Assembly: GCA_021847795.1 (NCBI GenBank)
Contig: JAJZPZ010000005.1
Coordinates: 1-50,092 of the forward strand
DNA length: 50,092 nucleotides
Direction: 5' to 3'
Origin: Nitrospirota bacterium
GTDB lineage: Bacteria > Nitrospirota > Thermodesulfovibrionia > Thermodesulfovibrionales > Dissulfurispiraceae
The translations under genes were made by a program, and so were the position numbers. This document shows positions 1 through 50,092 of the stretch, piece after piece (the stretch's first letter is position 1; each line of letters starts with the position of its first letter). The notes beneath the pieces were generated by a model. It was not told where the DNA came from and searched no databases. It saw only the letters and a list, made by a program, of their open reading frames with translations.

Positions 1-2151
1 GTAGATGCCATTGTGGTAAGAGGCGCACAAGGCACGCGGGTATTTTCTTTAAAGGGTGTGGAATCTTTCTATCGGACCATTGTGGAGAGCATTAATGAAG
101 GGGCTGCAACCCTCAACAGCAAAGGGATTGTACTCTATGCCAATACACGCTTTTCGGAGATGCTGAAATCCCCTCTGAAAAAAATACTGAGTGCCCCTTT
201 TGACACCTTTGTAATAAAAAAAGACAGGGATGCCTATTCGGAACTTCTGGGAAAGGGGTTTAAAAAAGGTTCGAGGGGAGAAGTTTCCCTTGCCAGGGGA
301 GGCAAGGCATCCTTCCAGGCATACATATCCTTGAATCCGCTGCTCATAGACGAGAAGCCCGGCGCAAGCGTAGTAGTTACGGACCTGACCGAAGTAAAGA
401 GAAAAGAAGCGCACATAAGAATATTGTATAAAAGGGTCCAGAGGGAACTCCAGGAGAGGAAGGAACTCGAGAAGATAAAGGAACATCGCGAATTTATCAA
501 TGCAGTTTTAAACAATGCGGGCTCCCTTATTGTTGTTGTGGACAGAAAAGGGAAAATTGTAATGTGTAATAATGCTTGTGAATCCCTGACCGGGCACAAA
601 CTCGATGAAGTCAAGGGTAAGCCTGCAAGGGACTTGTTCATGATTCCCGAAAAACCTGAATCCTTCAAAAAGGAAATGCAAAAGGCCCGGCCGGGCATCT
701 TCCCGGAGCAGCACGAAAGCCGCCTGAAGGCCAGGGATGGCGGATACAGAATCATCTCATGGACAAACACGGCAATAACCGGCGGAAGAGGGGCGGTCAG
801 GTATATCATCGCCACAGGCAACGATATTACCGAGAGAAAGAGGCTTGAGGAAGAAAACAGGCACTTGGCGCATCACGATCCCCTCACCGGCCTGCCCAAC
901 CGCAGACTCTTCATGGATGTCATCAACCTGGAACTGGCACAGGCACGCCGCAACCGGAAGAAGCTTGCGATACTCTTCCTGGACCTCGACCGCTTCAAGG
1001 AGATCAACGATACGCTGGGCCATGAGGCCGGCGATGAACTGCTGAAAGCGGTTTCCGAACGCCTCAAGGCAAGCATCAGGGAATCGGACACCGTGGCCCG
1101 TATCGGGGGAGATGAGTTCAACATTATCCTTGCCGACCTACCCCGCACAGAACACATCACCTCCGTTGCACAGAAGATTAAAGATTCCTTCAAGGAGCCC
1201 TTTGTGATTTCCGGGCACGAAATCCGCAGCACCACGAGCATCGGCATCAGTGTATATCCTGATGACAGCGAGAAAATAGATACGCTCTTCCGGTACGCCG
1301 ACATTGCCATGTATCACGCAAAAGAGATGGGAAGGAACATCGTGCAGTTCTATAACCCTGCAATCAATCTCCGCTCCATAGAAAGGACAAGGATGGAGGA
1401 CTATTTACGCCAGGCAGTTGCCAAAAGCGAACTCAGGGTGCACTACCAGCCCCAGGTCGATATCAAAACCGGCAGAATTATCTGCGCAGAGGCGCTGGTA
1501 AGATGGGAGCATCCTGTGGAGGGACTGCTCAAACCCGGCAGATTCATCCAGCTAGCCGAGGAGACGGGATTTATCACTGACATCGACGAGTGGATGCTCC
1601 GTACCGTTGGAGAGCAGGTCAGATCATGGAACAACGCCGGGATGCCTTCTCTCTGCATTACCGTAAACCTCTCGTCACGGCAGTTCCAAAACCCTGAGCT
1701 GACCCGGAAGACGGCGGACATTCTCCAGGAAACCGGCATGTCTCCCGATTGCCTGGATATCGAAATCACCGAGAGCATGGCAATGGCCGACATCGAATAT
1801 ACGGCAAGCCGCTTGAGGGAACTGGCTGACATGGGGGTCCGGATCTCCCTTGATGATTTCGGCACCGGGTATTCGCCTTTGATCTATCTGAAACGGCTGC
1901 CGATCAGGCGGCTTAAAATAGGCAGGCCCTTTATTCAGAATATTGCAACCGATACGAACGATCAGGCAATTGTTGCCGCAGTGGCCACCCTGGCACACGG
2001 TATGAAGTGGAGGGTAACGGCTGAAGGAGTGGAAACCGATGAGCAGCTCTCATCCCTGAATGAAACACAGTGCGATGAGGCGCAAGGATATCTTTTCAGC
2101 AGGCCTTTACCTGCAGAAGAGTTCAAAGAACTGCTGTCTGCCGGCAAATAA
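1..2151 (+). CDS. PAS-GGDEF-EAL cyclic-di-GMP signalling protein (5' end truncated by window)
   Basis: Frame is open to the window edge (VDAIVVRGAQGTRVFSLKG...). GGDEF motif RIGGDEF with upstream RESD I-site; EAL motif EALVRWEHP; DIEITES; DDFGTGY; AEGVE; QGYLFSRPL. Confidence 0.93.
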   Translation, partial: VDAIVVRGAQGTRVFSLKGVESFYRTIVESINEGAATLNSKGIVLYANTRFSEMLKSPLKKILSAPFDTFVIKKDRDAYSELLGKGFKKGSRGEVSLARGGKASFQAYISLNPLLIDEKPGASVVVTDLTEVKRKEAHIRILYKRVQRELQERKELEKIKEHREFINAVLNNAGSLIVVVDRKGKIVMCNNACESLTGHKLDEVKGKPARDLFMIPEKPESFKKEMQKARPGIFPEQHESRLKARDGGYRIISWTNTAITGGRGAVRYIIATGNDITERKRLEEENRHLAHHDPLTGLPNRRLFMDVINLELAQARRNRKKLAILFLDLDRFKEINDTLGHEAGDELLKAVSERLKASIRESDTVARIGGDEFNIILADLPRTEHITSVAQKIKDSFKEPFVISGHEIRSTTSIGISVYPDDSEKIDTLFRYADIAMYHAKEMGRNIVQFYNPAINLRSIERTRMEDYLRQAVAKSELRVHYQPQVDIKTGRIICAEALVRWEHPVEGLLKPGRFIQLAEETGFITDIDEWMLRTVGEQVRSWNNAGMPSLCITVNLSSRQFQNPELTRKTADILQETGMSPDCLDIEITESMAMADIEYTASRLRELADMGVRISLDDFGTGYSPLIYLKRLPIRRLKIGRPFIQNIATDTNDQAIVAAVATLAHGMKWRVTAEGVETDEQLSSLNETQCDEAQGYLFSRPLPAEEFKELLSAGK

Positions 2152-2200
2152 CCCGGCTGCTGAGGGAAGGCGGGAAAGCAGAGCGCGTGGTTGGCGCCGG

Positions 2201-2533
2201 TTACTCCTTTCCTGAAAGATAATCCCCGAGCATACCGCGACTGTGCTCATCATCGTGGCAGTATACGCAGAGGTTTTCCCAGTTTGAGCCGTCAGGCGGA
2301 TTGTTCCTGTGGTTTCCGTCCTTGTGATGCACGGTCAGGAGATGCCTGTTCGCGTGGTCGAACTCCCTGCCGCATTTTGCACAGATGAGGCCGTGTATCT
2401 TCAGCGACTGCTCGCGGTAATTGTTTAACGGGGCAGAGGACTTCTTCAGTTCGCTGACGATCTCTGCCGCAGACTTGTCTGCAGCAGGCTTTTTAGAAAC
2501 CGGCCTTCTGAAGGAGTAACGATTCCTGGACAT
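2201..2533 (-). CDS. HNH endonuclease family protein (YajD-like)
   Basis: CAKCGREF...LTVHHKDGNHRNNPPDGSNWENLCVYCHDDEHSR: HNH core with paired CxxC. Confidence 0.85.
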   Translation of the reverse strand: MSRNRYSFRRPVSKKPAADKSAAEIVSELKKSSAPLNNYREQSLKIHGLICAKCGREFDHANRHLLTVHHKDGNHRNNPPDGSNWENLCVYCHDDEHSRGMLGDYLSGKE

Positions 2534-2892
2534 GTTTTATTATACCGCAAAAAGGTGCAGGGGTGGGTTCGCCATCATGAAAGGAAGGAATGCCTCAAAG
2601 ATTAGCAGCATGCGATAAAATTATTGAGAGTGCCTGTTTTTCTGTTTCAGGCAGAAGTGGTGCTGTAATTGCCTTTATAGGGTGGGAGGGATCGGCACAA
2701 GGAATCGCACTGAAAGACTTTTCGGCACACCTTCCTCCCCTCTTCATTGTTTGGCCTGCGGATTATGGTCTTCAGGCCACAATGAGAATTTTCATGCATC
2801 AGCTGTTGTATTTTATTTCCCTCTATGTCATGATTTAATTAGATTTTCATGCAAATGCGAATCAACAACTTGAGCAAGGAGGTATGCACAAA

Positions 2893-3093
2893 ATGGCTAC
2901 CGGCACAGTAAAATGGTTTAATGATTCCAAGGGCTTCGGTTTTATCACCAGCGATGACGGGGGTGATGTATTTGTCCACCATTCTTCCATTCAGGGAAAT
3001 GGCTTCAAGTCCCTTGCCGAAGGTGACAGGGTCAGCTTTGACATCGAAAAAGGCCCCAAGGGCCCAAAGGCCGTGAATGTAACTAAGATTTAG
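2893..3093 (+). CDS. Cold-shock domain protein (CspA family)
   Basis: [41 protein letters not shown] about 10 nt upstream of this ATG favours 2893 over the ORF-track start 2884. Confidence 0.95.
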
Positions 3094-3197
3094 TAAAAGG
3101 ATTCCTCCGTCTGCCTTTTGACACTTGCCAAGAAAACACCTGAGGCCGCCTCTGTTCCTTGCACGGTGTCATATTTTTCTTCATCCATACCAATTAA

Positions 3198-3244
3198 AAG
3201 GGCTGAAGGATGCGGGATACGGTTCCGCTTGCCCTTCAGCCCTT
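3198..3244. terminator. Bidirectional terminator-like hairpin between convergent csp and htpX
   Basis: AAGGGCTGAAGG ... CCTTCAGCCCTT inverted repeat followed by a T-rich stretch. Confidence 0.7.
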
Positions 3245-3259
3245 CTTTCTTTGTCTTTT

Positions 3260-4105
3260 TTATTTCCTGAGCGACATTGCTTCCAGGCGCGCTATTCTTT
3301 CCTCCATAGGTGGATGGGTGCTGAAGAGCTTCATAAGGCCCCCGCCGGTAAGCGGGTTGACAATAAACATGTGCGATGTTGCCGGATTGGCGTTCATGGG
3401 AATCCTCTGCGATGCCGCCTGCAGCTTTCTCAGCGCATCGGCAAGATACCGGGGATTGCCCGTAAGCCTTGCCCCGCCGTCATCTGCGCCGTACTCCCTC
3501 GACCGGGAGATCGCCATCTGAACAAGCATTGCTGCAATGGGGCCCACGATCATCATGACAATAGCTGCTACGGGGCTGCCACCCTCATCATCATCACGTC
3601 TGCCCCCGAAGATCATCGTCCACTGCGCCATCTGGGCCAGGTAGCTTATCGCCCCGGCAATAGTTGCAGCAACGGTGCTCACCAGAATGTCCCTGTGCTT
3701 GATGTGGGAAAGCTCATGGGCGAGCACCCCTTCCAGTTCCTCTCTCGAAAGGATCCTCCTAATACCTGTAGTTACCGCAACCGCCCCGTGTTCGGGGTTC
3801 CTCCCCGTGGCGAACGCATTGGGCTGGTCCTCATTCACAATGTACACCTTCGGCATGGGGAGGTCCGCCTTGTGCGCAAGCCTTCTGACTATCTCATAAA
3901 GCTCGGGCGCCTCTGATTCGCTCACCTCTTGTGCGCCGTACATTTTAAGCACTATTTTGTCACTGAACCAGTAAGATATAAAATTCATTCCGAACGCCAT
4001 GATAAGGGCGAATGTCATGCCCGACCTGCCGCCCAGCATGCCGCCGACGGCAACCAGCATGAGCGTCAATGCCACCATCAGAACCATTGTTTTAAGACCA
4101 TTCAT
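3260..4105 (-). CDS. htpX: HtpX-like membrane zinc metalloprotease
   Basis: N-terminal TM segments; [29 protein letters not shown] zinc-protease motif; full-length 281 aa. Confidence 0.95.
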
Positions 4106-4328
4106 GATATACCTCCGCTATCTCGTAATAATCAGGAAAAAGTAATTTTAATGTCCCTCTTTTAATTATACAATTTTCTTCTGAATAAAACCTTCACCAC
4201 GATTTTAGAGCAGCGGGTCAGACTGCCGGAAAGGCTTTCTCCGCAATAGCTTTAAAAGTATTCGCTTCATTGATTTTAAAGCCGAATAACCTCCGACCAG
4301 GCACTTTGGAGAAAAGGCCTGCGTGTTA

Positions 4329-4356
4329 TTGACATTTTCCAATGCCCTGTTATCAT
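4329..4356 (+). promoter_or_regulatory. Putative sigma70-type promoter upstream of the PEBP gene
   Basis: TTGACA (4329-4334), 16-bp spacer, TATCAT (4351-4356); the same arrangement occurs at 6549-6576. Confidence 0.45.
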
Positions 4357-4454
4357 TATGGTAGACAGGCAAAATACAGTAAGGAAGCGATCAGCGCATC
4401 CGCAGCAGCTGTTGTCTACTCCTCGTATCAACTACCATCATCAAGGAGGCAGCG

Positions 4455-4919
4455 ATGAATACACTTAAAATATCCAGCCCCGCATTCCAGAACAATGAGC
4501 CGATCCCGGACAAATATACCTGTGACGGGATGGATATAAACCCTCCACTTTTTTTTGAGAATATACCGCAGAAAGCCGGGTCCCTGGCATTGATCGTTGA
4601 CGATCCGGATGCCCCGGGAGGGACATGGGTCCACTGGGTGGTATGGAACATCAAACCGGACACAACGGAGATCAGGGAGAACTCGGTCCCCGAAGGCGCT
4701 CTGCAGGGAATGAATGACTTCAAAAAACATGACTTCGGAGGCCCCTGCCCCCCTTCCGGGGTGCACCGTTATTTTTTCAAGCTCTACGCCCTTGACACCA
4801 CGCTCAGCCTGCCGGCTGACTCGGAAAAATCAGATTTGGAAAAAGCCATGGACGGACATATAGTCGGACAGGGCGAATTCACCGGGCTGTATGAGAGGCA
4901 GAAAGTAGCGCACAAATAA
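4455..4919 (+). CDS. YbhB/YbcL family Raf kinase inhibitor-like (PEBP) protein
   Basis: LKISSPAFQNNEPIPDKYTCDGMDINPPL...DDPDAPGGTWVHWVVWNI...PPSGVHRYFFKLYALD. Confidence 0.95.
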   Translation: MNTLKISSPAFQNNEPIPDKYTCDGMDINPPLFFENIPQKAGSLALIVDDPDAPGGTWVHWVVWNIKPDTTEIRENSVPEGALQGMNDFKKHDFGGPCPPSGVHRYFFKLYALDTTLSLPADSEKSDLEKAMDGHIVGQGEFTGLYERQKVAHK

Positions 4920-4997
4920 CTCGCAAAGTCCACAGGCATCAACGGGAAAGGAGCGGCAATGCGGGGGCTCGCAAATTTCGCATGGCCGGTCGGATAG

Positions 4998-5030
4998 AAA
5001 GGCCCTCTGCATATCCTGCAGAAGGCCTTT
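4998..5030. terminator. Intrinsic terminator-like hairpin between convergent genes
   Basis: AAAGGCC(C)TCTGCA-tatcc-TGCAGA(A)GGCCTTT. Confidence 0.6.
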
Positions 5031-5043
5031 CCGCTGCTCTATG

Positions 5044-6426
5044 CTATTGCCTGGTTATCGTGTACTTACCGTCTTTGTCGAACTTGATCGCGGCATTCAG
5101 AAACCTGGTCCTGTAGCCGGCCTCTTTCAGAATCTGATATATCATCTCAGCCCTGACGCCGGTAGCGCAATGGGTGATGATTTCTTTGTCTTTCGGTATA
5201 TCTTTCAACCTGCCCCTGATGTTCCCTGCAGGTATGTTCATCGCCCCCTTCAGCATACCATCCGCTGCTTCATCTTCATCGCGCACATCAAGGATCAATT
5301 TATCGGCAGACGGTGATTCCGCTATTTTCCTGAACTCTTCAACCGGGATCTCTCCCGGCTTCAGCTTCGGCACATAGGAAATCTTTAATGCGACGTCGCC
5401 GGTGACGACAATATCGCCTGCGTTTTTCCATGCCCCCATTCCGCCTTCGAGCACGGTTGTGTTTGCATACCCCCATCCCCTGACGGTCTTGAACACATCA
5501 GCCGCTGCCTTTGTGTCATTGGCGTACAGGACAATAGGAGCAGATTTGTCATTGGGGAACTTTTCCTTTGCCTGGGCCATGTCCTTTGCCTGGATATCAA
5601 CGGCCCTGGGTATATGGCCCTTCTTCGCCTCATCAACAGGTCTCACATCCACAAGGACCGTCGGGATGTCCTTGCCCATGGTATCTTTGAGATACTCTGC
5701 CGAAGAAAAGACCATATTGCCCGAACCCTTCCATGCAGGCATCCCGTCAACAAATACCCGCACCTTCGTGTACCCTAATCTTCCCGCCTTATTGGCGGAA
5801 GAGGGGCTGAGCCGGCATGTAGGTCCTGCGCAGTAAAAAACGATAAGCTTGTCCTTTTCCTTCGGGAGCCTCTCCTTCAGCTTGTCGAACTCGGCGCCAC
5901 TGATACTGATCGCCCCCGGGATGTGCCCTTCGATGAAGCGGGGAAAAGGCCTCGAATCCACGAGAACAAAATTCCCCTTCTCAGGTCCTGCAGCGACAAG
6001 CTTTGCAAGCTCGTCAAGGCCCATAATTCTCTCAGGAGCGACCTTGACAGGCGGTTTGATTGTCAGGCTGACCGCATACAGGTTGCCCTCTTTCCGGGTG
6101 ATGGCGACGGCAACTTCTTTTTCCTTGGGGATCTTGCTCCACTTTTCCGCTCCGATAAGCTTCGTATCATCATCATAGTTCACCAGCCATGTTGCAGGGC
6201 CGACCTGCAGTTGAATGAGATCGGCCTTATTTGAGACACCGGTAAACAGCCCACGGATAATATTTTCATCCGGCTTATGGCACTGCCTGCAATTCGGCGC
6301 AATTTTAGGCTTATGCGGCGCTTCAGCTGCCGTGCCGATACTGCTGAACAGGAACAACCCTGCTGATACCAGGACGGCCGCAACTGATGCTATCCCTCTC
6401 TTGACCATACATCCTCCTGAATACAA
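5044..6426 (-). CDS. Exported protein with one CxxCH motif and three rhodanese-like domains
   Basis: Signal peptide; CRQCHKPDE; rhodanese-like blocks VDSRPFPRFIEGHIPGAISI...YCAGPTCRLS, VDVRPVDEAKKGHIPRAVDI...LYANDTK, LDVRDEDEAADGMLKGAMNIP...THCATGVRAE. Confidence 0.88.
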   Translation of the reverse strand: MYSGGCMVKRGIASVAAVLVSAGLFLFSSIGTAAEAPHKPKIAPNCRQCHKPDENIIRGLFTGVSNKADLIQLQVGPATWLVNYDDDTKLIGAEKWSKIPKEKEVAVAITRKEGNLYAVSLTIKPPVKVAPERIMGLDELAKLVAAGPEKGNFVLVDSRPFPRFIEGHIPGAISISGAEFDKLKERLPKEKDKLIVFYCAGPTCRLSPSSANKAGRLGYTKVRVFVDGMPAWKGSGNMVFSSAEYLKDTMGKDIPTVLVDVRPVDEAKKGHIPRAVDIQAKDMAQAKEKFPNDKSAPIVLYANDTKAAADVFKTVRGWGYANTTVLEGGMGAWKNAGDIVVTGDVALKISYVPKLKPGEIPVEEFRKIAESPSADKLILDVRDEDEAADGMLKGAMNIPAGNIRGRLKDIPKDKEIITHCATGVRAEMIYQILKEAGYRTRFLNAAIKFDKDGKYTITRQ

Positions 6427-6548
6427 AGAATTTATTCCGGTAAAGCCGGGGTTCTATAGTTTATAAACCACTTAACTTTGTGCCTTTTATATTAACTACA
6501 AGTTTAAAATAATTCAATTTAAAAGTTCCAGAAACAGAGGGTCTGATG

Positions 6549-6726
6549 TTGACATTTCCGGTCCTCCTGGTATCATTATGATAAAAAGGAAGTAACAGGA
6601 CAGAAGGCAAACATGAAAGGCCATATAATCGGGCAGGGGCAACTGATCGGCCTTTACAGGAAAAAGCAGGAAAGCAGGGGTCCATTCTCTCCTATTTCTT
6701 TCTTATCAGATAAACTCCGTCCCTGA
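6549..6726 (+). pseudogene. Remnant of a second PEBP-family gene: promoter-like segment plus C-terminal tail, core missing
   Basis: TTGACA-N16-TATCATTATG matches the arrangement at 4329-4360; ATG at 6613 encodes MKGHIIGQGQLIGLYRKKQ versus MDGHIVGQGEFTGLYERQK in the intact gene. Confidence 0.7.
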
Positions 6727-7327
6727 TAGTCAGCATCACCTTTTCCGCGCCCTTATCGTCCTTCACTCTTCGGTTAAAAGCCGCTATGGCGCGGCTTTCG
6801 CTGTCACGGGGGGAGATGACCCGCCCGCTCCAGAGCACATTGTCGGCAAGCATAATTCCGCCGGACCTGAGAATGCGCATGCCCTCGTCATAATAGGCAG
6901 GATAAGAGACCTTGTCTGCATCTATAAAAATGAAATCAGCGCTGCCGGCGGGTAATGTGAGCAGCGTTTCTATTGCAGGGCCGAGTTTCAATGTGATCTT
7001 ATGACCGTGAGGGCTTCTCCTGAAATATGATTGCGCGATGGAGGCATGCTCTTTCAATACCTCGCAGGTGACGATCTCTCCATCCTCGGGCAGCCCCTCC
7101 GCCATCATAAGCGCCGAGTAGCCTGTGAACGTGCCGATCTCAACGACCCGCTTCACTCCCGATACCGAGACCAGCATCTGCAGGAATCTGCCCTCTACCC
7201 TCCCGGTCAGCATCTGGGGAGCGGCTGTTTTCTTATAGGTCTCTTTCTCGAGTTCTTCAAGCAGCGGGGAAATGGGGCTGGTGTAATTTTTTACGTACCG
7301 CTCTATTTCTTTGGGCAGTAGCAGCAT
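6692..7327 (-). CDS. Class I SAM-dependent O-methyltransferase (COMT-like family 3)
   Basis: VVEIGTFTGYSALMMAEGLPEDGEIVTCE...ADFIFIDADKVSYPAYYDEGMRILRSGGIMLADNVLWSGRV. Start chosen at MLLLPKEIERYV. Confidence 0.92.
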   Translation of the reverse strand: MLLLPKEIERYVKNYTSPISPLLEELEKETYKKTAAPQMLTGRVEGRFLQMLVSVSGVKRVVEIGTFTGYSALMMAEGLPEDGEIVTCEVLKEHASIAQSYFRRSPHGHKITLKLGPAIETLLTLPAGSADFIFIDADKVSYPAYYDEGMRILRSGGIMLADNVLWSGRVISPRDSESRAIAAFNRRVKDDKGAEKVMLTIRDGVYLIRKK

Positions 7328-7570
7328 CAGACCTTCAACCCTAACCGGCCGGCAGCCGTCCCTTTCAACATAAGGAAAGTTTAACAAAACTGCTGCAATT
7401 GTCAAGAAACAGGGGTCCAGGGCAGCGGGAACTTCATGCTTCCCTTGAGAATCTGTGATACAATTAAAAATAATCGGAAAAGCCCTTCTTATCAGAAGGG
7501 TTTAGAGTTGTCCATAACACTTACTGTTCACCCGGCACTATCGCCAAGAGCAGGCTGCGGTTAAAGTCAT

Positions 7571-10150
7571 ATGCAAAAAAAACCATCCCCGGCAGACAAA
7601 AACAAATCCCGACAAGGGGAGTCTGCGGTCCTCGTAAAACAGCACGGGCGCAATCCGGGCAATCATACCGGGAGCAGGAAGGCAGAAGAAGCTTTAAAGG
7701 AAAGCGTGAGGAAATTGGCCGAAGCGCAGCGGCTTGCCCATCTCGGCAGCTGGGAGTGGGACACTTCTTCTGATAAAATAACATGGTCGGATGAACTCTA
7801 CCGCATCTTCGGCCTCGGTAAGCAGGAATTCGGGGGAACGTATCAGCGCTTTCTTGAGCTCATCCATCCGGACGACCGCAGGCGCGTTGCTGGAGCGATC
7901 AGGAATTCACTCAAAGACAGGCAGCCTTTTGACTTTTTCCACAGGACGATCCGTCCTGATGGCTCCCTCCGCATACTCCACTGCAAGGGGCGGGTTTTCA
8001 CTGATAAAGGCGGAAACATCACAAAAATGTCAGGAACAGCCCAGGACGTGACCGAGATCAAGCTCGCTGAGGAGGCGCTGCGGGATTCGGAAGAGCGGCA
8101 CAGGCTCCTGTTCGAGAGCAGTCCGCAGCCCATGTGGGTCTATGATCTCGAAACCCTTGAGTTTTTAGCCGTCAACAATGCAGCTGTCAGTCACTACGGT
8201 TATTCCCGCGAGGAATTCCTCAGCATGACCATAAAGGACATTCGCCCGGAAGAAGAGGTTCCAAGCCTCCTGGAGGAAGTTGCAAAGCTTCCCCCGGGAA
8301 TCAGGGTATCACGGGGATGGAAGCACAGGAAAAGAGACGGAACGCTCATTGATGTGGAAATCACCTCTCATGATATCGTATTCAGCGGGAAAAGCGCGCG
8401 GCTCGTCCTGGCAAAGGACATCACCAGCCAGAAGCTGGCAGAGGAGAGGCTGAGGGAGGAAAAGGGCAAGGCACAAAGATACCTGGACATCGCGGGCGTC
8501 ATGCTCCTGGCTCTTGACAGGGACGGGAGGGTTACCATGATAAACAAAAAGGGATGCGAGATCCTGGGACATGACGAGGCAGAGGTCATAGGGAAAAACT
8601 GGGTCGACACGTATATACCGGACAAAATAAGGGGCCGGGTAAAAGATGCCTTTTCCGCACTGATGTCCGGCAGTACACGACAGTATGAATATTTTGAGAG
8701 TCCCATCCTTACCGGAAAGGGAGAAGAAAAGCTCATTGCATGGCACACGGTGCTCGTCAAAGACGGGCCGGACAGGGTAACAGGCACGCTAAGCTCAGGA
8801 GAGGATATAACCGAGAGCAGGAGGATGGAAGAGGCAATCCGGTTTAATGCGTACTACGATATCCTGACGGGACTGCCGAACCGGGCGCTCCTTATAGACC
8901 ATATCATCTTTGCGCTGGACCAGGCGCAGCAGGCCCGGCAGATGATGGCGATTGTATATGTGGACCTCGACCGCTTCAAGAACGTTACCGATTCCCTGGG
9001 CCATGTCCTCGGAGACGAACTCCTGAAAACCGCGGCTGCGCGCCTGAAAACCGCGGCAAGCGAAGCCAATACCATTGCCCGCATCGGAGGCGATGAATAC
9101 GCCCTGCTGCTGTCGCGCATAACCCATGAGGACGATGCGGCAGACGTTGCGAAAAAAATCCTTGCCGCTTTCAGGAAGCCCTGGATGATCGACTCCCACA
9201 CAGCCCATGTTACGGCCAGCGTAGGCATCAGCATCTATCCCAATGACGGCAATGATGCCGAGACCTTGCTGAGAAACGCCGATATCGCGATGTCACAGGT
9301 CAAAGAGCATGGGAGGAACAATTACCAATTTTATAATTCGGCAATGAATTTCAGGGTCCTGGAACGGGTGCGGATGGAAAACAGTATTCGTTACGCGCTG
9401 GAACACGGCGGTTTTACGCTCTTCTACCAGCCGCTGATAAATATGGATACAAAACAGTTGACCGGGCTGGAGGCGCTCATACGCTGGAAGCATCCGAAGC
9501 TCGGGATGCTCGAACCGATACAGTTCATCCGACTGGCTGAAGATACAGGTCTCATCATCCCTATAGGCGAATGGGTGTTCCATACTGCCTGCGCGCAAAT
9601 CAAGAGGTGGGAAAAGGCAGGGTTCTCCCCTGTCTGTGTATCGGTAAATCTCTCGGCCGGCCAGTTCCTGCAGCCGGACCTCGTGGGAATGGTCTCCCGG
9701 GTGCTGGAAGAGACCGGCCTGGATTCAAGATGCCTTGATATCGAGATCACGGAGAGCACTGCGATGCAGGACATCGAAACCACCCTGCCGAGACTGGCAG
9801 AACTGAACAACCTTGGAATCCGTTTCTCAATTGATGATTTCGGCACCGGCTACTCGTCGCTCAGCTATTTGAAGAAGCTGCCCATACAAAAGTTGAAAAT
9901 TGATAAATCCTTTATTGCCGGCCTCATGCTGGACCCCGATTATAAAGCTATTGTGCATGCCGTCATTGTCATGGCGCACAATCTGAAGTTGGGCGTTATT
10001 GCAGAAGGCGTGGAGAACGAGGAACAATTCTCCTTCCTGCATGCGACCAAATGTGATGAGATGCAGGGATACCTGTTCAGCAGGCCCCTGCCCCCGGAAG
10101 AGGTCGAAAGATTCCTGGCTGCAGGCAAACCCCACACCCAACCGAAATGA
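7571..10150 (+). CDS. Multi-PAS GGDEF-EAL protein
   Basis: Three PAS-like blocks, ARIGGDEY, EALIRWKHP, VNLSAGQF, DIEITEST, DDFGTGYSSL, LKIDKSF, AEGVE, QGYLFSRPL. Confidence 0.95.
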   Translation: MQKKPSPADKNKSRQGESAVLVKQHGRNPGNHTGSRKAEEALKESVRKLAEAQRLAHLGSWEWDTSSDKITWSDELYRIFGLGKQEFGGTYQRFLELIHPDDRRRVAGAIRNSLKDRQPFDFFHRTIRPDGSLRILHCKGRVFTDKGGNITKMSGTAQDVTEIKLAEEALRDSEERHRLLFESSPQPMWVYDLETLEFLAVNNAAVSHYGYSREEFLSMTIKDIRPEEEVPSLLEEVAKLPPGIRVSRGWKHRKRDGTLIDVEITSHDIVFSGKSARLVLAKDITSQKLAEERLREEKGKAQRYLDIAGVMLLALDRDGRVTMINKKGCEILGHDEAEVIGKNWVDTYIPDKIRGRVKDAFSALMSGSTRQYEYFESPILTGKGEEKLIAWHTVLVKDGPDRVTGTLSSGEDITESRRMEEAIRFNAYYDILTGLPNRALLIDHIIFALDQAQQARQMMAIVYVDLDRFKNVTDSLGHVLGDELLKTAAARLKTAASEANTIARIGGDEYALLLSRITHEDDAADVAKKILAAFRKPWMIDSHTAHVTASVGISIYPNDGNDAETLLRNADIAMSQVKEHGRNNYQFYNSAMNFRVLERVRMENSIRYALEHGGFTLFYQPLINMDTKQLTGLEALIRWKHPKLGMLEPIQFIRLAEDTGLIIPIGEWVFHTACAQIKRWEKAGFSPVCVSVNLSAGQFLQPDLVGMVSRVLEETGLDSRCLDIEITESTAMQDIETTLPRLAELNNLGIRFSIDDFGTGYSSLSYLKKLPIQKLKIDKSFIAGLMLDPDYKAIVHAVIVMAHNLKLGVIAEGVENEEQFSFLHATKCDEMQGYLFSRPLPPEEVERFLAAGKPHTQPK

Positions 10151-10243
10151 CAGGACAATGGCTTGACAGACAGAACAAGGGCGCTTGACTCCTGCAGGCG
10201 CTCATGGTAAGTTTTAGTACTGAGCTTTTACAAGGAGGCCCTG

Positions 10244-10441
10244 ATGGACAAGTCAGATAAGAACGTAGGGTTGGTCGCACTTTTTTCCTTCCTCATCGGC
10301 GGAGCTGTCGGAGCAGGGCTTGCGCTTCTTTTAGCGCCCCAGACAGGGGCAAAAACCAGAAGGCAGATACGGCACCTGGCTGAAGATATGGCAGACCAGG
10401 CTTCGGAATACGCCGGCATATTGAAGAAAAAAGTCTTCTGA
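10244..10441 (+). CDS. YtxH-like small membrane protein
   Basis: FSFLIGGAVGAGLALLLAPQTGAKTRRQIR: GAxxGxxxALLLAPxxGxxTR signature. Confidence 0.85.
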   Translation: MDKSDKNVGLVALFSFLIGGAVGAGLALLLAPQTGAKTRRQIRHLAEDMADQASEYAGILKKKVF

Positions 10442-10667
10442 TATACGGGGATTATCGCCTTACCGGGTGGGTTGAGGCCCATAGGTTGCAGTGCAATAAG
10501 CGCAGCAACACGCTAAACACCGTCATGTTTTCAGGAGTTTGCCGCTCACTACCGCTGCACTGCTGCGCTTTGGCGCGCACTCCGGCGGCCCGGTTTTCCC
10601 GCTATGAACAATTGCAGGCCTGCTGCTTCCCAGGCGCCTGCTGCAGGCCGCTCTCCAGGAGTTCCCT

Positions 10668-11108
10668 ATGGCAAACGACACAGTACTCTTGCGATGCCCG
10701 GCATGCAAAACAGTGAACCGCGTCCCCGTACGGAAACTGGGAGATCTGCCCAGATGCGGAAAGTGCAGGGCCTTGCTGGAATTTCCGGGAGCCCCGGTTG
10801 CAGTGACCGCTTCAGGTTTTGCAGAGGAGATCCTGCAGTGGCCGGGGGCTGTGCTTGCCGAGTTCTGGTCTCCTACATGCGGGGTCTGCCGCTCACTGGA
10901 GCCGGATATATATGCCCTGGCCCGCCGGAGGTCGGGGAGGCTTAAAGTTGCGACAATCAATGTGCTGCAGGAATCATCGCTTGCGAACCGGTTCCAGATA
11001 CGGGCTGTCCCACTGTTCCTCCTCTACAGGCATGGCATAAAGGTCGGGGAGATGAAGGGCGGACTGCCGAAAGCCCAATTGGAAGCATGGATCGATTCCT
11101 TGTTATAG
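10668..11108 (+). CDS. Thioredoxin-family protein with N-terminal zinc ribbon (thioredoxin 2-like)
   Basis: CPACKTVNRVP...CGKC zinc-ribbon; WSPTCGVCRSLEP active site; IRAVPLFLLYRHGIKVGEMKGGLPKAQLEAWI. Confidence 0.9.
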   Translation: MANDTVLLRCPACKTVNRVPVRKLGDLPRCGKCRALLEFPGAPVAVTASGFAEEILQWPGAVLAEFWSPTCGVCRSLEPDIYALARRRSGRLKVATINVLQESSLANRFQIRAVPLFLLYRHGIKVGEMKGGLPKAQLEAWIDSLL

Positions 11109-11276
11109 AAGAGGCGAACAGGAAAGGCGGCTGGGACACATATCTGCCGTGCTGGTAGAGATATGAGTTCAGGGTAATATGCCGGGCCCGTAGGGCCTCT
11201 TCTTTCGTATCTCACCGGTTGTTCCGCAGCGCCCCACCTTGCATCTGCAGTGCAAACATGGTTAGAATCAAGAGTT

Positions 11277-12071
11277 ATGAGAAGATACACCATTTTCCAT
11301 CCCTTGTTCATGTCCTACTATTCGGATCCCCTTTATAAAGATGTCGCCAGGAACTGGAAAGGATACGGGCTTGCCTATCTGGTCCTTCTCCTGGCGCTGT
11401 GCCTGGCGCCTGAAATGGTCAGACTGCAGGGGGACATCTCTGATGTCCTCGCCTCAGAGGCGCCCGGGTTTGTCAGCCAGGTCCCTGTGATTTCAATCTC
11501 AAAAGGGCAGGTATCGATGGACAAGCCGTCGCCCTATTTCATCACCTATCCCGATAAAAGCAAGACCTTTGCGATCATAGACACATCGGGCAAATATACT
11601 TCTCTCGGCAATGACGGCACAGCCGTTCTCCTGACCGGTACAAAATTGCTTGTCAGGCGAACCCCCGATGATGATGTAAATGTTTTTGATCTCGCGGGAA
11701 TCGATCACCTCATTATCGATCAGAAGCAGGTTTATGCATGGATACGGCTGATCAGGGACTGGTCTGCCTTTGTGCTTTACCCGGTCACCCTTCTTTTTAC
11801 CTTTCTCTATCAGATGACCCAGGTGCTCCTCTGCGCAGCAATCGGCACGCTCTTTGCAAAACGGTTCCGGACAGACCTGGGATACAAGCCGCTGATCCGC
11901 CTGTCGGCAGTTGCATACACCCCGGCCATGATCCTGCAGGCGCTGCACGCTCTGCTGGGCATCGGGTTCCCCTACGGCCCATCCATAACCTTTCTGATCA
12001 CAGCCGGCTATTTATACCATGCTGTCGGGGTGGTTTCCGAAAAAGAAACTGCCGAAGCAGTTAAATATTAA
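11277..12071 (+). CDS. DUF1189-like membrane protein
   Basis: FHPLFMSYYSDPLYKDVARNWKGYGLAYLVLLLALCLAP and C-terminal TM cluster LIRLSAVAYTPAMIL. Confidence 0.75.
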   Translation: MRRYTIFHPLFMSYYSDPLYKDVARNWKGYGLAYLVLLLALCLAPEMVRLQGDISDVLASEAPGFVSQVPVISISKGQVSMDKPSPYFITYPDKSKTFAIIDTSGKYTSLGNDGTAVLLTGTKLLVRRTPDDDVNVFDLAGIDHLIIDQKQVYAWIRLIRDWSAFVLYPVTLLFTFLYQMTQVLLCAAIGTLFAKRFRTDLGYKPLIRLSAVAYTPAMILQALHALLGIGFPYGPSITFLITAGYLYHAVGVVSEKETAEAVKY

Positions 12072-12083
12072 GGGAGGAACACT

Positions 12084-12641
12084 ATGCCGAAAGTACTCAT
12101 ACCCCTTGCAGACGGGTTCGAAGAAGTGGAAGCTGTCGCCCTTGTCGATGTTTTGCGAAGAGCAGGCATCGAAGTGGTCACTGCAGGACTGCACTCAGGC
12201 CCTGTTGTCAGCGCACGGGGAATAAAAGTCATCCCTGATGCCGCTATAGACGGAGTAAGCGCGGATGATTTCGATATGATTGTCCTGCCCGGGGGGCAGC
12301 CCGGCTCAGACAACCTGAACGCCGATGAAAGGGTCAGGGCCCTGATCAAGGATTTCTACGGCAAGGGCAAGCTTACGGGCGCCATATGCGCGGCGCCCTA
12401 TGTGCTGGCGAACACGGGCATTCTCGCAGGCAAGCACGTAACAGCCTTCCCCTCGTACAGTGACAAGCTCGGCACTGCCCTCTACGAGGAAAGCAGTGTC
12501 GTGGAGGACGGGAACATCCTGACCAGCAGGGGCCCGGGCACTGCGCTGTGTTTCGGTCTTGCAATTGCCGAAAAGCTGGCAGGGAAAGAAAAAGCACGCT
12601 CAATAAAAGAAGCGATGCTGCTGCAGAAGTGCTGCGATTGA
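12084..12641 (+). CDS. DJ-1/PfpI (YajL/ThiJ-like) family protein
   Basis: MPKVLIPLADGFEEVEAVALVDVLRRAGIEVVTAG...VLPGGQPGSDNL...GAICAAPYVLAN. Confidence 0.95.
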   Translation: MPKVLIPLADGFEEVEAVALVDVLRRAGIEVVTAGLHSGPVVSARGIKVIPDAAIDGVSADDFDMIVLPGGQPGSDNLNADERVRALIKDFYGKGKLTGAICAAPYVLANTGILAGKHVTAFPSYSDKLGTALYEESSVVEDGNILTSRGPGTALCFGLAIAEKLAGKEKARSIKEAMLLQKCCD

Positions 12642-12710
12642 TCCGGGACCGTAAATTCTTCCATGCATATTCACTATGTCCAGGCAATCCGTGCAAGGCA
12701 GGATTTCCTG

Positions 12711-12726
12711 CGTGATGTGAATCACG
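12711..12726. promoter_or_regulatory. Perfect 16-bp palindrome CGTGATgtgaATCACG, CRP/FNR-type half-sites
   Basis: Direct reading; lies about 135 bp upstream of the polysaccharide deacetylase start. Confidence 0.35.
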
Positions 12727-12861
12727 GAACGTAAAACCGGGCAGGAGCTATACTATCCGGCATATGGGCCTGCATATGGGCCTGCAGCATGCCCGGCAGC
12801 CTCATCCGGAAACAGATGCCGGATGCCTATTAAAAAATAAAAAGTTGAGGAAATTTATTCA

Positions 12862-13689
12862 ATGAGAAACATGTTGCTGTCTTTGTCCGTATCCATGCTC
12901 CTCCTCGTCCTTCCGGGGCTTTCCCAGGCAAAGGGCGATCTGAAGGAGCAGTCAGGCGAGCACCATTCCACCGGGGTTCGGGTCCCCATTCTCTTGTATC
13001 ACCGTTTCGGCCCCGTGGTTGCAGACGGGATGACGATCACCACGCCTGTGTTCGAATCCCATCTGAAATATCTCCGGGACAACGGCTACACCGTGATCCC
13101 CCTGAGGCAGTTGGTGAACTACTATCTGCGCAAGGGGCCTCCCCCTGCCCCGAAGTCCGTGGTAATCGCGGCCGATGACGGGCACAAGTCGGTCTATACG
13201 TATATGCTCCCGCTGGTGAAGAAATACCATGTGCCGGTGACCCTTTTCCTCTACCCCTCGGCCATATCCAATGCCTCCTATGCCATGACATGGGACCAGC
13301 TCAGGGACCTCAAAAAGACAGGCCTCTTCGACTTCCAGGGCCATACCTACTGGCACCCGAATTTCAAAAAGGACAAAAAGAAGATGTCTTCAGCCGAGTT
13401 CGGGAAGTCCGTGGATATGCAGTTGACCAAATCAAAGGCAAAACTGGAGAAGGAATTGGGCGTCCGGATAGATATGCTTGCCTGGCCCTTCGGTATCTAT
13501 GACGACTGGCTCCTTGCCAGGGCGAAGGCAGCAGGTTATATCGCCACGTTCACCATAGAGGGTCGCCATGCAACCGCCTCGGACAATGTTATGAAGCTGC
13601 CCCGCTACCTGCTGATCAATGCGGACAAAGGCAAAGCATTCGGGAGGATTGTGGAAGGAAGCGCCCCGCACCGGGACCTCGCCTATTAA
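12862..13689 (+). CDS. Exported polysaccharide deacetylase family protein
   Basis: Signal peptide; VPILLYHRFG...TTPVFESHLKYLRDNGYTVIPL...KSVVIAADDGHKSVYTYMLPLVKKYHVPVTLFLYPSAI...DFQGHTYWHPNF...LAWPFGIYD. Confidence 0.93.
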   Translation: MRNMLLSLSVSMLLLVLPGLSQAKGDLKEQSGEHHSTGVRVPILLYHRFGPVVADGMTITTPVFESHLKYLRDNGYTVIPLRQLVNYYLRKGPPPAPKSVVIAADDGHKSVYTYMLPLVKKYHVPVTLFLYPSAISNASYAMTWDQLRDLKKTGLFDFQGHTYWHPNFKKDKKKMSSAEFGKSVDMQLTKSKAKLEKELGVRIDMLAWPFGIYDDWLLARAKAAGYIATFTIEGRHATASDNVMKLPRYLLINADKGKAFGRIVEGSAPHRDLAY

Positions 13690-13755
13690 GATTAAGCGCA
13701 TCCGATAAAATAAACAGCCTTGAATCCGGGGGGGGACTGTCCCCGGCGCCGGCAA

Positions 13756-14130
13756 TCACCTGTTTGACTTCTTTTCCCCCGGCAGGTTTGCCCAGAGGCA
13801 GCTGCTTCCGAAATCAGCCGGCCCCGAATAATCTTTGCAGACCTGGGGTCTTTTTTCATAGATATCGCATCCCGCGGCTGTGAGGTGGGGGCAGGAATGC
13901 CTCAGGCTCAGCACAAGCATGTCCCCCGATCTCTCCACACTGAATCCCCGTGCTTCGTAAAAATGGATCAATTCTTCGGCTGTATTGACATACATATCCG
14001 GATGGGTATAGATGCCGACTTCCCTGCAGCACTTCATGCAGGAAACACATAACTTCTGCTTTTCCGTAATCTTGTCCGTGTCCATTCTCCAGTAATAGTA
14101 AAGACTTTCTTTTATAAAAAGCAACAGCAC
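13756..14130 (-). CDS. YkgJ-like cysteine cluster protein
   Basis: CVSCMKCCREVGIYTHPDM...CPHLTAAGCDIYEKRPQVCKDY. Confidence 0.85.
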   Translation of the reverse strand: MLLLFIKESLYYYWRMDTDKITEKQKLCVSCMKCCREVGIYTHPDMYVNTAEELIHFYEARGFSVERSGDMLVLSLRHSCPHLTAAGCDIYEKRPQVCKDYSGPADFGSSCLWANLPGEKKSNR

Positions 14131-14133
14131 GGC

Positions 14134-15816
14134 TCACTTCCCGAAAATCCCCCTGAGGAGGTCCCCCGGGCCTTTCCCCTGCTGCTGTTTTCCGCTCTCT
14201 TCCTTTTGCGGCGCCAGGCCCTTGAAAAGCCTCTTCTCGATCTCTCCCTGCAATCCTTTTTGAAACTGTTTGCCGAGGCCCGCGGTGTTCAGCCCGACAG
14301 CAGGCTTATCAAGGGTCCCGCCTATCTTCAAAGGTATGACACTCCAGCCCTCTTTGCTCTTGAGGAACCCGGCAAATTTTGCATTCCCGGAGAGTTTGGC
14401 GGCAAGCAGGGGCGACAGACTCATATCCGTCAAAATGTTCAGACGCTTGTCAAACCCGACATCACCGGCCGGGTTCAGCCTGAGTTGCCTTGAATTCATA
14501 GTTCCCTGCAGGTAGATTTTCATTCCCCTTATAGTGAAATCAAAATGCGCTCTATCAAAGTTGGGAGACCTCAGGTCATCTATCCCGGTAAAGAGCGCAA
14601 GGGTACGGGTGATGTTCGAACTCTTCACCTCCACCTTATTCAGATCTACCATGCCCTTTCCAGTAAGGGTGCTCTTTATTGCCCTCACCGCATCGGCGCT
14701 TCCGGGTGCATATCTGAAATTCATGTTCCCTTTCGCAACTCCTGCTGCATTCACCTTGTCGCCGCCTGCGAGGTTCATCTGCACCGGGGCCAGGACCATC
14801 ACATCGTCTTTATACCGGTAGCCCATCATGAAGTCCTTGATAGTGTAGCCGCCGTAATAAGCGGTACCTATACTGACCTGGCCCGAAGCCCTGAGCGCCG
14901 TCTTTTTGGTCTGCGCCACTCTGTAGATCCGGTATCCCCGGATTTCCGCAGGCAGTCCGGGGATACCCCCCTTGCCTGATTCCTGCAAGGCAACAGGCCG
15001 CGCCCTCTCCTGCGGAATAAGCCGGTCGAGATCGAGCTGTTTTGAGGAGAAGTTGAGTCGGATGTCAGGCGCTTCCTGGTAATTCCTGATTATGCCTGTA
15101 GTGCTCACGCTGTCTTTACCCACCACGGTGTTGAGAGCGACCTTGATAGTGCTTTCAGCCACCTCTATTTTGCCCGAGGTGTTGGTCCGCACCCCGCCCG
15201 GGGCAGCAGTCAAACTCCTGAGATCGGCATGGCCCGTTACGGCAAGGCCCCCGGCAATGGAGGCCTTCAGGACCATATCCGATATATCGGCAGTAACATC
15301 TGGGATCTTTTTCTGATCGTCGGTGAACTTTATGGTCCCGTCGCTGATGTGTATCCTGTCCGCAGCAAGGGTAAAGGGGACCCCGCCCTTCTCTTCCGGC
15401 TTTTTCCCCTTTGCCGCTTCAGCGCTTCTGCCCGGGATGTCGGTAAAGTTATAGGCGCCGCTCTTCTCCCTTTTTATTGCGATATAGGGAGAGGTGATTT
15501 CCAGCTTGTTGATGACCAACTGCTTCCGCAGCAAGGGAAGAAGGCTGTAGTAAAGGGTAAACTCCTGCATCCTGACGAAATCCTGATTGCTGCCGCGCTC
15601 TTTGATATCCAACCCTTTGATGACCACGCCCTTGAATACGGCAATGTCTATTTTATCGATAGTCACTGTTCTTCCCGTAAGGGCCTCCAGCCTCGGGATG
15701 ACAAGCGCCTTCAGCCTTTCTCCACTCAGGTAGCTCTTTACAAATATGCTGAATCCCAGCAAGAGAATGACCACGATCCCCAGTGCTGTTCCGACAATCC
15801 AGGCCGCCTTCCTCAT
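14134..15816 (-). CDS. AsmA family protein
   Basis: N-terminal TM plus LKALVIPRLEALTGRTVTIDKIDIAVFKGVVIKGLDI; 560 aa with AsmA-like C-terminus LNILTDMSLSPLLAAKL. Confidence 0.88.
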   Translation of the reverse strand: MRKAAWIVGTALGIVVILLLGFSIFVKSYLSGERLKALVIPRLEALTGRTVTIDKIDIAVFKGVVIKGLDIKERGSNQDFVRMQEFTLYYSLLPLLRKQLVINKLEITSPYIAIKREKSGAYNFTDIPGRSAEAAKGKKPEEKGGVPFTLAADRIHISDGTIKFTDDQKKIPDVTADISDMVLKASIAGGLAVTGHADLRSLTAAPGGVRTNTSGKIEVAESTIKVALNTVVGKDSVSTTGIIRNYQEAPDIRLNFSSKQLDLDRLIPQERARPVALQESGKGGIPGLPAEIRGYRIYRVAQTKKTALRASGQVSIGTAYYGGYTIKDFMMGYRYKDDVMVLAPVQMNLAGGDKVNAAGVAKGNMNFRYAPGSADAVRAIKSTLTGKGMVDLNKVEVKSSNITRTLALFTGIDDLRSPNFDRAHFDFTIRGMKIYLQGTMNSRQLRLNPAGDVGFDKRLNILTDMSLSPLLAAKLSGNAKFAGFLKSKEGWSVIPLKIGGTLDKPAVGLNTAGLGKQFQKGLQGEIEKRLFKGLAPQKEESGKQQQGKGPGDLLRGIFGK

Positions 15817-16001
15817 ATTTCACCTCCTTAACTGCATGCAAGAGGCTATGGAGGAAAACAGAGAGGACAAGAACGGCTTTGCCTTTATTGCCTATAGCCC
15901 CTCGCTCGTATTATTTAAAGTATAGGGGATTGAAAGGGAAGTTTCTATTGGATTTCATAATCCGCAGGCACTTGGAGCAAAAACATCGAAACGGCAAAAG
16001 A

Positions 16002-16095
16002 GAGATTGCTTCGGGATACGGCCCCTCGCAATGACAGATAACCTATCCCCGTATTGCCGTCATTGCGAGCCCGGCCTTATCGGGCGCGGCAATCT
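16002..16095. repeat. Palindromic intergenic repeat
   Basis: gagattgc...cctcgcaatgac (16002-16035) opposed to gtcattgcgag...gcaatctc (16059-16095). Confidence 0.65.
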
Positions 16096-16199
16096 CGCCG
16101 TTTCCTCATGGATTATCGCTTTGATGCGCCGGCCCTAGGGCCAACAGTGCTCATGGTTGGGTTGTGAATTTTGCTATAATTTTGAATAAGGGCAGGGCA

Positions 16200-16526
16200 A
16201 TGAAGAAACCGAAGAAACCTTCCATCCCTCAGGAAAGACACGAGACCATTCGCCGGAGCATACAGGAGGCGCTCAGGGGGCGCACTCTTTCGGCAAAAGA
16301 CCTTTCGTCTGAAGTCGGGATTCCGGAAAAAGAAGTCTGGGGCCACCTTGAACATGTCCGCAAAACGCTCAACAAAAAGGAGCATCACCTCGCCGTCACC
16401 CCCGCAGAATGCAAAAAATGCGGCTTCGTGTTCCGGAAAAGAGAGAGGCTCAGCAAGCCCGGCAAATGTCCTGTATGCAAAAGCCAGGCAATACATGAGC
16501 CCACGTTCTCGATTCATAATGTGTGA
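16200..16526 (+). CDS. Predicted HTH plus C-terminal zinc-ribbon regulator-like protein
   Basis: HETIRRSIQEALRGRTLSAKDLSSEVGIPEKEVWGHLEHVRKTL (wHTH-like) then CKKCGFVFRKRERLSKPGKCPVCKSQAIHEPTF. Confidence 0.75.
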   Translation: MKKPKKPSIPQERHETIRRSIQEALRGRTLSAKDLSSEVGIPEKEVWGHLEHVRKTLNKKEHHLAVTPAECKKCGFVFRKRERLSKPGKCPVCKSQAIHEPTFSIHNV

Positions 16527-16580
16527 ATTTAAGGCAGACACTAGTGGTCCGTCACAGATGAAATTAAAGAATTCCGTAGT

Positions 16581-16734
16581 AACCCCTCCCAACCTCCCCT
16601 TAACCCAAGGGGAGGAACTTATTCCCCCTCCTAATTTTAGGAGGGGTGTCCGAAGGACGGGGTGGTAATTGAATGAAAACTCATCTCTCCATAACCAACC
16701 ACCCCTGCCCCTCCTTAACCAAGGAGGGGAGCTT
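16581..16734. repeat. Composite intergenic repeat of three G/C-rich hairpins
   Basis: CCTCCCCTTAACCCAAGGGGAGG; CCCCTCCTAATTTTAGGAGGGG; CCCCTCCTTAACCAAGGAGGGG. Confidence 0.65.
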
Positions 16735-16939
16735 ACGACCACAGAGACAAGTGTGACAACGTACTAGTTCGATTTGGACTTCTGCGCTCTGTCGCATCAA
16801 GAAAGCCCCTTATGAAACTGGGAGAACTCTCGGCAATGAGCCCGCTGAGTATGCATACGTCATCCCGTACCCAGTAGCCGGCGCATTCCGAAAACCCATG
16901 CATCTTCAGTATCTCTTTTTTCTCCTCCATACTATCCAT
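16733..16939 (-). CDS. Possible small hypothetical protein
   Basis: 68-aa ORF whose first about 50 aa look protein-like; its C-terminus runs into the repeat, so the end may be altered. Confidence 0.3.
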   Translation of the reverse strand: MDSMEEKKEILKMHGFSECAGYWVRDDVCILSGLIAESSPSFIRGFLDATERRSPNRTSTLSHLSLWS

Positions 16940-16995
16940 GTGTTACCATCCTCCTCTTTTACGACTCGCTGCAGCGTTCAATTCTCTCCTGTGTT

Positions 16996-17637
16996 TCATT
17001 CTTCCTTCCCACCGTTCAAAGACTCTGCAGAAATTGCCACCGGTTTTCCGTCAAGGGACACCTCATATTTGTTAATTCCTTTTAAGAATGTCGGGATTCT
17101 GGTGGGAATTCTCTTTGTCCTGTAGATCGGCTTAAACTCCAGTGTAATTGCTTCTCCATTCTTCAAGGTTATTTCAAATTCTGCGACGTATTTATCTTCA
17201 GGCAAACCGAAATACACCCTGTGAGTTCCGGCAGCCAGGCGCACTTTTTTTTCAAGAACATACTTGACCCCCTCACCGGCTTCGGGATCGCGGCTTGTCT
17301 TGCCATTAGCATCATAAGCCGGCTTGACGTCCTTGAAACCTCCGACTTCCCATAGTGCTGCCTGACCGCAGATATTTACGAGGAAGGGATACTTCTGCCT
17401 TCCATGCTGGGATTCCCCGGATTCGAGTATATAGTAACCTTCAAGGTGGGTCTTAATATTCGCCTTGATTATTAAGTCAGCAAATCCCCTGGGAGGTACA
17501 CTTCCATTACTTACTTCCGTGAAGACGTCAGTCCTTTTGACGAGCGATCTCTCCTGGATTTCCTTTGCTGTAGTGCCACACCCAAAAAGGCTGCTAATCA
17601 AGAGCACTGCTCCAATATACAGTGTCAGTTTTTTCAT
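16996..17637 (-). CDS. Putative lipoprotein
   Basis: MKKLTLYIGAVLLISSLFGCGTT lipobox-type signal; 213 aa. Confidence 0.75.
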   Translation of the reverse strand: MKKLTLYIGAVLLISSLFGCGTTAKEIQERSLVKRTDVFTEVSNGSVPPRGFADLIIKANIKTHLEGYYILESGESQHGRQKYPFLVNICGQAALWEVGGFKDVKPAYDANGKTSRDPEAGEGVKYVLEKKVRLAAGTHRVYFGLPEDKYVAEFEITLKNGEAITLEFKPIYRTKRIPTRIPTFLKGINKYEVSLDGKPVAISAESLNGGKEE

Positions 17638-17649
17638 TGCTATCCTCCT

Positions 17650-18018
17650 TTATCTGTCTTCATATCCGAATAATCCCAAGCTATTAATGATTACAAGCAC
17701 AGTAACCCCAACATCGGCGAAGATCGCCAAAGCCAGGTTGCTCAATCCGGCGACGGCCAGAAACAAAAAGAGAAACTTTACCGTCACAGCCGAGACTATG
17801 TTATGGCGTATCTTCTTTGCGCATGCCCTCCCCAGGCCAACGAGATAGGCCACCAGTCCGAGCTTGTCGTTCATAAGGGCTATATCTGCATTCTCAATGG
17901 CAACATCAGAACCGATTGCTCCCATTGCAATCCCCACAGATGCAGTGGCAAGGGCAGGCGCATCATTTACGCCATCACCCACCATAGCAACATGCTTGTA
18001 CTGTTTAATAAGTAGGGA
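17650..18018 (-). pseudogene. C-terminal fragment of a heavy-metal P1B-type ATPase
   Basis: [44 protein letters not shown]...; N-terminal, actuator and phosphorylation domains absent. Confidence 0.85.
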
Positions 18019-18678
18019 TCAAGCGGCTTGCCCAACAGCGCCACAGGAATCAGAATGAGCAAGAGAGATGCAAATACTATGGATGCATTGTAAAATCCGC
18101 GAAAGAATGTGTCCCCTATTTTTGTCTTTATCTGTTCTGATTTTCCATTGTCCGAAGCAACGTTTAATACCAGAATGCCGTTTCCCGTTCCGTTTGGCAC
18201 AGAACCGCAACTTGACTGATAGAAGGTAACCCCTTCATATGTTAGCGGGTCATTGACCACTATGGACTTCTTCATCACCTCTTTACCATTCTTCATAACC
18301 GTAAGCCAACTCCTGTAGGCTTTCGGCATGTCGGCGCCCTGATAATACTCTACATCGAAGTTATCGCAGCGCAGATCAAATCCGAGCGGGATCTCGACAC
18401 CCTTGTCCTGATACGCAACAGAAGAAATCTGACCCTCAGGCAGGTTCAGAAACGCGTTGTAGCCGAAATAAATTCCTATGATCGCACCCGCAAGAATGAC
18501 CAGGATGCTCAAATGTGTGATATACACACCAAGCCTGGTGAAATTGCCTTTTTCAGCATATAGCTGAAACTCCCTGCCCTCCAGAAGATTCGAGAGGTTT
18601 AAATCCGATGCTGCTCAGAGCGGTAACAGCAAGGTCTTTTATTTGTGAAGCCTTGCCTTTCTGTGAAATCGTTCTAAG
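18010..18678 (-). pseudogene. ResB-like cytochrome c biogenesis fragment
   Basis: YAEKGNFTRLGVYITHLSILVILAGAIIGIYFGYN...VNDPLTYEGVTFYQSSCG; the preceding part (ISQKGKASQIKDLAVTALSSIGFK) is in another frame; C-terminus replaced at the ATPase junction. Confidence 0.7.
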
Positions 18679-18682
18679 GGAT

Positions 18683-18727
18683 ATCTCAAAGTGAAACTGC
18701 TCTTAATGAGCAGGTTCACCTTGAGAT
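18683..18727. promoter_or_regulatory. 45-bp inverted repeat with 20-bp arms and 5-nt loop, downstream of the PII genes
   Basis: atctcaaagtgaaactgctc-ttaat-gagcaggttcaccttgagat; two arm mismatches, readable as G:U pairs in RNA. Confidence 0.6.
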
Positions 18728-18741
18728 CATGAAATCCTTCG

Positions 18742-19068
18742 TTATCCAATCTTGCCTTTCCCAATCTTCAGGGCACTAATGACATCAGAAACATAAATCT
18801 TTCCATCACCCCTCAGACCTGTGGCAGCATTTTTGTCAATGGCATTGACCAGCTCTTCGACAAGGTCGTCATTGCAGGATATCTCGATCTTTGTGTGCTC
18901 AGAAAAATCCATCAGATCATCGAACTTTTGATGTTTCTGCGCAGCATCTCGATGGCCGAATCCTCGGGCAAACAACACGCTCATGCCTCGAAGCCCTTCA
19001 ACTTTTTGAACGGCCATGGTCACGTCAGATAATTTGTGCGATTTGATATAGGCTTCGATCTTTTTCAT
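18742..19068 (-). CDS. P-II family protein (second copy)
   Basis: MKKIEAYIKSHKLSDVTMAVQKVEGLRGMSVLFARGFG...KIEISCNDDLVEELVNAIDKNAATGLRGDGKIYVSDV. Confidence 0.88.
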   Translation of the reverse strand: MKKIEAYIKSHKLSDVTMAVQKVEGLRGMSVLFARGFGHRDAAQKHQKFDDLMDFSEHTKIEISCNDDLVEELVNAIDKNAATGLRGDGKIYVSDVISALKIGKGKIG

Positions 19069-19102
19069 ATTTAATTCCTCCAATTTTTCTTTAGACATGC
19101 CG

Positions 19103-19444
19103 CTAAATCGCATCTCTTCCGCGTTCATTGGTTCTTATCTTTACTATTCCCTCAACATTAATTACAAATATCTTCCCATCGCCGGTATTGCCTGTATGAG
19201 AGAATTTCTGAATCACGTTGACAACTTCATCAACCATTTCATCGTCTACAACAACTTCCAGTTTTATGCGTGGTATGAATTCCACCATTTCATAAACAAC
19301 CTTATCTTTGGCGTTCTTCGCTCTGCCTTTGCCAAATCCTTTGATTTCGGATACCGTCACACCCGGCAGTCCATCAATTTTATGAAGCTCTTCTGTTACT
19401 TCTAACAATTTCAAAGGTCTGATTATTGCTTTTATCTCTTTCAT
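19103..19444 (-). CDS. P-II family protein (first copy)
   Basis: MKEIKAIIRPLKLLEVTEELHKIDGLPGVTVSEIKGFGKG...PRIKLEVVVDDEMVDEVVNVIQKFSHTGNTGDGKIFVINVEGIVKIRTNERG. Confidence 0.93.
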   Translation of the reverse strand: MKEIKAIIRPLKLLEVTEELHKIDGLPGVTVSEIKGFGKGRAKNAKDKVVYEMVEFIPRIKLEVVVDDEMVDEVVNVIQKFSHTGNTGDGKIFVINVEGIVKIRTNERGRDAI

Positions 19445-19499
19445 ACAATTCTCCTTATGAGCTTTCGGTTATATGCATAATATTCATAGGCCGATACAT

Positions 19500-22400
19500 T
19501 TACATTTCCGCTTCGACCTTTCTCTTTTCAAACCAACTGTAAACCGCAGGAATGATTAACAGTGTCAGCAGCGTCGAAGTAATCAATCCCCCCACAACAA
19601 CCGTTGCTAGCGGTTTCTGTATTTCAGAGCCCGTTCCTCCGGCAAGCAGCATCGGGATCAAACTGAAGATTGATATTGATGCGGTCATCAATACCGGGCG
19701 TAACCTGTCAAGGCTTCCCTTTCTGATCGCTTCCTGCAATTCAAGTCCTTCTTCCCGCAGTTGCGAGATGCGCGATACCAGCACCAGTCCATTTAACACC
19801 GCAACACCAAACAGGACTATAAATCCCACGGACGCTGGAACAGACAGATATTGCCCGGATAGGTAGAGAGCAACGATTCCGCCGATTAAGGCAAACGGCA
19901 GATTGGAAATTACCAGCAGCGCCAGGCGGAGCGACCTGAACGTTACGTAGAGGAGAAGCAGGATTAATCCGACTGCAACAGGTCCGATGATCATCAATTT
20001 GTTCATCGCCCGCTGCTGATTCTCAAATTGACCGCCCCAGGTAAGGTAATATCCGGCAGGCAGCTTTACCTTCTCTTTTATCTTCTGTTTCGCCTCTGCA
20101 ACAAAACTGCCGATATCCCTGCCGCTAATATTCATCTCTATCCCGATTCTTCTGACCCCGTCCTGGCGGCTTATCTGGACCGGGCCTTCAAGCATTTTCA
20201 CTTCGGCCAACTGTTCAAGCGGGATGTTCATGCCCGATTTTGTAGTGACTAATATATTCTTAATTGATTCGAGAGAATTCCTTTTTTCTTCCGGCAGACG
20301 GACAGATATATCGAAGCTCCGGTTCTCTTCGTAAAATGTGGAAGCGGATTTCCCTGCAACAGCTATCTCGATCACATTCTGAACATCGCTGATATTCAGA
20401 CCATACCGTGCTATTTTTGCCCGGTCGATGTTAACGGTCAGATATGGCTGCCCTGAAACCTTTTCCGTGCTTAAATCGGTTCCGCCCTTGATGGTAGAAA
20501 GAATTTTTGCAATTTCAGTCGATTTGTTGTTCAGCACGTCAAGATCTTCACCAAACAGTTTGAGAATAAGCTGCGCCTTTGTCCCGGCTACGAGTTCGTC
20601 AATGCGGCACTGTATCGGCTGGCTGAAGCCGAAACTGATTCCTGCTATTGACTCCAGGGACTTACGCATCTCATTGGTCAATTCTTCCTGTGAAATGTTC
20701 CTTTTCCATTCTTTCTTAGGCCTGAATATCCCGACATACCCGGTTTTGTCCGAACCCCTGGTATCCAGAGCAACACCAGTCTGTCCTGTTCGTGATACTA
20801 CAGTATCCAGTTCATTGAACTGCTTCAGTTTTTCCGCTGCTTGTTGATTCACTTCCATCGCTTTCGCAAGGGAAACACCGGGAAGCATGGACACATCCAT
20901 ATCAAACGAGCCTTCATCCATTATCGGTATAAACTCAGTCCCCAATCTTGTTACGAGAAACAGGGAGGCAATCAGGAAAACACCGGCTACACTCAGTATT
21001 ACTTTTTTTCTGTTCATTGCGTATTCGAGGAGCGGCACATAACGATTCCTGACGTAATTCATAATGACGCTTTCCTTTTCCGGGTGTGGTTTCAGGAATA
21101 GAAAACAGAGAACCGGAATAACTAAAACAGAGAGAAACAGCGAAGAAAGCAGCGCTATCACAACTGTTATGGCAAGTGGTCCAAACATCTTCCCTTCAAT
21201 TCCCTCAAGAGAAATAATCGGAAGGAACGTTATGGCAATAATCAATACGCCGAAAATACTCGGCTTCTGGACCTCAATCACAGCTCTAAGAACTGCAAAA
21301 ATTGGATGTTCATCTTTACGCATCTCAGCAAAATGACGCTGCACATTTTCCACTGCTATAATTGTTGAGTCTAAAATCATTCCAATGGAGATGGCTATTC
21401 CGCCAAGTGACATTAAATTTGCGCTTAAACCGACGACCTTCATAACAATAAACGTCACAAACAGTGAAAGCGGTAAGGCAAGCAGCACGACAACACTCCC
21501 TCTAATGCTTCTCAGCAATAAATATAATATGATAAGAACCAAAATAGAGCCTTCAATCAGTGCCTTGTTTACCGTGCCGACGCTCGCGTTCACAATATCG
21601 CTTCTATCGTAATAAGGAGCAATCTTGATGCCTTCGGGCAGCATATTGTTTTCATTGATTTCTTTGACCTTGGCTGCTACCTGTCGTACGACTTCACGAC
21701 TGTTTGCACCCCGCAGCATCATGACAATTCCACCAACTGCTTCATCTTTGCCGTTCTTCATGGCTGCGCCCATGCGCACGGCCTCGCCAATCCTGACCTG
21801 AGCAACATCGCGAATGTACGTCGGAGTACCTTTTTCTGATTTCAGAACAATATTTTCAATATCGCTGACATCTTTTATCAATCCGACACCACGGACAATG
21901 AACTGATCGGTATTTCTTTCAAGAATATTGCCGCCGACATTCTGATTATTGTTTCCGATCGCGGCATAAACATCATCCACGGTCACTGCATACTTCAGCA
22001 TTTTTTCCGGCGATACGATCACCTGGTATTCTTTGAAGTACCCGCCGAAAGAATTGATTTCATTAACTCCGGGGACGTTTTTTAATTGCGGCGTAATTAT
22101 CCACTCCTGAATTGTTCTCAGGTTTGTCAGGTAAGCAATTTTCCTGAGCGGGTCTTCTGGCATCTTGCCCTCAAGGGTATATTGATATATCTCACCCATT
22201 GCCGTGCCGATCGGTCCCATTGCCACTTCAACGCCTTTCGGGACTTTTTCTCTCGCCTCGGCAAGGCGTTCGAACACCAACTGACGGGCAAAATAGATAT
22301 CAACATTATCTTTGAACACGATCGTCACGATCGAGAGGCCGAACTTTGTAACAGAACGCATCTGTTCAAGGTCCGGCAGCCCTCGCATTGCCATCTCAAT

Positions 22401-22604
22401 GGGGTACGTTACATTTCTCTCGATCTCTACGGCAGATAGTCCATTGGCGTGGCTTACCACTTCAACCTGGATGTTAGTTACATCGGGAAAGGCGTCAATC
22501 GGCAATTTCAGATATGAGTACAGGCCAAAGGTTATAATCAGCAGCGATAGAAATATGACCATTCCTTTCTGCTTTAACGTATATGCAATTAGTTTTTCTA
22601 ACAT
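19500..22604 (-). CDS. HME-family RND transporter (CzcA/CusA-like inner-membrane pump)
   Basis: 1034 aa; LPIDAFPDVTNIQVEV, YPIEMAMRGLPDLEQMRSVTKFGLSIVTIVFKD, AISIGMILDSTIIAVENVQ, FGVAVLNGLVLVS. Confidence 0.95.
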   Translation of the reverse strand: MLEKLIAYTLKQKGMVIFLSLLIITFGLYSYLKLPIDAFPDVTNIQVEVVSHANGLSAVEIERNVTYPIEMAMRGLPDLEQMRSVTKFGLSIVTIVFKDNVDIYFARQLVFERLAEAREKVPKGVEVAMGPIGTAMGEIYQYTLEGKMPEDPLRKIAYLTNLRTIQEWIITPQLKNVPGVNEINSFGGYFKEYQVIVSPEKMLKYAVTVDDVYAAIGNNNQNVGGNILERNTDQFIVRGVGLIKDVSDIENIVLKSEKGTPTYIRDVAQVRIGEAVRMGAAMKNGKDEAVGGIVMMLRGANSREVVRQVAAKVKEINENNMLPEGIKIAPYYDRSDIVNASVGTVNKALIEGSILVLIILYLLLRSIRGSVVVLLALPLSLFVTFIVMKVVGLSANLMSLGGIAISIGMILDSTIIAVENVQRHFAEMRKDEHPIFAVLRAVIEVQKPSIFGVLIIAITFLPIISLEGIEGKMFGPLAITVVIALLSSLFLSVLVIPVLCFLFLKPHPEKESVIMNYVRNRYVPLLEYAMNRKKVILSVAGVFLIASLFLVTRLGTEFIPIMDEGSFDMDVSMLPGVSLAKAMEVNQQAAEKLKQFNELDTVVSRTGQTGVALDTRGSDKTGYVGIFRPKKEWKRNISQEELTNEMRKSLESIAGISFGFSQPIQCRIDELVAGTKAQLILKLFGEDLDVLNNKSTEIAKILSTIKGGTDLSTEKVSGQPYLTVNIDRAKIARYGLNISDVQNVIEIAVAGKSASTFYEENRSFDISVRLPEEKRNSLESIKNILVTTKSGMNIPLEQLAEVKMLEGPVQISRQDGVRRIGIEMNISGRDIGSFVAEAKQKIKEKVKLPAGYYLTWGGQFENQQRAMNKLMIIGPVAVGLILLLLYVTFRSLRLALLVISNLPFALIGGIVALYLSGQYLSVPASVGFIVLFGVAVLNGLVLVSRISQLREEGLELQEAIRKGSLDRLRPVLMTASISIFSLIPMLLAGGTGSEIQKPLATVVVGGLITSTLLTLLIIPAVYSWFEKRKVEAEM

Positions 22605-23845
22605 TAGTGTGCATCTCCCTCAAGTTCGCCTTTTTTAAGTTCCGACTTCAGTATGAACGAGCCCTTGACGGCAACCGGTTCTCCTTCCTTGAGTCCCATG
22701 ATAACTTCCAACCGATTCCCAAACGTCCTTCCTGCCTCTATCTCTCTCCTTTTAAACTTGTCAGGTGCGGTTTGGACAAAGACATATTTTTTCGTTCCTT
22801 CTATCAGGGCTGCCTCTTCGGGGACGGCAATAAGCCGTTCAGTCCCACCGCTTGCTGCCTCAATCAGCACGGTGGCAAACATGCCGGGTTTGAGAAGGCC
22901 GCTTGAGTTGTCTATCGTCACCCTTGCCTTTTCGGTCCTTGTCTTTTCGTCTACCACGTCGCCGATATAGGCGATCTTCCCTCTGAATGTCTTGTCAGGA
23001 AAAGATGTAACTGATACCTTTACATTGGTGCCGAGTCTAAGGCGGGAAATATCCTTTTCGTAGACATCGATTACTACCCATAACGATGAGAGGTCGGCAA
23101 CAGTGAAGAGCATTTTTTCAGAATTGACCACCTCTCCCTGAGTGACTGTTTTTTCAAGCACCACGCCACCAACAGGAGAAGTGACCGGAATAAGAGGGTG
23201 GTTTCCGTTGCCTTTTGCTGATTCAAACTGCGAGACCTCTACGCCGAACAGCCTGAAGCGCTCCTTTGCAAGGTTAATATCAGCCTCAGCCTCACCCAGT
23301 TCCTGCTTCGCCTTTAGGACATCTTTTTCAGGTGATATCTTCTTTTCATACAGGGTTTCTTTACGCTGGAGGTTTCTTCTTGCAAGCTCAACCTTCCCCT
23401 TTGCCTTAAGATAATCAGACCATGTCTGGTCAAGCTCAACGCTGTCGAGATAGGCAAGAACTTGTCCTGCTTTAACCCTGTCGCCCTGGGATGCGATGAT
23501 TTTGACAGCTTTTCCTGTCACTCTTGGGCTGATCTTCGCAGACCTGTCCATATTAATCTCTATGGCAGCAGTTGCGGATAAAGGAACGGCCGCATTTTCG
23601 AGGGCAACTTGCCTGACCTCTATTCCCGAGGACTTCTGCTTTTCAGGTGACAGAGTCACAATGTCAGAATCTTCTTTTTCGTGTTCTCCCCCATGTCCGG
23701 CTTCTTTCTTCTCCTCTGCCGCTACTGCCTTTACTTCTTTGGCAGCTTCCTTTTTTCCACATCCTGCCGTCAATACCGCTGCACCCAGGACAATAAGGAT
23801 TATCGCCAGCAGATTGTATCTGACATTAAATTTCTGTTTAATCAT
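22604..23845 (-). CDS. RND efflux periplasmic adaptor (CzcB/CusB-like)
   Basis: Lipoprotein-like signal (LTAGCGKKE), GQVLAYLDSVEL, PVTSPVGGVVLEKTVTQGEVVNSEKMLFTVADLSSLWV. Confidence 0.94.
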   Translation of the reverse strand: MIKQKFNVRYNLLAIILIVLGAAVLTAGCGKKEAAKEVKAVAAEEKKEAGHGGEHEKEDSDIVTLSPEKQKSSGIEVRQVALENAAVPLSATAAIEINMDRSAKISPRVTGKAVKIIASQGDRVKAGQVLAYLDSVELDQTWSDYLKAKGKVELARRNLQRKETLYEKKISPEKDVLKAKQELGEAEADINLAKERFRLFGVEVSQFESAKGNGNHPLIPVTSPVGGVVLEKTVTQGEVVNSEKMLFTVADLSSLWVVIDVYEKDISRLRLGTNVKVSVTSFPDKTFRGKIAYIGDVVDEKTRTEKARVTIDNSSGLLKPGMFATVLIEAASGGTERLIAVPEEAALIEGTKKYVFVQTAPDKFKRREIEAGRTFGNRLEVIMGLKEGEPVAVKGSFILKSELKKGELEGDAH

Positions 23846-25095
23846 TTCACTGCACCTCCTGTGGTCTTTTCTATCGCATTAAGCGCAAGCTGCGTCCTCG
23901 TCTGCGCCTCAATATAGGCTAACTGTGCCTCGTTGGTGTCTTTCTGCGCGAGCCGCACTTCAAAGAAACCGATCTTCCCTTCCCTGAATGCGAGGTTCAA
24001 AAGCTTAAGGTTCTCGGCTGCTTTTACCAGTATCTCTTTTTTGAAGAGTGATAGCTCTTCGATGGCAGATGTAATGTCGTTGAAAGCCTGATCGATTTCC
24101 CGCTCAATGGTTTTTTGCAGACCCGTCGCTTTTATCTTTGCCCCTTCCGCTTTTGCAAAAGCCTCTTTCTTTTCGGCCTGCTTCCTGTCAAAGAATGGCA
24201 ACGGGATCGATATCTCTAAGCCTGCAACATTCCGGCGTTCATCTCTGTCATAAAACCCGGACAGCGTTATATTAGGGAAGGCTTCTTTTTTTACCAATTC
24301 CAGAGCGGACTGTGTCTTCTCCATTTCAAATGTACTCGCCTTTGAGTCAGGCCGATTGGAAAAAGCCAATGTCTTCAGAGCGTCCTTGTCAGGCCGCGTC
24401 GGGGCTTCTGAAGGCAGATCGCCTTCTATGGCAAAGGACATATCTGGTGACAGACCGAGAAGTCCCTGCAAGACAAGAAGCGACTCCCTGTATTCCCTTT
24501 TCGCCAGAAGAAGCTCTTTTTTGGCCTTGCTCAGTTCAACCTCGGAAAGATTAACATCCAACCCTGAGACATCTCCGGCCTGGAACTTGATCTTTGTGTA
24601 GCCGAGGAGCTCTTCATTCAGACTGACGATCTCCTGCGCAAGGCCACTCTTCTTCTTGAACGCGAGCGCCTTGGTGAAGGCGTCTTTCACGTCGGAAATC
24701 AAAACCCGTTCTCTGTCCCTTATTTCTAATTTCACTCTGGCAAGTTCTTTTTCAGCAACAGCGATCCTTGCACTGCGCTGGCCTGCGACTTCGAATTCCT
24801 GGGAGAGTTTGAAGCCATAGTTCGTGAACTTCCCCCCGCCTTCCTCTTCCGGTCTGTCCTTCTTCGAGACATTGCCTTCGATCGTAGGGTTATTGATGAG
24901 CAGGAGCCGCGCCTTTTCTTTCTGACCCTTTGCGGTTTCTTCTTCAAGCCTGAGAGTCTGGAGATCAGGGTTTTTCTCAAGGGCAATGGTGACTGCCTGC
25001 TCAAGCGTCAATCCGTTTGATTCAATCGCTGCAGCAGGTGATGTGATTATCAATAATGCACACAAAATAATAACAGCATAATAAATTCGATCCAT
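23842..25095 (-). CDS. TolC-family outer-membrane efflux protein (CzcC/CusC-like)
   Basis: GLTLEQAVTIALEKNPDLQTLRLE...; repeated helical hairpin pattern; overlaps the adaptor start. Confidence 0.93.
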   Translation of the reverse strand: MDRIYYAVIILCALLIITSPAAAIESNGLTLEQAVTIALEKNPDLQTLRLEEETAKGQKEKARLLLINNPTIEGNVSKKDRPEEEGGGKFTNYGFKLSQEFEVAGQRSARIAVAEKELARVKLEIRDRERVLISDVKDAFTKALAFKKKSGLAQEIVSLNEELLGYTKIKFQAGDVSGLDVNLSEVELSKAKKELLLAKREYRESLLVLQGLLGLSPDMSFAIEGDLPSEAPTRPDKDALKTLAFSNRPDSKASTFEMEKTQSALELVKKEAFPNITLSGFYDRDERRNVAGLEISIPLPFFDRKQAEKKEAFAKAEGAKIKATGLQKTIEREIDQAFNDITSAIEELSLFKKEILVKAAENLKLLNLAFREGKIGFFEVRLAQKDTNEAQLAYIEAQTRTQLALNAIEKTTGGAVK

Positions 25096-25102
25096 AAAAT
25101 AG

Positions 25103-25179
25103 AAGCCTCCTTAGTGGACTAAGCAAATAAAGACAATGAGGTCCCTATCAAAAAAAAGTAAGACAGGGAAAGGAGGCTT
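25103..25179 (-). promoter_or_regulatory. Candidate Shine-Dalgarno-sequestering RNA structure in front of the TolC-family gene
   Basis: Minus-strand AAGCCTCCTT (25179-25170) is a perfect complement of AAGGAGGCTT (25112-25103), which contains the SD about 10 nt before ATG 25095; inner hairpin TCCCTGTC...GATAGGGA. Confidence 0.5.
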
Positions 25180-25180
25180 T

Positions 25181-25582
25181 TCAGATCAGAAGGACAACGG
25201 AATGCAGACTGGCAAGAGCTTTATGATGTGAAAATTGAGGCGGATTGATATCCTTAATGAGATACTCATTAGGTGGCAAAGACGGAGACATCAAAGATAA
25301 AGACATAAGGGGAAGCGATTGCGTATAGTGCGAGACATTTCTTGTATAAGCCGGATTACTAAGAAACTGGATATCCATACAGGGACCACAAGCATCGCTT
25401 TCCATCTCGGCAAGCTGTGAACCTAACCTCGAACCGCTGCATGTATTGACGAACTCTACTGCTACATGTCCTTCTTTACCGAAACAAAGGAGAGCGCCTT
25501 CTGTACCTAAGAATGGCACTACGAGAAATAACACCAGCATAAATGCGGCCGGGAAAGTTTTTAGACAATATTCCTTGTTCAT
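25181..25582 (-). CDS. Small exported Cys-containing protein, likely first gene of the RND operon
   Basis: Signal-like N-terminus; ALLCFGKEGHVAVEFVNTCSG...DACGPCMDI; 133 aa; collinear with the RND genes. Confidence 0.7.
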   Translation of the reverse strand: MNKEYCLKTFPAAFMLVLFLVVPFLGTEGALLCFGKEGHVAVEFVNTCSGSRLGSQLAEMESDACGPCMDIQFLSNPAYTRNVSHYTQSLPLMSLSLMSPSLPPNEYLIKDINPPQFSHHKALASLHSVVLLI

Positions 25583-25594
25583 GAATTAATATAG

Positions 25595-26671
25595 CGCCAT
25601 AATGTATCAACTGTCAATGTCAGAATCCTGTATGCTGATCCAGTACCCGCCAGTGTAGTAGGGCTTGGCTGCGATGTTATCAGCGCTTATGCAGTCCGAC
25701 AGGTTTCGATGCCGGGCTTCCCCGAGTTCCAGGGCCACCGCTCATTAAGAAATAGTCACTGGCATTCATTTCCTGGCGGCAACGATGGGTTCTCCCGCTG
25801 TTTCATTAAAGCCCTTATCCCTGACGCTATTGAAGGTAACAAGAGATTTGCTGATATTCACAATAGACGGGTGCTCTTTCCTGCGCTGGATCGGGAGAGC
25901 AATAAAGTGCGTTTAAGACTTTCCGCATCTGTGGTTCGTGTGGAGCAGGAAGGCGTTCCAGAGACAGGAAGGGGCTTGAGTGTCGTTTATCGGAAGGATT
26001 CGAAGCTCTATCGGCTAAAGGCGCGCAGCGTGGTAATGGCCTGCGGCAGTCGTTTGACGAGAAAAGTTGTATCGGGCCTTCCTGCGGCTCATGCTGATGC
26101 CTATACTCATTTCCATGTGTGTCCTATTCTTGTGGCAAACGTTGCGATTACCAACTGGCGTTTCCTTTATCGGCTTGGCTTCACCGCCTGCAAGTGGGCT
26201 GACGGATTTGGATTCGGCTGTAACATCCGTAAGCCGATGTATGTGGGTAATTACCGTCCACCTTTGCATCCTGACAAGCCCACGGTGCTTACCTTCTATG
26301 TTTCCTTTCATCAGCCGGGACTCCCTATCGAGGAGCAAGGAGAAAGAGGGAGAAAAAAGCTGCTGGGGACAAGCTATGCTGAATTCGAATCCCGGATAGT
26401 TGGTCAGATGAAGCAGCTGTTCTCAGAGGCAGGCTTTATTGCAGATAAGGATATCGCCGGTATTATCCTGAACCGCTGGACCTATGCCTATGTAAATCCA
26501 CAGCCGGGTTTCTATTTCAGCAAAGATGGCTTGCCTGTGCCACGGGATATTATCCGCAAACCCTTCGGGCGCATCGCCTTTGCTCATGCCGAGCTTAACG
26601 GGCATCAGCACTGGGTTGCTGCAGTGGATGAAGGCATAAGGGCTTCAAAGCAGGCGCTGGCATCTTTTTGA
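25595..26671 (+). pseudogene. C-terminal fragment of an FAD/NAD(P)-dependent oxidoreductase
   Basis: HSFPGGNDGFSRCFIKALIPDAIEG...VVMACGSRLTRKVVSGLP...FGRIAFAHAELNGHQHWVAAVDEGIRASKQAL; the N-terminal dinucleotide-binding domain is absent. Frame is open from 25595 after a stop. Confidence 0.7.
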
Positions 26672-26715
26672 AAAACTGTTGTCAAACGACAGGGGAGATG
26701 TTGTAATCTATAAAC

Positions 26716-26943
26716 ATGGCGTTTAAAAATATAAAGTCAGGATTGGTTTTAACAGGCAGCCTCATTTTTCTGATTACCATAACATTTCTTGCGCCGCTGT
26801 ATCACAGTCACAATCATATTGGCAATCATCACCAGGAATACAGCGATGATCATGATTTGCTTCTCGATGGATCAGGCCATAAAGGACTCGATGCAAATCA
26901 TCAACATAACAGTTCGCATCTGCACATCAAGAAGGACATCTAA
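26716..26943 (+). CDS. Small His-rich membrane-anchored protein (possibly truncated)
   Basis: TM segment then LYHSHNHIGNHHQEYSDDHDLLLDGSGHKGLDANHQHNSSHLHIKKDI; stop overlaps the next start (TAATG). Confidence 0.6.
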   Translation: MAFKNIKSGLVLTGSLIFLITITFLAPLYHSHNHIGNHHQEYSDDHDLLLDGSGHKGLDANHQHNSSHLHIKKDI

Positions 26944-27440
26944 TGAAGATTCATGTCGAAGACGGAAGGCTCTTCCTCAAAAGGTCAAAGAAAAAATATG
27001 ACTGGATCATCCTCGATGCTTATCAGAATGACTATATCCCCTTTCATCTGACAACCCTTGAATTCCTCAAGGAGGTTAAGAGCAAGCTGAAAGATGGTGG
27101 TATTGTCGTTGCCAATATTACCGCGCCGTTCAGGAATAAGTTCTTCGATTCCATGGTCATGACTTACAAGGAGGCGTTTCCCCATGTCGCCATATTCAAG
27201 GGGAAGAAGTCGGCCAACTTTATCTTTGTTGCTACGGCAGGCAGTAAGATCAAAGACAAGGACAGCGTTGAAGCAAGGGCACGCAAAGTCCAGTCTGCGA
27301 AGAAGTTTGATATCGACCTTGAGGCTTATGCTTCAAGGTATGAACCCTCTGATGGTTATGAGTGGTCAGGCGCAAAGATACTGACTGATGACTTTGCCCC
27401 TGTGAATCTCTATCAGTACCAGAAATCAGGAGCGAAATGA
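26943..27440 (+). CDS. Spermidine synthase-like methyltransferase domain, N-terminally truncated
   Basis: VEDGRLFLKRSKKKYDWIILDAYQNDYIPFHLTTLEFLKEVKSKLKDGGIVVANI; lacks the upstream glycine-rich SAM motif. Confidence 0.75.
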   Translation: MKIHVEDGRLFLKRSKKKYDWIILDAYQNDYIPFHLTTLEFLKEVKSKLKDGGIVVANITAPFRNKFFDSMVMTYKEAFPHVAIFKGKKSANFIFVATAGSKIKDKDSVEARARKVQSAKKFDIDLEAYASRYEPSDGYEWSGAKILTDDFAPVNLYQYQKSGAK

Positions 27441-27452
27441 GGAGGCAATATA

Positions 27453-28076
27453 ATGATTAAGTTTGTCGTTTTCATCTGCGGGGCGATAGTCATGTCATTC
27501 GAGATTCTTGGCAGCCGGGTGCTTGCTCCGAACTTCGGCAGCTCAGTATTCGTCTGGGGCAGCCTGATAAGCGTCTTTCTCGCAGGGCTCTCTGCCGGAT
27601 ATTATCTGGGCGGAAGACTGGCCGATATTAATCCGTCTTACCGGGAACTGAGTCTGATAATTATCGCTCCGGGACTTCTCTTCCTGACGTTCCCCTTATA
27701 CAGTGCTCCGATCTCGGACCGGATATTTATGAAGGATCTCGGTGTTCGGTTGAGTCCCCTGGTTGCTTCCTCGGTCCTCTTTCTGGTCCCCTCTGTATTC
27801 CTCGGCATTGTCAGCCCCTATACGGCGAAACTCATGATCTGCAGCCTGCATACATCCGGCAAGACTATTGGGACGCTCTATGCACTTTCGACCTTCGGAA
27901 GCATCATCGGAACTCTTATAGCCTCGTTCTATCTGATCACGCTGGCAGGGACGAATGCGCTAATCATGGGCCAGGGAGTTCTGCTTATCGCCTTGGCGAT
28001 CCCGCTTTATTTCATGAATTTGAGCTGCACCATAGAACAGCCCGGCCCAACCGGTGGGATGGACAATACAAAGTGA
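27453..28076 (+). CDS. Membrane protein matching the TM half of fused MFS/spermidine synthases
   Basis: VMSFEILGSRVLAPNFGSSVFVWGSLISVFLAGLSAGYYLGGRLAD...VSPYTAKL...IGTLYALSTFGSIIGTL. Confidence 0.85.
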   Translation: MIKFVVFICGAIVMSFEILGSRVLAPNFGSSVFVWGSLISVFLAGLSAGYYLGGRLADINPSYRELSLIIIAPGLLFLTFPLYSAPISDRIFMKDLGVRLSPLVASSVLFLVPSVFLGIVSPYTAKLMICSLHTSGKTIGTLYALSTFGSIIGTLIASFYLITLAGTNALIMGQGVLLIALAIPLYFMNLSCTIEQPGPTGGMDNTK

Positions 28077-29092
28077 AATTGAGACACGGTGTTAAAAACA
28101 GTAGCCACGATCATTTGCATGATGCCCATGGCCATGTCCACGGCGTCGTCGATCCTGCCGTTTTCACGACAGAGCGGGGCATATGGGCTGTTAAATGGTC
28201 ATTCTGGGGCTTGGCTGTAACCGCTGTTTTCCAAGTCATTATAGCCCTGCTTTCAGGAAGTGTGGCACTCCTTGCCGATACAATCCACAATATCGGGGAT
28301 GCCGCAACCGCGATCCCCTTATGGTTTGCGTTTACACTTGCCAGGAAAAAACCATCACAGCGGTTTACCTACGGTTATGGCCGCGTTGAAGACCTGGCAG
28401 GGGTTGCTATTATTCTTACAATCCTATTCAGCGCTGTAGTGGCTGGTTATCAGTCCATTGTCAGGCTTCTACATCCGCAGAAAGTGGACTATCTATGGAT
28501 GGTTATTATTGCGTCAATAATCGGCTTCCTTGGCAATGAAGCCGTTGCTATCTTCCGCATCAAAGTAGGCAAGGAGATCGGCAGCGCCGCACTGATTGCC
28601 GACGGGCAGCATGCCCGCGTTGACGGATTGACCAGTCTTGCGGTACTCTTCGGCGCCGTCGGTGTCTGGTTAGGGTATCCGTTGGCTGACCCTATTGTCG
28701 GACTCGTAATCACCGCAACCATTCTCCGCATTGTGTGGGAATCCGGCAAGGCGGTATTTACCAGGCTTCTTGACGGTGTTGATCCGGAGGTGATTGATGA
28801 AATCAGACATGCGGCGAACCATACCCCTGGAGTGAAGGATATAACTGAAATCAGGGTCAGGTGGATAGGTCACAGACTCCATGCTGAAGTGAACATAGCC
28901 GTAACCCCTGAGCTTTCCGTTGAACGGGGTCATGAAATTGCGATGGAAGTGCGTCATCAACTCCTGCATCACCTGCGCTATCTGTCCAATGTTACGATTC
29001 ACGTTGATACATTAAACGCTTCAGGAGAACATCATCATGGTATCCCTGAACATGCTCACGGCGATTTGCCACCCCATGCGCATTGGCCATAA
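28073..29092 (+). CDS. Cation diffusion facilitator (CDF) family metal transporter
   Basis: His-rich ends; SGSVALLADTIHNIGDAATAIPLW; YGRVEDLAGV; DGQHARVDGLTSLAVL; C-terminal cytoplasmic domain. Confidence 0.95.
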   Translation: MKLRHGVKNSSHDHLHDAHGHVHGVVDPAVFTTERGIWAVKWSFWGLAVTAVFQVIIALLSGSVALLADTIHNIGDAATAIPLWFAFTLARKKPSQRFTYGYGRVEDLAGVAIILTILFSAVVAGYQSIVRLLHPQKVDYLWMVIIASIIGFLGNEAVAIFRIKVGKEIGSAALIADGQHARVDGLTSLAVLFGAVGVWLGYPLADPIVGLVITATILRIVWESGKAVFTRLLDGVDPEVIDEIRHAANHTPGVKDITEIRVRWIGHRLHAEVNIAVTPELSVERGHEIAMEVRHQLLHHLRYLSNVTIHVDTLNASGEHHHGIPEHAHGDLPPHAHWP

Positions 29093-29183
29093 GAAATAAA
29101 ATAAGTCAGCGTCAGCTATGAGGACGACGGCAGAGCGTATCTGATAAACGGGAGCCCGGGCGAATAGGAGGCGAGGGACAAAA

Positions 29184-29359
29184 GGGGTCAGGTCTTGAAA
29201 TATAAGTTCACGCTGGGAGTTACATAACGGTCATAGTGCGACCCCTCAGGATAGAGTACGAAGGGGCGGTGTATCAAGTCACTCCACGGGGCAATGCACG
29301 GAAGAAAATAGTACGTGATGATGGGAGCAGAAGAAACTGATATATCAAGACCTGACCCC
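29184..29359. mobile_element. 176-bp nonautonomous element with inverted ends and RAYT transposase remnant
   Basis: GGGGTCAGGTCTTGA (29184-29198) and TCAAGACCTGACCCC (29345-29359) are perfect 15-bp inverted repeats. Confidence 0.75.
29236..29340 (+). pseudogene. N-terminal remnant of a REP-associated (Y1) transposase
   Basis: Translates to VRPLRIEYEGAVYQVTPRGNARKKIVRDDGSRRN*, matching the MARPLRIEYEGAVYHVTSRGN-type N-terminus of RAYT proteins. Confidence 0.75.
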
Positions 29360-29382
29360 ATGATATGCACAGGGAAGGTTTC

Positions 29383-30273
29383 ATGAGCATGATAAACAGG
29401 CCGCGTTTTATCTTATTTGCCGTCATTTTCTTTTGTTGCCTGGGAGCCGGACTTGTTCGCGCTGCCGAGACCCCTGCCGCAGGCGACAAGGACCTGCTCG
29501 ATGCCTATAAGAGGATCGAGGCAAAACTGGCAAAAAGCTCTTTTGGAATCCCCCTTTACCTGGAGTCCTCTGAAGGCAGCAAAACCATACGTGTCGATAC
29601 ATACAGCGTCGTCGGGCACCCCTTTGCCGGGATGCGTGATGTGTTGCTGTCACCGGCCAACTGGTGCGATATAGCCTCGCTCCACCTCAACGTAAAGGCC
29701 TGCACCTGCAAAAACCTGAACGGGAACCGGCAATTGACGCTCTACCACGGCAGGAAATTCTACCAGGCCCAGGAAGACGCTTACCCGGTCATCTATCATT
29801 ACCGGGTCAATGCCCTGGACTCCGGACATCTCGGGGTATCCCTTGCAGCAGACCAAGGTCCCCTGTCCGTCAAGGACCTCCGGTTAAACCTTGAAGCAAT
29901 CCCTCTCGATGACAACAGGACATTCATTCATCTGAGTTGCTCCTGCAGTTACGGTTTTTTCACAGAGCTTGCTCTTAAGAGCTACTTCGCCACTCTCGGG
30001 AGGAACAAGGTGGGCTTCAGCGTTGTTGGAACCGACAGCAAGGGGAACCCCGAATACGTGGGCAGTCTCCAGGGCGCCATTGAGCGCACTGCAGTCCGCT
30101 ACTACCTCGCAGTGCTCTCCTACATGGACAGCCTCCGCTTCCCTGAAGAGCAGCGTTTTGAGCAGCGCATCAGCCGGTGGTATGACCTGACCAGCCAGTT
30201 CCCCAAACAGCTCTTTGAGATGAAAAAAGAGAGCTACCTGGAGATGAAAAGGCAGGAGCACAAAAACAATTAA
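29383..30273 (+). CDS. Conserved-looking exported hypothetical protein
   Basis: Signal peptide MINRPRFILFAVIFFCCLGAGLVRAAE; coherent 297-aa ORF. Confidence 0.7.
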   Translation: MSMINRPRFILFAVIFFCCLGAGLVRAAETPAAGDKDLLDAYKRIEAKLAKSSFGIPLYLESSEGSKTIRVDTYSVVGHPFAGMRDVLLSPANWCDIASLHLNVKACTCKNLNGNRQLTLYHGRKFYQAQEDAYPVIYHYRVNALDSGHLGVSLAADQGPLSVKDLRLNLEAIPLDDNRTFIHLSCSCSYGFFTELALKSYFATLGRNKVGFSVVGTDSKGNPEYVGSLQGAIERTAVRYYLAVLSYMDSLRFPEEQRFEQRISRWYDLTSQFPKQLFEMKKESYLEMKRQEHKNN

Positions 30274-30337
30274 CATTTACGGGAATTGCAAAGCCCTCCT
30301 CTTGCGCTGAGGTTATCCTTTCCCCTACAATAACCGG

Positions 30338-31132
30338 ATGATCGGCCAAAAGATCGGGTTAATAGGCGGCAGCGGGCTTTATGAAATCGAGGGGTTTGAG
30401 ATAACCAGGGAGGTTGCGGTGTCCACCCCCTTTGGGGAACCCTCAGCAGCCTACAAGATAGGGGAACTCGGCGGAAGTGAGATAGCTTTCCTGTCACGCC
30501 ACGGAATACCACACAGCATCCCGCCGCACAAGGTGAATTACCGGGCAAACCTCTGGGGGCTCAAGTCCCTTGGAGTCGAACGCATAATATCCGTAAGCGC
30601 TGTAGGGGGAATAGCCGTGGAGATGAACCCCGGCGCCATCGTTATTCTCGACCAGATCATCGATATGACCTTCGGGGCGCGGCTGTCCACGTTTTATGAC
30701 CAGGACAAGGTCACTCACGTGGACTTCACCTATCCCTATTGCAACGATATGAGGGGCCCGGCTGTCAAAGCCGCCAGGGACATCGGCTTGTCTGCGAGAG
30801 AATCCGGCGCCTATATCTGTGTCAACGGCCCGAGGCTCGAAACCGCGCGGGAAATTCAATTTTTCTCCATGATCGGCGCTGATGTGGTCGGCATGACGGC
30901 AATGCCCGAAGCAGCACTCGCGCGGGAGCTTGAAATGTGTCTCCTGGGAATCTCGGTAGTGACCAATTACGCTGCGGGGATATCCGGAACAAAGCTGACC
31001 ACCACCGAAGTTGTCGAAACAATGAAGGGCTCTGTCGAAAAGATAAAATCCCTGCTCAAAGCCGTAATTCCCCACCTCCCCCCGGTGCGCGCCTGCGCAT
31101 GCAAGCATGCACTGAAAGACGCTGAACTGTAA
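30338..31132 (+). CDS. mtnP: S-methyl-5'-thioadenosine phosphorylase family
   Basis: IGLIGGSGLYEIEGFE...PFGEPSAAYKIGEL...FLSRHGIPHSIPPHKVNYRANLWGLKSLGVERIISVSAVGG...MTAMPEAALARELEMC. Confidence 0.92.
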   Translation: MIGQKIGLIGGSGLYEIEGFEITREVAVSTPFGEPSAAYKIGELGGSEIAFLSRHGIPHSIPPHKVNYRANLWGLKSLGVERIISVSAVGGIAVEMNPGAIVILDQIIDMTFGARLSTFYDQDKVTHVDFTYPYCNDMRGPAVKAARDIGLSARESGAYICVNGPRLETAREIQFFSMIGADVVGMTAMPEAALARELEMCLLGISVVTNYAAGISGTKLTTTEVVETMKGSVEKIKSLLKAVIPHLPPVRACACKHALKDAEL

Positions 31133-31326
31133 TAAGGCCGGTCTGAAGCCCGAACTGCCTGTGATATTGCCGGAAAACAGCGCATCCCGAACGTCCGCCC
31201 CCCCTCAAATCCTTGACAGTATTGGTACAATCCTATTATCATATAGGGTAGACGGCATACCAATTTGCATTGTGTATCAGCAGTCCACGGCTCATTTCAT
31301 ATTGGTCATTAAGGGGGGGAGCTTAT

Positions 31327-32079
31327 ATGTCAGGGCATTCCAAATGGTCTCAGATAAAACATAAAAAAGCCCACACCGATGCAAAGCGGGGCAAGGCTTT
31401 TACAAAAATCGTCAAAGAGATTTCCGTTGCAGCGCGGGTCGGAGGCGGTGACCCCGGCGGCAATCCCAGGCTGAGACTCGCAATAGAGAAAGCCAAAGAA
31501 GCAAACATGCCCTCCGATAATGTAAAAAAAGCCATTATGAAAGGCACCGGGGAATTGCCGGGCACGACCTATGAAGAAAGCGTTTACGAGGGATACGGGC
31601 CGGGCGGGGCAGCCATCCTCATAGAAGTCCTCACTGACAATAAAAACAGGACCGTCTCGGAAATCAGGCATATCCTCTCCAAAAACGGCGGGAACCTCGG
31701 CGAAGCGGGTTGCGTCTCATGGATGTTCGAGCAAAGGGGATATATCCTCGTCGAAAAATCGAAGGCCGATGAAGATACCCTTATGTCCCTTGTCCTTGAT
31801 GCAGGGGCGGAGGACATGAAGAACGACCCCAAAGAGGATAATTACGAGATCATCACTTTACCGGACAACCTTGAGGCCGTAAAAGAGGCCATTGCAAAAG
31901 GAGGCATACCTGTCTCACTGTCCGAGACTACAATGCTCCCCAGGAGCTATGTGCCGCTCGAAGGCAGCGCCTCGGACCAGATGATCCGGCTGATCGATGC
32001 CCTTGAGGACAACGACGATGTCCAGAACGTATACAGCAATTTCGATATATCGGACGAATCGGTCGCATTAAAAGATTAG
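31327..32079 (+). CDS. yebC: YebC/PmpR family regulator
   Basis: [37 protein letters not shown]...; start refined to this Met. Confidence 0.96.
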
Positions 32080-32196
32080 AGACAACAGGTGAGGGGTACG
32101 GGAATTAAGCAGTAAACCGGCAAACTATTCTCAGCTTGTAACAACTCAGGGGACCTGCACTCCCTATTTTCCGCTTCCAGCTTATTAAGGAGCCAT

Positions 32197-32859
32197 ATGG
32201 GTGAATCCATACGTATTACCTTTAAGAGAAAATTCCTTGCAGGGCTGATAATCACCATTCCCATCGTCTTTACGGTCCTGGTCCTTTTCAGCTTATTCAG
32301 ATTCGTCGACGGCATCCTGAGCCCTTTTTTCGATATGCTCCTGAACAGGCACATTTCAGGCCTGGGCTTTATCACGGCTATAGCGTTTGTCTTTCTGGTA
32401 GGCATCATCTCGACAAACGTATTCGGCAAGAAAATGCTGGGGTTCATGGAAAAGATCTTTCTGCACATCCCCGTATTCAAAAGCATATACACCGCCATAA
32501 AACAGCTGGTCGACGCCTTCTCGCCTGAGAACAACACGTCCTTCAAAAAATTCGTAATCGTCGAATATCCGCGCGCAGGGGCCTATGCGTTCGGCTTCCT
32601 GACAAAGGAATGCGTGGTGCAGTCCGACGGCCGTGAGCTGTGCTTCAAGGCCATATACATACCGACAAACAACCTGTATCTCGGGGAAGTCGTTCTACTC
32701 CATGATGCAAGCATCATTTACACCGACATCCCGATAGAGGACGGCATCAAAATAATCCTCTCGGGCGGAATAGCCGCCCCTTCGAAAATACTGGAATCCC
32801 GCGAATCTCTTAAGAACACTACACCCATTACATTACTGAACACGGAAAGGAGTTCCTAG
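32197..32859 (+). CDS. DUF502 family membrane protein
   Basis: KFLAGLIITIPIVFTVLVLFSLFRFVDGIL...PVFKSIYTAIKQLVDAFSP. Confidence 0.9.
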   Translation: MGESIRITFKRKFLAGLIITIPIVFTVLVLFSLFRFVDGILSPFFDMLLNRHISGLGFITAIAFVFLVGIISTNVFGKKMLGFMEKIFLHIPVFKSIYTAIKQLVDAFSPENNTSFKKFVIVEYPRAGAYAFGFLTKECVVQSDGRELCFKAIYIPTNNLYLGEVVLLHDASIIYTDIPIEDGIKIILSGGIAAPSKILESRESLKNTTPITLLNTERSS

Positions 32860-32860
32860 C

Positions 32861-34270
32861 GTGAATCTGGCAACAGTTGTCCTTGCAGCAGGTCTCGGGA
32901 CGCGCATGAAATCCGCGCTTCCTAAAGTCCTCCATAACGTAAACGGGAAGCCTATGGTACAGCACGTCATCGATTCCCTGAAGCAGTTGCGATCAGGAAA
33001 CAATATCGTGGTAATCGGCCCGTCCGGCAGCGGAGTGAAGGACGCCCTTGCCGGGTACCCCGTTGCCTTTGCCCTGCAAAAAGAGCCGAAAGGAACAGGA
33101 GACGCACTCAAGGCGGCTGCACGGCAACTGAAGGGCTTCAGCGGGACACTTCTCATCCTGAGCGGGGACACACCGCTCATCAGCGCCGCAACACTCAGGA
33201 ACCTCCTCAGGCTCCATGCGAAAAACAGGGAAGATGTCTCGATTATATCCTTTATTGCCGAGGGTCCCCATTCCTACGGCAGGATCATCAGGGAAGGGGC
33301 AAAGGTCAAAGCCGTTGTAGAGGCTGGAGACGCCGATGAGTCGCAAAAGAAAATCAATGAAGTAAACAGCGGCATCTATGCCCTTGAATCCCGTGTGCTG
33401 GCTCTCCTGGGAGAAATAAGGGTCAACAAGGCAAAAGGGGAATACTATCTCACCGACATTATCGGGATAGCGGTGCGGAAGGGCCTCCGGATAGGCGCGC
33501 ACATCCTCGGTAACGAAACAGAGCTTACCGGCATAAATACACGCGAGGATTTGTGCAGGGCCGCCCATTACAACAGGGAGAAGATCATCTCTAAGTGGAT
33601 GGAAAGCGGCGTTTCCTTCATGGACAGGTCATCCGTCTTTATTCACCCCGACGCAAAAATCGGCAGCGATACGGTCATTTATCCCAACGTCCACATAGAA
33701 GGCGGGACGATCATCGGCAAAGGCTGCGTACTCTACCCGAACACAAGGATCGTCGACAGCGCCATCGGGGACCATGCGGTTATAAAGGATTCCACGCTCA
33801 TAGAGTCGTCGGTCGTCAAGCATAGGGCGGCAGTGGGCCCTTTTGCACATGTCAGACCCGGATCCGTAATCGGCGCTTCCGCCAAAATAGGGAACTTCGT
33901 CGAGGTAAAGAAATCCGTAATAGGCGCCGGGACCAAGGCATCCCATCTCAGCTATCTCGGCGATGCCGAAATAGGGGAGAACGTGAACATCGGGGCAGGA
34001 ACAATAACCTGCAATTACGACGGCAAGGAAAAGCACAGGACCCTCATAGGGGCCGATGTATTTATCGGAAGCGACACCCAGATCGTGGCGCCGGTAAAAA
34101 TCGGGAAAGGGGCATATGTAGGCGCAGGCTCAACAATTACCAAAGACGTCCCACCCCTTGCGCTCGCACTGAGCAGGACCGTGCAGAGACACATCGAAAA
34201 TTGGGCGCTGAGGAAACAATCACAAGCAACAAGCAAAAAATCGCGGGTTAAAGAAAAAAAACTACCATAA
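32861..34270 (+). CDS. glmU: Bifunctional UDP-GlcNAc pyrophosphorylase / GlcN-1-P acetyltransferase
   Basis: VVLAAGLGTRMKSALPKVLHNVNGKPMVQHVI; C-terminal left-handed beta-helix hexapeptides; ITCNYDGKEKHRTLIGADVFIGSDTQIVAPV. Confidence 0.97.
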   Translation: MNLATVVLAAGLGTRMKSALPKVLHNVNGKPMVQHVIDSLKQLRSGNNIVVIGPSGSGVKDALAGYPVAFALQKEPKGTGDALKAAARQLKGFSGTLLILSGDTPLISAATLRNLLRLHAKNREDVSIISFIAEGPHSYGRIIREGAKVKAVVEAGDADESQKKINEVNSGIYALESRVLALLGEIRVNKAKGEYYLTDIIGIAVRKGLRIGAHILGNETELTGINTREDLCRAAHYNREKIISKWMESGVSFMDRSSVFIHPDAKIGSDTVIYPNVHIEGGTIIGKGCVLYPNTRIVDSAIGDHAVIKDSTLIESSVVKHRAAVGPFAHVRPGSVIGASAKIGNFVEVKKSVIGAGTKASHLSYLGDAEIGENVNIGAGTITCNYDGKEKHRTLIGADVFIGSDTQIVAPVKIGKGAYVGAGSTITKDVPPLALALSRTVQRHIENWALRKQSQATSKKSRVKEKKLP

Positions 34271-34300
34271 AAAGGAGGACCTGAGTGACTCGTTGCTTGT
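34222..34300. repeat. Short inverted repeat spanning the glmU 3' end
   Basis: ACAAGCAAC (34222-34230) and GTTGCTTGT (34292-34300), followed by CACTCGTTACTG, which resembles the repeat in bioD. Confidence 0.45.
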
Positions 34301-34315
34301 CACTCGTTACTGACT

Positions 34316-36142
34316 ATGTGCGGAATAATCGGCTATATCGGGAATCAAAACGCCATTCCTATTGTGATGGACGCTCTGAAGCGTCTTGAGTACAGGGGAT
34401 ATGATTCTGCAGGGATTGCCTTCCTCTCGGAAAAGGCAGTGGAGGTAAAACGATGCAAGGGAAAGATCAGCGCATTGGAGAACCTTGTAGCCGGCCTCAA
34501 GGCCGGGAGCAATCTTGCCATCGGGCATACGAGATGGGCGACGCATGGGAAACCGTCGGACGAGAACGCCCACCCGCACAGGTCCGGCCGGGTAGTAGTC
34601 GTCCATAACGGCATTATTGAAAACTACGTGGACCTCAGGCACAAACTGCAGGAAGAGGGATTTCAATTCACTTCCGAGACCGATACGGAAGTGCTCTGCC
34701 ACCTTATCAACAAGCACACGGCAGCGCATACGTTCGAGGGAGCAGTCAGGGCGGCTATCATGGACATCAGGGGCGCATATGCCTTTGCCGTCATCAATGA
34801 GGACGAGCCTGACAAAATCATAGCGGTAAGGAAAGAGAGCCCCCTGGTCATCGGCCTCGGGGAAGGTGAATATTTCCTCGCATCCGATGTCCCCGCTTTC
34901 CTCAACCATTCAAAAGAAGTGATCTTCCTGGACAACAATGAAATGGCCGTTCTCCACAGGGACGGGGTTACCATAACGGACCTTGAAGGGAAGCCGTTGA
35001 ACAAGAGCGTTACGACAATATCGTGGAGCCCGTCGATGGCGGAGAAAGGCGGCTACCGCCATTTCATGCTGAAGGAAATCTACGAGCAGCCCAGGTCCCT
35101 GGCGGATACGATCAGGGGCAGGGTCCTTCCTGAAAAAGGAGAGGTGTCCATCGAGGAATTCGGCTTCACTCCGGAGGCCGTCAGGGGAGTCGATAAAATA
35201 TTCATCATCGCATGCGGAACGTCGTACCATGCAGGAATCATCGGGAAATACATTATCGAGGAGCTTATACGGGTCCCCGTGGAAGTCGATATCGCTTCTG
35301 AATTCAGATACAGGAACCCGATCATCGACAGGAATACGCTTTTCGTCGCAATCACCCAGTCCGGGGAGACGGCAGACACCCTGGCAGCTTCACGGGAAGC
35401 AAAAAGGCTTGGGGCAAAAGTCCTGAGCATCTGCAATGTGATAGGCAGCACCGCGTCCCGCGAATCGGATTTCGTCTTTTACACCCATTCCGGCCCCGAA
35501 ATCGGGGTTGCGTCAACCAAGGCCTTCACAACCCAGATAGTATCCCTGTATCTTTTGGCGATCGCCCTGGGAAAGACAAAAGGGACTCTATCGGACGAAA
35601 CCGCTTCGGGGCTCATCGAGGAACTCCTGCGCCTTCCCGCCAAAGTGGAATCCATACTGGAACTGGACGGGCAGATACAGGCAATTGCTAAAGAGTTCTT
35701 CAAGGCAAGGAATTTCCTTTACCTGGGCAGGGGCATAAACTACCCGATAGCCCTTGAGGGCGCGCTGAAGCTGAAAGAAATATCCTATATCCATGCGGAG
35801 GGATATCCTGCGGGGGAGATGAAGCACGGCCCCATAGCCCTCATTGACGAAGACCTCCCCGTAGTTGTGCTCGCCCCGTCGGGGAAACTCTACGAAAAAG
35901 TCGCCTCCAACATGGAGGAAGTCAAGAGCAGGGGAGGAACCATCATAGTCATTGCCTCGCGCAACAACAAGGCCGTAGAAAATCTGTCGGGGCATTCCAT
36001 ACTCATAGATGAAAGCAACGCTTACCTCAATACCGTATTGCTGACTATCCCGCTGCAGCTCCTTGCCTATCATGTTGCGGTCCTCAGAGGGTGCGATGTA
36101 GATCAGCCGAGAAACCTTGCAAAAAGCGTAACTGTTGAGTAA
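34316..36142 (+). CDS. glmS: Glutamine--fructose-6-phosphate aminotransferase (isomerizing)
   Basis: MCGIIGYIGNQNAIPIVMDALKRLEYRGYDSAGIA; full length; DQPRNLAKSVTVE C-terminus. Confidence 0.98.
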   Translation: MCGIIGYIGNQNAIPIVMDALKRLEYRGYDSAGIAFLSEKAVEVKRCKGKISALENLVAGLKAGSNLAIGHTRWATHGKPSDENAHPHRSGRVVVVHNGIIENYVDLRHKLQEEGFQFTSETDTEVLCHLINKHTAAHTFEGAVRAAIMDIRGAYAFAVINEDEPDKIIAVRKESPLVIGLGEGEYFLASDVPAFLNHSKEVIFLDNNEMAVLHRDGVTITDLEGKPLNKSVTTISWSPSMAEKGGYRHFMLKEIYEQPRSLADTIRGRVLPEKGEVSIEEFGFTPEAVRGVDKIFIIACGTSYHAGIIGKYIIEELIRVPVEVDIASEFRYRNPIIDRNTLFVAITQSGETADTLAASREAKRLGAKVLSICNVIGSTASRESDFVFYTHSGPEIGVASTKAFTTQIVSLYLLAIALGKTKGTLSDETASGLIEELLRLPAKVESILELDGQIQAIAKEFFKARNFLYLGRGINYPIALEGALKLKEISYIHAEGYPAGEMKHGPIALIDEDLPVVVLAPSGKLYEKVASNMEEVKSRGGTIIVIASRNNKAVENLSGHSILIDESNAYLNTVLLTIPLQLLAYHVAVLRGCDVDQPRNLAKSVTVE

Positions 36143-36222
36143 AGCGCGGCATATGTGGAGACAAATGCAGGTAAGTACCTTGTCTTTGTTTGCAGGAATT
36201 TATTATAATTAAGGAGATCACG

Positions 36223-38337
36223 ATGGCAAAGGAAGTCTTATTAGAGGATACCAACTCCCTGCAACGGGAAGCGATCCTGCATACGAAGGGGCCCTTGCTT
36301 GTACTTGCCGGTGCAGGCAGCGGAAAAACAAGAGTAATCACCTGTAAGTTTGCCCATCTTGTAAAGAAAAAGAAATTTGTCCCCGCGTCAATCTTTACCG
36401 TAACCTTTTCACATAAAACAGCAGATGAGATGAGAGAGAGGATCTCCCAGCTTACGGAAAGCGATGTCAGGAATACCTGGATCGGCACATTCCACTCCCA
36501 GTGCAACAGGATCCTTCGCAAAGAAATAAAAGCGCTCGGATATAAGTCCGACTTTTCCATTTACGACGAGGATGACCAGTGCAACCTCATCCGCCACATC
36601 CTCAAGGAGCTCAATATCTATGAGGCCCTGTACAAGGGCGTCTCGTCACGGATCGGCATCCTGAAAGCATCACTGATCTCCCCGGAAGAATTCCTGTCCC
36701 AGGGAGACGGGTTCAGCTTTGATGAGAAACTCGGGAGGGTATATCTTAAATACCAGGATGAGCTGAAGCGCTGCAACGCCCTTGACTTCGACGATCTTAT
36801 CATGTCCACGGTCAGGCTCTTTGAAGAGAGCCCCGACATCCTGAAAAAATACACGGCCCTGTTCCCCTATATCCTGGTGGATGAATTCCAGGATACAAAC
36901 AAGGCCCAGTACCGGCTCCTGCAGCTGCTGTCCTCAGCCCACAAAAGCATCTGTGTCGCAGGCGATGATGATCAGAGCATCTGTAAGTTCAGGGGCGCTG
37001 AAGTCAACAACATCCTGAGCTTCGAGAAGGATTTCCCCGAAGCGACGATCATAAAGCTTGAGCAGAATTACCGGTCGACCCAGAACATCCTGGATGTGTC
37101 CGGCGCGGTGATCGAAAAAAACCCGGACAGGGAACCGAAGAAGTTGTGGACGGACAAGGGCTGCGGGGACAAAGTATGCTATTGCAGGTTCAACACTGAA
37201 GACGAGGAGTCGAGATACGTTGCCAGGACCATTAAGGACCTTTACCTCAAGAACAACTATGAATACGACAACTTCGCGATCCTTTACCGGATAAACCTCC
37301 AGGCCAGGGCCATAGAAGATGCACTCAGGGAGGAAGATATTCCCTACCATGTAATAAGCGGCACGAGTTTTTACCACAGGCGTGAAATAAAGGACCTCCT
37401 TTCCTATATGAGGATAGCCCTGAACCACAACGACAACGTGAGCATGAGGAGGATAATAAACAGCCCTCCGAGGGGCATAGGAGCGTCCACCATATCAAAA
37501 ATCGAGCAGGAGGCGAAGAAAAATTCAGTGGGCCTTTTTGCTGCAATGAATACTGTTCTCAAATCCAACAGCATAGCGCCGTCGCTCAAGGAAAAGCTGC
37601 AGGATTTCGTTAAGGTCATCAATACGCTTTCAGCCGCCACTTATAAGACCGCTGCCGACATGCTGAAAGATATTGTTGAGCGGACGGGCTACATAGAGGA
37701 CATAGAGGAGGAAAGGCTGCAGAACATCATGGAGCTGATAACCTCAGCTGAAAATGTTTCTGTAAAGGACTTCCTCGAAAAGGTGTCTCTCACGCCGCCC
37801 ACCAGCGGCGATGTGCCAAGGAAGTCCTCCGTATCGATGATGACCCTGCATTGCGCCAAGGGCCTGGAGTTCCCTGTTGTGTTCATTGTCGGAGTTGAGG
37901 AAGGGATACTCCCTTATTTTAAGGCAATAGAAGAACAGTCGGAAATGCAGGAAGAGCGCAGGCTCTTTTACGTCGGTATGACGCGCGCAAAGGACATCCT
38001 CTGCCTGAACGGGGTAAAAAAGAGAAAGCTCTACTCTAAAGTCCAGGATCAGGAACCTTCGAGATTCCTGGTAGATATCCCAAAAACCTGCTGTCAATGG
38101 GTAGAGAAGGCAGTTCCCCAGGAGTCGGCAATGGCGCTGAAACCCACCCGCCTGGCGCCGAAGCTTTCCGCTGCGCACGCTTATATAGTGGGGAGCAAGG
38201 TGAAGCATCCTGCATGGGGCGTGGGAATCGTACGGGATTGCCATGAAGACGGCGGAGACACAAAAGTAACGGTCAATTTTCCGAGCGTGGGGCTCAAGCG
38301 GCTCTCCGTCAGGCATGTGCACCTCGAGAAGATGTAA
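36223..38337 (+). CDS. UvrD/PcrA-family ATP-dependent DNA helicase
   Basis: LLVLAGAGSGKTRVITCKFAHL, DEFQDTNKAQYRLL, GDDDQSIC, MMTLHCAKGLEFPVVFIVGVEEGILPY, RRLFYVGMTRAK. Confidence 0.96.
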   Translation: MAKEVLLEDTNSLQREAILHTKGPLLVLAGAGSGKTRVITCKFAHLVKKKKFVPASIFTVTFSHKTADEMRERISQLTESDVRNTWIGTFHSQCNRILRKEIKALGYKSDFSIYDEDDQCNLIRHILKELNIYEALYKGVSSRIGILKASLISPEEFLSQGDGFSFDEKLGRVYLKYQDELKRCNALDFDDLIMSTVRLFEESPDILKKYTALFPYILVDEFQDTNKAQYRLLQLLSSAHKSICVAGDDDQSICKFRGAEVNNILSFEKDFPEATIIKLEQNYRSTQNILDVSGAVIEKNPDREPKKLWTDKGCGDKVCYCRFNTEDEESRYVARTIKDLYLKNNYEYDNFAILYRINLQARAIEDALREEDIPYHVISGTSFYHRREIKDLLSYMRIALNHNDNVSMRRIINSPPRGIGASTISKIEQEAKKNSVGLFAAMNTVLKSNSIAPSLKEKLQDFVKVINTLSAATYKTAADMLKDIVERTGYIEDIEEERLQNIMELITSAENVSVKDFLEKVSLTPPTSGDVPRKSSVSMMTLHCAKGLEFPVVFIVGVEEGILPYFKAIEEQSEMQEERRLFYVGMTRAKDILCLNGVKKRKLYSKVQDQEPSRFLVDIPKTCCQWVEKAVPQESAMALKPTRLAPKLSAAHAYIVGSKVKHPAWGVGIVRDCHEDGGDTKVTVNFPSVGLKRLSVRHVHLEKM

Positions 38338-38438
38338 CACCTTACCGGCACATTGCAGGCTGTAAATAAATGCAGCGAGGACACCGGAGTCTGATTTTCG
38401 ATATGCAGGCATACTTTTCAAATGGAGCGTAACGGCGA

Positions 38439-38726
38439 ATGAGGATAACAAAAGAGGAAGCACGGCACATTGCGAAGCTCTCAAGGCTTTCCCTGTCCGA
38501 GAATGAAGCAGGCGCCTTCAGCGGCCAGTTAAATTCGATTATTGAATACGTGGAGCAGCTTAATAAACTCGATGTCGGCGCCGTAGACCCGACATCCCAT
38601 GTAATACCCCTCAGGAATGTGATGAGAGAGGATATTCCCGCTGCCCCCCTGCCTAGGGAAGAGGCGCTGAAGAATGCGCCGGACGCCACAGAGAAATTTT
38701 ACAGGGTCCCGAAAATAATAGAGTAA
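38439..38726 (+). CDS. gatC: Asp-tRNA(Asn)/Glu-tRNA(Gln) amidotransferase subunit C
   Basis: MRITKEEARHIAKLSRLSLSENEAGAFSGQLNSIIEYVEQLNKLD...RVPKIIE. Confidence 0.96.
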   Translation: MRITKEEARHIAKLSRLSLSENEAGAFSGQLNSIIEYVEQLNKLDVGAVDPTSHVIPLRNVMREDIPAAPLPREEALKNAPDATEKFYRVPKIIE

Positions 38727-38750
38727 AGATAAATGCCGAATAAAAGGTGA

Positions 38751-38874
38751 AATTCTAAATCCTAAACACGAAACTCTAAACAATATCTAAATTCGGAATT
38801 CAAATGCTCCAAACCGTTTCGAATTTGGGTCATTTGAATTTGTTTAGGATTTCGATATTCGGATTTAGGATTTG
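38751..38874. repeat. AT-rich inverted repeat between gatC and panD
   Basis: AAATCCTAAAC (38757-38767) opposed to GTTTAGGATTT (38842-38852), plus GATATTCGGATTTAGGATTTG. Confidence 0.55.
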
Positions 38875-38899
38875 CCGTTTTTGCTTCGCAGGAGGAGTA

Positions 38900-39253
38900 A
38901 TGCTTAGATGCTTTTTGCGCTCAAAGATACACATGGCTACCGTTACCGAGTCGAATCTCGCCTATGAGGGGAGCATTACCATAGACAGGGAGATCATGGA
39001 CATGGCGGGGATCCTTCCCTATGAGCAGGTGATGATCAGCAACCTGAACAACGGGGAGCGGTTTGAGACCTATGTGATCCCCGGCAGGCAGGGCTCGCGG
39101 GAGTTTTGCCTGAACGGGCCTACTGCGAGGAAAGGGGTCGTAGGGGACCGGATCATAATTTTTTCCTACGGCTACATGAACGAACAGGAAATAAAAGACT
39201 TCAAGCCGCAGATCATCAAGATCGACGGCAATAATAATCCGTTAAAGGCTTAG
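38900..39253 (+). CDS. panD: Aspartate 1-decarboxylase
   Basis: MLRCFLRSKIHMATVTESNLAYEGSITIDREIMDMAGILPYEQV...; Gly-Ser self-cleavage site; GGAGGAG upstream of the refined start. Confidence 0.95.
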   Translation: MLRCFLRSKIHMATVTESNLAYEGSITIDREIMDMAGILPYEQVMISNLNNGERFETYVIPGRQGSREFCLNGPTARKGVVGDRIIIFSYGYMNEQEIKDFKPQIIKIDGNNNPLKA

Positions 39254-39321
39254 CCCTTACCTGCATTACAGGTCCCCACCATTTGCATCACCGGATTAGC
39301 ACGAGATGATTATTTTATCCC

Positions 39322-39490
39322 GCCGCCTTGCAGGGGCCGGATTTTATGAAAATTGCTGCGGGTGTTACGGGGCCAGGTAACGCCCTGGCCCCCTACAGGC
39401 GGATTTGAACAGACCTTTATTTCCTCTCCGGCACTCACCATGCTCAAAGGGAGTTTTAATTTTCACAAAATCCGGCCCCTGCAAGGCGGC
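39322..39490. repeat. 169-bp palindromic intergenic element
   Basis: 33-bp arms GCCGCCTTGCAGGGGCCGGATTTT(A/G)TGAAAATT (39322-39354 versus RC of 39458-39490), one mismatch; inner hairpin GGGGCCAGG-taacgc-CCTGGCCCC. Confidence 0.75.
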
Positions 39491-39558
39491 AACACACAAG
39501 TGGTCAGTCAACGATGAAATTGTAGTCCCCGTGCGGTTGCATCCACCGGAAGAGCCCG

Positions 39559-39587
39559 AAAAAAAGGAGAGGGCTGTTGCCCTCTCC
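39559..39587 (-). terminator. Intrinsic terminator of the porin gene
   Basis: Minus strand GGAGAGGGC-aaca-GCCCTCTCC followed by TTTTTTT. Confidence 0.8.
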
Positions 39588-39637
39588 GCAGCGCTAGGAG
39601 GGTCAGGAAACAGGGTCTTTCGCCCCTTTAATTATTC

Positions 39638-41764
39638 TTAAAACTTATACGCAACCGTTGCGAATATGATGTTTGCATTATATGACGGAGCGCTGTACGC
39701 GCCCGTCAGATAGTTGGCGCCTCCGGAGGCATACGTGTACTGATAATTATTCAGTTGGGCATCGCTGTACCTGTAGCGTTCGTATGCATACCCGGCCGAT
39801 ACGGAAAGCGCCTTCGTTACGTTGTAAATCACCTTTGCCGTCAAAGAGCTCTTCTGGTAATCATCCAGGTTGTCAAGATCAATGTTATCGTTGGTGCGTC
39901 CGCCGGTGAGCGCCGCGGCAGTGAGATAGGAAAAGTCGGCATGTCCTTCGGAATCCATGTAGTCATACCGAATCCTTAGCGTCACCACACTGGGAACCAC
40001 GTAAATATCGGCTCCCGCTCCAAAATTGTAGCTCTCATCTTTTTGTGTCACAACCCAGTTGAAATTCGTTGCATTGCTTGTGTCGGTTGGAGCCAGAAGC
40101 GTTGTCCCATTGAAAGGATTATTTCGCTGGAACTGGTGCAGTTTTATTCTCTCGTAATCGTAATATGCGGAAAGCTTCAGCAGCTTTCCGAACGTATAGT
40201 CCGCATCGATATCGATCTCGTTACGCCTGTCGTCCTGCAGCCCGAAAGAGGCGTCTTTGTAATCCGTCTTCTTATACTTGTACCCGATGCCGACAGAAAG
40301 GGCATCCAGCGGATAGATGTCGGCCCCTATCTTGAACGTATCCCTGTCTTTCGGCGCTATATCGAACCGCCTGAGATACTGTTCATAAATGTTCTCTACG
40401 GGGTTGTCATCAACTGAAGGGACCAGGTGGTCGATGCGCCTGCTCAGCCTCTCGTATCCAGCCCTGGCTGTCATAAAGCCCGGGCCGCTCCACCGCACAT
40501 CAACCGCATAAATATTGTCCCTCGTTTTTTCCACATCCAGCCTGTTGTCGAAGTGCGTATCGACATACCGGTATGACGGCAGGATGGTCAGGCGCATGGG
40601 CAGCCTGACCCCGGCTTCCACGCCGTAAGTGTTCCTCTTATAGCCGAACAGGTCATTCGTAAAGGGGACACCGGCTACGGTGGCGAACGTTACAGGATTG
40701 AGGGTTGTGCTCGATAAAGGGTCGGTCGTTTCAATCTCATCCGATTTATTCTTCCTCTGGTAATAGTTGTAAATCAGCTTCCCGTCGATAAAGGGAAGCG
40801 GATGGGCAGTCAGGGCAAACGCATAATTATCTGTATCGGTTTTCCCGTTGAAGACAGAACTGCTGAGACTGGTGAGAGTATCGGCAGTCCCTTCAAAAAT
40901 ATACGATGTCAGGAGATTTGCATTCGATTTCGCCCTCGCTGTGGAGAGGTTCACGTTAAACCTGGTATTCATAGGCAAACGGATACCGCCCTTGAAACCT
41001 ATTTTATAGTACTGGTTATCGGGTGGAAGAGTCAGATTGTCCGTCGATAATGCCGTAGGGTGCTCAAAACTCAGGAAATGGTTCTCATTATCAAAATCGC
41101 TGTAAAAATACTGCACTGAGGCGAAGAGGGGTTTAGTAGCATACCCGAGTTCGACATTCAGGTTGTTCGTCCGGTAATTGATCGGCTCGGGAATCTCAAT
41201 CGCCGGGCCGCCGGGAGTTGTTATGGAGGCGCCGGCCGGTTTTATACCGTTCCTCTCTTCCCTTGCCGTCGCCGCACTGAGATAAAACGGCTTTACGGTA
41301 TCAAGTCTGAGTCCTCCTCCGTACTGTTTTCTTCTAAGAGAATAATCAAACGTTTTCCACGTTCCGGTATTGGTATTGGGCGCACCGGTAAGATTGTTCG
41401 TACCGGTTCCCGAATAAAAGCTCTTTGCGCCATAGGTAATATTGTGAGGGATGTCATTATAGTCGAGAAAGAGTTTCCCCTTCCCCCACGCACCGGCATC
41501 GAAATGATAGTTCTGGTTATCGAAACCGATGTTATGCCCGGAGCCGTCAATAAAGTAATTGCCCGTGTCGTATCCAAGCCTGATGTCCGGGTACACTCCG
41601 GATTTTATATCTCTGTACTCATTGAATTTAGCCTTATTCCCATTGATATCGGTAATCCGTCCCGTCAGGCTTGCATATCCTTCCAACCTGTTCTCCTCTG
41701 CAAAAGCCGTGGAGAGGAGCAGCAGGCAGATAAACGTCGTCAGTATCGCAGTTCTCAATTTCAT
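39638..41764 (-). CDS. MtrB/PioB-family outer-membrane beta-barrel protein
   Basis: Signal peptide; 708 aa; alternating amphipathic strands; RFNVNLSTARAKS; C-terminal aromatic strand ANIIFATVAYKF; adjacent decaheme cytochrome. Confidence 0.88.
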   Translation of the reverse strand: MKLRTAILTTFICLLLLSTAFAEENRLEGYASLTGRITDINGNKAKFNEYRDIKSGVYPDIRLGYDTGNYFIDGSGHNIGFDNQNYHFDAGAWGKGKLFLDYNDIPHNITYGAKSFYSGTGTNNLTGAPNTNTGTWKTFDYSLRRKQYGGGLRLDTVKPFYLSAATAREERNGIKPAGASITTPGGPAIEIPEPINYRTNNLNVELGYATKPLFASVQYFYSDFDNENHFLSFEHPTALSTDNLTLPPDNQYYKIGFKGGIRLPMNTRFNVNLSTARAKSNANLLTSYIFEGTADTLTSLSSSVFNGKTDTDNYAFALTAHPLPFIDGKLIYNYYQRKNKSDEIETTDPLSSTTLNPVTFATVAGVPFTNDLFGYKRNTYGVEAGVRLPMRLTILPSYRYVDTHFDNRLDVEKTRDNIYAVDVRWSGPGFMTARAGYERLSRRIDHLVPSVDDNPVENIYEQYLRRFDIAPKDRDTFKIGADIYPLDALSVGIGYKYKKTDYKDASFGLQDDRRNEIDIDADYTFGKLLKLSAYYDYERIKLHQFQRNNPFNGTTLLAPTDTSNATNFNWVVTQKDESYNFGAGADIYVVPSVVTLRIRYDYMDSEGHADFSYLTAAALTGGRTNDNIDLDNLDDYQKSSLTAKVIYNVTKALSVSAGYAYERYRYSDAQLNNYQYTYASGGANYLTGAYSAPSYNANIIFATVAYKF

Positions 41765-41776
41765 ATCTCTCCTCCC

Positions 41777-42718
41777 CTATCGTACGAATCTCTTCCCATG
41801 CGTAGATGGGCCGTTGCTTCCGTGAATGTTCGTGTGGCAGTTGAGGCAACTGCGCGCAACCAGCTTATTGCTGACAGTTCCTCCCGCCGGCGGATTGAAT
41901 GTATTGAACCTTGTATAGGGAGCTCCCGGATGACCTCTTGTCTCATGGCAGCTCTGGCAAAGCTCCGGAGTTTTCTTGTCAAGGAGCCTGTTATGGTTGC
42001 TGCCGTGGGGCGTGTGGCATATCAGGCAATTCTCATCAACAGGAGGATGCTCCCACATATACGGCCCCCTCTTGTCCGCATGGCATTTGTAGCAAAGCTC
42101 GTTGACCGAATCGGCCTTTATCATTTTCGAACTGAATGTGCCGTGCGGATCGTGGCAATCGGTGCACCTGACCAACCCTTCGTTGATGGGGTGGTGCGAT
42201 TGCTTGTTTGTCATCGCGTTGATATCCCTGTGGCAACCGTAGCAAAGCCCGGGAGTACTCATCTTCAGGTTCTCCGGCCTGCCCGAGTGCGGAGAATGGC
42301 AGTTATCGCAGGAAACCCCGGCCCTCTTGTGCATGCTCAGATCCCAAAATGCCAGGTGTTCCGTCTCCTCGTGACATGAAAGGCATCGCGCAGCCTTTTC
42401 GTCCGCAATTTGCTTTCTGCTGAAAGGGAATATGCCGGTCCCTTTCCCGCCGCCCGCACTTACGTGGGCTGCGCCGGGTCCGTGGCACGATTCGCATGCA
42501 TGCTTGTTGGCCGGACTCCCGGGAATAGCCTTCTTTGCATGGATAGATCGCGCATAGCTCTCGTAGTAGCCTTCGTGGCAGCCTTTACAGACGTCCGCCC
42601 CCACATAACCGGCATCTCCCTGTGCACTGCCCGGGGAAACCATGCCGAAGGAAATCAGAACCGGAAAAAACAATGCTGTAAGAAATCTCGACAGGTAGAA
42701 AAGCTTTCTCATTCTCAT
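41777..42718 (-). CDS. Decaheme c-type cytochrome (DmsE/MtrA-like)
   Basis: Signal peptide; ten CxxCH motifs: CKGCH, CESCH, CLSCH, CDNCH, CYGCH, CTDCH, CYKCH, CLICH, CQSCH, CLNCH. Confidence 0.93.
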   Translation of the reverse strand: MRMRKLFYLSRFLTALFFPVLISFGMVSPGSAQGDAGYVGADVCKGCHEGYYESYARSIHAKKAIPGSPANKHACESCHGPGAAHVSAGGGKGTGIFPFSRKQIADEKAARCLSCHEETEHLAFWDLSMHKRAGVSCDNCHSPHSGRPENLKMSTPGLCYGCHRDINAMTNKQSHHPINEGLVRCTDCHDPHGTFSSKMIKADSVNELCYKCHADKRGPYMWEHPPVDENCLICHTPHGSNHNRLLDKKTPELCQSCHETRGHPGAPYTRFNTFNPPAGGTVSNKLVARSCLNCHTNIHGSNGPSTHGKRFVR

Positions 42719-42951
42719 CCTCCATTTTCCGCTCGATATCGTTTAATTTTTATTCATTAACCGTGTATGGATAACCGCTTTTGCAGCAATAGTTTTCTGC
42801 GGAGGACCGCTAATTTAAATCATAGCAAAGGTTTGTAGCTTGTCAAGGTTTTTTTACATTCCTGCTCCGGATGGGGCGGCAGACACATCTTTTGCAAAGC
42901 AGGATGTCGGTATAGCTACATATTCAGGGCGCACCGAGTGGGAGAAAAAAA

Positions 42952-42973
42952 GGGAGGGCGGAACCGCCCTCCC
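42952..42973. terminator. Bidirectional terminator-like hairpin next to the porin remnant
   Basis: GGGAGGGCGG-aa-CCGCCCTCCC flanked by A-run and T-run. Confidence 0.75.
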
Positions 42974-42994
42974 TTTTCAAGAGTGTGAAGAGAC

Positions 42995-43492
42995 TTCCAG
43001 AACCTGTACGTGGCCCCCACGAATACCGTGTTTGCATTGTATGAGGGATTGAAATAAGCGCCGGTGAGGATGGGAGTCGGACTTATTGCTGGTGTTGTAG
43101 TACGTGTAGAAGACCTTGGCATCGAGGAACGGGACCGGGTTTGAGGTCAGCGTAAAAGCGTAATTATCAGTATCAACCCTCCCGTGGAAAAGCGTTGAAT
43201 TTGCCGTAGCGCCGTATAAAGCCAGAAGAGGGCTCAGATCGAAATCCGACTTCCCGCGCGCGGTGCTGAGGTTTACGTTGAACCTGGTGTTCAACGGCAA
43301 TCTCAACGAGCCCTTGAATGCCAGCTTGTAATACTTGTTGTCAGGAGGGAGCGATTCAATATAAGACGCCCCCCTGCGGTGGTCTGATTGGTTATGGTCC
43401 GGAAATCATCGTTGAAATCGCTGAAAAGATAACTGACCGAGGCGAATAACGGCCTGACCCCCTTTTCCAAGTCAACTATAAGGGGGTTGTTT
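42995..43492 (-). pseudogene. Decayed second MtrB/PioB-like porin gene
   Basis: Fragments PLFASVSYLFSDFNDDF / ESLPPDNKYYKLAFKGSLRLPLNTRFNVNLSTARGKSDFDL / DTDNYAFTLTSNPVPFLDAKVFYTYYNTSNKSD / LTGAYFNPSYNANTVFVGATYRF match the intact paralog at 39638-41764; two frame breaks. Confidence 0.85.
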
Positions 43493-43510
43493 CTTTTCCT
43501 CCGCCGCTTA

Positions 43511-44488
43511 CTATGACTCCCAGCCCTGCATTTCCGGAAGAACGCATTTCAATATATGATTTGCAATGTTGCGGGCTGCAGAAGATATTTTCCTCTCATT
43601 ATGCTTTTGAGAAGCCCCCTTCATATAGGGGACAATTCCTATAAGCGGCACCGGTGACAATTCCCTTAAAACTTCCGGATTTGTTTTTTCGGCAAGACCT
43701 CCTTCAGGGGGAAGCGCGTAATTGATCACAATCCCGAGCACTTCAATCTCCTCCCGCAGCGCATGTTCAATTGTCAGGAGGGTGTGGTTGATGGTTCCCA
43801 GGGAGGGCCTTGCAACCACAATGACAGGGAGCCCCAGCTCCCTGACAAGATCGGACATGAAATACCGTGATGCGTGATGCGCAACACGACCAGTAACGAG
43901 TGACGAGTGACGAGTAACAAGTAAAGGATCTGAAGACGGTGACAAGTCTTTGTCGTTAGTCTTTAACTCGTTACTTGTTACTTGTAACTCGTTACTGTCT
44001 TTAGAGTTACTTGTTACCGATGACTTGTTACTGTTTTTTATCGGCGCCAGCAGTCCGCCTGCTCCTTCAACCACCAACAGATCATATTTTTCCGAAAGCC
44101 TGTTGCAGGCATTCATGATCTTTTTGATATCGACAGGCCGCTTCTCCAGCCTGGCAGCAGTCATGGGCGCCAGGGGGCGCTCAAAACGAACAGGCGCAAC
44201 CAGGTCAAGTGGATCATCCATGCCCGCTGCTTCCCGGAGAGCTATCCCATCGGCCGGTATAAGCCCGCCTGTTTCCATTTTGAGATCTTGTATTCGGGAT
44301 TCGGAGTTTGCCTTCCCGCATCCTGTTTCAATGGGCTTCATCGCACCGGCACGGATTCCCCTTTCCCGGAGCGCCCTGAGTATCAGGGCAGATACGACCG
44401 TTTTGCCGACTCCTGTATCAGTTCCGGTTATGAAAACGCCTTTAGGCAGCAGGGCCTCCTTCCTACCAGAGCTCACGCAGCAGTACAT
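43511..44488 (-). CDS. bioD: Dethiobiotin synthase
   Basis: GVFITGTDTGVGKTVVSALILRAL...KPIETGC...LLVVEGAGGLLAPIK...MSDLVRELGLPVIVVARPSLGTINHTLLT; exact start uncertain. Confidence 0.93.
   Translation of the reverse strand: MYCCVSSGRKEALLPKGVFITGTDTGVGKTVVSALILRALRERGIRAGAMKPIETGCGKANSESRIQDLKMETGGLIPADGIALREAAGMDDPLDLVAPVRFERPLAPMTAARLEKRPVDIKKIMNACNRLSEKYDLLVVEGAGGLLAPIKNSNKSSVTSNSKDSNELQVTSNELKTNDKDLSPSSDPLLVTRHSSLVTGRVAHHASRYFMSDLVRELGLPVIVVARPSLGTINHTLLTIEHALREEIEVLGIVINYALPPEGGLAEKTNPEVLRELSPVPLIGIVPYMKGASQKHNERKISSAARNIANHILKCVLPEMQGWES
43868..44035. repeat. Repeat-derived sequence inserted in frame within bioD
   Basis: GTAACGAGTGACGAGTGACGAGTAACAAGTAA ... TTAACTCGTTACTTGTTACTTGTAACTCGTTACTG repeated tracts. 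Confidence 0.75.
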
Positions 44489-45173
44489 CCAGCTCAGAGT
44501 AGTTGCTGAAACATTTGTCGGGCTGGAGGCCGTTATAGGCTTTGCATTCGGACCTGAAAAGAATGAACTTCATGCCGGCTTTTTTTGAGCCGACCAGGTC
44601 TTTTGCCGGATTATCTCCAATGTATATCGATTCTTCAGGCCTTACCCCAAGCCTTTCCATTGCGATCTGAAATAATCTCACGTCAGGTTTTTTAAAGCCG
44701 AACCTCGATGACAGCAGTTTGAACCTAAAGAACCGGTCCAGGCCGAGCATCGAGATCTCGGGTTCCGTAAAGACCCACTGGGCATCGGATATGACAGCCG
44801 TCTTATACCCTTTCCCGGAGAGAGAACCCAGCGCATCGTACATTCCGGGGAAAGCGGCAAAGTGCCTCCGCGCCAATGCCCTGAAGAGCATCGCCACACC
44901 CGCCACAACACCTTTGGTATACCTCTTCTTGCCGTACCTGTGCATAATCACGTCAAACACCTTGAACACATCGACTTCAGGATACATCTCGGGGCTGCTT
45001 TTCAAGGTCCGCTGCACCTCATCGGAATAGGCTTTTTTCAAAACATCCGGGGGGACACCGACACGGTAATACGATAGATACCGGGACAGGGAATCATAAA
45101 TCCAGGGGTCGCCCTCATCGGTCCTTATGTCGATGAGCGTGCCGTAGAGGTCGAAGAATATCGCCCTCTTCAT
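44463..45173 (-). CDS. HAD-superfamily hydrolase
   Basis: IFFDLYGTLIDIRTDEG...VISDAQWVFTEPE...GFKKPDVRLFQIAMERLGVRPEESIYIGDNPAKDLVGSKKAGMK. Confidence 0.92.
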   Translation of the reverse strand: MKRAIFFDLYGTLIDIRTDEGDPWIYDSLSRYLSYYRVGVPPDVLKKAYSDEVQRTLKSSPEMYPEVDVFKVFDVIMHRYGKKRYTKGVVAGVAMLFRALARRHFAAFPGMYDALGSLSGKGYKTAVISDAQWVFTEPEISMLGLDRFFRFKLLSSRFGFKKPDVRLFQIAMERLGVRPEESIYIGDNPAKDLVGSKKAGMKFILFRSECKAYNGLQPDKCFSNYSELDVLLRELW

Positions 45174-46171
45174 GTGAGCCGCAACCCCCAGGTAAGGCAG
45201 GCAAAGGCCTCGCGCGCAAGCCGTTTTCTGCAGGTCCGGTCAAGATAGCTGTTTCGCGCTATGCGCAGCTCGGTCAACGCCATGTAAAAGGGGTTCCGGG
45301 CAGTAATCTCCCTGAACGCTCTCTTGCAGTCACTGAAATGGCCGGAGTACCTTTTGAGGAAATGCCTGATGAACGGCTCCGAGGCACAGGGGTCGCCTGT
45401 CCTCCACAGAAAGGCGTGCTTCAGCTCGCCGCATACCATACCCACATCGTAGGCCATATCGCTGCTCCTCATCCTTTCAAGATCTATTGCCACCACATTG
45501 CCCCTCCCGTTAAATATGAAGTTTGTCGGCGTGGCGTCTCCATGTACTATAACACTCTTTGCCTTCTGCAGGAGTGTCCTGTTCAGCCATGTATCCATAA
45601 GCCTCAGATACCCTTTGCTTTCACCAGGCGCCAGCACTCCCTGCGCCTGCAATTTGCCGAGCACCTTTTGAAAATAGAGGCTCACCGGATCAAGATCAAC
45701 CCTGGCCTTTGCTTCTGTTTTTACATGCAATGTATAAAGGAAGGAAGCAAGCTCCGACAGCCTCCCCTTCAGAGAGGCGGCATCTCTCTCATAAATGGCC
45801 CGTTTGAGATAGTAGTCAAGACTTCTGCCGTCTATGAATTCCTCGATAAGGGCAAGTCCGATACGGTCATCTCTTGCAATGGGGCGGACGACATAGTTCG
45901 GGAAGGTATCAAAGCCGTATCTCCTTATCTGCTGCAGATTATCGAATTCTCCTTTTATCCGGACGAGCCTTTCCTGTTTCGTGTCGTCCAATCTGAAGAA
46001 TTTACCGATGATGGCTGTTTTCGTTTTCCCTTCCGTGTACTTGTACACCTTGCGCGAGGACATCCTGTTTACATGGAAATACGGTTCCCTCACGTCAGGA
46101 CATACGCAGGAAGTGAGTATCTCATAGAGGGGATCGGCATAATCGAGCTTGCCAAGGTATGGGTTCTCCAT
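45170..46171 (-). CDS. APH-fold phosphotransferase family protein
   Basis: LIEEFIDGRSLDYYL...VIVHGDATPTNFIFNGRGNVVAIDLERMRSSDMAYDVG. Confidence 0.85.
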   Translation of the reverse strand: MENPYLGKLDYADPLYEILTSCVCPDVREPYFHVNRMSSRKVYKYTEGKTKTAIIGKFFRLDDTKQERLVRIKGEFDNLQQIRRYGFDTFPNYVVRPIARDDRIGLALIEEFIDGRSLDYYLKRAIYERDAASLKGRLSELASFLYTLHVKTEAKARVDLDPVSLYFQKVLGKLQAQGVLAPGESKGYLRLMDTWLNRTLLQKAKSVIVHGDATPTNFIFNGRGNVVAIDLERMRSSDMAYDVGMVCGELKHAFLWRTGDPCASEPFIRHFLKRYSGHFSDCKRAFREITARNPFYMALTELRIARNSYLDRTCRKRLAREAFACLTWGLRLT

Positions 46172-46205
46172 ATATAAGAGAATCTTAGCATCTGGGCTGA
46201 AAAAA

Positions 46206-46931
46206 TCAAATAATCCTGCTGTCGAGGCAGAATACCTGTCCCGTTATGTTGCGTGTGCCTGCAAGATAAACGACAAACCGCGCTACCTCCCCCGGATCGG
46301 AAAGGGTGTTTAACAGGCTGTCCTGTTTTGCCTTTTCCAGGGCATTGCCGGCGACTGCTCCCATTGCCGTGGGCATAAACCCCGGCAATACCGCATTGAC
46401 CCGTATGCCCTTTTCAGCCAGTTCCCTTGCAGCAGTCCTCGTGAGCCCCAGCAACGCTGCCTTTGAAGCGCTGTATGCGGCCTGCCCCTCCTTGCCCTTC
46501 AGCCCCGAATAAGACGATATATTTATGATATGCCCGCCCTCCTTCATCAGGGGAACAAAAGCCTTTATGCTGTTGAAGACCCCCTTGAGATTAACGTCCA
46601 TTACGCTGTCCCAGTCCTTCTCGCCCTGCTTTATGAGCAGCGAGTCCCGGGTAATGCCGGCATTGTTGATAAGCACATCAAGTCTTCCCCAGCGCCCGGT
46701 AATGTCATCCGCCATTCGCAGGACTTCGGGGTACACGCTCACGTCAGCCCTGACGGCCATGGACGAAGACCCTAGTTTCCCAACAATTTCCCCGGCCCGT
46801 GCTTCCGACCTGCGGTAATTGACGGCCACCCTGAAGGAGTTTTCATGGAGAGCAGCAGCCAGTTCACTTCCCAAACCGCCTGCGCCGCCTGTTATGAGTG
46901 CGACCTTATTCGTCATAAGCCTGGTATTCAT
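46206..46931 (-). CDS. SDR-family oxidoreductase (FabG-like)
   Basis: KVALITGGAGGLGSELAAALHENSFRVAVNYRRS...LINNAGITRDSLL...ISSYSGLKGKEGQAAYSASKAALLGLTRTAA. Confidence 0.93.
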   Translation of the reverse strand: MNTRLMTNKVALITGGAGGLGSELAAALHENSFRVAVNYRRSEARAGEIVGKLGSSSMAVRADVSVYPEVLRMADDITGRWGRLDVLINNAGITRDSLLIKQGEKDWDSVMDVNLKGVFNSIKAFVPLMKEGGHIINISSYSGLKGKEGQAAYSASKAALLGLTRTAARELAEKGIRVNAVLPGFMPTAMGAVAGNALEKAKQDSLLNTLSDPGEVARFVVYLAGTRNITGQVFCLDSRII

Positions 46932-46968
46932 GTTATAATTTCAGGTAATTTTAAGCAAGTGGGAATAC

Positions 46969-47080
46969 GCGTTACAGCGTTCATCGCGTTTATCGGGTTA
47001 TAGCGGAGAACGGAAATCGTCTTTTACACTATTATCCTTTTTTTACACTGTAACGCTCAACGCGATAAACGCTGTAACGC
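46969..47080. repeat. Inverted intergenic repeat
   Basis: GCGTTACAGCGTT(C/T)ATCGCGTT at 46969-46990 and reverse complement at 47059-47080. Confidence 0.65.
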
Positions 47081-47101
47081 TTTACCGGAACCGGAGGATG
47101 T

Positions 47102-47662
47102 ATGACACGATTCGAAGAAGTCCAGATGCGCATAGCTGAATCTGCAAAGAATTATCTCGAGATATTCAACATGCAGGTTTTCATAGAACAATTCACCCTC
47201 GACCGCGAGAGCAGGTTTTCCCTGACACTGCCCGACCTGGAGCCGCCTTTTTTCATATCAACGACCCTCGCCTTTACCTACGATGCCTTCCAGACAGGGA
47301 TGACTCTCTACGAGGACAGCGAAGACGACGGAGACATGGATGTCGACACCTCGCTGGAACTGGAGTTTACGATAAAACTCCCGGTCATGGAGGACTACCC
47401 CGCAATAGAAGAACTCATCGAAGAGATAAAAGAAGAATATCCCGACACGGAACCGGTCCTGACCGCCAGGGAGACCCTGTTGATCGAGGAGCCTTCAAGG
47501 GAGTACGAGATATCTTACCTGTATAATGTAGATGCGGATGACATCATTGACGCAGACCTCCTCGACCAGATATTCAATGAGCTGAAGGAAATCATGGAAC
47601 TCATCTACAAGAGGACAAAAGATTACATAGACCTGTCATGGTACAGAGAAGAGGAAGAGTAG
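47102..47662 (+). CDS. Acidic hypothetical protein
   Basis: 186-aa coherent ORF, strongly acidic (EDSEDDGDMDVDTSLELEF), overlaps the downstream HAD gene. Confidence 0.7.
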   Translation: MTRFEEVQMRIAESAKNYLEIFNMQVFIEQFTLDRESRFSLTLPDLEPPFFISTTLAFTYDAFQTGMTLYEDSEDDGDMDVDTSLELEFTIKLPVMEDYPAIEELIEEIKEEYPDTEPVLTARETLLIEEPSREYEISYLYNVDADDIIDADLLDQIFNELKEIMELIYKRTKDYIDLSWYREEEE

Positions 47663-48318
47663 GCGTCCCGCTTGAGGATATCGACTTTGTCCTCCTGGAT
47701 ATGGATGGAACGCTTCTGGACAGGTATTTCGACGACTACTTCTGGGAACACCTGGTACCGGAAAAATATGCTGAAAAATACCAGGTGACCTTCGGGAAGG
47801 CAAAGGAAGTCCTGCTGGCCCTCTACAAAGCCCATGAAGGCACTCTCAACTGGACGGACATTGATTTCTGGTCACGGGAACTCAATCTGGACATCCCGGC
47901 GCTGAAAGAGCAGATAAAGCACCTGATCGAGGTGCATCCCCATGTCGAAGACTTTCTGAAGGCCATGAAGGAACAGAAGAAAAAGGTCTATATGGTCACC
48001 AATGCCCACTACAAGGCGCTGGACATAAAACTGAAAAAGACGAAAATCGGCAGGTATTTCGATAAATGCATCACTTCATTTGAAATGGGATACCCCAAGG
48101 AGATGGTAGATTTCTGGGAAAAGACGGAGCGGATGCTGAAATTCGATAAAGAGAGGACCCTCTTTATCGACGACACCCCCCGGATATTAAAAACGGCAAA
48201 GGCCTTCGGGATCAGATACCTCTTTCTCAAGACAGGGGCCAACTCAAAGAGAAAAGACACGCCCTCCGGCGACTTCCCGGTGCTTAAGGATTTTAAAGAA
48301 CTCCTAACCCTTTCTTAA
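47638..48318 (+). CDS. HAD-family hydrolase, GMP/IMP nucleotidase (YrfG)-like
   Basis: FVLLDMDGTLLDRYFDDYFWEHLVPEKYAEK...KKVYMVTNAHYKALDIKLKKT...FEMGYPKEMVDFWEK...TLFIDDTPRILKTAKAFGI. Confidence 0.88.
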   Translation: MVQRRGRVGVPLEDIDFVLLDMDGTLLDRYFDDYFWEHLVPEKYAEKYQVTFGKAKEVLLALYKAHEGTLNWTDIDFWSRELNLDIPALKEQIKHLIEVHPHVEDFLKAMKEQKKKVYMVTNAHYKALDIKLKKTKIGRYFDKCITSFEMGYPKEMVDFWEKTERMLKFDKERTLFIDDTPRILKTAKAFGIRYLFLKTGANSKRKDTPSGDFPVLKDFKELLTLS

Positions 48319-48664
48319 GCCATGCCTCCACTTTCCCGTTAAGGGGATACATGTTGAAGTATGCCCCGGCCTTGTTCTCCTCAACAGCCTCACTGAGCAT
48401 TTCCTGCGGGATCTCCCGGACCTGGGCCACTGTTTCCGCATAGTCGGCAGCAGTGTGGCGCATCAGGAAGAGGGCCGGTTTTTCGCCCATGGTATCGATG
48501 TAAAAGATATATCCCTTGATCGGTTCCTTTGCCGTGACCCCCTCTGCCGTTGCCGTGTACTTCGGCTCCATCAGATCTTTAGGCTGGAGGTCCCAGCGTA
48601 TGTTCTCTATCATATAAGGCTCTTTTTTAATGTCCTCAAAAGACCTCATCTCACCGTACATCAT
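48293..48664 (-). CDS. Hypothetical protein
   Basis: 123-aa coherent ORF; MMYGEMRSFEDIKKEPYMIENIRWDLQPKDLMEPKY. Confidence 0.65.
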   Translation of the reverse strand: MMYGEMRSFEDIKKEPYMIENIRWDLQPKDLMEPKYTATAEGVTAKEPIKGYIFYIDTMGEKPALFLMRHTAADYAETVAQVREIPQEMLSEAVEENKAGAYFNMYPLNGKVEAWLKKGLGVL

Positions 48665-48782
48665 GGCTCCACCTCACATCTTTCCGGCAGGTCCTCCGAG
48701 GACCATTTCCGGAAGTTTCCTGAAAATGTTTTGCAGCAATCGAAGACTGCTTTACTCCCTTCCCGTTCAGCCGTCAGTGGAT

Positions 48783-49139
48783 TCAGGCATTCCCCGCGAT
48801 AGGGCCGTCCGGGCTGTTTTTCCTGTAGACCTCTGCGGCCGTAATTCCGATATCCTCCAGCATTTCAAGGTTGGTGGCATTTACTTTTTTCAGAGGCAGT
48901 TTCAGGGTATCCGCGACCTGCTGGAGGAGAATCCCTTTCTGGTAATGCATTTCCGCAATCGTTACCTTGAGGGCGTCCTCAAAAATAAAATTCCTCAACG
49001 CCCCATCCTCGACATCAACAGCGTTGCAAGCCTCATTGAAGCTGAGCCCGTTTTCAAGCCCGCTCCTGATTTTCGCCATCGCCTCATTGTAGATCTTTGT
49101 TTCCTCGTCCGTATAGTGCTTATATTCGAAATCAGACAT
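48783..49139 (-). CDS. Hypothetical protein
   Basis: 118-aa coherent ORF rich in charged helices; collinear with 48293-48664. Confidence 0.65.
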   Translation of the reverse strand: MSDFEYKHYTDEETKIYNEAMAKIRSGLENGLSFNEACNAVDVEDGALRNFIFEDALKVTIAEMHYQKGILLQQVADTLKLPLKKVNATNLEMLEDIGITAAEVYRKNSPDGPIAGNA

Positions 49140-49287
49140 AAAAAGCTCCTTTTATATGTTTACATGAACTTTAACATAGCCGGAGCAACTTTGGCTATTC
49201 ACTTCAGAGGTAAAACAAGGATATAGCCTCGCTCTGCGGACAGAAGCGATCAGACACGGACCTGCCTCTGCAAAAAACAGGGGGCAT

Positions 49288-50092
49288 TCATCCCTTCCCG
49301 GAAAGCGTCACAACCTCATGCCTCAGCCCATCGGCGAAAGACTGGTATATATCACCTGCGCCTGTTCTTTTCGCAGGGGCCGCTGCTGACGGGGTCAAAG
49401 CCTTTCCGAAGGTCACCCTGATTCTGGCAGGCCTCAGGAATTTCGCTTCCCTCGGAAGCGCCTTGAATGCCCCGTCAATGTAAGCAGGAACAACAGTGGC
49501 GTTCAGTTCCAGCGCCAGCACCCCTATCCCTTTCTTAAAAGGCATGACGCTGCCGTCAAAAGACCGCCCCCCTTCGGGAAACACGCAGAGGGACCGGCCG
49601 CTCCTGAGGACATATGCCGACATCTGGAGCGCCTTGTGCAGATAGGTTTCCGCGTCTATCGGAATCACGTGGGCCAGCCGTGCGAACCAGGCCTTAAAGC
49701 CCCCGGTAAAGAATTGCCGCATCCCGAGGATATAAAGCTTCCTGAACATTTTGAAGGGTACGGATGCAGCAATAAGAAAGCCGTCAAGGTAACTCGCGTG
49801 GTTGGGCGTAATGACAAAGGGACCCTCTCCGGGGATATTTTCCATGCCCTTCACTTCCAGGCGAAACACTGTTTTAAAGAGGACCTTCAGCGCCAGGAGG
49901 ATCACGAAAACAGCGGCCAGTTCGATAAAACCGTGGGAGTACCCTATTTTCCTTGCATCTTCAGGAGTGGGCTCCTTTTCAAGGATTTCCCGCCAGGAAA
50001 GGGCCCCGGTGTCAGGTATCCTGCCTGCGCCCCTGTATCCCCTGAGCGCTGAGACGACATCCCCGACTGTCTGTATCTCCGCAATAAATGTA
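49288..50092 (-). CDS. PlsC-type acyltransferase, C-terminal part of a larger protein continuing beyond the window
   Basis: FVITPNHASYLDGFLIA (NHxxxxD), VFPEGGRSFDG. Frame stays open upstream to the window end, encoding TFIAEIQTVGDVVSALRGYRGAGRIPDTGALSWREILEKEPTPEDARKIGYSHGFIELAAVFV. Confidence 0.85.
   Translation of the reverse strand, partial: TFIAEIQTVGDVVSALRGYRGAGRIPDTGALSWREILEKEPTPEDARKIGYSHGFIELAAVFVILLALKVLFKTVFRLEVKGMENIPGEGPFVITPNHASYLDGFLIAASVPFKMFRKLYILGMRQFFTGGFKAWFARLAHVIPIDAETYLHKALQMSAYVLRSGRSLCVFPEGGRSFDGSVMPFKKGIGVLALELNATVVPAYIDGAFKALPREAKFLRPARIRVTFGKALTPSAAAPAKRTGAGDIYQSFADGLRHEVVTLSGKG

Follow-up and report, generated by a model that had tools for sequence, protein, structure and literature searches.

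The window, by which we mean the whole stretch of 50,092 nucleotides analyzed here, carries on its minus strand a predicted metal-efflux operon whose first two genes, u133 and czcC, are separated by a spacer of 85 nt (79–85 nt among the spacers compared). This locus raises the question of whether the spacer hides the ribosome-binding site (RBS) of the pump genes and, if so, what uncovers it. The first gene, u133 (25181..25582, minus strand; open reading frame list and homologue comparison), encodes a small protein of 133 residues; the second (23842..25095, minus strand, ATG at 25095) encodes a czcC/TolC-family outer-membrane efflux protein (Pfam OEP, NCBIfam) and is the one whose RBS would be gated. 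They are followed on the same strand by a gene for a czcB-type periplasmic adaptor (HlyD_D23/CzcB-like; 22604..23845; Pfam, NCBIfam) and by one for a CzcA/CusA-type RND pump (19500..22604; TIGR00914, 1151 bits; Pfam, NCBIfam). The coordinates give a 4-nt overlap between the czcB start and the czcC stop and a 1-nt overlap between the czcA start and the czcB stop; because czcB and czcA both overlap the genes that precede them, the whole pump could be governed from the czcC start site, with translation presumably coupled at these overlaps. Directly 3′ of czcA, two small tandem ORFs (18742-19444, minus strand) resemble PII (GlnB-like) proteins in sequence.

Alignment across loci places the operon promoter at 25588..25617 (minus strand), with TTGACA (25617-25612), an 18-nt spacer and TATATT (25593-25588). 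Exactly 5 nt separate the −10 box from the u133 ATG in the window, and the spacing TTGACN-18 nt-(−10)-5 nt-ATG is identical in 13 of the 13 loci tested; the promoter of a second operon copy, L040, described below, also fits this pattern. The short distance from the −10 box to the ATG suggests that the operon mRNA is probably leaderless. Because nothing else in the upstream regions, an operator for example, stood out as conserved when the loci were compared, the coding region and the spacer are natural places for control, and an unrecognized transcription factor could possibly act on the operon as well.

A sequence-only reading of this DNA had described a 10-nt complement between the region after the u133 stop and the czcC Shine-Dalgarno (SD) sequence, enclosing a second hairpin with one G:U pair, and both are present. 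The anti-SD (AAGCCTCCTT = AAGCCUCCUU; 25170..25179, minus strand), which is the 5′ strand of a helix that we call P1 and is identified from sequence and conservation, starts 1 nt past the u133 UGA (25181-25183) and in the window spans stop+2 to stop+11. Over its 10 nt (25179-25170) it is perfectly complementary to the SD arm (25112-25103, minus strand; AAGGAGGCTT = AAGGAGGCUU), the 3′ strand of P1, which holds the czcC SD and whose AAGGAGG is invariant across loci. Between the two strands of P1 lies the hairpin P2 (UCCCUGUC...GAUAGGGA; 25142..25169, minus strand), drawn from the minimum free energy (MFE) fold and from comparison, with arms TCCCTGTC (25169-25162) and GATAGGGA (25149-25142) that include the G:U pair. 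Folding, which the same reading had proposed as a check, gave an MFE structure that contains both P1 and P2 and sequesters the SD (−28.8 kcal/mol; z = −2.26; 4 of 200 shuffles equally stable). A weak candidate for a small competing hairpin, CUUAG-UCCA-CUAAG (25110..25123, minus strand), overlaps the start of the SD, and a stem of 4–5 pairs is retained there in about two-thirds of the loci. No intrinsic terminator was found in the spacer.

Taken alone, the P1 helix of the window is only mildly unusual, as local dinucleotide shuffling of this C/T-rich spacer produced a helix of at least 10 bp in 11% of trials. A purine-run SD facing a C/T-rich spacer may thus pair by chance, the sequence being conserved for another reason, and the lack of covariation in P1 (see below) would fit such an origin. 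Because the shuffle of a single helix is not significant by itself, we relied on real control spacers and on conservation. The control set comprised 255 same-strand spacers of 35–200 nt from contigs of relatives (∼1.2 Mb) and from the window, between genes predicted by a simple ORF caller, which will have misplaced some of the starts. Among these 255 spacers, Watson-Crick helices joining the post-stop stretch to the RBS were at most 8 bp long, compared with 10 bp in the window. When czcC homologues were found by sequence, they showed the same spacer; a covariance model, R1, was then used for further searches, and 15 distinct loci of uncultured Nitrospirota were retained. Pairing of the SD with the post-stop stretch ranged from 0.56 to 1.00 in these 15 loci and was at least 0.65 in 14 of them, whereas the controls had a mean of 0.10, reached 0.65 in 9 of 255 cases and never attained 0.9. 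The complementarity is therefore conserved in homologous operons, a point on which the sequence-only reading could have failed, and this conservation removes most of the doubt about a chance origin.

Substitution rates, counted as parsimony changes per site on the u133 tree, point the same way. Codon positions 1, 2, and 3 of u133 change at 1.9, 1.5, and 3.4 per site, and the P2 loop and the linker at 3.7 and ∼2.0, whereas the last five u133 codons (0.6), the anti-SD (1.0), the 5′ arm of P2 (0.9), and the SD (0) are all slow. The anti-SD thus changes 3–4 times more slowly than the third codon positions, that is, like constrained sites. The MAFFT alignment gives 3.1 changes per site for the 3′ arm of P2, a value partly inflated by misalignment; this contrast between a nearly invariant 5′ arm (25162-25169) and a far more variable 3′ arm goes beyond what pairing alone explains. 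At the other side of the stop (25181-25195), the end codons CTG ATC TGA are near-invariant in the 15 loci, synonymous positions included. Covariation, the comparative test put forward with the original observation, gave a divided result. P1 showed none across the loci, two of its pairs varying to G:U, and could hardly have done so since its SD strand, AAGGAGG, is invariant. For P2, in an alignment fitted to the structure, the paired fraction was 0.866 compared with 0.780 for independent columns simulated on the tree (p = 0.011), double changes numbered 5 compared with 3.0 expected (p = 0.18), and the clearest change was the replacement of CCCUGUC/GAUAGGG by CCUGCGC/GCGCAGG in L073; covariation support for P2 is therefore modest. 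With slow evolution in 15 loci, an excess over real control spacers and a version of different sequence in a distant locus (L089, below), we regard chance complementarity as improbable.

The conserved stretch and hairpin that follow a UGA in nearly all homologues could also be taken as a coding extension, read through or recoded at the stop with the hairpin as recoding signal. Past the UGA, however, substitutions do not favor third positions, an in-frame stop occurs in L035 within six codons, and in L138 the stop is UAA. Readthrough, including selenocysteine insertion, was rejected for want of a coding signature past the stop and has in our view next to no chance of being correct; UGA as an obligatory stop of u133 was likewise rejected, given the UAA of L138.

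The distribution of the element links it closely to u133. In the order, 16 of 177 genomes contain an R1 match, which is weak in one case; in one family, f13, 27 genomes were searched and 12 match. A u133 homologue precedes the spacer in 15 of 15 loci, two weak model matches that had none (L071 and L075) having been set aside. In six loci (L061, L066, L068, L069, L073, and L074), the TolC protein is only 28–32% identical to that of the window and u133 52–63%, and the spacer is kept. This retention before different pump genes indicates that u133 and the spacer, together with the promoter where it could be aligned, move as one cassette. The first TolC codons in these six loci are still window-like, and their sequences suggest that TolC was exchanged at a point within the signal peptide. 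The genome of the window belongs to another family, f1, but its top czcC matches fall in f13 and a sampled genus-mate lacks the element, so that horizontal transfer is likely. Some loci depart from the common structure: contiguous P1 is only 5 bp in L044, and P2 is broken in L036 and L066. In L040 (3340-4000), the second operon copy in genome G209, ∼580 bp are inserted between P2 and the czcC SD; the insert carries a small ORF with a signal-peptide-like start, and the anti-SD is short by one C. From its sequence, L040 would be a natural uncoupled variant.

More distant u133 homologues gave a mixed picture. In L089, from the same class and with a u133 27% identical to that of the window, the spacer differs in sequence but has the same layout: post-stop UCUCCGGAAU and AUUUCGGAGG form a helix over the SD that encloses a hairpin of ∼14 bp, with an SD pairing of 0.95. 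In L088, UUAACCUC pairs with AU[GAGGUUAA], that is, with the start codon, and a GCAUGGG/CCCAUGC hairpin is present, but masking the post-stop nucleotides in folds of this locus did not help opening. No post-stop anti-SD was seen in four other distant homologues (L037, L039, L091, and L136). Since these four show nothing similar, the gate is not universal in the u133 family; it is solid in one clade, with one convincing parallel.

How the spacer could open is suggested by the position of the anti-SD. From toeprint geometry, a ribosome whose A site holds the UGA is expected to cover ∼10 nt past the stop. Opening the RBS costs a mean of 13.3 kcal/mol in folds of the 15 loci, and 7.8 kcal/mol once the first 10 nt after the stop are masked; in 59 control spacers with comparable gaps and good SDs, the cost was 8.0 free and 7.9 masked, a mean change of 0.1 with a maximum drop of 4.9. 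The spacer thus adds a closure of ∼5 kcal/mol that a ribosome at the u133 stop could remove. With the mask in place the modeled SD is still ∼0.70 paired, so that the calculated opening is partial. What computation establishes is the structure, the extent of its conservation and its response to masking in folds; the proposed sequestration of the SD is upheld by the conservation, the folds and the control set together. On these grounds we propose that, when no ribosome stands at the end of u133, the anti-SD would pair with the czcC SD in P1, stacked on P2, and czcC, along with the overlapping czcB and czcA, would be translated poorly; a ribosome that terminates or pauses at the UGA of u133 would cover most of the anti-SD and free the SD, tying pump synthesis to translation of u133. 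We consider an SD-sequestering gate that couples the pump to u133 translation in this way quite likely.

Metal, temperature and translation of the upstream gene had all been offered as triggers when the complementarity was noticed. The last of these is the best geometric fit. The stable sequestration of the SD, in an operon that exports metals, would speak for the spacer itself being a metal riboswitch or an RNA thermometer. However, Rfam 15 covariance models searched against the window and the spacer, at a relaxed threshold too, gave no match, the P2 loop and linker are variable, and the element always adjoins u133. Modeled melting leaves the SD 92% paired at 60 °C, and the thermosensor reading was rejected. 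We therefore hold direct sensing by the RNA, of metal or of temperature, to be very improbable.

If translation of u133 opens the gate, the nature of the signal depends on the protein. Homologues of u133 share a hydrophobic N-terminus, the motifs LCFGxDGHVAxE and CGPCxD, and SLxSVVLLI at the very end, and they head pump operons. In the window, the CGPC codons (residues 65–68) lie at 25379..25390 and those of SLHSVVLLI at 25184..25210, directly before the UGA (minus strand; both from the homologue alignment). The N-terminus resembles a signal peptide, with a predicted hydrophobic helix at residues 9–25, and u133 is thus predicted to be exported. The CxxC is present in 19 of 21 homologues. Its second cysteine lies 65 residues from the C-terminus in the window and 65–67 in 19 of the 21, members from other classes of the phylum included, whereas its distance from the LC motif varies from 34 to 49. 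Some 65 residues correspond roughly to the length of the ribosome tunnel plus the Sec channel, so that the CxxC would just emerge on the far side when the ribosome reaches the stop. AlphaFold gave no confident fold (pLDDT 47.7, from a shallow alignment of 21 sequences). Pfam and NCBIfam searches with u133 returned no credible match, a search of solved structures with the family profile none at all, and no homologue was found in viral contigs or plasmids.

These features bear on two readings that agree on the gate and differ only in the signal. The gate may simply keep u133 and the pump in step without any sensing, for instance if u133 partners the pump in the periplasm or quenches it. A quenching effect on CzcCBA is reported for CzcI, encoded ahead of the pump genes in Cupriavidus (PMC10127602), the geometry of the gate needs no arrest, and the conserved u133 motifs could serve the mature protein. 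On the other hand, no sequence similarity of u133 to CzcI was detected, and three traits look more like those of a nascent-chain regulator, namely a fixed distance from CxxC to the end over a poorly conserved linker, conserved last residues at the stop, and a low-confidence fold. Plain coupling of this kind is a serious possibility, to which we give somewhat less than an even chance. By analogy with the CutF-cutO system discussed below, metal bound to the emerging u133 chain may instead delay termination or export and so keep the gate open; a nascent chain that senses metal in this way is plausible, though more weakly supported than the gate itself, and we advance the idea tentatively. In its fullest form, which we likewise regard as speculative, u133 would represent a new class of exported arrest peptides, unrelated in sequence to DUF2946 and devoid of a proline motif, in which the CxxC senses metal in the periplasm, SLxSVVLLI pauses termination and the RNA gate of an RND pump opens, so that the leaderless promoter, the sensor ORF and the gate would make up one portable cassette set before different pumps. 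If this were true, metal sensing by a chain still in export would extend beyond DUF2946 proteins, and a conserved RNA gate would control a CzcCBA-type pump in a phylum for which genetic tools are scarce. From the fixed distance between CxxC and stop follows a sharp prediction of where the sensing residues would be located at the ribosome pause, an unnamed protein family would gain a function, and the covariance model allows further cases to be found.

Control of a downstream gene by a ribosome that alters the RNA fold from an upstream ORF is well known from SecM-secA, TnaC, and the ErmC leader. The same principle operates in mgtQ-mgtB (PMC8092293). Signals and peptides differ between these four systems and u133, whose arrest is putative; what the u133-czcC pair has, in computed folds, is an RBS sequestered by the very nucleotides that would lie under a ribosome at the upstream stop.

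Three metal systems come closer. Cupriavidus metallidurans CzcI and CzcI2 are small periplasmic proteins encoded before czcC, with a reported role in pump quenching, and czcI2 is reported to be leaderless (PMC10127602). They resemble u133 in their position, in the short spacer (75 nt in the CzcI case) and in a CxxC-containing segment, but hhalign of u133 against a single CzcI sequence gave a probability of 0.6% over 11 columns, and the czcI-czcC spacer, unlike that of u133, folds without pairing between the post-stop stretch and the SD. This spacer, on a C. metallidurans plasmid (L095, 1324-1398), has a strong fold that includes a long hairpin immediately past the stop of CzcI; around the czcC RBS it is partly paired, though not with the post-stop stretch. 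In Bordetella pertussis, the CruR (bp2923) uORF, a DUF2946 protein with an RAPP motif, acts through Rho-dependent termination, and copper turns its operon down (PMC9426467). CruR shares with u133 the position as first gene of a metal operon and a CxxC and a C-terminal motif at near-constant spacing; it acts as a nascent chain, and both proteins are predicted to be poorly structured. Unlike CruR, u133 lacks DUF2946, and the CruR intergenic region is longer, at 162 nt.

The closest mechanism is that of CutF-cutO in Rhodobacter capsulatus, in which translation and export of a copper-binding chain open an anti-SD stem-loop before cutO, as shown with mutants of the anti-SD and of CxxxC; genes of the CutF-like kind are often found ahead of OEP/RND genes, with spacers typically shorter than 100 nt (PMC9973294). 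PF11162 (DUF2946) gave no match at E ≤ 1 among 15 u133 members, u133 was not among its matches in the genome of the window, and the PP motif within the last 15 residues used as a filter for CutF-like proteins (PMC9973294) is absent, the u133 C-termini being SLHSVVLLI and variants thereof. With both the PF11162 match and the C-terminal PP missing, u133 would work like CutF without being a CutF. It also differs in being followed by an RND pump where CutF has a multicopper oxidase, in the predicted leaderless start of its operon, in an RNA that is a conserved P1 and P2 element, and in its Nitrospirota host. Common to both are a small exported protein with a cysteine motif (for u133, export is predicted), encoded first in a metal operon, and a short spacer in which an anti-SD stem-loop, computed in the case of u133, shields the SD of the next gene.
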